A stretch of DNA of 42,160 nucleotides from a virus. Position numbers and translations under genes: made by a program. Positions 1 through 42,160 of this stretch are shown one piece after another. The stretch covers positions 1-42,160 of IMG/VR virus record IMGVR_UViG_3300014501_000868; one strand, 5' to 3'. How positions within the stretch are numbered: position 1 is the stretch's first letter; each line of letters starts with the position of its first letter. The notes under the pieces are model-generated. The model did not search any database and was not told the DNA's origin. It worked only from the letters and a program-made list of their open reading frames with translations.

Positions 1-1
1 C

Positions 2-1486
2 GGCCGCGATTTGCCCATCAATCCGAACAGGATCGGAACATTGCATTCGCATTGCTATCACGCCCTTGGCGCGCCGTTGGTCGCCGAGTCCTGTGTGGAC
101 GAGTGGAACCGGGAGAATCCGCGGCTCGGCCTCACTGCCACAAAGAGGCAGGGCAAGCTTGACGGCGAAGCCGCCGAAGAAGCCGTCGAACAGTCTAAGG
201 ACGGCGATCAGATCCTGCAACAGTTGAGCCGCTATCGCGGTTTGCTGATTCCGATCAAGGACTGGCCGCTAGCGTTGCGACAATTCGAAGCCAAATGGAC
301 TCGGTACAAACGAGATCTACGCCTTCTGGATTTCACCGATCTCATCGAGCAGTGTCTCCACGATGTCCCCGTGGCGCCCACCAATCCGACGGTGATTTTC
401 GCGGACGAGGCGCAAGACCTGAACCGGATGCAGTTTGCGCTGGTTCGGAAATGGGGCGAGCGGGCAAACTACTTTATCGTCGCGGGAGATGACGACCAGT
501 GCATTTTTTCGTTCACGGGTGCTTCTCCGGACGCCATCCTCGACCCGGACATTCCGGACGACCACAAGATCATTCTCAAGCAGTCTTTTCGCGTCCCGCA
601 GTCCGTGCATCGGCTCGCTGACAAACTGATTCGGCAGATCGCCCGACGCCAGGAGAAAATCTACCTCGCGCGGCCGGAACCGGGCGCTGTTCATCGGGTC
701 TCGACTGGAACTTATAAGTCGCCGGAGTATTTCATCCTAAGCAGCGCCGAGCAGCACCTGAAAAACGGCAAGACCGTGATGTTCTTGGCTGCGTGCTCCT
801 ACATGCTGCATCCGGTGGTAGCGGCGCTCCGAAAGCGCGGTATTCCGTTTCACAACCCGTACCGGAAGTCCAACGGCTTTTGGAATCCGCTACGGATCGG
901 CAAGAAAGGTTCGACCGCCAGCCGCATCCTGGCGTTGCTGGTGGCGCACCCCGATTTTGGGGACGGTCAACATCGATGGACCTACGGCGATATTGCGCTG
1001 TGGGCGGACTGGTTGGTTTCGCACGGAATCCTGAAACACGGGGTGAAGGAGAGACTCCCGGATTTTGATCGGGCGCAGACGGCGACCATGGAGCAACTCG
1101 ATGAGATCTTTGAGACAGGTGCGCTCACGACGCTGATGGGCGCCTTCGGCGGCGACTATCACGCGTTGCTCAATTGGTGGCGTCGGCTGCTCACGACGGA
1201 CGTCCGCAGTCGCGTGCAGTTTCCGGCAGACGTCACCGCCGCGTGGGGGCCGCGCGCGCTCATCGACACGCCCAAGGTAGTGGTCGGGACCATCCACTCT
1301 GTGAAAGGCGGCCAAGCCGATGTAGTCTATCTCTTCCCAGATCTTAGCCGGGCGGGAGACGCCCAATACCAGCGTAAAGGCGCGCCCCATGACTCAGTGA
1401 TTCGCACTTTTTACGTGGGCATAACCAGGGCGCGGGAAACGCTCTACATCTGCCACCGCGAAACCCCGGTGGCTGTCTCCATCTGA
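2..1486 (+). CDS. UvrD/Rep-like SF1 DNA helicase, 5'-truncated by the window edge
   Basis: This is an ATP-dependent 3'-5' DNA helicase of superfamily 1A (UvrD/Rep/PcrA type). The visible motifs are in order: Ia/Ib-like TLHS near the start, Walker B DEAQD (about residue 135), motif III GDDDQCIFSFTGA, motif IV QSFRVP, motif V TIHSVKGGQAD and motif VI YVGITRARE close to the C-terminus. The Walker A motif, which should come about 20-60 residues before TLHS, is missing. The reading frame is open to the first base of the window, so the gene begins upstream and the TTG at 11 is not a real start. The spacing is short compared with full UvrD (about 720 aa), with a reduced 2B region. It ends 70 bp before the integrase start, so the two are probably co-transcribed. 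It could be a phage replication or repair gene or a host gene; the window cannot decide. Confidence is high for the family and low for the role. Confidence 0.9.
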   Translation, partial: GRDLPINPNRIGTLHSHCYHALGAPLVAESCVDEWNRENPRLGLTATKRQGKLDGEAAEEAVEQSKDGDQILQQLSRYRGLLIPIKDWPLALRQFEAKWTRYKRDLRLLDFTDLIEQCLHDVPVAPTNPTVIFADEAQDLNRMQFALVRKWGERANYFIVAGDDDQCIFSFTGASPDAILDPDIPDDHKIILKQSFRVPQSVHRLADKLIRQIARRQEKIYLARPEPGAVHRVSTGTYKSPEYFILSSAEQHLKNGKTVMFLAACSYMLHPVVAALRKRGIPFHNPYRKSNGFWNPLRIGKKGSTASRILALLVAHPDFGDGQHRWTYGDIALWADWLVSHGILKHGVKERLPDFDRAQTATMEQLDEIFETGALTTLMGAFGGDYHALLNWWRRLLTTDVRSRVQFPADVTAAWGPRALIDTPKVVVGTIHSVKGGQADVVYLFPDLSRAGDAQYQRKGAPHDSVIRTFYVGITRARETLYICHRETPVAVSI

Positions 1487-1542
1487 TTGAAACCATGGAC
1501 CTTGCTTATGTTGTCGAATGACGCTAGCCTTCTGTCGCTGAT

Positions 1543-1548
1543 AGGAGG
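1543..1548 (+). promoter_or_regulatory. Shine-Dalgarno site that sets the integrase start
   Basis: A perfect AGGAGG lies 7 nt before the GTG at 1556. The open frame could begin at a TTG at 1487 that touches the helicase stop codon, but no ribosome site precedes that TTG, and the 23 residues it would add do not look like part of an integrase N-terminus. The site therefore supports the GTG start. Confidence 0.7.
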
Positions 1549-1555
1549 CGTTGGA

Positions 1556-2809
1556 GTGAACAGAAGAGTTCAGCACCCCAAGGTGCACGAGCGGAAGGAC
1601 CGGAAAGGGTCCTACTGGTTCTTTCGCTATTGGCTTGACGAGATGCTCCCCGATGGCCGGATGAAGGCCAGCCGGAAGTTCCACACGATCGGCCCGAGCA
1701 AGGGCGACGGCGCGCTTACAAAGCGCGGAGCGGAGACGAAACGTGATGATTTCCTCGCGGAACTGAACGCCGCGCCCACACGCTGCGACGCAGCGACGCA
1801 GGCACAGCACCCGGTCGATATACGCGCGATCATATTCGGGAAACTTGCCGCGCTGTGGCGGAAGGACTACGTGGACAATCTGAAGGTTAAGCTGGCGACG
1901 CCGACGCGCGAGAAATACCGGTCTCGCCTCGACAATCACATCTTGCCGAGATGGAAGGACACGCGCCTCGGAGAGTTCCGGTCGAAGGAAATCCTCGACT
2001 GGCTCCAGCATGAGTGCACCTCCTGGCACATGATGGTCGACCTGCGAAACATCATGAGCGGCATTTTTGCCCGCGCCCAGGAGTGGGAAATCCTCGACGA
2101 GACTTTCGCCAACCCGATGACGCGCGTGAAGCTGGGCAGGAAGTGGAGCGTTCGGCCCGACCGCATCCTCACTCACGAGGAGACAGCAGAGGTGTTCGCA
2201 CGCCTGGTAGACCCGCAACTGCTGATCTGCGAGACGTGCATCTCAACCGGGACGCGCATCTCCGAGGCGGTCGGCCTCCAATTGAAACATCTGGACCTGA
2301 ATGTCGGCACGATCAAGATCCAGCAACGCCATTGCCGAGGCGATGTGGACGAGCCGAAGACGAAGAACAGCAAGCGGCTACTGGCATTGGGCACGCTGGC
2401 CGACCGGTATAGGGCGTGGATCGCCAAAAAGGGAATCACGCAGCCCAACGATTGGATCTTCGCGCAGGAGGATGATCGCAGCAAGCCTATGTGGGACTCG
2501 GGCGTACGGAAGGCCCTCAAGATCGCAGCGGTGGACGCCGGGTGCGACTTCGAGGGCTTCGGGCTGCACTCGTTCCGGCGAGCCAATATTACATGGCGGC
2601 AGGAAGTCGGCGGGAGCGCCATCGAAGCGAGCAAGATCGCGGGCCATGCGACCGTAAGCATGACGGGCGACTACACGATCGTTCAGTTGCAGCGGCAGGA
2701 AGATTTGACCCGCGCTATTCAGGATCGCGTCGCGACAGCGCGCGAGAAGCAACAGGCGAAGGGAGCCAAAGAGCAGGCTCAGGAGGCGGCGGAAAAGGAC
2801 GCAGCGTAG
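1556..2809 (+). CDS. int: Phage-type tyrosine recombinase (integrase)
   Basis: Site-specific recombinase of 417 aa that would integrate and excise the element through a 3'-phosphotyrosine intermediate. The N-terminus has an Arg/Lys-rich arm-type segment (WFFRYW), followed at about residues 95-180 by a SAM-like core-binding domain and then the catalytic domain. The catalytic set is complete: Arg234 in TGTRISE, a Lys in PKTKNSKR (about 268-270), His338 and Arg341 in HSFRR, His364 in AGHATVSM and nucleophile Tyr373 in MTGDYT. The last 35 residues are Lys/Glu/Ala rich. The start is a GTG with a strong AGGAGG. The gene lies downstream of a helicase on the same strand and converges on the HD/YwgA cargo pair and the phage late genes. 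No excisionase or clear att duplication was found beside it. The family is certain; activity is likely because no key residue is missing. Confidence 0.93.
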   Translation: MNRRVQHPKVHERKDRKGSYWFFRYWLDEMLPDGRMKASRKFHTIGPSKGDGALTKRGAETKRDDFLAELNAAPTRCDAATQAQHPVDIRAIIFGKLAALWRKDYVDNLKVKLATPTREKYRSRLDNHILPRWKDTRLGEFRSKEILDWLQHECTSWHMMVDLRNIMSGIFARAQEWEILDETFANPMTRVKLGRKWSVRPDRILTHEETAEVFARLVDPQLLICETCISTGTRISEAVGLQLKHLDLNVGTIKIQQRHCRGDVDEPKTKNSKRLLALGTLADRYRAWIAKKGITQPNDWIFAQEDDRSKPMWDSGVRKALKIAAVDAGCDFEGFGLHSFRRANITWRQEVGGSAIEASKIAGHATVSMTGDYTIVQLQRQEDLTRAIQDRVATAREKQQAKGAKEQAQEAAEKDAA

Positions 2810-2921
2810 AATGGCGGTAGGACGTCCTCTCCACTTTCCGTACCGCGAATCCAAGACCGGCGTCGAGCGAAAGCCGGAATTGCCCGTCCAAAAACGCTCG
2901 CGCCCTCTATTCCCGGGTGAG

Positions 2922-3479
2922 TTAGGCCGTCATTACGTTTGCGAACTGCGCCTTCGCCTCGTTGATGAGTTTGTCAGCTTCCTCAACGGCCGTTTCTGCC
3001 TCCGAAAGGCTCACATGGCGTTTTAGTTCGTTGATCCGTGCGGCGCGACGATCCGCTGGAGTCCGTTCGTTCAATGTCACATAGATGGCTGTGGCAAGAC
3101 GCTCCAACCCCGCGACGTTCTTATGTCCCAGCCGAGAAGCGACGAAATCGATTTCGGATGCGTATTTATCGGGCACAGTTGGGAACTGTTGCTTGAGCGC
3201 ATCGCTCAGGGGGCCGGCCTTCAGGCTAGGCCCGTACCTTTCGCTCTTTACCTCCCAATCGAAGAATCCGTCGGTGCGCAGGGTACCAATCTCGTCGCGC
3301 AGGTCGAAAGAAAACGGGCCGTGTTTATACAGGATGAACTCAAATCCAGCCGGAACCTCCAGCACTTTTTCCAGGATGTACGTTGCTTTCTGGACGTGGG
3401 TCTCTCCAGCCCAACTTCCGCTTGCACGTAGCTTTTCGGTCAGCGCCACTAGCAGGCTAGCTCTATCAAGTCTATTCAT
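2922..3479 (-). CDS. YwgA/DUF4065 (Panacea)-like small protein, partner of the HD hydrolase
   Basis: A 185-aa soluble protein. The N-terminal 75 residues carry the pattern of the YwgA/DUF4065-like fold: HVQKATYIL, then YKHGPFSFDLRDEI, then an alternating LRTDGFF segment. In related proteins the equivalent of QK..Y.L...GP is the conserved core. The C-terminal third is predicted helical and charged (NELKRHVSLSEAETAVEEAD). It lies 13 nt after the HD hydrolase gene on the same strand, so they form a two-gene unit. In Bacillus subtilis the YwgA and YwfO (HD-domain) genes are, from memory, also neighbours, which suggests a conserved partnership. DUF4065-type proteins often act as antitoxins or protein-interaction modules, so a regulator or inhibitor of the HD enzyme is a reasonable inference. 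There is no catalytic motif. The family call is moderate and the function is unknown. Confidence 0.55.
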   Translation of the reverse strand: MNRLDRASLLVALTEKLRASGSWAGETHVQKATYILEKVLEVPAGFEFILYKHGPFSFDLRDEIGTLRTDGFFDWEVKSERYGPSLKAGPLSDALKQQFPTVPDKYASEIDFVASRLGHKNVAGLERLATAIYVTLNERTPADRRAARINELKRHVSLSEAETAVEEADKLINEAKAQFANVMTA

Positions 3480-3492
3480 ATCAATTACCTAC

Positions 3493-4782
3493 CTAAGCTC
3501 CTAGAATTTTTACCTTGTTCTCGCCGAGCCACATCTTCGCCTTTTCTTTGCTCTCCGGATCAACAAACACATAGTCTACCGAAAAACTCGGCCCTTGTCT
3601 GAGCGTTTCGGACAGCTTGACCGACGAAGCGATGTTGCCATCGCGAAGGTACACGGGGAAATCCTCGGAACCTCCTTCAGATTCATACGGATCATGCCGC
3701 ACCGCGCCGTCGCCAAACTCCAGCCGAGCGGCCTCGTAAACCAGCTCGACACTTTTTAAATTCAGAACGAGATCAAGTGGACTGCTCTCATAGAGCAGTC
3801 GGAAGTGCTGCCGATCGACAATCCGCCGCGCCTGCTCATGGCCCCTCAGAGACTGATCTCCAGCAACCTGGAGCACAGCCGCAAGAACTTCATTATCCGT
3901 CATGCCCAAGTGTTCTTCGAGCTTAATAGAAAACTGGCCCTCATTCAGCCACTCACCCAAGAACTCCTTAAGATGAATGTCGTAGATGCGCCGAACCGGA
4001 TGGAAGTACAACTGCGTGTACATAAAGTAGCGAGCCCAGAGGAGCGACTCCGCTGTTTGAAGCCCGCCTAAAGTGATCCCAAGTTCGGGCTCCTCAGACT
4101 CAAGATCCTCGCGCGGGAGAATTCGCATCGTCTCTATCAGGCGCATGTGATCGAAACGGCCATAAGACACTCCGCTGTGGAACGAATCGCGCAGCAGGTA
4201 ATCAATGCGATCAGCACCAAAAACGTTACCGCCGATCATTTCGTAGAGAATCGACTCCCACACCGATAGGCCGCTGCCGTAGTATTTGGGGCCGACCGCC
4301 AATTTCGCGACATCCTCCGCTTGGATCTTCAGTTCTGCAAAGAGCGGTTTCAGGTGGTCGCCGAGGATATGTAGTTTGCTCAGGTGCTCGTGGCGAATGC
4401 CCTTCGGCAGGAGTTCCTTTTCGGCCGCATGAGAAAAGGGCAAATGGCCAACGTCATGACACAGGGCAGCCATTCGCAGAACCCGCCGCCAATATCCCCA
4501 CTCAAGCTCGTTCTTGCGAGGAATGAGTTCGCGTACGCAGTCGTGGTAAATGTTCTCGGGGTCGGTCACAACATCGTAAATTCGCGTCGCGGCATCCATC
4601 ACTCCAAGTGAGTGTTCAAAGCGCCGGTGGGTTGCGCCCGGATACACCAGGTAGGTCATCGCAAGTTGGTGGATATACCTAAGCCGCTGGAAGGGACGTG
4701 AATTGACCACTTTGCGCTCTTCCGAATCGAGCTTGATGAACCCGTGGATGGGATCACGGATCTCGTGAATTCGGTTAGCCAT
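3493..4782 (-). CDS. HD-domain phosphohydrolase, dNTPase/YwfO-like
   Basis: A 429-aa metal-dependent HD hydrolase of the dNTP triphosphohydrolase branch (SAMHD1, EF1143/YwfO relatives). The N-terminal IHEIRDPIHGFIKLD is the family signature. The metal ligands are visible as His57 in HRRFEHSLG, His109-Asp110 in ALCHDVGHLPFSH and the later Asp in GADRIDYLLRDS. The start was moved from an upstream TTG (4812) to the ATG at 4782 because GAAGGG sits 6 nt before it and the family begins with MANRIHEI. Enzymes of this family cut dNTPs to nucleosides plus triphosphate; bacterial dNTPases can defend against phages by draining the dNTP pool. Its pairing with a YwgA-like gene, placed between the phage tail operon and the integrase, supports a defence cargo role. 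That role is inference; the enzyme class is well supported. Confidence 0.85.
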   Translation of the reverse strand: MANRIHEIRDPIHGFIKLDSEERKVVNSRPFQRLRYIHQLAMTYLVYPGATHRRFEHSLGVMDAATRIYDVVTDPENIYHDCVRELIPRKNELEWGYWRRVLRMAALCHDVGHLPFSHAAEKELLPKGIRHEHLSKLHILGDHLKPLFAELKIQAEDVAKLAVGPKYYGSGLSVWESILYEMIGGNVFGADRIDYLLRDSFHSGVSYGRFDHMRLIETMRILPREDLESEEPELGITLGGLQTAESLLWARYFMYTQLYFHPVRRIYDIHLKEFLGEWLNEGQFSIKLEEHLGMTDNEVLAAVLQVAGDQSLRGHEQARRIVDRQHFRLLYESSPLDLVLNLKSVELVYEAARLEFGDGAVRHDPYESEGGSEDFPVYLRDGNIASSVKLSETLRQGPSFSVDYVFVDPESKEKAKMWLGENKVKILGA

Positions 4783-5060
4783 GGGCAGCCCTTCGATTTT
4801 ACTCCAAAACAAGTGAGGGCAAAATTGTTTTTATCAGCCTTGGACAGAGTTTATGACGAGATTGAGCCGTTCGGTCGTTCGCTCCCCCTCCTCAGCATTC
4901 AAGCTCAGGACAGCATGAAGCGAGATCCGCCTCAGCCGCCGGCTCACAGTGACGCTCTTAAAGAGTGCGTCATCAGTAACTTACCGCGACGACCATCCGG
5001 CCCGAAAGCTGCACCGAGGGCGCAGAGCTTCGATGCCAGCCAACCGAGGACCAACAGGCC
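4783..5060. other. Intergenic spacer between the terminal tail gene and the HD/YwgA cargo
   Basis: The 278 bp between the end of the 1272-aa tail gene and the HD hydrolase start holds the possible cargo promoter at its left end and no convincing gene. No strong inverted repeat followed by a T-run was seen, so readthrough from the phage operon into the cargo is not excluded. Confidence 0.4.
4796..4822 (-). promoter_or_regulatory. Possible promoter of the HD/YwgA pair
   Basis: On the minus strand a TTGCCC (4817-4822) and a TAAAAT (4796-4801) are separated by 15 nt, ending 13 nt before the ATG at 4782. The -10 matches five of six consensus bases and the -35 four of six, but the spacer is short. 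This local stretch is clearly more A+T-rich than its surroundings. Weak candidate only. Confidence 0.25.
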
Positions 5061-8000
5061 TCACAAGAACGTCGAGCGTCGGGCTTGCTGTGGTAGCGGT
5101 AACGGCCAACATAACAGGCAGAAGTGGTCGAAGGCCCAAAGGCAAATCACCGGAATCGACTGTCCAAGTGCGCACACGTACTCAATGGTCCATGGGCACC
5201 CGCCGTTGAACCACGGCACCAGGTACGCCGTTGCGGTCGCGGGCCACGTGGCGGGGCCGGTGACCGGAAATGCGATCGCCGCATGCGCGTTGGCGAAGTT
5301 CCGGTAGGTCGATCCCCAGGAGAGCGCCTCCATCTTCAGTCGGTCGAGGCCCGAGCCTGTCTGCGCCAGATACTGTGACGGCAGATTGACTGCGCGATTC
5401 AGGCGACCGCCCTGCGGGTATGGGACGTCCGGCGTGTAATAGCACGTCGCGAAGTTCACGTCGTACGGCCAGAGCAACTCGAACTTCGCGCCGGAGTAAG
5501 CCGCGAGCACGGTGGCTCGGATGGAATCGATGTGGGTCTTGATCAGGCTGGCGAGGAAGTTCGCATCCGCCGATCCGTTGACGGTCGGATCATCGTCCTG
5601 CGTGTAGAACGCGGCGAGGGACCTGCCGAGCGCGGTTTGCGCGGCTTGCGCCGTGTAGGCGTCGTAGTAGGCCATTCCGCCACCGCTGCACGTCCCGGTG
5701 CCGCCGACGTAATTCCCGTTTCCGCTCGTGCCGTTGAGGGTGAAGTGGGTCGCATCGCTGACGGTGATCGTCTGGTCCCCGTTGGCGGCCGTGTTTCCCC
5801 GGATGCCGGCGAGGATCGCGCGTTGGCCCGTGGATAAGCCGTGCGGGGCAACCGTGCCGATCGAAATCGGCGACGTCCAACTCGCGTATCCCACGGCGAG
5901 GTTCTGGACTACGCTGAAGAACCACCAGAGGAACTCGCCGAACTGAAGCCAAGGCGTAAGACCGGCGGTACTCATGATCCCCGCCACCTGCGCGTAGCAG
6001 GCTGCCAGGTACGGCGTCACGGTGCTCGGATTGAAGGTGCACTGCGAGGTTTGAAGGTCGATGAAGGTCGCGTCTCCCACGCCAGGCGTATAGCCGCCCG
6101 AGATCAGCGTCGCAAGTTGGTAGTGGTTTGCATCGGTGACGGTGATCGCCCAGACGCCGGAGTGCGTTGAGCTCGATATGTGAACCGTGTTCCCGGTGAT
6201 GTAGCCATGGCCGGTTTGCTGGATCGTGATCGGGCTGGAACCGCTGACCGCCTCAACGAAGCTGGCGCCCCAGCTTCCGAATCCGGTATCCGTGAGGACC
6301 TGGTTGCCATTAGAGAACCGTTGCGCCCACGCACCCGCGGCGGTGTTCACATCCGGCGGCGCGAGCAGTTCCTGCGAGAAAGCGGCAGTCATCGTCTGGC
6401 CAGCCGCGTTGACCTGCGCGCAGAAGTCGGCCAAGTAATCGACGAACGCCCGATTGAGGGGTTGCGATTGCGATGCGTCCACCTGCCATACGCCCTCGTT
6501 ACCCGCCTTGATGTCACCGCTGAAGGTGATCGAGCCGGTTGACGGGTTCGCGCCGTTCGCGCCCGTCCCTGCGGCATAACTTGTGAACAGGGTGAACCCA
6601 GCAACGGGGCTGAGCGTCGTGATCGTAAGCTGTCCGGTCCCGGTCTTCGCCGCCGAGATCCCGACGAACAGCGTGTTGATCGCGTTGACGAACCGCAGCG
6701 CGAGCGTGTCCACGGTGTCGGTCGGATAGACTGCTGCGCCGAACGCGGTTCCGAAGCCGTCGCCGTAACTCGCGCCACCCACCTGCAGCAACATGGCGTC
6801 GCCATCGCCGTAAAGCGACCCGAGATTGAAACCGCTCGACCCCGCCGAGATCGTGACGGTGGCCTGATGGAAACTTCCGCCCGAGCGCACGCGTTTCAAT
6901 GCGAAGAAGACACCGGAGTAGAAGTCGATGTCGCCGGCGAATCCGGACTTGCTCAGAATCCAGAAGGCGCGTGCGGGCGCGAGAGCGTAAGTCTGGGCGG
7001 TGTCGAAATCGCAGGCGCAGTTGACGTTTGGATAGGTCGTGGCGGGCGATTGCACGTCCGAGAGGACCGCAGCTTGCAAATAATCGAAGCAGCAACGGGT
7101 GCTGGTGGACAGCGAATTGTGAGAGCTGGATACCGCGAGGACCACAACGTGGGCGCCGGGCGCGACACTCGATGCGATCAGTCGGCGCGCGGAAATCGGG
7201 GAGGTGGTGTCGGCGTAGCTATCGATCGTCGGCTGCGCCACGCCGTCGAGCGTGGTCGTCAACTGGCCGCCTGCGGACGAGAGCGACGTGCCCAGGTACA
7301 AGTTGTGCGTGTACTGGCACGAGTACGTGACGGTCACGTGGTCGGTCGAGTGCGAGGACTGCCGCGCGAAACCCCGGAAGTAGAAGCCTACCTGCTCGCT
7401 CCAGCCTGTGCCGGTGAAGCTCGCCCAGAAGTCGCGGCTGCCGACGGTCACACTGCCCGGCCCGGCGATTTTCAGAGGCAGAACACTGCTGGGATCGGTG
7501 GTAGCCCAGTTGGTGAACACTGCGCTCCAGGTGCTCGGCTGGTAGGCGACCATCGCGGGATTGACGGACCCGGAGTCGTAATTTAGCGCGGGCGCGAAGG
7601 TGAGCCACGCCTGGCGCAGCGAATCGATTCCGCTCGCGGTGAAATCGATGTGGAAATGCACGGACGACGGGTCCGCACCGCCGGTGAGCTTGGATGCGCC
7701 CGCTGGTGTTAGGTAAGCCGTCGAGGTCTTGTGCATCTCCAGCAACTCGATGGCGTTGCCGTCGCGGCCGCCGCCTGGCGCGAGGTAGTTGACGCCCGTT
7801 TGGGTTCCAGCAGAAGTGGTCAGGGTGGCCGATGTGGGCGAGTTCACCGACGAGATCGCGTACTGCACTCCATTAATAAGGATCGGATCGCCGGCCTGCG
7901 ATCCAAGGAAGTTCTGGCCCGAGGCGAACGATACCGACGTGCCCGAGGTGTTGACCGTCCCATATCGCGCCGCGTATACCGTGAAGCTCGCCCCGCTCAC

Positions 8001-8879
8001 GGTTGCCATCAGCGCGATCGTGGGGTTGAGGAAGGCCCAATTGGTCCCGTTGATCTGTCCGGCCAGTTGCGCGGCGATGAACGGGCAAGCGCCTTGCGAC
8101 TCGAAGAGGGTGCCGGGGCCGTTGCCGTCGGACGCCGAGCAGCTAATGCTCGCGCCGCTGTTGGTCCGCGCCGTGAGGATCACGTTGTTGGCGCTCACGG
8201 AAGCGGTCGCGTTCGGATCGTTGGCCGCATTGATCGCGTTCGCCAGCGCGATGGCGATGTCGCCGGAGCCGTCGGTCGAAAGCTGGACGTGCGAGTACGT
8301 GTTGGACCCGATCGTGATGGTGTGGTTGTATCCCGTGCCGAGGTAGTTGAAGAACCCGAACGTCACCGTCGAAGGCCCCGCCGACAGCGCAGTCGAGACC
8401 AGGTAGTCGTAGACGATGTTGCTCAAGTAGACGAGATCGACGCGGTCGTATAGCGCGGGCGTGCCGGTCAGCGTGAAGGTCCGAGAAGCCGCCGCCATGC
8501 CGGTGGCCGATGTCGCCATCGGTAGGAGCGAGATGGTGCCGGGCGTTTCCGACTTCGTGATGTAGCTGAGCGCGCCCCACGGGACAGATTGAAACTTTCG
8601 GCTGACGGGATTCTGCGCGTTGGTGATCGTCAGGTCGAAGTCGAGCGTAACGCCGGCGAGCGAGAAATCGGGGAGGTACTTGGTGGTGAAGAGATGACCG
8701 AACTGATCGTCGGCATCGAACAGCACCAGGACCGCAAAATCAGCCTGATCGCTGAAGACGCCGCTAACGGTGAAGCCCGAAGCCGAAGCGTTGTTCAACG
8801 ACGCGGCGCACCCGCGGCGGTCGAAGCCCCGCAGGTACATCGTGCGGTGGGACTCCAGTTTGGAAATTTGCTCGCTCAT
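5061..8879 (-). CDS. Large phage tail protein, probable tail sheath/fibre type with TIM-barrel-like region and FCCH-like repeats
   Basis: A 1272-aa virion protein, last in the tail operon. The N-terminal 180 residues form a beta-rich domain (MYLRGFDRRGCAASLNNASA). The middle is Ser/Thr/Gly/Ala-rich with small beta repeats. Two related modules near residues 900-1070 have the pattern HGxxTGxxVxIxx...(T)ITVxDAxHxxL, typical of the E1-FCCH-like repeats found in phage tail proteins. Between and after them lie WLQFGEFLWWFF and GGGMAYYDAYTAQAAQ, which resemble the TIM-barrel region of proposed non-contractile tail sheath proteins. I recognise this only loosely. The C-terminal 30 residues are unusually Cys/Trp/Leu rich (CLWAFDHFCLLCWPLPLP). 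The ATG at 8879 has no clear ribosome site. It is separated from the tail hub gene by the methyltransferase cargo module. A fibre or adhesin is the alternative reading. Confidence 0.7.
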   Translation of the reverse strand: MSEQISKLESHRTMYLRGFDRRGCAASLNNASASGFTVSGVFSDQADFAVLVLFDADDQFGHLFTTKYLPDFSLAGVTLDFDLTITNAQNPVSRKFQSVPWGALSYITKSETPGTISLLPMATSATGMAAASRTFTLTGTPALYDRVDLVYLSNIVYDYLVSTALSAGPSTVTFGFFNYLGTGYNHTITIGSNTYSHVQLSTDGSGDIAIALANAINAANDPNATASVSANNVILTARTNSGASISCSASDGNGPGTLFESQGACPFIAAQLAGQINGTNWAFLNPTIALMATVSGASFTVYAARYGTVNTSGTSVSFASGQNFLGSQAGDPILINGVQYAISSVNSPTSATLTTSAGTQTGVNYLAPGGGRDGNAIELLEMHKTSTAYLTPAGASKLTGGADPSSVHFHIDFTASGIDSLRQAWLTFAPALNYDSGSVNPAMVAYQPSTWSAVFTNWATTDPSSVLPLKIAGPGSVTVGSRDFWASFTGTGWSEQVGFYFRGFARQSSHSTDHVTVTYSCQYTHNLYLGTSLSSAGGQLTTTLDGVAQPTIDSYADTTSPISARRLIASSVAPGAHVVVLAVSSSHNSLSTSTRCCFDYLQAAVLSDVQSPATTYPNVNCACDFDTAQTYALAPARAFWILSKSGFAGDIDFYSGVFFALKRVRSGGSFHQATVTISAGSSGFNLGSLYGDGDAMLLQVGGASYGDGFGTAFGAAVYPTDTVDTLALRFVNAINTLFVGISAAKTGTGQLTITTLSPVAGFTLFTSYAAGTGANGANPSTGSITFSGDIKAGNEGVWQVDASQSQPLNRAFVDYLADFCAQVNAAGQTMTAAFSQELLAPPDVNTAAGAWAQRFSNGNQVLTDTGFGSWGASFVEAVSGSSPITIQQTGHGYITGNTVHISSSTHSGVWAITVTDANHYQLATLISGGYTPGVGDATFIDLQTSQCTFNPSTVTPYLAACYAQVAGIMSTAGLTPWLQFGEFLWWFFSVVQNLAVGYASWTSPISIGTVAPHGLSTGQRAILAGIRGNTAANGDQTITVSDATHFTLNGTSGNGNYVGGTGTCSGGGMAYYDAYTAQAAQTALGRSLAAFYTQDDDPTVNGSADANFLASLIKTHIDSIRATVLAAYSGAKFELLWPYDVNFATCYYTPDVPYPQGGRLNRAVNLPSQYLAQTGSGLDRLKMEALSWGSTYRNFANAHAAIAFPVTGPATWPATATAYLVPWFNGGCPWTIEYVCALGQSIPVICLWAFDHFCLLCWPLPLPQQARRSTFL

Positions 8880-9195
8880 GCTGCTTGGTGTGGTGCGCGG
8901 TCCGTTGCCGGCTCAAGCCTCAATCCAGTTGGGGGCAGGAGCCCAGCCTACCCCCAGATCGGCGGGAGGGTTGGCGATTCTATGGATGCCGAAACCCGGC
9001 CAAGAAGATTGCCGCCCCAGGGCGCTTGTCGTTACTGACCCGGCCAGACTCACTTAGCGGATTGACGTTCAGCTTGGGATGACAACTGTACATCGAAAAT
9101 AAAGACTATTGCGTTTTCCTGCCCACTATCTTTTCACCGGTTCCGCACAAATGCTTCCTCCAGAACCCAAATCGAGCACACGGGAACCGCAGTCC
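8880..9195. other. Leader spacer upstream of the terminal tail gene
   Basis: This 316-bp stretch separates the receiver-domain gene from the tail gene that begins at 8879. It contains one strong hairpin (8931-8955) and an A+T-richer patch around 9090-9130, but no ORF with coding character. No promoter with a good -35/-10 pair was seen. Confidence 0.4.
8931..8955 (-). terminator. GC-rich stem-loop in the tail-gene leader
   Basis: GGGGGCAGG (8931-8939) and CCTACCCCC (8947-8955) pair over nine positions with one C/A mismatch and a 7-nt loop. On the minus strand the hairpin follows the cargo module and precedes the tail gene. No T-run follows it, so it is an imperfect terminator at best and may instead be a leader RNA structure. 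Confidence 0.3.
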
Positions 9196-10575
9196 TTATT
9201 GAGCAGGTCCTTTGGACTTCGGCGACTTTCGGCTCGTCGTCTTCTTCTTCGCGGGAGCCGAGCCGCCCTTCTTCGCAAGCTTCTTCGCTGCAACGGGCAC
9301 CGCCGCCGGTACTGGAGCAGCAGCTCCTGGAGCAGCCGCCGCTGGCGCAGCCACGACTGGCGCAGGTGGCCACGCGGCTTTCGGTATCCGCGAGAGACCC
9401 GGCCGTTGCAAGTAGGACGAGTAGCGCTGCTGTAAGCGCGTGAGATAGGGCGTTAGAAGCCTTCCGATCCTGTGCTCCATCCATGGACCAGACGCTTCGA
9501 CCAGGAGCTCCCCGAATTGAAACGACACGGTTACTCCGCCAGTCATTCCGAAGATGACCGATTCCGTGTCGGACTCGATCATGTCCCCGTACTTTTCTCT
9601 CATCCGTTCACGGACTTTGGGGTTCGTTATTCGGGACCCTTGCAGCAGATATGCCTTCACCTCGGCCTGAACTTCCCCGTCGCGAGCAATGCAGTCGCAA
9701 TCCGGGCGGATATTGACGTAGTAATCGCCGCCTTTCTTGAAGACGTCGCCAGGTGCCAATGCATCACCGTGCAGACGGTTTGTCGGAAGGAACCGCTCGC
9801 CCTCAAGTACCTTTAAGACCGTGGTACGGTGTTTGGCTTCGTCGGCTTCGAGCGCCTTCAGCGACGCCTCGAAAGGAGTGAGATCAAAATCGAACGGCGT
9901 CATCCGCGACAGGAGGTTACGGGCGATCAGACTGCCCAATTCAGCCGACGGCGAAATGCCATCCGCCTTATAGGTTTTCCAGAGCACGAGCGGCCATTGC
10001 ACGCTCTTCCCGTAGAAATCCAAAAACAGTTCGTTCTTGGCCGACGCATACGCGCGCTCCCACCGCTTCAACACATAGACAGATGGGGCGTCCTTCATCC
10101 AAGTCGACAGAACCTCGAATATCCCTGCGTCCCGCACCTCAGCCTTCCTCTTAACGAGAATGTGGGACGGATCGTTGCCACTGCGTAGCTCCGCGTGCGG
10201 CTTGAGAAACTCCTCAACCTCTGCCACATCTTCATTCGTAAAGATGAATACCGGTGCGACGCAGACTTTTTGGATCTTCTTGAGGAAGTCGATTGCGCTC
10301 GCCGCATTCTGTCGCACCAACGCGGGGGTTGGAGCTATCGGTGGTCCCCCTTCGGCTCCCCGAAGCGATCGGCCATATAGATTCCAATCGAGGATGAAGA
10401 AGGATACCTCGCGAAGGTTTGCGATCCCTGCCGCCTCCGGAAGCTTGGTCATCGATACGACATGACACCCCGCCGCTTCGATCTGCGTTTTCAGTTCGAG
10501 AATGCCAGCACCGGCGTCCTCGATCTCGTCATCGATGACGACTGCGATCCCGTGAAACAGTGACGGGTCAGGCAT
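9196..10575 (-). CDS. Receiver-domain protein with histone H1-like tail (response-regulator partner)
   Basis: A 459-aa protein starting with a CheY-like receiver domain (about 1-145). The acidic pair Asp15-Asp16 is in VVIDDEIED, the phospho-acceptor candidate is Asp63 in FFILDWNLYG, the switch Thr113 is in VFIFTNED and a Lys lies in ILVKRK (about 142-144). Residues 150-400 form an unrecognised domain (WERAYASAKNELFLDFYG, DYYVNIRPDCDCIA); no known DNA-binding or effector domain is evident. The last 55 residues are a low-complexity Ala/Pro then Lys-rich tail (KKLAKKGG, KKKTTSRK), like histone H1 or other nucleic-acid-binding tails. The ATG directly abuts the TAG of the ATPase gene, so the two are translationally coupled. 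The likely role is acceptor of a phosphate or signal from that kinase-like protein. The receiver assignment is good; the output is unknown. Confidence 0.75.
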   Translation of the reverse strand: MPDPSLFHGIAVVIDDEIEDAGAGILELKTQIEAAGCHVVSMTKLPEAAGIANLREVSFFILDWNLYGRSLRGAEGGPPIAPTPALVRQNAASAIDFLKKIQKVCVAPVFIFTNEDVAEVEEFLKPHAELRSGNDPSHILVKRKAEVRDAGIFEVLSTWMKDAPSVYVLKRWERAYASAKNELFLDFYGKSVQWPLVLWKTYKADGISPSAELGSLIARNLLSRMTPFDFDLTPFEASLKALEADEAKHRTTVLKVLEGERFLPTNRLHGDALAPGDVFKKGGDYYVNIRPDCDCIARDGEVQAEVKAYLLQGSRITNPKVRERMREKYGDMIESDTESVIFGMTGGVTVSFQFGELLVEASGPWMEHRIGRLLTPYLTRLQQRYSSYLQRPGLSRIPKAAWPPAPVVAAPAAAAPGAAAPVPAAVPVAAKKLAKKGGSAPAKKKTTSRKSPKSKGPAQ

Positions 10576-12837
10576 CTATTCTTCCCCCTGCACGAATGAA
10601 ACCACGAAGTTTGCACCGCTGAGCAGCTTGTGCCGCTTGATGTCCGCGAGCTCGATCGCATAGTCATGCTTGTCGAGCAATTGTCGCGCGATGTACAATC
10701 CCAGGCCACGTCCCTCTTCACCCTTTCCGGAGTAGAACGGCTCGAAGATGTAAGGCGCATCGTCAGACTTTACGCCCGGACCGTTGTCCGAGAAGATGAG
10801 CATCTGCTCGTCGCCATCAAGGAGCACCTCTATTTGCCGTTTCCCTGAGACTTTGGATTGCAGCCAGTACAGGGAGTTGTCGAAAAGGTTCAAGAACAGT
10901 TGCAGCAGCACCGCATCAGTGGTCTTTGCTACAAGCGGTGCGCCCCGCTCAACGATGCGGAAATTCACTCCGTCTCTCGTCAGGGAAGTCGAGAAGAGCC
11001 GTTCAACCTTTTCGAGAATCTCGCGCACCCGAATATCCTTGCGGCGCTGCTTCGTCGATTTGAACAGTTGCTGAATATCCTTGAGCTGCGTTTCCACGAA
11101 CGAAAGCATCCCGCGCAACGAGATCAGCTCTCGACCCACGACATCTTTTGAGAGGTTGCCCGGCTTCTGGCTCTCAGTGATCAGGCTGTCCAACGCAATC
11201 AGTCCACGGTGCATCACGGACATGATGTCGTGCGATGCAGTCTCCACAGAAAGCCCAACACCGGCGAGACTCTCGGTCGTCTCGGCGCGGTGAATCAGGT
11301 AGTTGCGCTCCTGGGCATACAGCTTTGCGACTTGCGCCAATGCTGTTTGCGCCGGCTTGTTGTCCCCGAGCTTCTCCGCTACAACGTCAATCGCAGCCTT
11401 GACCTGCTCCTTCTTGACGACCTCAACATCCTTGCCCTTCTTCTGCTTGGCGAGGTACTGAGCGTATGGCTTCCTTCTGACCCAGAAAAGCAAGATTTGG
11501 ATCAGGTGGATGAAGTCGCTGGTCGCGTCTCCGATGTCAATGAGACCTTCGCGGTTCGTCTTGTCGCGGAGCTTCGGATTCCCCCTCTGGGTGATATTTA
11601 CGTGCCCGACGACCTGATCGTTGCTCAGAAACCATCCGGCTGCAATCTTGCCTCGGTGCGCGTCGATCTGGAGCCAGTCGTCATCTGGATCGCCGTAGGG
11701 ATAGACTCGGATCTTGTCGCGGTACAGGTAGATCCGATGCGCCTTGAGGATCTTGCGGTCCTCGCTATTGAGAAAATGCTTCTTATTCGGGTCTCTGTCG
11801 AAATCGAACACGTAGAAGCCGAACGTGAACGATCCGCACTTCGTGCCCCTGGCTTTGAGCACTTCGCCCTTCTGTCCGTAGATGTCCCGGAAGATTTTTA
11901 GACCGGAAATCTCGGGGTCGTTCAGCGTCAGCTCGATCGGGCGATCGTTCAGCTTGAACTTAAACGTTCGCGTGGGTTCATGGTACGAGCCGTCGGTGAT
12001 GCGCAGGATCGAGTCGTACTTGATGAGCCGTCGAAGTTTGCCGATGTATTCACTGGAGAACGGTTGGAACTTGTCGTCGTTGAAAATGACGACGTCGAAA
12101 TCTGGAACCTTGGCTTTTGCTTTGGGCTTTTCTTGCTCCACTTCGTCTGTTTCATCGAAGATGGACTGCAACCGGATCAGATCCTCGTATACCAGCTTGA
12201 CCTTGTCCGGATTCCATGAACCGCGAAGGTTGCTGATCTCAATGCGCGTACCGTGCGGTTTGCGCTCGACAGTCCGAGCACCGACAAGGACTTCGCCTTC
12301 ACGGATGACCTTGGGCTTGGCGGACGAGGAGAACTTGAGTTTGATGTCCTTGAGGAAGAGGACCTTGTTCTTCTTGTTCTCCGTCAGGAAATCATCGTCA
12401 TATGGCGACAGGTCCAGCGCGAGCGTGTACTCACTCTGGAGCCCTTCGGGTCTACTCACAATGTTGACGGTCCTCCCGAGTTTGAGGATCGCGAACCGCC
12501 CGATGCCTTTCTCGCCCTGGATCTTGCGTCCCTTCGCGGTCGTGTCCTGGTCGTTTTGTTTCCCGAGTTTCTTGATTGGGGTCGCAGGACTCACCCAATG
12601 TTGCGTGAGGACCTGCTTGGTCATGCCAATCCCGTCATCCTCGATAATGATCTTTGAATCGGGACCGAACGTGTAGTCTTCGTTGAACCCAGAGAACGTT
12701 ACCTTCACCCAGTCCGCGTCGGCGTCATACGCGTTCTTTATGATTTCGACAAGCGCGACGCGCTCATTGGTGATGAGCTGATCGCCCAACATCGTGAGCA
12801 ATCGCGCGTACGGTTGAAAATTGAGAGTCTCGCTCAT
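10576..12837 (-). CDS. Dual GHKL ATPase: N-terminal HSP90/MORC-type plus C-terminal histidine-kinase-type
   Basis: A 753-aa soluble protein with two separate GHKL ATP-binding units. Unit 1 (about 1-220) has the HSP90/MutL/MORC motifs: N-box VEIIKNAYDADA (about 30-41), EDDGIGM (66-72) and GEKGIGRFA (108-116). A long middle region (about 220-500) follows, with no transmembrane segment. Then comes a helical region with a possible phospho-acceptor His536 in ETASHDIMSVMH, and unit 2 with N-box LNLFDN (649-654), SDNGPGV (683-689), FEPFYSGK and GRGLGLYIARQLL (about 709-721), which is the histidine kinase CA domain. Most histidine kinases have only unit 2, and MORC/HSP90 proteins have only unit 1. 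The ATG overlaps the methyltransferase stop by 4 bp, and a receiver-domain gene follows at once. It is probably a cytoplasmic sensor that detects DNA or protein state and signals to the receiver protein. Domains are certain; the role is inferred. Confidence 0.85.
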   Translation of the reverse strand: MSETLNFQPYARLLTMLGDQLITNERVALVEIIKNAYDADADWVKVTFSGFNEDYTFGPDSKIIIEDDGIGMTKQVLTQHWVSPATPIKKLGKQNDQDTTAKGRKIQGEKGIGRFAILKLGRTVNIVSRPEGLQSEYTLALDLSPYDDDFLTENKKNKVLFLKDIKLKFSSSAKPKVIREGEVLVGARTVERKPHGTRIEISNLRGSWNPDKVKLVYEDLIRLQSIFDETDEVEQEKPKAKAKVPDFDVVIFNDDKFQPFSSEYIGKLRRLIKYDSILRITDGSYHEPTRTFKFKLNDRPIELTLNDPEISGLKIFRDIYGQKGEVLKARGTKCGSFTFGFYVFDFDRDPNKKHFLNSEDRKILKAHRIYLYRDKIRVYPYGDPDDDWLQIDAHRGKIAAGWFLSNDQVVGHVNITQRGNPKLRDKTNREGLIDIGDATSDFIHLIQILLFWVRRKPYAQYLAKQKKGKDVEVVKKEQVKAAIDVVAEKLGDNKPAQTALAQVAKLYAQERNYLIHRAETTESLAGVGLSVETASHDIMSVMHRGLIALDSLITESQKPGNLSKDVVGRELISLRGMLSFVETQLKDIQQLFKSTKQRRKDIRVREILEKVERLFSTSLTRDGVNFRIVERGAPLVAKTTDAVLLQLFLNLFDNSLYWLQSKVSGKRQIEVLLDGDEQMLIFSDNGPGVKSDDAPYIFEPFYSGKGEEGRGLGLYIARQLLDKHDYAIELADIKRHKLLSGANFVVSFVQGEE

Positions 12838-14219
12838 TTGGCGGCTATCAGTATGAATTCTTCGCCGTACACGTGGCGTCCGTCCCCGCTACTGGAGAAC
12901 TTGCCGGTCGCGCTGCGGTAGGGCGTGAGGATCTTGCCGGACATCTTTCTCTTCGCGGCACGGACGCTGGAGAACCCGCTGCGCAGCAGAGACTCCGCGA
13001 GGTGTGCCGCGTTATCGATGCGCACTCCCTTGTACTCGGTGTTACCGATCACGAATAGCGCGAGGCCCTTCTTTCCGAGCAGACTGTGGCAGCGCTTGGC
13101 CACGGCCTGCATGTCGAGGAAGTAGTTCGCTGCGGCGCGGGCGATAGCCTTGTCCTGGTCGAATAAGCCAAAGACTATTTGGTTGCCGATCGTGTTGAGC
13201 CGCTTGATCTCGCGATTGAAGTCGAGGTCGTGCTGCGCGCTCCCGATCGATCCGTTGCGCAGGTCACGATAGTCTTTCGCGTATCCCAGCCACAAGGACG
13301 AGAGCTGATGGAGGTCGGCATACTCGTACGATGTCACATAGGGTGGACTCGTGATGAGCATGTCGATGTCACCTGGCGCGTCCTTGAGCGTGAGAAAGTT
13401 TTCGTTAAGGATCCGCACGTCGCTCGTGCCTTCGGCGGACGACTGTTTGAACGCATTCTTCATCATCGTGAATTGCGTGACGAACGTCGCCCATGGGTCC
13501 GCGGGTTTCTTATGCGGGTCGACTTGCGGCTTGATCGATTTCGTCAGCCATCGCGACGTTGCCTTGAGGATGTTGGAGAACGCGCAGTGGAAGAACTGCC
13601 GGTACCGGCTTCGTGCCGGGACCGAGTAGTTGATCGCGTTGAGCAATCTTGCCAGGCTGCGATACTGCTCGTCCGAGTACCAGTAGTTCAATCGTTCGAC
13701 TGCCGTTGTCGGCAGGTCGACTTTGGCGCTTGCACGATTGACCTTGCCTTTAATGCTTGCGAAGTATTCGTCGAGGAGCTCTTCCTGGAACGTGCCGCTC
13801 TTGGTGCGTGCGATCAGTGTAGCAACCGGGTTAATATCGCAGCCCCAGAAATCGATGCCTGCGCGTCGTGCTTCGTACGCCACGGTCCCGCAGCCGCAGA
13901 AAATATCCGCTGCGCGACGAACGGTAATTCCTTCCGATTGAGCAAATTGCAGTGCTTTCGTCGGAATGAACGCGGGAAACTTCGCGGGGTATGCGTGGAT
14001 GCGGTGGAGTCGCAGTTCGGCAGACCGTCCGGACCGCCAGTACAGGTTTTCCTTCAACCCGTGGAGGCTGGCGCGCGCGACGGCGTCCGCATTATTGAGC
14101 TCCAGATAATGTCCCGTCAAAGCGCTTCGCCTTGCCTCCTCGTCCTCTGCTGCAGAAATCGGGTAAATCCTTGCGGGACTGTAGGATGAACGTCTCGCAT
14201 CATCGGTATGATACAGCAC
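12834..14219 (-). CDS. DNA methyltransferase (amino-MTase, TSPPY type)
   Basis: S-adenosylmethionine-dependent DNA N4-cytosine or N6-adenine methyltransferase of about 461 aa. Landmarks from the start at 14219 are: HAYPAKFPAFIP (about 75-86), motif I DIFCGCGTVAYEA (about 105-117) for SAM binding, CDINP (acidic residue of motif II), and catalytic motif IV TSPPY (about 290-294). Roughly 180 residues lie between motifs I and IV, which leaves room for a target-recognition region; the order is I then IV. TSPPY is more usual in N4-cytosine enzymes. Two GTG starts are possible; the one at 14219 has GGAGG 9 nt upstream and is preferred over 14237. It is the first gene of a three-gene unit. No restriction nuclease is recognisable in the unit, so the methyl mark may be read by the dual GHKL ATPase rather than by a classical endonuclease. 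The target base and site cannot be read from sequence. Confidence 0.85.
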   Translation of the reverse strand: MLYHTDDARRSSYSPARIYPISAAEDEEARRSALTGHYLELNNADAVARASLHGLKENLYWRSGRSAELRLHRIHAYPAKFPAFIPTKALQFAQSEGITVRRAADIFCGCGTVAYEARRAGIDFWGCDINPVATLIARTKSGTFQEELLDEYFASIKGKVNRASAKVDLPTTAVERLNYWYSDEQYRSLARLLNAINYSVPARSRYRQFFHCAFSNILKATSRWLTKSIKPQVDPHKKPADPWATFVTQFTMMKNAFKQSSAEGTSDVRILNENFLTLKDAPGDIDMLITSPPYVTSYEYADLHQLSSLWLGYAKDYRDLRNGSIGSAQHDLDFNREIKRLNTIGNQIVFGLFDQDKAIARAAANYFLDMQAVAKRCHSLLGKKGLALFVIGNTEYKGVRIDNAAHLAESLLRSGFSSVRAAKRKMSGKILTPYRSATGKFSSSGDGRHVYGEEFILIAAK

Positions 14220-14237
14220 TTGCCGCAACCTCCGCAC

Positions 14238-14533
14238 CTTGCGCTACACCATCGCGCTCCACCGCGCCGGTCTGTTTGTTGTCTCGCTGACCAAGGCTGC
14301 CTTGGCTTGTATCCACTCGTCGGTTCCAGTAATGATTGCCACCGCGGTCACTAGGATCGTGGGAGCAAATTTTAGTCATTGATTTGTCCAAGCGACACGC
14401 TAAGCGGAAGTTGGCCGTATATTGGGAACGATGAGTCGGCCCGTGACAACTAATCGATAAACGCTCGACCGTAGACGTTGAGCCCAACGCGACGCGAAGG
14501 CGGCTGGCGAAGAGTCGTTAAAGAACCCATTTC
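14238..14533. other. Spacer upstream of the methyltransferase module
   Basis: 296 bp between the end of the tail hub gene and the methyltransferase start. It contains a modestly A+T-rich patch (around 14365-14450), which is where a cargo promoter would be expected. A TTGTCA and a CAATAT are present on the minus strand, but about 19 nt apart, so no firm promoter is called. No gene or strong repeat was seen. Confidence 0.35.
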
Positions 14534-17500
14534 TCAAGACAGCGCGACGGTGAGATCCGATCCGGGGAACGTCGTTCCGACGGCGGTGAGATTGATGATG
14601 ACCGGCGTCTCCGGGCCGATCGAGGGCGTCCCTGTCGCGGAGCCAACCGTGGAGCCCGCCGCAATCGTCACCGTAAACAACAACGTGGTTCCGGCATACA
14701 CCTGGATCACGAGGTCTGCGCCGACCGGCGCCTGCTTCACCATGCACGTCACGCCGTTCTGCAACGAGACGGTGGAGGTGTAGAACGCAGCCGGGCCGAG
14801 GTCGCTTCCAATGGCGAGCGTTCCTGGAATCGAGATCTTCATCTCGCCGGATGGCGCGCCGACCTCGCCGTAGATCCAGTCTTCACGGAAGGGCTGGTCG
14901 CCATCCGGGGATTCGTTGCCGTTCACGTCAACCGTGAAACCGGCAATCAGCATGGCCTGTTCGATAAAGTTCGCCGTTGGCACCGAAAGGGTCACGGGTG
15001 TCAGCGGGTTCGCGTTGTCGATGCTGGTCGAATCCGCTTGGAAAGCCCAGGCGGGGGCTTCGACGATCCATATCGACGTATTGTCCATGAGCAGCGGTGG
15101 CTGGAAGGTCAACTGCGTCGACGTGTTCGCCGTGATCGTGCTCGGCGGCTGGCCGCGACCAGTGCCCGCGATCACGCGGATCAGGTTGCCAATCTCCGCG
15201 CTTGCGGCCAGACCACCATAACTGTTCGCTACGTTCTGGTAGCCGGTGTCGGTAACTTGGGTGACTGCCGTAGGCGTGCTCGACAGGCCCGACGCCTGGT
15301 TGCGAATGACCACTGCATCGCCCACGTTTACGATCCCGGTGGGATCGCGGTCCAGGGTGATCGTCCCGGTGGTGGGCACAAACGCGGTGATGCTGAAGCT
15401 CGCGAACGGCGTGCTGCCGTTGGGGCGGCCGATCACGGAGAGAATGCGGCCGATGGGACTGAATGGAGTGGAGGAGGTATCGACCAGCTCCGAACAAACC
15501 AGGATATTGGTCGAGACGGTGGTGACCGCGATGCCTGCCACGCCTGCGTGCAGCAGCAGCTTGGCTTTTATCCGAACCTTGGCAACGTACGGCGATGGTA
15601 GCGCCCACGTAGAGCGCACCACCGGGCCACCGAAGGTGATCGTACTCGGCGTGTAGGTGTCGCCCGTGCCAGCGGTCAGAGTGCCTGTGGCTTGGGCGCA
15701 GATCAGGTCGGGCTGCGTTCCGACGAACAACACGTAAGAGGCGAGACCCGCGACTGCCGGCCAGATGATGTCGTCGAGCGTAAACGAGCCGCCCGACGCC
15801 GTGCCACTACCGATGATGGCGATATTCGAGGGAGCCGAAGGAAGTCCGCTTGAATCGATTGCGCAGATCGCAACCCACAAGGTGATGTTCGCCAGCAGCG
15901 ATCCGCCCGTCGTGCTCTGCGAAATCGATCCGATTCCTGGAGCGCCCGCGCCCGTGGTGCTGAACTCGTTCACCGGAAGCTTGCCGGTGACAATCAGGCT
16001 GGCGAGTGTGCTGCCATCGGCGAGCGTCGTGTATTCCTGATCGGAATCGAAGGTCCACTCGCTGGGAAACAGCGCATCGCTCGAAGAGGCTTGCACCTGG
16101 TATGGCGCCCACACCGGGCCAAGCGGAATCGGATAGAACAGCCGGGGCAACGGCGCGGGCACGACATCCATCGGCTTCGGCCCGACGTCCAGGTCGTACA
16201 TGGAAGCTGTGACGGTCTGCGCCTCGATCTGCACCGACCAGTCCTTCTTCAGGCTCCAGCGCTGAATGCGGAAGCACATCGTGACGACCTGGAACGCCAG
16301 GCCGGTTCCGCTTGGAGGTGCGGGCGATGTGGTGATCGTGGAGCCGTCGCTGGCGACAGCGGTAATCGTCACCTGCGATCCGCCGATCAGGATTTCCTTG
16401 TTGACCAGTTCCGAATCTCCGGTCGCAGTCCCGGCATAGGTCCACGGATCGCCGCTCACCCACGTGGCGGTGCTGCCGGTGACGTTGCAAGTCCCGTGAC
16501 GGCCCGGAATGTCCGGATGCGTCATCGACACGACTTGCCCGACCTCGTTTCCAAGCCCGAGTAAAGTGGTCTGCCATGCCGCGGTTCGCGCGTCGCGCCA
16601 CTCCGCAGGTGTTACACCGCCGATTTCTTCTCGTGTGCGCGTGGCCGCAATACGCAACGCTTGGCTCAGGGTGGAGCATCCCACCGAGTGCATCTGTGTG
16701 GTGAGCGGAGATCCCGCGCGCCCGTAGTAGGCGGCGTGGGTCTTGTCGCTGTACTCCGCGGTGTTGGCCTGATACTGATAGGCGACATCAGCGAACGAAA
16801 GCACCAGGTGCTCGAACCCAGCTTGAATCGGCGTGAGACGCAGCGTTTGAAACAAGGAGTTGGCGAGCGTGTATGCGTCCACCGCGCTGGCGTTGATCCG
16901 GCAACCGAGTTTCAGCTTCCCGAACTCCCAGGTATAGAAGCCCAGGCAGCAGTTGAGGACCTCAGTCAGCCAATCGCGAAATGGCTTCTGGCTGCTGATG
17001 ATCCCCTGAAACTGGAACTGGGTCTCGGTGCCAGTGCCGAGGATGGCGGTCACGTTGTCGGCGGCGATCTCGGCCGCACCACTTCCATCGCCCACAATCA
17101 GCGACGGCAGCACAAACGTAGCGAGTTGGTCGGACGATGCGGGACCAGAGCCACCCGCAGGGTTCGAGCCAGTGGACGGGTCGCCATACAGACCCATCGC
17201 GCGCAGCAGCATGTTCACCGCAATCCAGAATGGATTGATGAGTCCCTTGACGCCGGTGCGGGTGCCGCTCTGGTCCCAGGTCCAGCCCCACATCCCGTAA
17301 TCGATCGGAACCGTCATCTGATGCTGGTCAGGAGTGCTCGGCTGAATCGTGGAAGACTTGACGATGCGAATCTCGCACGCGGCGGTCCCGGCAGCGTACA
17401 CGTTCGGTTCCCAAACTTGCGGGCTGCCGGAACCGAGCGAGAAGTAATCGAAGGTGGGATTTACAGGATCGTTGCCAGGAACCTCGCGAGGCGCGCCAAT

Positions 17501-18943
17501 GGACGAATTCTTGACCACGTTAAGGTTGCCATCGACCTTGAAGCCTTGCGGTGTGTAGCCATCAACCATGGGAGCAACCACGTAGCGGTAACCGTCCGCG
17601 TTGGTCACGACGTACATGCCGGTGAATCCACCGACCGGGCCGGCACAGAGAATGCCGAGGGAGTCGGCGTAGTCGGATTCATCGCGATAGGCAACCATCA
17701 AAGCGTTGGCCATGAACGCATACAGCGGGTTGCCACCGCTGTTGCACCAGATCTCCGGCAACGCGAGGCCCCAGATCGTATCCGAAAGGATCGAAGTTGC
17801 GGTGACGGTGTTGCGGCCGAAGCCGAGGAAGCCGGTGGAGTTGTCCTTGATGACGACGCCTTGCGGATCGGCCTGATGCCCGCCGAAGTACGGAGCCATT
17901 CCGTGCACCTGGCATCCGTTGGCGGATTCGAGGTAGTAGTCGCAGCTCGCGGGATCGCCGCCCGCAGCCGTAACCGCCGAAGAGCTGCGGCCCTTCGTGG
18001 CCCACGGGCAGTTCACGCCATCGTTGTAGGTTTTCCAGCACTGGCGGCTGATCTGCCGCTCCGGGTACTGGTTCATGATCTGGAAGAACCCGTCGGAGCA
18101 GGTCACAGGGAAGATCGGCGTGCCGTCGCTGGTGAAGTTCTGGATGACGCCCTTCCAAAGCTGCAACAGAATTCGGGAGTTGACATGGAACAGGCAAAGG
18201 TCAACCTCGGCGTATTTAAGGTCCGTGTCGTTGGCGAGCTGCGTCATCACGCGGTCGCCGTTGCCGAACGTGAAGCGGACGTTGTCGGAAGTGCCTTTGA
18301 TGTCCTGCGAGATCAGAACGTCGGAACCCGGCTCGCCGATCCCAATCAGGCGCGGCAGGTAAAGCTGGCCGCCCACTGTGACCCGCCGATCGGAGAGATA
18401 AATGTCCGTGACCGCGGATTCGCGCACGCGGATGTGGACAAGCGGGACGATCTGCTGAACCTCAGAGAGGAGCGCCGTGGACAGAGCGGTCGAGGGGAAC
18501 CGCACGCAGGTGGAACTAATCGTGTAGGAGGGTGCTGACGTCGGATCGACGACCTCAACGAGATTCAATCCAACCTGGACCGCGTTGCGCAGGTACTCGA
18601 ACGAAATCGGCGTCTGCTCGAAGGTGACCAGGACGCCAGTGGTGGTGCCATCGGGGTTCGGGACGGTGTACGTGAACGCCTGCCACGGCCCCTGGATCGA
18701 CTCCCAGAAATCCCGGAGCTGCTTTCCTTCTGCCCAGTTCAAGTTCGGGTGCTTGAACTGAAACTTGCGCGGGCCGATGCCGACGTAATACCGCTGCTCC
18801 TGCTTGGCATCGAGGCTGCCAAAACGATGTACGATTACCGGGCGCTCGACAGAGAAGCCGAACGGGTACTGCGTGGTGAGCGGGAATGTCTGGCCGGAGT
18901 TGGTCACCGTGGGGACGGTGATGCGACCAATGAAGTCGGACAT
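14534..18943 (-). CDS. Tail-tip/hub fusion protein (M-like + four-Cys L/BR0599-like + hub regions)
   Basis: A 1469-aa virion protein. Residues 1-135 resemble the small M/DUF2460-like tail-tip protein encoded at 22961-23377: both have a LRDFW/TLYSFW segment, then an aromatic PF-YYNP or TYTVPNP turn, and end in LNLVEVV or LELVEVA. Residues 150-355 look like the phage BR0599/DUF2163 family, with four cysteines at 302, 312, 334 and 344 (RQCWKTYNDGVNCPW, then CDYY and GCQVHG). In lambda gpL a four-Cys C-terminal domain holds a [4Fe-4S] cluster, so metal or Fe-S binding is plausible. Around 640-720 is a hub-like segment (FRDWLTEVLNCCLGFYTWE, GKLKLGC). The C-terminal half has FN3-like and other beta domains. 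It looks like a fusion of functions that lambda spreads over M, L and J. The start lacks a ribosome site but follows a stable hairpin. Confidence 0.78.
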   Translation of the reverse strand: MSDFIGRITVPTVTNSGQTFPLTTQYPFGFSVERPVIVHRFGSLDAKQEQRYYVGIGPRKFQFKHPNLNWAEGKQLRDFWESIQGPWQAFTYTVPNPDGTTTGVLVTFEQTPISFEYLRNAVQVGLNLVEVVDPTSAPSYTISSTCVRFPSTALSTALLSEVQQIVPLVHIRVRESAVTDIYLSDRRVTVGGQLYLPRLIGIGEPGSDVLISQDIKGTSDNVRFTFGNGDRVMTQLANDTDLKYAEVDLCLFHVNSRILLQLWKGVIQNFTSDGTPIFPVTCSDGFFQIMNQYPERQISRQCWKTYNDGVNCPWATKGRSSSAVTAAGGDPASCDYYLESANGCQVHGMAPYFGGHQADPQGVVIKDNSTGFLGFGRNTVTATSILSDTIWGLALPEIWCNSGGNPLYAFMANALMVAYRDESDYADSLGILCAGPVGGFTGMYVVTNADGYRYVVAPMVDGYTPQGFKVDGNLNVVKNSSIGAPREVPGNDPVNPTFDYFSLGSGSPQVWEPNVYAAGTAACEIRIVKSSTIQPSTPDQHQMTVPIDYGMWGWTWDQSGTRTGVKGLINPFWIAVNMLLRAMGLYGDPSTGSNPAGGSGPASSDQLATFVLPSLIVGDGSGAAEIAADNVTAILGTGTETQFQFQGIISSQKPFRDWLTEVLNCCLGFYTWEFGKLKLGCRINASAVDAYTLANSLFQTLRLTPIQAGFEHLVLSFADVAYQYQANTAEYSDKTHAAYYGRAGSPLTTQMHSVGCSTLSQALRIAATRTREEIGGVTPAEWRDARTAAWQTTLLGLGNEVGQVVSMTHPDIPGRHGTCNVTGSTATWVSGDPWTYAGTATGDSELVNKEILIGGSQVTITAVASDGSTITTSPAPPSGTGLAFQVVTMCFRIQRWSLKKDWSVQIEAQTVTASMYDLDVGPKPMDVVPAPLPRLFYPIPLGPVWAPYQVQASSSDALFPSEWTFDSDQEYTTLADGSTLASLIVTGKLPVNEFSTTGAGAPGIGSISQSTTGGSLLANITLWVAICAIDSSGLPSAPSNIAIIGSGTASGGSFTLDDIIWPAVAGLASYVLFVGTQPDLICAQATGTLTAGTGDTYTPSTITFGGPVVRSTWALPSPYVAKVRIKAKLLLHAGVAGIAVTTVSTNILVCSELVDTSSTPFSPIGRILSVIGRPNGSTPFASFSITAFVPTTGTITLDRDPTGIVNVGDAVVIRNQASGLSSTPTAVTQVTDTGYQNVANSYGGLAASAEIGNLIRVIAGTGRGQPPSTITANTSTQLTFQPPLLMDNTSIWIVEAPAWAFQADSTSIDNANPLTPVTLSVPTANFIEQAMLIAGFTVDVNGNESPDGDQPFREDWIYGEVGAPSGEMKISIPGTLAIGSDLGPAAFYTSTVSLQNGVTCMVKQAPVGADLVIQVYAGTTLLFTVTIAAGSTVGSATGTPSIGPETPVIINLTAVGTTFPGSDLTVALS

Positions 18944-18953
18944 GGGTTGTCGG
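18941..18953. repeat. 13-bp repeat over a start codon, copy 1
   Basis: CATGGGTTGTCGG is identical to 29956-29968. In both places the first three bases are the reverse complement of the ATG of a phage tail gene whose upstream neighbour is an accessory insertion. Neither start has a Shine-Dalgarno sequence. It may be a shared late-gene leader or an insertion junction. Confidence 0.45.
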
Positions 18954-18960
18954 GCAGGAG

Positions 18961-18976
18961 CCGCGCCGAAGCGCGG
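18961..18976 (-). other. UUCG tetraloop hairpin in the tail hub leader
   Basis: On the minus strand this reads CCGCGC-TTCG-GCGCGG, a perfect 6-bp stem closed by C(UUCG)G, one of the most stable RNA tetraloops. It ends 17 nt before the ATG at 18943. No T-run follows, so it is not a standard terminator. It may stabilise the transcript or separate the ABC-3C cargo from tail gene translation. Confidence 0.5.
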
Positions 18977-19112
18977 AGACTGGCTACCGGAGATGTCGTT
19001 CCAAAATGCAGTCGGAGCTTACTGCCGGAGGTTCGGCATAAATCTTCCGAGTTGGGCCGCCGTAGTCACCCTACCAGAGTTCGACTCCTGGCCCGCATCA
19101 CAATACTTACGC

Positions 19113-20999
19113 CTATTCCGACTCCTTCGCCTCGTTCGGCAACGGGATGAGCCGGTCCTCTTCCGAAAGACGGAGCCGAACGAACCGATCTGCCTCTGGC
19201 GGAACGTTTCCGTCGGCCACAATAATCTGAAGCGTGTCCCCAAGCTCTTCTGACAAGGCGATCAGGTATTTGTATGCGTGATGTACCCGTTCAATGTCAT
19301 ACCCCTCTTGGCCCACATTCGTCGTCAAGCCGTCGATCATCAAGATATTCGGCAAAGCGAGACCAAGCTCTATCGCCGTCTTCTGGTGGGCAATTGCGTA
19401 GGCAACGTTCACAAGCGTCTGCAGCCCTTGTGAGCTAAGATCATCGAATCTTCTACCGTCGATAATTGGGAGGTAGGTCTTGCGATCGAGAGCGGAGCGG
19501 GGTTGCTCTGAAAATCGCGGGACAGCCAGCGCTTGTAGGCTGGCTTCGAAATTCTCCTCAAGCACCCTGATTCGTTGTTCTGAGACATCCTGCCGAGTTT
19601 TCAAAACCTCCAACGTTCCCTCTAAATCGGCCTTCTCCACCTCTAGACGCGTACGATCTTCAGAAACGCGATCTAGCTTGTCGTAAAGCCGTAGGTAGTC
19701 TTCGAGTCGCGTGATAAGCGCCAACGACGCAGGGCGCTCACTGGCGGTCTGCGCGATGGCAGATGCCGAGTCCGATACATATGTCTGAATTTTGAAGTCG
19801 AGCTCATGAGCGGCCCTTTCTCGTTCTCGCCCGAGGTCGAGGAGACGGCGCTCCAAGAGTCGAGCCGAATCGTTGTGAGATTCCAGGAGTTCTTCAGTCT
19901 CATCGATTTGCGCTGCCACCCGATCCTGTTCGCTTATAAAGTCCTTGCGATCAAGCATTGGCGCAGGGACCTGCAAGCAGAGGCTGCACACGTCCGGCGC
20001 GGCGCGGCCTTCGTCGATCGTTGCTCCGCAACGCGGACAGAGGATGAACTCAAAATCCGTGAGATACGTCTTAGCGATGATAGATTTAGTCAGGCGTTTA
20101 CTCTGTGAGCCCAATTGCTTGACTAGCCGCGTCAGTTGCTCAACGCTCGCTGTCTCGCGTTCAGCATCAATCCGAGCCCGCGCAATTTGCTCATCAAGCC
20201 GCAACACTTCAGACCGAAGGACCTGCACCTCATCAGTTCCTTTTGCCCTTTGATTCGCCTGAATCGCACGTTCCTCGATAGCGGCAAGGCTATTCCGCGC
20301 GTTATGTAACTGCTCAATCAATACCGCTCGATTCTCCCAGGGCGTGTCGGCAAGGATACGCTGAAAGCTTGACGCCCGCGATGCGAGTTGTCCGAGTTCC
20401 GTGTTGACCTCGTGAAGACGTTCCTGCGCCTGGTAGACTTCCGCACTGTAGATTCCATACAGCACCTCAAACACGTACTTCCGCTTCACATTCTTGAATG
20501 GATCTCGATGCCCAAAAACGCTGTTGTCGATTGTTTCTTGCGACAGCACGCAGTAGAGGAAGAAGTCATTAATCGATACCGGGGTTAGATCACTGTCGGG
20601 GCGTGTTGGCGCAGACGGGACACGCAGATCAGGCAAACCGAGTGTGCGAAGCAGCCATTGCCCGTATGTATACGTGGCAGACGCATCCACGACGAGCGCC
20701 GGGAGTCGAAGTGCAGATCCGAGGCCGGAGATGTCTATCTTGGCGTTCTTTGTCGTCGTGAACGGCCGGACCACGGAAAACTGATGGTCCCCGAGGATGA
20801 GTCGTCCGCCAATGGCCGCGACGTGTTGTCGAACCTCGAGAGGAAAGTTCTCCAAACCGGTTCCGAAAAGCCCGTGGCACAATCGGATGAGGGTTGTCTT
20901 TCCAGAAGCAATGGGACCGGTGATGATGTTCAGCCCTGGCGCGAACTCAACATCTCTTTTCGTTCCGATCAGTTGAATACCTTCGATCCGCGCTCTCAT
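19113..20999 (-). CDS. ABC/SMC-like coiled-coil ATPase of an ABC-3C-type system
   Basis: A 628-aa RecF/Rad50-like ATPase. Walker A is GPIASGKTT (28-36). A long coiled coil runs from about 185 to 490, interrupted by a zinc-hook-like knot with CPRC at 321-324 and CSLC at 338-341. After the second coil come the LSSQGLQTLVN signature-like helix (about 521) and a Walker B strand NILMIDGLTT (551-560). The usual catalytic Glu after the Walker B Asp is a Gly here, as fits the atypical Walker B of several three-component-system ATPases. The ATG overlaps the middle-component stop by 4 bp (ATGA). In ABC-3C systems the ATPase is thought to sense foreign DNA or its ends and unleash the effector, here the nuclease-like first gene. 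The architecture is clear; the system assignment rests on gene order and neighbours. Confidence 0.85.
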   Translation of the reverse strand: MRARIEGIQLIGTKRDVEFAPGLNIITGPIASGKTTLIRLCHGLFGTGLENFPLEVRQHVAAIGGRLILGDHQFSVVRPFTTTKNAKIDISGLGSALRLPALVVDASATYTYGQWLLRTLGLPDLRVPSAPTRPDSDLTPVSINDFFLYCVLSQETIDNSVFGHRDPFKNVKRKYVFEVLYGIYSAEVYQAQERLHEVNTELGQLASRASSFQRILADTPWENRAVLIEQLHNARNSLAAIEERAIQANQRAKGTDEVQVLRSEVLRLDEQIARARIDAERETASVEQLTRLVKQLGSQSKRLTKSIIAKTYLTDFEFILCPRCGATIDEGRAAPDVCSLCLQVPAPMLDRKDFISEQDRVAAQIDETEELLESHNDSARLLERRLLDLGRERERAAHELDFKIQTYVSDSASAIAQTASERPASLALITRLEDYLRLYDKLDRVSEDRTRLEVEKADLEGTLEVLKTRQDVSEQRIRVLEENFEASLQALAVPRFSEQPRSALDRKTYLPIIDGRRFDDLSSQGLQTLVNVAYAIAHQKTAIELGLALPNILMIDGLTTNVGQEGYDIERVHHAYKYLIALSEELGDTLQIIVADGNVPPEADRFVRLRLSEEDRLIPLPNEAKESE

Positions 21000-21514
21000 A
21001 GCGTTTGTCCCCAGGAGCTGTAAACGACCTCAGGAAAGTGCTGATAGATAAAATCCTTCAGCCAACTTCCACTTTTATCGAAATGCGTCTTGAGTAACTT
21101 CACCGATCGTGCGGCGTCTTGCCACGGCTCGGTCGACGCGATCCGGGACGCGAGCCCTTGACCGCTTGGCGTACTGCGGTATCCGATTCCTGTCGCTGTC
21201 GGGACAGGAACGACGAGGCCTCTTCCGATCAGACTACCGAGAATGGCGAAATACGCCGGGTCCCAAGGTCCGTACCGGTAGCGCAGCATCCGCGTTTCAA
21301 TGGTTTCGTCGGCCTCCGAAGATTGAGGAAAAATGACCCTCGGAGCGTGTATAGAAAGTGCACGCTGTAAAAAGGAAGGGTACCGGAGAAGAAAGTCCAG
21401 CTTCGCAAGCTTCGTGCGACCCTCAAGGCTGTTCTTTGGTGTGGTGAACGCATTGATCAGTAACAGCAGGCGAGCTTCGCCCTCGGCTGTCGGCTGAAAC
21501 AGTTCCTTACGCAT
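20996..21514 (-). CDS. ABC-3C middle component-like protein
   Basis: A 172-aa protein without catalytic motifs. The N-terminal half has GRTKLAKLDFLLRYP and RMLRYRYGPWDPAYFAILG, a winged-helix-like pattern seen in middle components of ABC-three-component systems (recalled, not searched). The start at 21514 was chosen over the longer frame (21691) because the longer version would run inside the upstream nuclease gene. With it, ATGCGTAA overlaps that gene's stop by 8 bp, and the stop overlaps the ATPase start by 4 bp. It should bridge the ATPase and the effector. Confidence comes mostly from position. Confidence 0.65.
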   Translation of the reverse strand: MRKELFQPTAEGEARLLLLINAFTTPKNSLEGRTKLAKLDFLLRYPSFLQRALSIHAPRVIFPQSSEADETIETRMLRYRYGPWDPAYFAILGSLIGRGLVVPVPTATGIGYRSTPSGQGLASRIASTEPWQDAARSVKLLKTHFDKSGSWLKDFIYQHFPEVVYSSWGQTL

Positions 21515-22667
21515 CGGCGATCCCCCAGCCGGTCTGACACTTATCGGAGAGGTTACAAATGGCGCCAAGTAGGAGGTCGGGGTCGTTGTGGAAGAGACCT
21601 TTCCTGTCGATAACCTGATGTTGCTGTCCGAGTACCTGCAGCAGGGCGTTCCATATCGCAGCGGCTGGCGTTTTTCCTGAGCCGTGTTCATTCACGAGAC
21701 CGTGAGCTCTTATAAGCAGCCGCGTCTGCACATCTTCGAGCACCCCGTCTTCATACATTTGAGAGGACAACAACTCAAGCTCACGCTGACTTGCATGTGC
21801 GCGCAATGTCTTGGCGTGCTGGATGATCTCCGTTGAAGCACCCCCCATGATGAGCTTCTGCTCCAGGAGCGTGGGAGGCTGCCCGCTGTTGTCGACCAGG
21901 CGCTTGAGAAGAGGCTGCGGTCCGACGGTTATCGGCTGCACAATAGTCTTGAAATGTTCCCTTGAGAGTTGCTTTTGCAGGAAGAGTTCTTGAGCCTTGC
22001 CCCGGAGGACGCCGCGCGTCAGGAACGCGTTCTTCCAATTGTGCGGGAGGACCTTCGCTTGCATCGACGAGTAAATAAGCATCAACATACGGTCATAGAT
22101 TTCGTCTAATATCGACGCGGAAAGGTGCCCCGCATGATTAACAAGCAAACGGGTGTTTTGGGCTCGAATTGTTTCTCGCGTCGGATATGAATGGAAGATT
22201 CGAAGGCGCTTGACGAAGTCCCGGCATTCAGCGCCGTCGATTTTCAAGGACTTCTCCAACTTCTCTAAAAGGGTCACGTCGCACTGCCCACCTTCAGTCA
22301 TCAGTTTTTGGAGCAGATCTTTTCGTTGAATAGCCCCTTCAACGTGCAGCTCTAACGTAGCTGGAAGAGAACCGAGAATCCTGTGCGAACGTAGGAGACT
22401 GTGCAGGCCCCCGCCTTTAGCCGTGATGTCGCTTAATGTCCAGGGCCCCTTCTCAAGATCTCTTGTTTTGATCTGGAGAAAACGCCAACCGGCGTTGAAC
22501 TGGACAGCAATGTCCTCGACGTGCTCGGCTACGACGCATACTACATCGCCGCCGAGGGCGCAGTTCAAGCAGAACGGGAAGGCAATATGGGCTTGATAGC
22601 AAAATCGCTCAAACGTGACACGCCCGGTGTCATCAGCGGGAAGGAGCTGCGACGCGTCAAGGGACAT
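21507..22667 (-). CDS. DUF4297/Cap4-like dsDNA nuclease effector
   Basis: A 386-aa protein, first gene of the ABC-3C-type operon. The N-terminal 70 residues carry a PD-(D/E)xK-like pattern typical of the Cap4/DUF4297 dsDNA endonuclease domain: GRVTFERFCYQAHIA, then EHVEDIAV (Glu48, Asp52) and WRFLQIKTRD with the Gln65-x-Lys67 pair. Roughly 130 residues of mixed helices follow. The C-terminal part (about 190-380) is helical and resembles the system-specific docking region of ABC-3C effectors. DUF4297 proteins cut double-stranded DNA when activated, so in this operon it is the likely toxic effector, held off until the ATPase senses infection. The ATG lacks a strong ribosome site. Family call is moderate to good. 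Confidence 0.72.
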   Translation of the reverse strand: MSLDASQLLPADDTGRVTFERFCYQAHIAFPFCLNCALGGDVVCVVAEHVEDIAVQFNAGWRFLQIKTRDLEKGPWTLSDITAKGGGLHSLLRSHRILGSLPATLELHVEGAIQRKDLLQKLMTEGGQCDVTLLEKLEKSLKIDGAECRDFVKRLRIFHSYPTRETIRAQNTRLLVNHAGHLSASILDEIYDRMLMLIYSSMQAKVLPHNWKNAFLTRGVLRGKAQELFLQKQLSREHFKTIVQPITVGPQPLLKRLVDNSGQPPTLLEQKLIMGGASTEIIQHAKTLRAHASQRELELLSSQMYEDGVLEDVQTRLLIRAHGLVNEHGSGKTPAAAIWNALLQVLGQQHQVIDRKGLFHNDPDLLLGAICNLSDKCQTGWGIADA

Positions 22668-22960
22668 AGGATGAGCTTCGCCAGCGTGGCACCGGCGTAC
22701 CGTTTGGCAGCCACCTGAGTATTTAATTTAACCGCATTCACAAGAGCCGTGGAGGAAGACACGTTTAGAGAGGGTTCAGATCGGCAGTTCATGACTCGTA
22801 CCTTCCAGCGTTGACCGTCTCGGACAGATGGTCCCCAGACGGCCATCATGGGAAGGGTCGGATTTGGGTTTCGGACGAATGGTCGTCGGCCACCCGAGGT
22901 TACAGCCCAGTCTGCTGCGAGGCTCAGCCAACGACCTACGTGGAAGGTTGGTCACACGCT
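22668..22960. other. Spacer upstream of the ABC-3C operon
   Basis: 293 bp between the M-like tail gene end and the nuclease start. A clear A+T-rich patch (22716-22735, centred on TATTTAATTTAA) marks the probable promoter region of the cargo, although no pair of hexamers with normal spacing was found. No gene is evident. Confidence 0.4.
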
Positions 22961-23377
22961 CTACGCAACCTCCACAAGTTCCAGCCCCTGGACGTTCGTC
23001 CGCGCGACATCCGTCGCCTGCGCCCAGGTGCCGCGAAATACGACCGTCGCGCGCCCCTGCGTGTTGTTGCCGGTCGAATCGTAATTGCTGCCGATCTGTT
23101 GGCCTAACGCCACATCGAACGGATTGTAATACGAGAACGGGGTCAGGCCGGCATTCTTGGAAATCCAGAAGCTGTATAGCGTGGAAAGCAGCGAGGCGCT
23201 CAAGCGTTTGCTGAGCCGGAACGTCCGGCGCGAGGTCTGCGCAAGCTGCGATCGCTGGACGGTCCCGTCGTGATACTGGTTCTGGAGTTGAACGTATTCG
23301 CGCAACTCCGAGAAGGCCGTGCACAGCGAGGCTGGCATCACGCCGCTCGGCGCAGCGTTTTGAATATTGCCGGGCAT
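22961..23377 (-). CDS. M/DUF2460-like minor tail-tip protein
   Basis: A 138-aa protein placed between the fibre gene and the tail hub in the phage order. The pattern RRTFRLSKRLSASLLSTLY, FWISKNAGLTPFSYYNP, RATVVFRGTW and a final LELVEVA matches small tail-tip proteins that cap the tail tube or tape measure end (lambda gpM position). The start at 23377 was chosen because the upstream option (23431) overlaps the fibre gene. It resembles the N-terminal 135 residues of the tail hub protein at 14534-18943, so one is probably a duplicate of the other. The ABC-3C cargo follows it. Confidence 0.6.
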   Translation of the reverse strand: MPGNIQNAAPSGVMPASLCTAFSELREYVQLQNQYHDGTVQRSQLAQTSRRTFRLSKRLSASLLSTLYSFWISKNAGLTPFSYYNPFDVALGQQIGSNYDSTGNNTQGRATVVFRGTWAQATDVARTNVQGLELVEVA

Positions 23378-23390
23378 GATCGGATGACTG

Positions 23391-25547
23391 TTACTGAACC
23401 TTGAAGTTCTGTTCCAGCTTGGCCCAAACAATCCACAAGGTACCGGTGTTAGTGTCAGGTCCGTTGCTGCCGCGCCGATATAGGCGCGTGATCACGGCAC
23501 CGGACATTGGATTGGGACACGACGCGTTAATGCCGAGACCATACGGCCCCGTGAACTCGTTGATTTGAGAAGTGGCTATCGAACTTCCGCCGCCGTTGGC
23601 CGTCACGGAATACGAGCTAGAGCCTGCCGGCATCGAAGGAAAGGACGGTCCGGTCGACACGCTGAACGGCGCGCAGGCCATGAGCGCCATGAAGTTCACG
23701 TTGCCGCCGGAAGCATCCGTGTAACCAGCCCAGGACAGCGACACGGAATTGTACGTCACCGGAGTCTCAAAGAGCATCGACGCATATACGTCGCCGCCTC
23801 CGTGGGCCAGCGGAACTGCCGCCATGGGGGTGCCTCCGATCGAGACGCACTGCATCGCCGCGCTCGACCCCATGAAGTGTGGACTCGGTTGAGGAATCGC
23901 GCCGACCGACGAACAATAGCCGACGGGGTAAATCTGCGTGGTGTTCCCGCTGACGGCGCTCGGAATGGCCGTCGAGCAAGTCAAAGCGCTGTTGATGCTG
24001 CCGCAGTTCGTCCCAACGTTGGAATACGAATTCGACATGTCCGTGACCGGCGCGCCGCCGATCGCATCAAACAAGATTCCGTACTGCAAATACGTGTTGT
24101 TGTTGACGGCGGGCGACGCCATGATGTAATTCCCGGTGTAGCCCACCGTGATGAGGCCGCCGAAGCTGCCGCCGTGGGTAATATAGATCGCGGCGGCTTT
24201 CTGCGGGTTGCTTCCATCCACGCCCACGTTATCGATCCGGTTCCCGGTGATCGTCAGGCCGTCGTAGCGGAGTGCCAGGTAAAGCGCGGAATCCGTGGTG
24301 CCCGAAATGATGTTGTCCACGATGGACAGGCCGTCGTTGAAGTCATAGGCCGAGTTGCTCACGACCACGGCTCGGCCTTTTACGTTCGCGAGCCGGTTCC
24401 CTTGGAGGATCAGGCCGATGATGCCCGTCGCCGAAATAACCGAGGCTTCGCTCGTCTGATTCTGGTAGTTGCCGTCCACGAACACGTCTCGCATCGCGAA
24501 ATCGGTCGTCGCGTTCAGGGTGAACATCGCCGCGTTCAGTCCGTTCTTCACGGTGAGCTTGCTGCGAGCCTTCAGGCCCATGATGGTCCAGCCGGTCTTG
24601 CTCGAAATCGACAGCCCGTTTTGCAACGTGTACGTGTTCGGACCCATCATGAAGGTCACATTCTGTGCGGACCCGGCCGCGCTAAACGCGCCTGAAAAAC
24701 ACGTGTCGTTATAGGTGCCCGGTACGCTGCAATACTGATCGATCCAGGTGATGACAGCACCTTTTGAGAGCCCGCCGAGGTTCGACAAGGCCGTCGCTGC
24801 ATTGCCTACGTCTGAGAGATTGTTCGCCGCCGCGAGCTTCGCATTGAGCTGGGCCTGCGCATCGCTTGTCAGGCCGGCGACGTATCCGAAAGCCGTGTTG
24901 CCTACGCTGCCGCCTCCAATGTTGGGGGCCGGGATTCCTGTCGGGAGTTGCCCGACCGAAGCCGCGCCCACGAGTTGATTAAAGTTGTAATCGTTCGCTG
25001 AAGGCGAGACCCCACCTGTCCTGCCATTGAACGAGGTGACTCCTGTGGCCGCCGGATTGCACCATCCCGCCACACCGTTGATGTCGCAGACGAGCTGTCC
25101 ATTGGTGGCGCTTTGCTTCGAGAGTTGCGAGACCGCGACCGTCGTCGTCGGGCCGGGTGTGTAAAGCGTTGTGACCTGCACGATGGTGCAAGCCCCTGAT
25201 GGGCACCGGGACGACGGGAGTGTCGGCACCGACCATACGCTCGTCGAAGTCTGCCCGTTCGAGACCGTGTTTACCGTGTAAGCGGCGGCCGGGCTCGCGT
25301 GATCCGTTGGTGCGAGTTGAATATTGACGACGCCGTTCGTGATCGGAAAGGCATGCGCGCCACGCGCGATCGGCACGCCTCCGACCGAGAAAGCCGCATT
25401 GTTCACGACGAGGTTCCCGTTCATCAACGAACCGTCGAGATTGTAGAGCGTATCTTGGATCGTGGTCAGCGTCGGCTGCGCCCGGCACGGGAGTGCGTTG
25501 GCAAGCCACAGCGCGGCGCAGATGAGAAAGATGAGCAATCTCCGCAT
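23391..25547 (-). CDS. Tail fibre/spike with beta-helix and an N-terminal signal-peptide-like segment
   Basis: A 718-aa protein just after the tape measure gene. Phage fibre signatures are present: TSFNGRTGGVSPSANDYNF (about 170) and NLSDVGNAATALSNLGG. Residues about 300-500 show repeated short beta strands with ITGNRI, LQGNRL and VDNIIS turns, as in right-handed parallel beta-helix (pectin-lyase-like) spikes that bind or cut surface glycans. Oddly, residues 1-23 look like a Sec signal peptide: basic MRR, a hydrophobic stretch LLIFLICAALWLA, then LPCRAQ. Virion fibres are normally not secreted. The ATG has AAGGAA 8 nt upstream. It may be a fibre, an outer-membrane-targeted adhesin, or a superinfection factor. 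Family confidence is good; the signal peptide is unexplained. Confidence 0.72.
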   Translation of the reverse strand: MRRLLIFLICAALWLANALPCRAQPTLTTIQDTLYNLDGSLMNGNLVVNNAAFSVGGVPIARGAHAFPITNGVVNIQLAPTDHASPAAAYTVNTVSNGQTSTSVWSVPTLPSSRCPSGACTIVQVTTLYTPGPTTTVAVSQLSKQSATNGQLVCDINGVAGWCNPAATGVTSFNGRTGGVSPSANDYNFNQLVGAASVGQLPTGIPAPNIGGGSVGNTAFGYVAGLTSDAQAQLNAKLAAANNLSDVGNAATALSNLGGLSKGAVITWIDQYCSVPGTYNDTCFSGAFSAAGSAQNVTFMMGPNTYTLQNGLSISSKTGWTIMGLKARSKLTVKNGLNAAMFTLNATTDFAMRDVFVDGNYQNQTSEASVISATGIIGLILQGNRLANVKGRAVVVSNSAYDFNDGLSIVDNIISGTTDSALYLALRYDGLTITGNRIDNVGVDGSNPQKAAAIYITHGGSFGGLITVGYTGNYIMASPAVNNNTYLQYGILFDAIGGAPVTDMSNSYSNVGTNCGSINSALTCSTAIPSAVSGNTTQIYPVGYCSSVGAIPQPSPHFMGSSAAMQCVSIGGTPMAAVPLAHGGGDVYASMLFETPVTYNSVSLSWAGYTDASGGNVNFMALMACAPFSVSTGPSFPSMPAGSSSYSVTANGGGSSIATSQINEFTGPYGLGINASCPNPMSGAVITRLYRRGSNGPDTNTGTLWIVWAKLEQNFKVQ

Positions 25548-25583
25548 GGATCGATTCCTTGTGGTGGGGACGACGAAGCCGTT

Positions 25584-28500
25584 TCAGGCCACTGTTAACC
25601 CGGGCAACTGCATGTTGGCGGATTGCTGCGTGCGGCCATAGCTCGAATACTGCGCGGCCATGGCCTGGTCAGTCACGAACTGCGGTGTGACGAACTGGCC
25701 GGTCATGAAGTTCGCCGCGTCGGCTCCGCTGATGTTCAGCGACATGTACGTTGCTCCGCTTCCGCCACCCGTATTCGGGCTGCCCTGCGTCGGATAAACG
25801 CCCGCGCTGATGCCACCGAGCGTCGGGATGTTTGAGGCATAAACGTGAGCTTGGCCATCCTGGTAGCTGGCTTGTTGGTAAAGCTTGCCGCCCTGTTCCG
25901 CTAAGCTCCCGGCGTACGGCGTCGTTGCCGATAGCGGCATCTTCTGGCCTGTGGATTCCGAGTACAGCATCACCAGTTGACGGACGCTCGGGGACCGCAC
26001 GGCCACTCCGACATTACCGCCGAACTGTGACTGCGCGATCTGTACGATTTGCTTGATGGTGCCGCTGTTCTGCGGGATGTCCACTCCGTAGATGCTCTTG
26101 ATATCGTCGTGCGCTTTCCTCTCGGGAGACTTTATGCCGAGCAACTGCTCGACGACTCCAGCGGTGAAGCCCGCGGCCGCTCCGATTGCGGCTCCCCATG
26201 GACCGCCGATCTGCTCGCCAATCAGGGCACCTCCGGCGGTACTTTCAAGAGTGCCGCCCCACGTGCCGCGCCGTGATCCGAACAGGCCGCTGGTGGCGAG
26301 CATCATCCCGGCGGCACCGGCGGCGGGAGACTTCGCCACGCCCTGTACGCCGCCCCAGAAGTTGCTATCAGAAGCGTTCCACGCGTCCTGGTTCCAGAAC
26401 GTGCCTTTCAGATTGGAGAGCGCCTTCGAGGCGCCACCCTTGGAGAACAGGCCGTAGAGACCGGACGTTCCACCCTTGGAACCGGAACCAAGAATTGTTG
26501 CGAGCGGACTCATGCTGCCACCGGCATGAGCGCTCATCGGAAGATTCATCAGATCGCCCACGCTCGGAACGGCTGCCGGAGCCGAGCCAGCGGTAGCGAT
26601 TGGCCCAGGAAGCGATGCACCTTCACCACGTCCCGACGTGGTGGGCATGCTCACGCCGACCGACCCGGATACCGGCGCTGGAACCGAAATCGATGGAACG
26701 GAGATGCCCGATACGCCGGAAGGCCCGGTCGCCACGTGCGGAGCCGCGATTCCCATGCCAGCAGCCAGGATCGCCGTCAAACCTGCCATCACCGCGCTGT
26801 TCTGCATGGTTGCCGCCGTATTCATGTCTGTTGACGCACGCACCGGATCCTTCGATGGGCCGCGCAGCAGGCCATTGATGCCACCCTGCCCGTCCGACCC
26901 GTAGACGATCGGGTGCAGCACATTCGCGACCGCGCCGCCTAAGGTTTCGGTGATCGGCTTGAGCACCGCAGAGTGGATCGTGTTCAACAGGTCCTTGCCG
27001 AAGTTGGCAGGCTTCGTGAACAGAACGTCAATCAGCTTTTCGGCCTGCTTCTGCAAGCCGTCAATCTGCGACTGCAACTCCTCCTCGCGTTTATGCTGGA
27101 GCTGCGCTTGCTTCTCCTCGAACTGATCCTGCGCCTGGGCGAGATCGGTGAACAGATCCTTCTGCGCCTGCGCCGCCAGGACGGAACGCTTCGCCGCGTT
27201 CTCTTCTTTCGATATCCGCTCCGCTTCAATGCCAGCCAACTGGACGGCCAGATCGAGTCGGACCTGGTAGGCTTGCTGCGCGGCAGCCTCTTCCTTTCGC
27301 GCCGCCAGCTCCTTTTTTTCGGTCTCGGACATCGCTACCGGAGTATGATCACCGCCTGTCAGTTCCGCCATGCGCTGCGATCGGCCGGCCCGCCGCCGCA
27401 ACTCCTCCCGTTGCGCCTGAACCCCGATGTCTTCGATCCTTTCCTGCGCCGCGAAGCCCTCCTCCCACTCTTTCATCTGCTCCTTCGACGGCATCATGAG
27501 TGAGATCATTCTTTTCCGCTTCTCGGCGTCTTGTTTGTCCGCGTACTTCTCAAACTCCTCCCACGACTTCTTGTAGAGGACGCCCGCCTGCTTCTCTGCT
27601 GACGCGCGGATCGCCGCAATCTCGGACTCCGACGCCTTCACCTTCTCGGCCTGTTTCAGAAGCTGATCACGCAGATAGTAGATCTTGCCGGTCGCGTCGA
27701 GTTCAGATTCATCGCCCTTCTTTTCAAACTCGGCCGCCTGGCGCTGGAACTCCTTGAGCTGCTCCGCGCCCTTTGCGACCGCATCCAGTGCTGCCTTGCG
27801 GCGCGCTTCAGTAGCTTCCGCAGTGCGGAGTTGTTGGCCGAGATCCTGCGCCTGCGCCTTCGTCAGGGGCTTGTCCGGTTCGAGCAGTTGCTTCTGGAGC
27901 CGCTCGACATCCTTCTTGGCGTCGGCGTATGCCCTCTCCATGCCGTCGTGCGTGCCGAAGAACCTCGCGCGAATCCGATCCGTCTCTTCCTTGCCGGCCT
28001 GAAGATCCTTCCGCTTGGTGGCCGCCTCGGCGTCTTCCAGCATCTTCTGCAACTGCTGAATCTGGCCTTGGATTTCCTCCGCGCGTTTTGACTGAGTCTC
28101 CTCATCGCGAGTGGGAGCAATCGCTTGCAGGATGCCGAAATTGCCGGTCAACCGTTCCTGTTCGGCCCGCAGATCCTCGATGCGCTTCAAGGTGGCATCG
28201 CGGTTTTTCATGATCTCCGGCGCCTGGCGCTCCATATCAGCCACTTCCTTGCGATGGCCGCTGACCGACACGCTCGCGCCGTAACCGCCCAACGCCTTGA
28301 TCTGCGCGGCGTCTTGAAGCGCCTGGATCTCCTCGCGGTGCTCCCGTTCCTCGTCACGAGCAGTTGAGATGTTTTCGAGGAACCAGTCGACGCCCTTCCC
28401 GACCCAGGTCACGGTGACGACCAGCCCTTCCTTGAACTTGCGGACCAGCGCGTCCCATTTCGTTTCGAGCACGGTCACTTCACGCTGGTACTCGGTAAAG

Positions 28501-29498
28501 CGGCGGATATCCTCCTCGGTCGGCCCGAAGCCCTGCTCGTGGGCGACGCGCAGATTCTCGTTCAGCTCGGTCATGAACGGAATCGCCTCGATGCCGATCT
28601 TCTTAAATAGGTCCATTGCGGCGGCGTCCCGTTGAAGCCCTTCCGGGAGCTTGTTCAAACCCTCGGAGATCTCCGTCAGAAGCTCGGACGTGGGTTTCAT
28701 CTCTCCCGTGGCGGTATGGAAGTCGATGCCCATCCCACGCAACGTGGCCCGGGCTTTTTCACCTTCGTTGGAATTGTCGTTCGCCGCCTGGGACAGGCCG
28801 CGCATGAGGCGCTCGACAATCGAGATATCCTGCCCGACTGCCTTGGCCGCGAAACTGAATTGCCCGACTTCTTTCGCGGTCAAACCGGTGCGTAGTTCCG
28901 CGTCCTTCACGCGGGTTCCATATTCGCCCAGACTCTTCGCCGCCTCGAATGCGGACGCCGCGATGGTTCCAAGCACAGCAGCACCCGCCGTGACGGCGAT
29001 GCCGAAGGGACCAAGAGCCGTCATCACGGATGTGACCGCGCCTTTCGCTCCCTGGAGCGGATTCTCCATGGACTGGCTGACCCGCTCGCCGAAGGAAGTG
29101 ATGGATTCGGCCTGCTTTCGCAATGCTTCCTCGGCCTCCTTAGCCGCCTTGACTGCGAGAGCTTCGCGCGCGACCTTCTCCTCCGCGGCGATCATCTTTT
29201 CGTAGGACCGCGTGATCGCGTCAATGGCCTGCGGCTCGCGGTTGTATCGCTGCAACAGTTGATCCCGCTGCGTGATCAGCCGGTCCACGCCGCTCTTGCC
29301 GTAGGTCTCGGCCTGTTTTTCGAGCGAGGTAATCAGGCGCTGGACGCTGGATCGCGTCTGATCCGAAATCCGGATGACTTTGCCGTGCGACGATTCCGCT
29401 TGTTTCTCGAAGCGGTCAAGCCCGGCGTTGGCCTTGTCCACTACCGGACTGACCTGATCCTCGGCTTCGAGGATTACGCGTTCTGCTTGGTCTGCCAT
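25584..29498 (-). CDS. Tail tape measure protein
   Basis: A 1304-aa tape measure, the longest helical protein in the late operon. It sets tail length and is threaded through the tube, and it may help DNA enter the cell. It has long charged coiled coils (about 20-140, 370-860), a hydrophobic stretch LGPFGIAVTAGAAVLGTIAAS (about 162-182) typical of such proteins, and a Gly/Ala/Ser-rich C-terminal third with membrane-like segments. The 3.9 kb length would correspond to a tail near 190-200 nm if the usual 1.5 angstrom per residue holds (an inference). It starts 2 nt after the stop of the tail completion gene and lies after the tail tube and chaperone pair, as in lambda. Confidence 0.9.
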   Translation of the reverse strand: MADQAERVILEAEDQVSPVVDKANAGLDRFEKQAESSHGKVIRISDQTRSSVQRLITSLEKQAETYGKSGVDRLITQRDQLLQRYNREPQAIDAITRSYEKMIAAEEKVAREALAVKAAKEAEEALRKQAESITSFGERVSQSMENPLQGAKGAVTSVMTALGPFGIAVTAGAAVLGTIAASAFEAAKSLGEYGTRVKDAELRTGLTAKEVGQFSFAAKAVGQDISIVERLMRGLSQAANDNSNEGEKARATLRGMGIDFHTATGEMKPTSELLTEISEGLNKLPEGLQRDAAAMDLFKKIGIEAIPFMTELNENLRVAHEQGFGPTEEDIRRFTEYQREVTVLETKWDALVRKFKEGLVVTVTWVGKGVDWFLENISTARDEEREHREEIQALQDAAQIKALGGYGASVSVSGHRKEVADMERQAPEIMKNRDATLKRIEDLRAEQERLTGNFGILQAIAPTRDEETQSKRAEEIQGQIQQLQKMLEDAEAATKRKDLQAGKEETDRIRARFFGTHDGMERAYADAKKDVERLQKQLLEPDKPLTKAQAQDLGQQLRTAEATEARRKAALDAVAKGAEQLKEFQRQAAEFEKKGDESELDATGKIYYLRDQLLKQAEKVKASESEIAAIRASAEKQAGVLYKKSWEEFEKYADKQDAEKRKRMISLMMPSKEQMKEWEEGFAAQERIEDIGVQAQREELRRRAGRSQRMAELTGGDHTPVAMSETEKKELAARKEEAAAQQAYQVRLDLAVQLAGIEAERISKEENAAKRSVLAAQAQKDLFTDLAQAQDQFEEKQAQLQHKREEELQSQIDGLQKQAEKLIDVLFTKPANFGKDLLNTIHSAVLKPITETLGGAVANVLHPIVYGSDGQGGINGLLRGPSKDPVRASTDMNTAATMQNSAVMAGLTAILAAGMGIAAPHVATGPSGVSGISVPSISVPAPVSGSVGVSMPTTSGRGEGASLPGPIATAGSAPAAVPSVGDLMNLPMSAHAGGSMSPLATILGSGSKGGTSGLYGLFSKGGASKALSNLKGTFWNQDAWNASDSNFWGGVQGVAKSPAAGAAGMMLATSGLFGSRRGTWGGTLESTAGGALIGEQIGGPWGAAIGAAAGFTAGVVEQLLGIKSPERKAHDDIKSIYGVDIPQNSGTIKQIVQIAQSQFGGNVGVAVRSPSVRQLVMLYSESTGQKMPLSATTPYAGSLAEQGGKLYQQASYQDGQAHVYASNIPTLGGISAGVYPTQGSPNTGGGSGATYMSLNISGADAANFMTGQFVTPQFVTDQAMAAQYSSYGRTQQSANMQLPGLTVA

Positions 29499-29499
29499 T

Positions 29500-29958
29500 T
29501 CAAGCTGCCTTGAGCATCACGAAGGGACGTGCCTGAAACGCGGCTAGCACCGCCTGGCGATCGTGCGGCGAGACGCCCCACTGCCGCTCGCGCCGGTTGT
29601 TGAAGGCGGCGATCTGCGAAGCAGTCTGGCGCCGGCCCGGGAGGGCCTCGTCGAGAAACCCGATCGCCGCGCGATTCTCATTCGCGGTCAGAACCTTCAG
29701 GCAGCGCAGGGTATGCCCGCTCCAGGTCCAGTCGCGGATGGGCTTCAGTCCACGCGCGGATTTGTAGTCGGGATAGCCACGTCGGCCCGACTGCCCGGGT
29801 TTCAGCGGAGCCGCAGCCTGGTCATAGATGTTCTGCCCACTCTGAATGCGCGCCCTGATCGAATCCGCCAGCACTTGCGCGAAGCCCTGCATCTCGGTCG
29901 CGGTGTAGGGCGAATAGACGAAGCGGGCGCTTTTGACGACGGTTTGAAATCTGGGCAT
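29500..29958 (-). CDS. Phage tail completion/neck protein (gpG/gp10-like)
   Basis: A 152-aa protein directly upstream of the tape measure. The pattern LADSIRARIQSG, AAPLKPGQS, GLKPIRDWTWSGHTLRCLKVL and the C-terminal RPFVML resembles Mu gpG/HK97 gp10-type virion morphogenesis proteins, which close the head-tail junction. The start at 29958 is preferred to 30135, because the longer frame has no phage-like residues. The leader has no ribosome site and shares a 13-bp element with the tail hub start. The position is unusual, since such genes normally precede the tail tube. Confidence 0.6.
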   Translation of the reverse strand: MPRFQTVVKSARFVYSPYTATEMQGFAQVLADSIRARIQSGQNIYDQAAAPLKPGQSGRRGYPDYKSARGLKPIRDWTWSGHTLRCLKVLTANENRAAIGFLDEALPGRRQTASQIAAFNNRRERQWGVSPHDRQAVLAAFQARPFVMLKAA

Positions 29959-29968
29959 GGGTTGTCGG
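29956..29968. repeat. 13-bp repeat over a start codon, copy 2
   Basis: Identical to 18941-18953. See that entry for the shared context at the edge of an accessory insertion. Confidence 0.45.
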
Positions 29969-30183
29969 CTGCAGGGAAGAGTCTTCTGGGTCGTCCGTCG
30001 TCGCGTTAAGATGAGCGTTTGCAGGTCAATGGCACCGACACTACCGCCGCGCCGGGCACCGGTTGCTCTATATCGATTACCTTTGAAGGAGTTCGTCCCG
30101 GACTTCCATGTGTGGGTGTCATATTCTGAACCCAATGGCGTTCGCAGCAGGCGGCGGCAGTTGAAGCACTACGGACAATCATC

Positions 30184-31299
30184 ATGAGTAATGCACAGCA
30201 CACAAAGGAAGAGGTAAGCGATTTTAAGTCGAAGGATTTCCGTCTCGTCCTGGCCAGACGACAAGCGGTTGAAGAAATAAAGAAGATCACACCGCCAAAG
30301 ACTGACAAAGAGTTGAGGGCCAAAATGAGGAAGGTCGCGACTGCCGTGGCAGCGAAGCTCAACACCTCACCAGTTGTTGCGCTTTCCGCTTACATCGATC
30401 CCAAACTATGGGAAAAGTGGCAGTCGGCGTCAAGACCATCACGCAAGTCGCCAAAGTACTCGGTCGTTTTCGCGAAAGCGAAGAAATGTGAGGAGCTTTT
30501 GGCCCACCTCTTTCGCGCACGTTGGAAGGCAGTGGAGGCAGATTTTGCTAACGGCGTTGACGTGGCGAGGGCGCGCGCGCATTGTTTCCTTTCCGGCGAA
30601 AGCCGTGCACGCTTACGCACAGCCAGACGCTATTACACTCCTGCACGCGCCACCCGCTTTGCCAACTCCTCAATTGACGAGATTGTAGAGTTGTGCTGGG
30701 CGTGGTTTAATCCCTTTCAGGTTTTCGCGTATGACAGTGGGAACGATTTGACTGAAATCGGCGATCAGATGGAAGAGTTAGTTCGCAGCGAGTACGTCGC
30801 TATGACGTGGGGACTGTTTGAAAATCTGCCGTGCTACACCGAAAGCACCGCGCATTTTGATACTGCATTCCCTGAGGATGTCGAGGAATTTTACCGGTGC
30901 CACTCTCCCCATGTGTATCCTCTTCCCGATTTGACTACCAAATACGGTGACGTCTATGAGGCGATTGTCTACTCCTACCGAGGCGAGCGCCTGCGAGTGT
31001 GCAAGTCGATTGCGGAGCCATTTCTTGAGGCCGAGCGCGTTGACGCCATGGATGAGATAGAGCAAGGGTTCCTGCAAAACGCTTCCGAAGAGGGCGACGA
31101 CCCGCGAACCTGGAGGGTAAACTTCCGTCGTCTCACAACATTCCTTCTTCCTGAATACAGCCGGGCGTTGATTGAGGCTGATATCCTCGGCGACGTGGGA
31201 AGTCCGGGAGAGAAAGAGGACTTCCGGATGCTTAAAGAAGAACTCAAGGCGAACGGTAACGGTTATCTCAAGAGATCGCGCGTGCGGATTCATGGATAG
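30184..31299 (+). CDS. Unknown protein, single plus-strand cargo gene
   Basis: A 371-aa soluble protein, the only plus-strand gene inside the leftward tail operon. I do not recognise a family. It has no signal peptide, membrane segment or zinc cluster. The N-terminal 50 residues are Lys/Glu-rich and helical (RRQAVEEIKKITPPK), and the central part carries aromatic and acidic segments (EIVELCWAWFNPFQVFAYD, CHSPHVYPLPDLTTKYG). The C-terminus is basic (RSRVRIHG). Its base composition is visibly more A+T-rich than the flanking phage genes, which suggests recent acquisition. The start codon lacks a good ribosome site. It is inserted between the tail assembly genes and the tail completion gene, the same kind of place as the defence modules, so a single-gene defence or lysogenic conversion role is possible but unproven. 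Confidence 0.75.
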   Translation: MSNAQHTKEEVSDFKSKDFRLVLARRQAVEEIKKITPPKTDKELRAKMRKVATAVAAKLNTSPVVALSAYIDPKLWEKWQSASRPSRKSPKYSVVFAKAKKCEELLAHLFRARWKAVEADFANGVDVARARAHCFLSGESRARLRTARRYYTPARATRFANSSIDEIVELCWAWFNPFQVFAYDSGNDLTEIGDQMEELVRSEYVAMTWGLFENLPCYTESTAHFDTAFPEDVEEFYRCHSPHVYPLPDLTTKYGDVYEAIVYSYRGERLRVCKSIAEPFLEAERVDAMDEIEQGFLQNASEEGDDPRTWRVNFRRLTTFLLPEYSRALIEADILGDVGSPGEKEDFRMLKEELKANGNGYLKRSRVRIHG

Positions 31300-31335
31300 C
31301 AGCTTAGCCCAAAGGCCTCGACCGCTTAAGCAATC

Positions 31336-31548
31336 TCAATCTCCCCAGTGGTCACGTATAATTTGGTCGAACTTCTCCCAAGAAAGATGCCGTTTCTGTT
31401 TCTTGTACGGACGCCACTCGATGCCGCCTTTGCTCACCAGAAGAGTCCCGAGTTTAGCGTTTTCATCACCTCCGATCTCAAAACGCATGTCTTTCTTGCC
31501 CACTTCCAGCTCGGGTATTCGGGTCAGCTTGACGGTGTGTTGAGCCAT
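31336..31548 (-). CDS. Small hypothetical phage protein
   Basis: A 70-aa basic protein beginning MAQHTVKLTRIPELEVG and ending WEKFDQIIRDHWGD. It lies 17 nt downstream of the zinc-ribbon T-like ORF and converges on the plus-strand cargo gene. No domain is recognised. The pattern of a short beta hairpin (FEIGGDEN, GTLLVSKGGIEWRPY) and a C-terminal helix fits small phage or regulatory proteins. The longer frame from 31857 is discarded because its first 100 residues lie antisense to, or out of frame with, the T-like ORF. Confidence 0.5.
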   Translation of the reverse strand: MAQHTVKLTRIPELEVGKKDMRFEIGGDENAKLGTLLVSKGGIEWRPYKKQKRHLSWEKFDQIIRDHWGD

Positions 31549-31565
31549 AGCTGCAGTATAACGCT

Positions 31566-31982
31566 TCACTTTCTCTTGCCATGGTCGCCACCGTTGATCC
31601 GTTCCTGTCGCTCGGTCTCGATCAGCTCCAGCACTCGGAATTCCTCCTCCGTAATATCCGCGAGCGTGATGGTCAACCCGATGTTCTTCGCGTTGAGAAT
31701 GCGGAAGCACCGCCGAACCAGAGCGCCGTTCGGTGTGTCCATCGCCTCTTCGAGCAGGTTCTTGGGACAACCAGGCCCGTGACTGACGTCGATGGCCTTC
31801 CAATCCGCGCCGCACGCAGGGCAGCCATCCAACTCCGCGTGCGCAGAGTATCCGCACTTCCGGCAGCGGAAGACGCGGTCGGGACAGTCTTCTTCAGACC
31901 CACAGAGCGTCCCCTGTTGCAGGACCGACCGGATCAGGAAGTGAACGCCCGGGTCTTCCGGCCAGTCGCCGGGCGTGGCTAT
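31566..31982 (-). CDS. T-like tail assembly chaperone extension with zinc ribbon, no standard start codon
   Basis: An ORF of about 138 codons in the -1 frame relative to the upstream G-like gene. Coding character is clear from 31982 downward: GDWPEDPGVHFLIRSVLQQG, then a zinc ribbon with Cys40 and Cys43 (FRCRKCGYS) and Cys54 and Cys57 (DGCPACGADW). The only ATG/GTG/TTG in the frame is a TTG at 31832, which would cut the zinc ribbon in half. The frame overlaps the G-like stop codon at the codon ATA (31980-31982). In lambda, gpG and gpGT are made from overlapping -1 frames, between the tail tube and tape measure, so this is probably produced as a G-T fusion by frameshifting or from an ATA start. 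I saw no canonical slippery heptamer near the end of the G-like gene. Confidence 0.6.
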   Translation of the reverse strand: MATPGDWPEDPGVHFLIRSVLQQGTLCGSEEDCPDRVFRCRKCGYSAHAELDGCPACGADWKAIDVSHGPGCPKNLLEEAMDTPNGALVRRCFRILNAKNIGLTITLADITEEEFRVLELIETERQERINGGDHGKRK

Positions 31983-32587
31983 TCCGGGTCTTCGTCTGCT
32001 TCGATCGCCAGTTGCGCGATCACCTCGGAGACCGCCGCCGACTTGTGGACGATCGGCACGGCGCCGGCATAACCATCGTGCGAGACATGCAACTTGTCGT
32101 AGAGCGCGCCGCTCGGTTCCAAGAACGCGCGGGTCTCGACGGATCTGCGCGCGGCGACGACGCTGGTCGAACCACGTTCGTGGTCCTGCATCTCCTTGGC
32201 GGTCGGCATGCGCAGCACATGAACCACGCGGGCGCCAGGGACCTTCATCTCGATTCGGTAGTTGATCCCTTCGCGCTCAACATGGGCCACAGCGCAGCGC
32301 TCGACCCGCCCGATCACCATGCCGGCCTCAGCATCATCGAACTCGGGACCATCCTTGTCGGTGCGAATCTTGGCGAACAGTTCGGCGTTGATCTTCGGCA
32401 GATCCACGTCCTCACTTTGCGATTTTCCGCGCCCTAGGAAATGCCGAACAGTGCGCTGCGCACGCGCCCACGCGCACCACTCTTCGTCCGAGGGGAACCG
32501 CACCTCGCAGGTCTTTTCACCGCCTGAGAGAATCGGGACGACGAACGGCTTCGTTGCGTCGAAGCCCGCTTTCTTTTCGGTTTCCAT
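31979..32587 (-). CDS. G-like tail assembly chaperone candidate
   Basis: A 202-aa protein just after the tail tube gene and before the T-like frame. AGGAG lies 6 nt before the ATG, and the tail tube stop overlaps this site. The N-terminus has METEKKAGFDATKPF and SGGEKTCEVRFPSDEEWCAWA. The C-terminus is acidic (AIEADEDPE). Lambda gpG-type proteins bind the tape measure and prevent premature polymerisation; position, size and the overlapping -1 frame suggest the same role here. Sequence families of these chaperones are poorly conserved, so the assignment rests on context. Confidence 0.55.
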   Translation of the reverse strand: METEKKAGFDATKPFVVPILSGGEKTCEVRFPSDEEWCAWARAQRTVRHFLGRGKSQSEDVDLPKINAELFAKIRTDKDGPEFDDAEAGMVIGRVERCAVAHVEREGINYRIEMKVPGARVVHVLRMPTAKEMQDHERGSTSVVAARRSVETRAFLEPSGALYDKLHVSHDGYAGAVPIVHKSAAVSEVIAQLAIEADEDPE

Positions 32588-32595
32588 ATGAACTC

Positions 32596-33624
32596 CTATT
32601 GGCAGATGCCCGTTAACGGCGTGATGATGGTCATCGTCACCAGCCCGTTGGTGGCGTCGTAGAGTTGAACGCCGGTGATCTGGAGCGTCACGATGCCTTC
32701 CGTGTTTCCCAGCTCGGCGACGCTGAAGCCCATCTTCTGGATGAGCATCGAGAAGGAATTGTTGGCGTCGCGCGCCATGGTGAACGTGGCCGTCCCGGTC
32801 GTTAGGTTGATCAGGTTCGAATACTCGGTCGATCCGGCCTGGACGCGCACCACGAACTGCACCGCGAAGGCGCGATCTCCCCACTCGAATCGTCCCTGGA
32901 TCTGGTAGCCATCCTGCGCACCCGAGCCAGGGAAGAAGCCGGGCCGGAAGTTGTTTTCCCATGACGCTTCCATGGAGACGAACTGCTTCGCGCTGCCGCC
33001 CGAAAGGTAGTTGATCCCGTTGAAGGTTAACGCGGTGATCATGCCGGCATTGAATTCATGCGGCGTCGAAACGGCGGGCAGCGTGATGCCGCTGGGAGAG
33101 GTGTACTGACCCGTGGTCATGCATTCCACCGAGCACATCGCGCTGGCGCGGCCCGGGCTGTTCTTGATCGACAGCTTCCACGATTTGACGGCGCACCCCA
33201 CCAGCATTTCGTCCAACACCGCAGACCCACCGGGCCGGATCTGCTGCACGAACGAGAAGTACGGCAACTCGAGGCCGGTCGCGTTCGTGGCGCCCAAGGC
33301 CGGAACGATGACATACGTATAGGGACCGCTGCCGGTCAGGGTGACGTTCCCCATAGAGAAGCACATCGCCCAAGCGAGAAACTCCGATGAGGCGTACTTC
33401 GAAAGCTCGAAAGGCGGCATGTTGTAGTGCGACCTGAAAAGCTGCGTCGGGAACTCATGGCCCTTGCCGATTTCGGCCCGATCATCCTCGTTCACCGGGA
33501 CTTTCGCCCACGGCTTGGTATTGAGGTTGGTCTGACGCCAGATCGCCGTCGACGTGTTGGCCGTCCCGATGGCTGTCTGTTTGCCGAAGCCCCAGCCCTC
33601 CATCAACTCGTTGACGTTTGCCAT
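32596..33624 (-). CDS. Major tail tube protein
   Basis: A 342-aa beta-rich protein, expected to form the hexameric rings of a non-contractile tail tube. Its start MANVNELMEGWGFGKQTAIGTA is like other siphovirus tail tube proteins, and it has the typical FPTQLFRSHYNMPPFELSKYASSEFLAWA segment in the first third (cited in parts: FRSHYNMP, SSEFLAWA). The ATG at 33624 has GGAGG upstream, and the preceding small gene ends 2 nt before it. A Thr/Gly-rich C-terminal part probably forms an Ig-like or surface domain. Gene order (neck, tube, chaperones, tape measure) agrees with lambda. Confidence 0.75.
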   Translation of the reverse strand: MANVNELMEGWGFGKQTAIGTANTSTAIWRQTNLNTKPWAKVPVNEDDRAEIGKGHEFPTQLFRSHYNMPPFELSKYASSEFLAWAMCFSMGNVTLTGSGPYTYVIVPALGATNATGLELPYFSFVQQIRPGGSAVLDEMLVGCAVKSWKLSIKNSPGRASAMCSVECMTTGQYTSPSGITLPAVSTPHEFNAGMITALTFNGINYLSGGSAKQFVSMEASWENNFRPGFFPGSGAQDGYQIQGRFEWGDRAFAVQFVVRVQAGSTEYSNLINLTTGTATFTMARDANNSFSMLIQKMGFSVAELGNTEGIVTLQITGVQLYDATNGLVTMTIITPLTGICQ

Positions 33625-33625
33625 T

Positions 33626-33808
33626 CTACTTTTCCTCCCCAGCCGGGGCTGCCGGCTTCGGGCCTACTGCCTCGGGTTCCGCCGCCGGCGCGGGAACCTG
33701 ATGCCAGCCTGCGACCATGAGCGGCGTGAGCGCTTCGGTGGTCGCCTCGACTTCCTTCACTTCGCCCTCGGGCGATCTCATGTGTACGGTGTCCATGTGT
33801 TTCCTCAT
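33626..33808 (-). CDS. Small phage protein between neck and tail tube genes
   Basis: A 60-aa protein with VHMRSPEGEVKEVEA, TPLMVAGWHQVP and a Pro/Ala-rich tail (APAAEPEAVGPKPAAP). It begins with an ATGA overlap with the upstream neck gene and ends 2 nt before the tail tube start. I recognise the SPEGEVxEV...LTPLMVAGW type as a frequent short phage protein of unknown role. The tail of low complexity is probably disordered. Confidence 0.5.
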   Translation of the reverse strand: MRKHMDTVHMRSPEGEVKEVEATTEALTPLMVAGWHQVPAPAAEPEAVGPKPAAPAGEEK

Positions 33809-34311
33809 TCCCCGCCGGGATTGCCTTGTTCGACCAGCGTTGCTTGAACTTCAAAGTAATCGAGGGTTGCCCCGTCGGCGCTCACCACAACTGTGTTTCG
33901 TTGGGCCGACGGCAGATCCAGATCCATCGGGTAGCAATCGGGATCGATCTGGAAATGCAGAAGCGATGACCACGACGGAGCGCCCGATGGTATAGCGCTC
34001 ACGAGCAGCCAGAACAGATCGGCATACGTGCCGCCCGAGTCCTGCTCGGCCGCCCGCAGATAAAGCGAGAAGCGATGCGCGAAATGCAGCGCCCCGCCCG
34101 TGAGACGCCGCGGCGTGGTGCCGTGCCAGGCAACCAGGATCGAGCCGGGCGGCATCTGCAAGATGGCCAACCGCACGTTGTTGTCGGTGGCCAGCCCTTC
34201 CATGAAGGCCCGAATGTTGGCAGGGTCCCCGCCGCCCAGCGCCGCGACCAAGTCCGGGCAGGACTGGAGCGCAGTCACCCACTCGCCGAGTATGATTCGT
34301 GGATTGATCAC
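33805..34311 (-). CDS. Putative tail terminator or neck protein
   Basis: A 168-aa protein starting at the GTG at 34311, which overlaps the upstream stop (GTGA). This start is preferred to 34404, whose extra residues run inside the FII-like gene. The sequence has VINPRIILGEWVTALQSC at the start and ALHFAHRFSLYLRAAE, FQIDPDCYPMDLDLP further on. Its size and place, between an FII-like joiner and the tail tube gene, match lambda gpZ/gpU-type neck proteins that cap the tail tube. No clear motif; call is from position. Confidence 0.5.
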   Translation of the reverse strand: MINPRIILGEWVTALQSCPDLVAALGGGDPANIRAFMEGLATDNNVRLAILQMPPGSILVAWHGTTPRRLTGGALHFAHRFSLYLRAAEQDSGGTYADLFWLLVSAIPSGAPSWSSLLHFQIDPDCYPMDLDLPSAQRNTVVVSADGATLDYFEVQATLVEQGNPGGE

Positions 34312-34631
34312 GAGCGCTGGAGCAATGTCAGAGCGATCATGCCGTAGGCATCGGGCTGGCGCAGAGCCGTTACGACGTACTGCGAGCCCCAGGCAGTCAC
34401 CCAATCGCCCTTGGCCGGCGGATTCGCGAAGTCGGACGGATTGACTGAGATCTCCTCGAAGCTGGCCATCGCACCGGACTCTTCGGGCATGCGAGGGTGA
34501 CGGACGGCGGTGATCGTCCGTGGAGCGCCCACCTCCGCGCCTGCCTGCACCGGCTGATACACGACCGGTTCGCCGAACGTTTGTTGCATGACGGCGTTCG
34601 CCGCCGCATCGATTGCGGACCAGTCGGACAT
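34308..34631 (-). CDS. Head-tail joining protein, FII-like
   Basis: A 107-aa protein beginning MSDWSAIDAAANAVMQQTFG and containing VTAWGSQYVVTALRQPD. It has the small beta-barrel pattern of lambda gpFII-type joiners, which attach the tail to the filled head. The ATG overlaps the stop of the cement protein gene as TAATG. Position after the capsid and cement genes agrees. Confidence 0.6.
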   Translation of the reverse strand: MSDWSAIDAAANAVMQQTFGEPVVYQPVQAGAEVGAPRTITAVRHPRMPEESGAMASFEEISVNPSDFANPPAKGDWVTAWGSQYVVTALRQPDAYGMIALTLLQRS

Positions 34632-35431
34632 TACCCGAGCGTGATGACGCTGTAGTAAGCGGTCACAACCAGCGTGCCGTTGCCGGTGGCGAACGCAGCC
34701 GTGGCATTCGTGATGTCGATGCCGGTCGCTGCGGGCGGCTGGTAGCCAGCCGAAGGAGGAGCCAGCACGTTGACGCTCGCGGTGCCGCTGTTGACGGTCG
34801 CCGCGGCGAGGTTGCCAGCGTGCGGATTGACGCTGGTCCCGTGATACTGGAACGTCACCGCGCCGCCACCAGTGAAGTTCGTGCTGCCCGGCTTCGTCTG
34901 AATCACGAACTGGTCGGGCACAACTACCTGGCCCGCGAGCGGCGCGGGAATGACATTCACCGGCGCGCCATTCATGGCCTCGATCTGCGCGGCCGTAAGC
35001 ACCACGGTGATCTTCTGCAACAGGCTGGGGTCCATGTCGGACGAAGTCACCAGGCCGATTGAACAGAGGTTCAAGCGCACGCGGACGGTCGCGTCGCCGG
35101 TCAGGCCGCCCGGAGCGTTGACGCCACTAGCCTGTACAAGGTCGGCCACGCCGATCTCGCGGTTTCCGGGAGTCGTGGACGGCGATGCGGGTGGAGCGGA
35201 CGTGGCCACGAAGTTGACGTTGTCCCAGTAAACCTTGTCGCCGGGATTGAACGTGCTGGCATCCTTCGCGAGATCGAAGACGCCCCAAGTGACGATCTCC
35301 AGCGACGCGCCCGAAGCCGCATTGAATACCGCGACGCCGAAGATGTTTCCAGCAAGAACGCCCTGGCCGGTAACGACGGTGTAGGGCGCGGTGACCGTGA
35401 GGGTTTCCCCTCGGTGAACGTAGTTCTGCAT
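34631..35431 (-). CDS. Capsid cement/head decoration protein (DUF2190 N-terminal domain)
   Basis: A 266-aa protein. The first 120 residues follow the DUF2190 capsid cement pattern: MQNYVHRGETLTVTAPYTV, GVLAGNIFGVAV, VTWGVFDLAKD and PGDKVYWDN. The C-terminal 130 residues form an extra beta-rich domain (QYHGTSVNPHAGNLAAA, VNVLAPPSAGYQPPAA) that may project from the capsid. It stabilises the shell after expansion. AAGGAGA precedes the ATG at 35431; the longer frame from 35578 runs into the capsid gene and is rejected. Confidence 0.75.
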   Translation of the reverse strand: MQNYVHRGETLTVTAPYTVVTGQGVLAGNIFGVAVFNAASGASLEIVTWGVFDLAKDASTFNPGDKVYWDNVNFVATSAPPASPSTTPGNREIGVADLVQASGVNAPGGLTGDATVRVRLNLCSIGLVTSSDMDPSLLQKITVVLTAAQIEAMNGAPVNVIPAPLAGQVVVPDQFVIQTKPGSTNFTGGGAVTFQYHGTSVNPHAGNLAAATVNSGTASVNVLAPPSAGYQPPAATGIDITNATAAFATGNGTLVVTAYYSVITLG

Positions 35432-35459
35432 GATCTGTTCTCCTTTTCCTGTTGAAGTT

Positions 35460-37610
35460 CTAGGCGCCCACGCTCTTTTGCAGGCCGCGATAATCGATTG
35501 CCGCCGCGCCGAAGTCCATGCGCGCCTTGATCTCGACGCCGTCCACTTCGAAGCCCTGGCGGGTTTCGATGTAAACACCCTGCTGCCCTTCGAGATAGCA
35601 GTATTCGAGCGTATCGATCAGCGCGGGATCGGTGAACAAGAACCAGTTGGTCGCCGTGCCGGTGGTGTTATCGAGACGCGGCTCGACAACCGGGACGAGC
35701 GAACGGACCCACTCGGGCACAACCTTGGTCTGATCGGACGACGCGATGTTGATCGGGTAGATCAACTGGAGCGCGTAAGTTTCGAGCGACGGCGGCACCG
35801 CCATGAAGCGGGGCACCAGGTCGAGCGGCGTCCCCTGCGGAGCCTTCTGGAGCCGCATCTGCACGCGCGCCTTGGCCAGCGCCGTCAGCGGGGCAGCGTT
35901 GGTCACGGTGGGATCGATGCTGCTGGCCACCCCGCTCAGCAGGTTGTTGTGCGCCGCGTGGAAAATGGCCTTGTTGTCCAGCGTCATCACCACGTTCGCC
36001 GTGATGAGAGCCCAGACCGTGTTCGATTCAAGCTGCGCAGCGGCGACGCCCAGAATCGCCGGGATGCGGGTGAGCGCCTGAAGATCGTCGTTGATGATGA
36101 CCTTGCGCGTGATGGCCACGACCTCGCCGAAAGTCTGAAGCGAGTAGTTCGTGTTCATGTCGGTGAGGTTCGCCCGGTGGTACTCGCCCTTTTCATTCAA
36201 CTGCTGGAGGGCCGGCGCATCGCTCAACTGAACGCGATTGATCGGCTTGAAGTCGGGCGCGGTGACCTGACGGCAGAAGGGCTGGAAGGTTCGCGGGTAA
36301 GCTTCGTAAGCCTGGCGCAGCGTCTTGTTGGCGACGTTGGCGAGGATCGCAGGGAAGTCCGAAGTCGATTCCGCGCCGCCCCCGAAGAACTCCGCGCCCC
36401 GGCTCGGCGCTTGCAACGCCAGTTCAGCGATGCGGTTCTTGTTCATTCCCCGGTGGTTGATGCCGCGGATTTCAAGGGACTCGCGCGCCATCTCCATGAG
36501 CGACAGACCCACGTACTCTCGCCCCATCTCCTCGGCGCGCCGCTGGTGGTCCTGGCCGCACCCGCTCAGCGGTTCGCCGGTCTTGGGATGCTTCGCAAGG
36601 AAGAACTTCGGGTCGTGGCGCAGCAGCATCGCGCACTGCATCGCGGCCAGCCGGGTTTCCCCGCCGTCGCGGGTGATGCTGAGTTCACTGCGAATCGGCA
36701 GCTCGCGCCCGCCCACGCCCTCCTGCCCCTTCGCGCTCAGCGCCGCGAATGCGTCGACGCTGAACTGATCGGCCGTCTTGCCATCGGCGATGGCTTTACG
36801 GACAAAGTCATCTCCGAGAATAGATTTGAAGCGAGTAGCGCGATGTTCGATTTCGACAACGCGCTCTCGCTCCAGCTTTACCGCCTCACCGCGCGCCGCG
36901 GCGAGGTCCTGCTCGTTCACACGGGCCTCTGTGCCCGCCTGCGTAGTGGTTTCTGCCATGGCAGGTTTCTCCTTTTGTGGGCTGATTGCCCGTGCTGCTT
37001 CGCCGCCCGTTGTTTGGGCGGCCAAGAACGTTGTGCTGAAATCGGCCGGGATCGGAACAACCGAAATCTCGAACGGCTCCCAGTCGGTCGCCGTGAACAT
37101 GCCGATCTCGTTCGGGTTGCTGTAGGCCGGCTTGCCTTCCGGCATGCCCGCGGTCTGGGCCTGGACTTTCGTTTTCTCCCGGCTGTAGATCCATGCTCCG
37201 AAACTCAGGTTCTGCACGATCCCGCTGGACACCTTGCGGAACAGATCAGCGCCGTCCTGATCTCCCAGATCGAACTTCAGCGTTGCCATCCCATTCGCAC
37301 CGTCGGCCCACGCTTTGTTCACGACGCCGACTTGCGCCTTCGTCCCCGCCTTCCCGGCGGCCACGGACTTGTAATCGTCGCCGGTGAAGTGGGTGTCGAA
37401 GATGGGCGCGCCGGCGTTCAGCCGGTCCAGGCGCGCACCGTCCATGTCGAGCGTGAGCATATACGGCTCGCCCGTATCGGGATCTTTCCTCGGGACCTGC
37501 GCGCCGGTGTACCAGATGACATCGATCGTGCCGTCCTTGTCGTTCGCCGTGCTGGCAACGGGCTTGGCATCCGAGGCGGCGAAAAACTCAAGCGCCTGAC
37601 TTTCTTTCAT
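35460..37610 (-). CDS. Prohead protease / major capsid protein fusion
   Basis: A 716-aa protein carrying protease, scaffold and shell on one chain. Residues 1-195 resemble HK97/U35-type prohead proteases: GAPIFDTHF with His74, VSSGIVQNLSFGAW with Ser136, and the closing EISVVPIPAD. A Glu/Ala-rich helical stretch (about 215-265) looks like the scaffold or delta domain. From about 320 to the end is a major capsid domain (FVDPALIDTLE-like segment at about 640-680, and a C-terminal GVEIKARMDFGAAAIDYRG). Self-cleavage would free the shell subunit. The start at 37610 has GAGAGG upstream; 37670 is rejected because it overlaps the portal gene. Such fusions are known but uncommon. Good confidence. Confidence 0.82.
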   Translation of the reverse strand: MKESQALEFFAASDAKPVASTANDKDGTIDVIWYTGAQVPRKDPDTGEPYMLTLDMDGARLDRLNAGAPIFDTHFTGDDYKSVAAGKAGTKAQVGVVNKAWADGANGMATLKFDLGDQDGADLFRKVSSGIVQNLSFGAWIYSREKTKVQAQTAGMPEGKPAYSNPNEIGMFTATDWEPFEISVVPIPADFSTTFLAAQTTGGEAARAISPQKEKPAMAETTTQAGTEARVNEQDLAAARGEAVKLERERVVEIEHRATRFKSILGDDFVRKAIADGKTADQFSVDAFAALSAKGQEGVGGRELPIRSELSITRDGGETRLAAMQCAMLLRHDPKFFLAKHPKTGEPLSGCGQDHQRRAEEMGREYVGLSLMEMARESLEIRGINHRGMNKNRIAELALQAPSRGAEFFGGGAESTSDFPAILANVANKTLRQAYEAYPRTFQPFCRQVTAPDFKPINRVQLSDAPALQQLNEKGEYHRANLTDMNTNYSLQTFGEVVAITRKVIINDDLQALTRIPAILGVAAAQLESNTVWALITANVVMTLDNKAIFHAAHNNLLSGVASSIDPTVTNAAPLTALAKARVQMRLQKAPQGTPLDLVPRFMAVPPSLETYALQLIYPINIASSDQTKVVPEWVRSLVPVVEPRLDNTTGTATNWFLFTDPALIDTLEYCYLEGQQGVYIETRQGFEVDGVEIKARMDFGAAAIDYRGLQKSVGA

Positions 37611-37623
37611 GTGAGCCTCTCTT

Positions 37624-39306
37624 CTACGAGCGATAAATTCTGGAGGGCGAATCCCAGGACCGCGAGGCACCTACACCAGCCAGCAATTCGGTGATGGCCG
37701 CGACGTCGCCAGCCTCATTCGAAACCCCGGCCGGGCGCGGCGGAGCGGCAACCGCGGCCTTTGAACTCGGCGTGCGCTCCTCGGATGCGGCGGGCTGCTC
37801 CTGGCCCCGATCAGTGACGTTGCGCGGGTCGCAATCCAGAATGATTTCGAGCTTGTCGAGCACCTTGTTGATGCGCGCGATCTTCTGTAACCGCTCTTCC
37901 GGGTCGTAGCCGTTGCGCGAGATCGCTTCGAACAGATCGAGCGTCCCCGTGCGAATCATCTTCAGTTCCGCGGCCGCGTCCTTCACCGGATCGACGCTCT
38001 CGAACTTCGGCGCGGTCCACTGCACCGCGTGGACGGCGACCTTCGGATCATCAAGTGCCTTCTGTGGAATCTTGCCCTGGAGGATCAGCGTGTCCACGAA
38101 GCGCCGCCACACCGGCATACAGAAGAGCGGGATCAGGGTCAGCCACCGGTAAGCCTCAACGGTGTTGCGGAACCCCAACATGCCGCCGCGCCAGGAGGAG
38201 TAATTCACCTGCGACATGTCGCCCGTGCCCAGCTCGTAGGGCAGGCCAATGCCCGCCATGATCCCCTGCAACTCGGTCATCTTGTACTCGCGGTAACCGC
38301 CCGCGGCCGGAGGGTTGTTGAACTTGATCTCCTGGCCGGGCTTCAGGTACTCGACCATTCCAGGTTGGAAAGTTTCCACCGGAGCTTTAGTGACAGGGTC
38401 GGTGCCGGAGATGCCCAGCGGGTCGCCCTCGATGCCTTCCGGTTGCTGCACGAAGGCGGTGACGCACGCCTCCACCTTTTTGCGCACGCGCTCCGCGTCG
38501 CAGTAATCATCGAGATCCCGGAGCGCCATCATCACGGGTGACAGCCACGGCACGCCCCGGACCTGGCCAGGCCGCAGCACGCGATAGACGTGCATGATCT
38601 GATCGGCCGGCACTGGCTGGCTGATGATTCCGCCGCGCGGATTGAGGATCAGCACGCCGCCCGGGTGATACGTGAACAGCCAGTAAGCGACGCGGCGTCC
38701 GAGGTCGTCAAACTGCACGCCCTCCATCACGTGGCCGTTGACCAGCCCCATCGTTCGGGACTGATCTAGGAAGTCGGCTTCGAGCATTTGAAGCTGAAGC
38801 GGAACGCGCAACCCAGCGGCAGCAAGACGCGGGCGGAACCGCAGAATGGCTTCACCGCTCTCTGCCATGGTGCGGACCGCCAAGGTCTGCATGCCATAAA
38901 AGTCCAGCCGCTGCGGAGTGTCGCAGGCGTCCGCGAAGAACGGCCACTCCGCGTCGATGATCTTGTCGATCGCGGCGTTTCCGGTCTTGGCTTTCGGAAC
39001 GATCCCTGTTCCGACGACGTTGCCAGACAACTCTTCAATCGAGCGCGCCGCATACGGATTGTTCCGGATAAGATCGCGGCTACGGTTGCGGAGCCAGGTC
39101 AGCGACCCCATCAGCTCGACGTTGGCGTCCGTCGAGGCGGCGTACCACCCATGGGCGCGCCGGCCTGCGGTTGCGCCTTCGTAACGGAATCGTTGCGCGT
39201 GCCGCTCCAGGTAGTCCTGGGTCAGTTCCAGCGCCACGCGATTCCGCACGCGTTGGAGCGCGAGCCGTGGCGCGACAACGCCGATGGCTCTGTCGAGAAG
39301 ATTCAT
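37624..39306 (-). CDS. Portal protein (lambda gpB family)
   Basis: A 560-aa dodecameric portal subunit, the DNA gate of the head. Lambda-family marks: RRAHGWYAASTDANVELMG near residue 48, LRNRSRDLIRNNPYAARSIEE, LQMLEADFLDQ and the turn SYSSWRGGM-like segment (NYSSWRGGMLGFRN). The C-terminal 60 residues are Ala/Pro/Glu-rich and probably flexible. The ATG overlaps the preceding small gene's stop by 4 bp. It lies in the usual order after terminase and gpW-like joiner. Confidence 0.9.
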   Translation of the reverse strand: MNLLDRAIGVVAPRLALQRVRNRVALELTQDYLERHAQRFRYEGATAGRRAHGWYAASTDANVELMGSLTWLRNRSRDLIRNNPYAARSIEELSGNVVGTGIVPKAKTGNAAIDKIIDAEWPFFADACDTPQRLDFYGMQTLAVRTMAESGEAILRFRPRLAAAGLRVPLQLQMLEADFLDQSRTMGLVNGHVMEGVQFDDLGRRVAYWLFTYHPGGVLILNPRGGIISQPVPADQIMHVYRVLRPGQVRGVPWLSPVMMALRDLDDYCDAERVRKKVEACVTAFVQQPEGIEGDPLGISGTDPVTKAPVETFQPGMVEYLKPGQEIKFNNPPAAGGYREYKMTELQGIMAGIGLPYELGTGDMSQVNYSSWRGGMLGFRNTVEAYRWLTLIPLFCMPVWRRFVDTLILQGKIPQKALDDPKVAVHAVQWTAPKFESVDPVKDAAAELKMIRTGTLDLFEAISRNGYDPEERLQKIARINKVLDKLEIILDCDPRNVTDRGQEQPAASEERTPSSKAAVAAPPRPAGVSNEAGDVAAITELLAGVGASRSWDSPSRIYRS

Positions 39307-39494
39307 TCAGGCACATCGGAGCCGAAGTATTCTGCGCCCGGCCTTTCGGGCAGTCCCTGCCGAAGCTCCTTGATGATCAAGTTCAATGCCGTTTCGCTGA
39401 TGACCACGTACCGCGCGCCCTCGGGATCATCCGCGGCTGCGCCTTGGCGCGGCGAGCGTTCGAGCGAGTCGATGAGTTCCGGCAGCCTCGTCAT
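39303..39494 (-). CDS. Small hypothetical phage protein
   Basis: A 63-aa protein (MTRLPELIDSLERSPRQG, then YVVISETALNLIIKELRQG), mostly helical, between the gpW-like joiner and portal. The ATG at 39494 is 2 nt after the upstream stop; a GTG at 39503 is an alternative. Function unknown; it overlaps the portal start by 4 bp, so it is translationally coupled. Confidence 0.5.
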   Translation of the reverse strand: MTRLPELIDSLERSPRQGAAADDPEGARYVVISETALNLIIKELRQGLPERPGAEYFGSDVPE

Positions 39495-39496
39495 TA

Positions 39497-39751
39497 TCAC
39501 CACCGGTCGTCCAACGTTGGACCAGTCGGGCCGTCTCCACGCTGGTGTTGCGCGAGCGTCACGCGGCTCCCCGGCTTCCCGCTGGTCTGCCGAATATCCT
39601 CTTCAATCTCGGCTTTGGCCTTGCGGAGATCGTCGACGGAGCGATAGGTCACCTCGCGCCCGTCCGGGAACCGCACCTTCAACGTAGGATTGCCGAGCGC
39701 CTGGTTGACCGCGTCCAGGTTCGCTTGCAACTGTGGAATCGTTAACGCCAC
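39497..39751 (-). CDS. gpW-like head-tail joining protein
   Basis: An 84-aa protein with the gpW pattern: LTIPQLQANLDAVNQALG, KVRFPDGREVTYRSVDDLRK (a beta hairpin followed by a helix) and AEIEEDIRQ. gpW sits beneath the portal and stabilises packaged DNA. The GTG at 39751 follows the terminase stop by 1 nt, with GGGAGAAG upstream, and is preferred to 39775. Confidence 0.75.
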   Translation of the reverse strand: MALTIPQLQANLDAVNQALGNPTLKVRFPDGREVTYRSVDDLRKAKAEIEEDIRQTSGKPGSRVTLAQHQRGDGPTGPTLDDRW

Positions 39752-39752
39752 G

Positions 39753-41654
39753 TCAGCTTCTCCCAAACCAGTCACGCCGTGGTACCCATCCGTCCGCGCG
39801 CTCTTGAGTTCGTCCCTCGACAGGCCGTTCAGATTGTTCGGCCTGGGCCACGATGACCGCCGGAGGAATCGACTGCATCTCTTTTCTACGCGACCGCCCC
39901 ATCTGCGCGAAGCGATCGCAGTAGACGGTCAGCTTCAAACCGCTTGCATAGAGCGCGTGCAGCGCGGCGTAAGCGTACACGCGGCAGTCCAGCGCTTCGT
40001 TCCGCGCCGTCGGCGGCTTCCGCCACTCCTGCTTGGGATAGCCGTGGTGGTAGCGCGTGTACTTCTTCTCGGCCGTGAGTTGATCGAAATACTCCTGGTC
40101 GCGGCCGATCGGGAAGTGGCAATAGCCAGGCCCCGGCTCCTGGATCTTCAGCCGGTCATAAAGCGCCGTCTTTGCGGCATCCACTCCGACCATGAAGAAC
40201 GGAGTCTGGTTCTTCCGGCTCGGCTTGCGCGGCCAGATTGGAGACTCGCCGGCGCGTCCCTTGACGGCATAGACGCGGCGCGCATAACGGTCGCGCGTGA
40301 ACCGCAGCACCGTGGCATCCTTGAATCCGCAATCGATGCACGCCGTAACGATTCGCAGCGGCTGACCGGAGTCGTGCATGCACTCGGACAGGAGCAAGCC
40401 TTCCAGGTGATCCCACACTTCTTTGCGAGTGACATCGCCCGGGATCACATGATGCGCGATCGACCAGGATTCTTCGTCGCGGCCCCAGCCGACGATCTCC
40501 ACCTCGAGCCGGTCGGCCTGCACGTCGACTCCCGCCGTGACCAACGCGACGCCATCCGGGGCCTCCGCTTCAAACGGCTCGCAGCGATTCCACAACGCTC
40601 GGGCATCGGTCGGCACTTCGTGATGCTCTTCCCACAACTCCGCGAGCACCGTGTTCATGAACGCCTTGAGCGTCTCCGGCGACTTCTTTGCCGCGATGAA
40701 CTCGGTGGCGATCGAACCCCACGCGCGCTTCAGTGAGACCAACTGTGAGATGCGGAAGCCCGGAATCGGCGAGGATGGATTCTGCGCGCGATATTCGCCA
40801 CGCTCCACGATCCACGGTTTCTGGTGGTGCGGAATGAGCTCGCGGCAGCCCGCGCAGCGGTACATGGCATCTTCGGGTTTCCCGTCGGGCCAAACCAGAC
40901 CCGGTCCCGTTCCGTCTCCGAGCACGAGCACCTGGTAGTGTCCGCACTTGGGGCACGGCACGAAGTAATCGCGCTGGTCGCTTTCGATCCAAGCCTGTTC
41001 GATCCGGCTGACGCCCTTGATCGTCGGCGTGGACGCCATGACGATCTTCTTGTTGTGCTGGAACTCCGCGGTGCGTTGGACGGCCAGCGAAACCGGATCG
41101 CCCTCCGTGCCGGCGCTTGCCGGATAGCGGTCCACCTCATCAAGGAGCGCGTATCGGATCGGCCGCATGGCAAGACCGGACGGCGAGATCGCTCCAGTGA
41201 ACGTGATGTGCCCCGCGCCGTTGACGAACACCTTGTGCAGCGTCGTGTTGTTGGAGTCGCGCGATTTGACGGGAGCGATCTTCCCGCGCAGGCTCGGCGT
41301 GCTCTTGAACATCGGCGCCACGCGGTCCTTCGAGAGCGCCTTGGCATCCTCGGTGCGTGGTTCCACCACCAGCACCGGTCCCGGGTCGACATCGGCGATG
41401 AAGCCGAGGAAGTTCAGTAGGACCTCGGTCTTCATCATCTGCGCCGCCGACAGCAAGACCACCTGGCGGCACGGATGGGCGGGGCTGAGCACGTCCATCG
41501 GCTCCCGCTGGTAATGCCGGGTGCGCCACTGGCCCCGCTCGGCCGCCGCGCCGCCGGTGAGGACGCGATTCTCGTCGGCCCACTGCGAGACCAGAATGTC
41601 TCGCGGCGGCAGCATCGCCGCTGCACCGACCTCGTGAATGGAAAACGGTTGCAT
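39753..41654 (-). CDS. Terminase large subunit (GpA family)
   Basis: A 633-aa DNA packaging motor and nuclease. The N-terminal ATPase has a Walker-A-like VLLSAAQMMKTE, and Walker B YALLDEVDRYP. Then comes a zinc-finger-like insertion (CPKCGHYQ and CAGCRELIPHH). The nuclease part begins at TAGVDVQADRLEVEIVGWG and contains ACIDCGFKD and the late NEALDCRVYAYAALHAL typical of GpA. Length fits lambda gpA (641 aa). It follows the small subunit by 2 nt and precedes gpW. It cuts concatemers and drives packaging through the portal, which predicts cos-type ends for this phage. Confidence 0.92.
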   Translation of the reverse strand: MQPFSIHEVGAAAMLPPRDILVSQWADENRVLTGGAAAERGQWRTRHYQREPMDVLSPAHPCRQVVLLSAAQMMKTEVLLNFLGFIADVDPGPVLVVEPRTEDAKALSKDRVAPMFKSTPSLRGKIAPVKSRDSNNTTLHKVFVNGAGHITFTGAISPSGLAMRPIRYALLDEVDRYPASAGTEGDPVSLAVQRTAEFQHNKKIVMASTPTIKGVSRIEQAWIESDQRDYFVPCPKCGHYQVLVLGDGTGPGLVWPDGKPEDAMYRCAGCRELIPHHQKPWIVERGEYRAQNPSSPIPGFRISQLVSLKRAWGSIATEFIAAKKSPETLKAFMNTVLAELWEEHHEVPTDARALWNRCEPFEAEAPDGVALVTAGVDVQADRLEVEIVGWGRDEESWSIAHHVIPGDVTRKEVWDHLEGLLLSECMHDSGQPLRIVTACIDCGFKDATVLRFTRDRYARRVYAVKGRAGESPIWPRKPSRKNQTPFFMVGVDAAKTALYDRLKIQEPGPGYCHFPIGRDQEYFDQLTAEKKYTRYHHGYPKQEWRKPPTARNEALDCRVYAYAALHALYASGLKLTVYCDRFAQMGRSRRKEMQSIPPAVIVAQAEQSERPVEGRTQERADGWVPRRDWFGRS

Positions 41655-41656
41655 CT

Positions 41657-42160
41657 CTACAGACCCGCGTCCGCGACTGCCTTGCTCACCTTCCGCAGTG
41701 CCGCTGAAACCTCGGCCACCAACATTCGATGAATCGCCTTCTCGTCATCCACCGCCGCGAGCATCGGCGCGAGGCGATCCGGCATGGCCATCAATCCGTC
41801 CTTGACGATCGAAGAAAACCCTGCGGCATACTCGGCCGCACGCGCCGCCGGGATCAGCTTTCCGGCGCGCTCCTCGTATTCCAGTTGGGCGGTCCGCGCC
41901 GCGAAGCTCTCCTTCACCGCCCGCGCCCGCAGGTACGCAGTGACCGGATCGCCCGATGCAACAGGCGACTCGTGCATCGGCGAGGGCGCGGCCGGGCTCG
42001 GCTTGTGAATCGTCTGCCCGGCGAACGTGTTCTTCGCCCACTCCTGGTTGGCGCGTTCGGCGTCGATGGTCCCGTCCGCGAGCGTCGTGATCCGCTTGCT
42101 GGAGATCGCCTTCTGGACGGCGGTCAGGCTGCACCCGCGCATCCGGGCGTACGCCCTAAG
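41657..42160 (-). CDS. Terminase small subunit (Nu1-like), 5' end cut by the window
   Basis: The frame is open to the right window edge, so the gene starts outside. The visible 167 residues begin with a helix-turn-helix, ARMRGCSLTAVQKAISSKRI, with a typical TLADGTIDAERANQEW wing, which would bind the packaging (cos) site. The C-terminal half is helical (AAEYAAGFSSIVKDGL, ALRKVSKAVADAGL) and should bind the large subunit. The ATG at 42142 would remove the first helix and is therefore not the start. It ends 2 nt before the large subunit. Confidence 0.8.
   Translation of the reverse strand, partial: LRAYARMRGCSLTAVQKAISSKRITTLADGTIDAERANQEWAKNTFAGQTIHKPSPAAPSPMHESPVASGDPVTAYLRARAVKESFAARTAQLEYEERAGKLIPAARAAEYAAGFSSIVKDGLMAMPDRLAPMLAAVDDEKAIHRMLVAEVSAALRKVSKAVADAGL

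What the first reader, a model, noticed from the sequence alone, without database searches (positions are those of the whole stretch)
31566..32587. Tail chaperone pair with a -1 frame and no standard start codon
The T-like frame has strong coding character and a four-Cys zinc ribbon that begins 50 codons before its only TTG start. It lies in the -1 frame relative to the G-like gene and enters at an ATA overlapping the G-like TAG. This is the lambda G/GT arrangement, but no canonical slippery heptamer is evident, so a new frameshift signal, an ATA start or a sequence error are all possible.
Basis: partly seen in the sequence, partly recalled or inferred. Interest (0 to 1): 0.6.

Follow-up and report, generated by a model that had tools for sequence, protein, structure and literature searches.

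The report
Phage tail chaperone frameshift at CCCGGAA
The two overlapping genes look like the usual phage tail-assembly pair, in which some ribosomes slip back one base at the end of the first gene to make a longer fused protein; the slip site here, CCCGGAA, is an unusual one that replaces the textbook site CCCAAAC found at the same place in related phages.

Summary
G (32587-31979, -, 202 aa) is followed in the -1 frame by a conserved zinc-ribbon frame T (31982-31566) with no usable start; its only ATG/GTG/TTG (31832) cuts the zinc ribbon. About 95 relatives from soil and peat phages and Acidobacteriota MAGs keep this arrangement, so it is not a sequencing error. PRFect (PMC10885494) lists CCCGGAA as the commonest 'threetwotwo' slippery motif of annotated actinophage tail-chaperone frameshifts, explained by G:U re-pairing of tRNA-Glu on GGA. 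In 120 distant homologous junctions (G about 31-41% identical), T is again in the -1 frame, almost never with a start codon, and 116 carry a canonical heptamer (CCCAAAC 113) aligned with CCCGGAA ('DPN*' versus 'DPE*'). The 'ATA' is simply GAA+TAG. Best reading: lambda-type G/GT -1 programmed frameshifting at a non-canonical heptamer. An AUA start (ATG in 5/96) is the main rival: no Shine-Dalgarno is present, and the Glu codon that would create one is avoided (GAA 74/74). Unexplained: 7/96 phages break the CCC. Nothing was tested experimentally.

The parts
31979..32587 (-). G-like gene: tail assembly chaperone by position, 202 aa, stop TAG 31981-31979
   Evidence: between the phrog_290 tail protein (32596-33624) and the tape measure (25584-29498); 135 relatives in IMG/VR
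31982..31988 (-). slip site C CCG GAA directly before the TAG stop
   Evidence: aligned with canonical C CCA AAC of sister clades; in-frame CCCGGAA occurs at this place in 89/96 and nowhere else in the G genes of the clade; last four G codons show almost no synonymous change; motif named in PMC10885494
31977..31981 (-). 5-nt spacer UAGCC (G stop plus CC)
31945..31976 (-). stem-loop ACGCCCGG...CCGGGCGU (arms 31976-31969 and 31952-31945), likely frameshift stimulator
   Evidence: -16.7 kcal/mol, z -1.22 alone; 7 stem pairs formed in 96% of cells over 78 sequences against at most 57% when slid; one two-sided change (C-G to G-C in 2 sequences)
31566..31982 (-). T-like frame (-1), zinc ribbon plus C-terminal helices, 138 codons; read as C-terminal part of a predicted 340-aa G-T fusion
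   Evidence: AlphaFold2 model mean pLDDT 84.9

Best explanation
It is a lambda-type G/GT tail assembly chaperone pair of an Acidobacteriota-associated siphophage. Most ribosomes end at the G stop and make G (202 aa). A minority, paused by the stem-loop 5 nt downstream, slip back one base on C CCG GAA: tRNA-Pro moves from CCG to CCC and tRNA-Glu from GAA to GGA (middle U:G pair). They then read AUA and go on through T, giving a 340-aa G-T fusion whose zinc-ribbon tail would, as in lambda, link G on the tape measure to the major tail protein. Shown here: frame, conservation, homology of the site to canonical heptamers, and synonymous constraint. Inferred: that slippage happens, which tRNAs slip, its efficiency, and the assembly role.
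For: Distant homologues in Bryobacterales-family genomes and soil viral contigs keep T in -1; canonical heptamers lie in the last three codons of G in 116 of 120 (CCCAAAC 113, AAATTTT 2, GGGAAAC 1), and 116 of 120 have no ATG/GTG/TTG in the T frame near the junction. Protein alignment puts ...DPN* (C CCA AAC) on ...DPE* (C CCG GAA). In-frame CCCGGAA: 89 at this place, 0 elsewhere in the same genes. Synonymous freeze of GAA GAC CCG GAA (0-0.02 against mostly 0.2-0.7), although Glu is 78% GAG in these genes. T-frame stops lie within 10 codons upstream in 46/96 (as near as 2), so the T reading must begin at this site. Downstream stem conserved in position across indels, and folding stronger than synonymous recodings in all three clades. 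The motif is already the commonest 'threetwotwo' slippery motif in annotated actinophage tail chaperones. The gene order major tail protein-G-T-tape measure is shared with sister clades.
Against: 7/96 phages lack CCC (CTCGGAA 5, ATCGGAA 1, TCCGGAA 1) in about 7 tree changes, which weakens re-pairing of the first tRNA there. CCCGGAA has no experimental proof that I found. The stem is mostly invariant, so covariation support is thin, and the single-sequence z-score in the window is only -1.2. G matches no known chaperone by sequence or fold.
Confidence: 0.87

Rival explanations
1. T is a separate protein started at AUA (AUG in some relatives) by termination-reinitiation: ribosomes ending at the overlapping stop restart on the AUA, the weak start keeping T scarce.
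For: All 96 junctions give ATA or ATG at that place; 5 have a real ATG (L008, L049, L063, L157, L158). GAA, which supplies the A, is invariant.
Against: ATA/ATG is forced by GAA followed by any stop. There is no Shine-Dalgarno; the Glu codon at -4, where GAG would make GAGGA about 6 nt before the ATA, is GAA in 74/74 despite 78% GAG elsewhere. Homologues with CCCAAAC have almost never a start, so the ancestral T is reached by frameshift. TGA rarity is not informative, because the upstream tail gene is equally TAG-rich.
Confidence: 0.09
2. Variant of the best explanation: slippage needs only the last tRNA. tRNA-Glu in the P site moves from GAA to GGA while the stop codon waits in the A site (GGAA-UAR), so the CCC is dispensable.
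For: GGAA followed by a stop is the only element invariant in 96/96; the 7 sequences without CCC keep it.
Against: CCC is kept in 89/96 and the Pro codon is always CCG; the canonical relatives use two-tRNA heptamers.
Confidence: 0.12
3. T is a decayed remnant, or the frame break is a sequencing error.
For: A few relatives have truncated or broken T or G (L001, L048, L159).
Against: 96/96 distinct junctions keep T open for at least 90 codons; strong protein conservation in independent samples.
Confidence: 0.01

Closest known systems
Phage lambda G/GT tail assembly chaperones (-1 frameshift; summarised in PMC5009743)
   Same: G then T in -1 between major tail protein and tape measure; short protein plus rarer fusion expected
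   Different: No detectable sequence or fold similarity found; slip site CCCGGAA directly before the stop; T carries a zinc ribbon
PRFect 'threetwotwo' motif CCCGGAA and 'fivetwo' GGGGGAA in SEA-PHAGES tail chaperones (PMC10885494); GGGGGAA in corynephage phi16 (PMC5506516)
   Same: Identical heptamer CCCGGAA, or the same tRNA-Glu to GGA re-pairing
   Different: Those are annotation-based predictions in actinophages; here Acidobacteriota-associated phages, with homologous canonical sites for comparison
Sister clades found here (L274-L300, L305-L426) with C CCA AAC
   Same: Homologous G and T, same frame and gene order, site at the same codons
   Different: Canonical heptamer; often one extra codon before the stop; most clade A members have a much shorter Cys region in T

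Membership tests
lambda-type G/GT tail assembly chaperone | Two overlapping genes between major tail protein and tape measure | tested here: met
   (phrog_290 tail protein upstream, phrog_12506 tape measure downstream)
lambda-type G/GT tail assembly chaperone | Second frame in -1 (or -2/+1), without its own start | tested here: met
lambda-type G/GT tail assembly chaperone | Slippery site near the end of G | tested here: met
   CCCGGAA (non-canonical, proposed motif) 89/96; canonical in 116 of 120 distant homologues
canonical XXXYYYZ heptamer | Y YYZ with three identical Y | tested here: not met
   GGA A: matches only if middle G:U pairing is allowed (sequence; argument in PMC10885494)
lambda-type G/GT tail assembly chaperone | Sequence or fold similarity to a known chaperone family | tested here: inconclusive
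   no PHROG or Pfam match for G, no Foldseek match with E<=0.001; known families are mutually very divergent (own knowledge), so this is not a defining feature and lowers rather than excludes membership
lambda-type G/GT tail assembly chaperone | Fusion protein made in low ratio and absent from the virion | not testable with these tools
   needs proteomics

The most novel reading that the evidence does not exclude
In at least the seven phages with CTC/ATC/TCC before GGAA, and perhaps the whole clade, -1 slippage rests on one tRNA-Glu re-pairing from GAA to GGA next to a stop codon (or has been replaced by AUA/AUG reinitiation), i.e. a tail chaperone fusion without a two-tRNA slippery heptamer.
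Probability: 0.2. Interest if true: 0.6.

Novelty: new member of a known kind. Interest (0 to 1): 0.4.

Why it matters
CCCGGAA was so far a pattern noted in annotated actinophages. Here a large phage clade outside the actinobacteria shows it standing, codon for codon, where relatives have the canonical CCCAAAC, with synonymous sites frozen around it. That is independent comparative evidence that slip sites with a middle G:U pair work, and the natural variants (CTCGGAA, ATCGGAA, TCCGGAA, and ATGA junctions) make the rule directly testable. Gene callers will miss T in most of these phages because it has no standard start codon.

Tried and rejected
AUA start (kept as rival). TGA avoidance as evidence against or for initiation: dropped, because neighbouring tail genes have the same stop bias. 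Start further upstream in the T frame: rejected, T-frame stops lie as near as 2 codons upstream of the ATA. Start at TTG 31832: rejected, it cuts the zinc ribbon. Gordonia phage Azira gene 24 hit (E 0.05): rejected, lies in a lysis region. Fold searches for G and T gave no E<=0.001 match. The genome search 'relatives' is not available for a virus record.

Full report
Observation. On the minus strand the window carries a G-like gene (32587-31979) and, overlapping its TAG by the ATAG arrangement, a -1 frame of 138 codons (31982-31566) whose first ATG/GTG/TTG is TTG 31832, inside the zinc ribbon. Upstream is a tail protein matching phrog_290; downstream is the tape measure, matching phrog_12506. 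G has no PHROG or Pfam match and T only weak zinc-ribbon hits.

Relatives. IMG/VR scans found 135 G relatives and 84 T relatives, and GTDB contigs tie the clade to Acidobacteriota MAGs (Bryobacterales, Solibacteraceae). Over 96 distinct junctions, the window included, the codon before the stop is always GAA, the one before it CCG (90) or TCG (6), and the stop is TAG 84, TAA 7 or TGA 5. ATA or, with TGA, ATG therefore follows automatically. In 46 of 96 a T-frame stop lies within 10 codons upstream, at nearest 2 codons, so the entry into T is confined to the last codons of G.

Distant homologues. A profile search in the genomes holding these prophages, then in 150 genomes of the same family (33 with a match), and two further viral scans gave 120 distinct junctions from two sister clades; G is about 31-41% identical and T about 24-35%. 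T is again in -1. Canonical heptamers sit in the last three codons of G in 116 of 120: C CCA AAC in 113, A AAT TTT in 2, G GGA AAC in 1; 116 of 120 have no ATG/GTG/TTG in the T frame near the junction. Frameshifting is the straightforward reading there. Aligned, '...DPN*' (C CCA AAC) stands over '...DPE*' (C CCG GAA).

The slip site. C CCG GAA differs from the textbook heptamer because GAA would re-pair on GGA with a U:G pair in the middle. The PRFect paper (PMC10885494) lists exactly CCCGGAA as the commonest 'threetwotwo' motif of annotated SEA-PHAGES tail-chaperone frameshifts and offers the same explanation, also for GGGGGAA; corynephage phi16 is proposed to use GGGGGAA (PMC5506516). In-frame CCCGGAA occurs 89 times at this place and never elsewhere in the same G genes. 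The last four G codons hardly vary synonymously, although GAG is 78% of Glu codons in these genes.

The stem. An 8-bp stem begins 5 nt after the heptamer in the window. Across 78 distinct sequences, including 20 with one codon fewer in the loop, seven pairs form in 96% of cells against at most 57% when one arm is slid; one pair changes on both sides in two sequences. Folding is stronger than in synonymous recodings: mean z -0.74 in the window clade and -1.54 and -2.24 in the sister clades, with controls of -0.24 to -0.44. In the window clade this is modest evidence.

AUA start. Five relatives have ATG there, in separate places on the tree. But no Shine-Dalgarno is present, and the one codon whose common synonym would create GAGGA about 6 nt before the ATA is GAA in 74 of 74. 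This suggests that independent initiation is disfavoured, though the same bias could serve the slip site. TGA rarity is not evidence, because the neighbouring tail gene shows the same bias.

Open points. Seven phages with CTC, ATC or TCC in place of CCC keep everything else; either the Pro/Ser tRNA need not re-pair well, or these use another route. AlphaFold2 models are confident (G 84.8, T 84.9 mean pLDDT) but match nothing with E<=0.001, so 'tail chaperone' rests on position and on the G/GT arrangement.

Noticed in passing
30184-31299 (+) and 31336-31548 (-): A 371-aa ORF on the opposite strand and a 70-aa ORF lie between T and the next tail gene; neither has a match in any other of the ~460 fetched loci: probably a window-specific insertion in the tail operon.
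   Followed up: partly
G003 (L265, L266, L271, L273-L277): One Solibacteraceae MAG holds six G homologues from all three clades, suggesting several prophages in one genome or bin.
   Followed up: no
L280, L284, L294, L296: Four sister-clade members have a degenerate or displaced heptamer (A AGT TTT; AAATTTT 24 nt before a later G stop), perhaps further slip-site variants.
   Followed up: no
L001, L048, L050, L159: Broken or truncated T or G in a few contigs, from sequencing error or decay.
   Followed up: no
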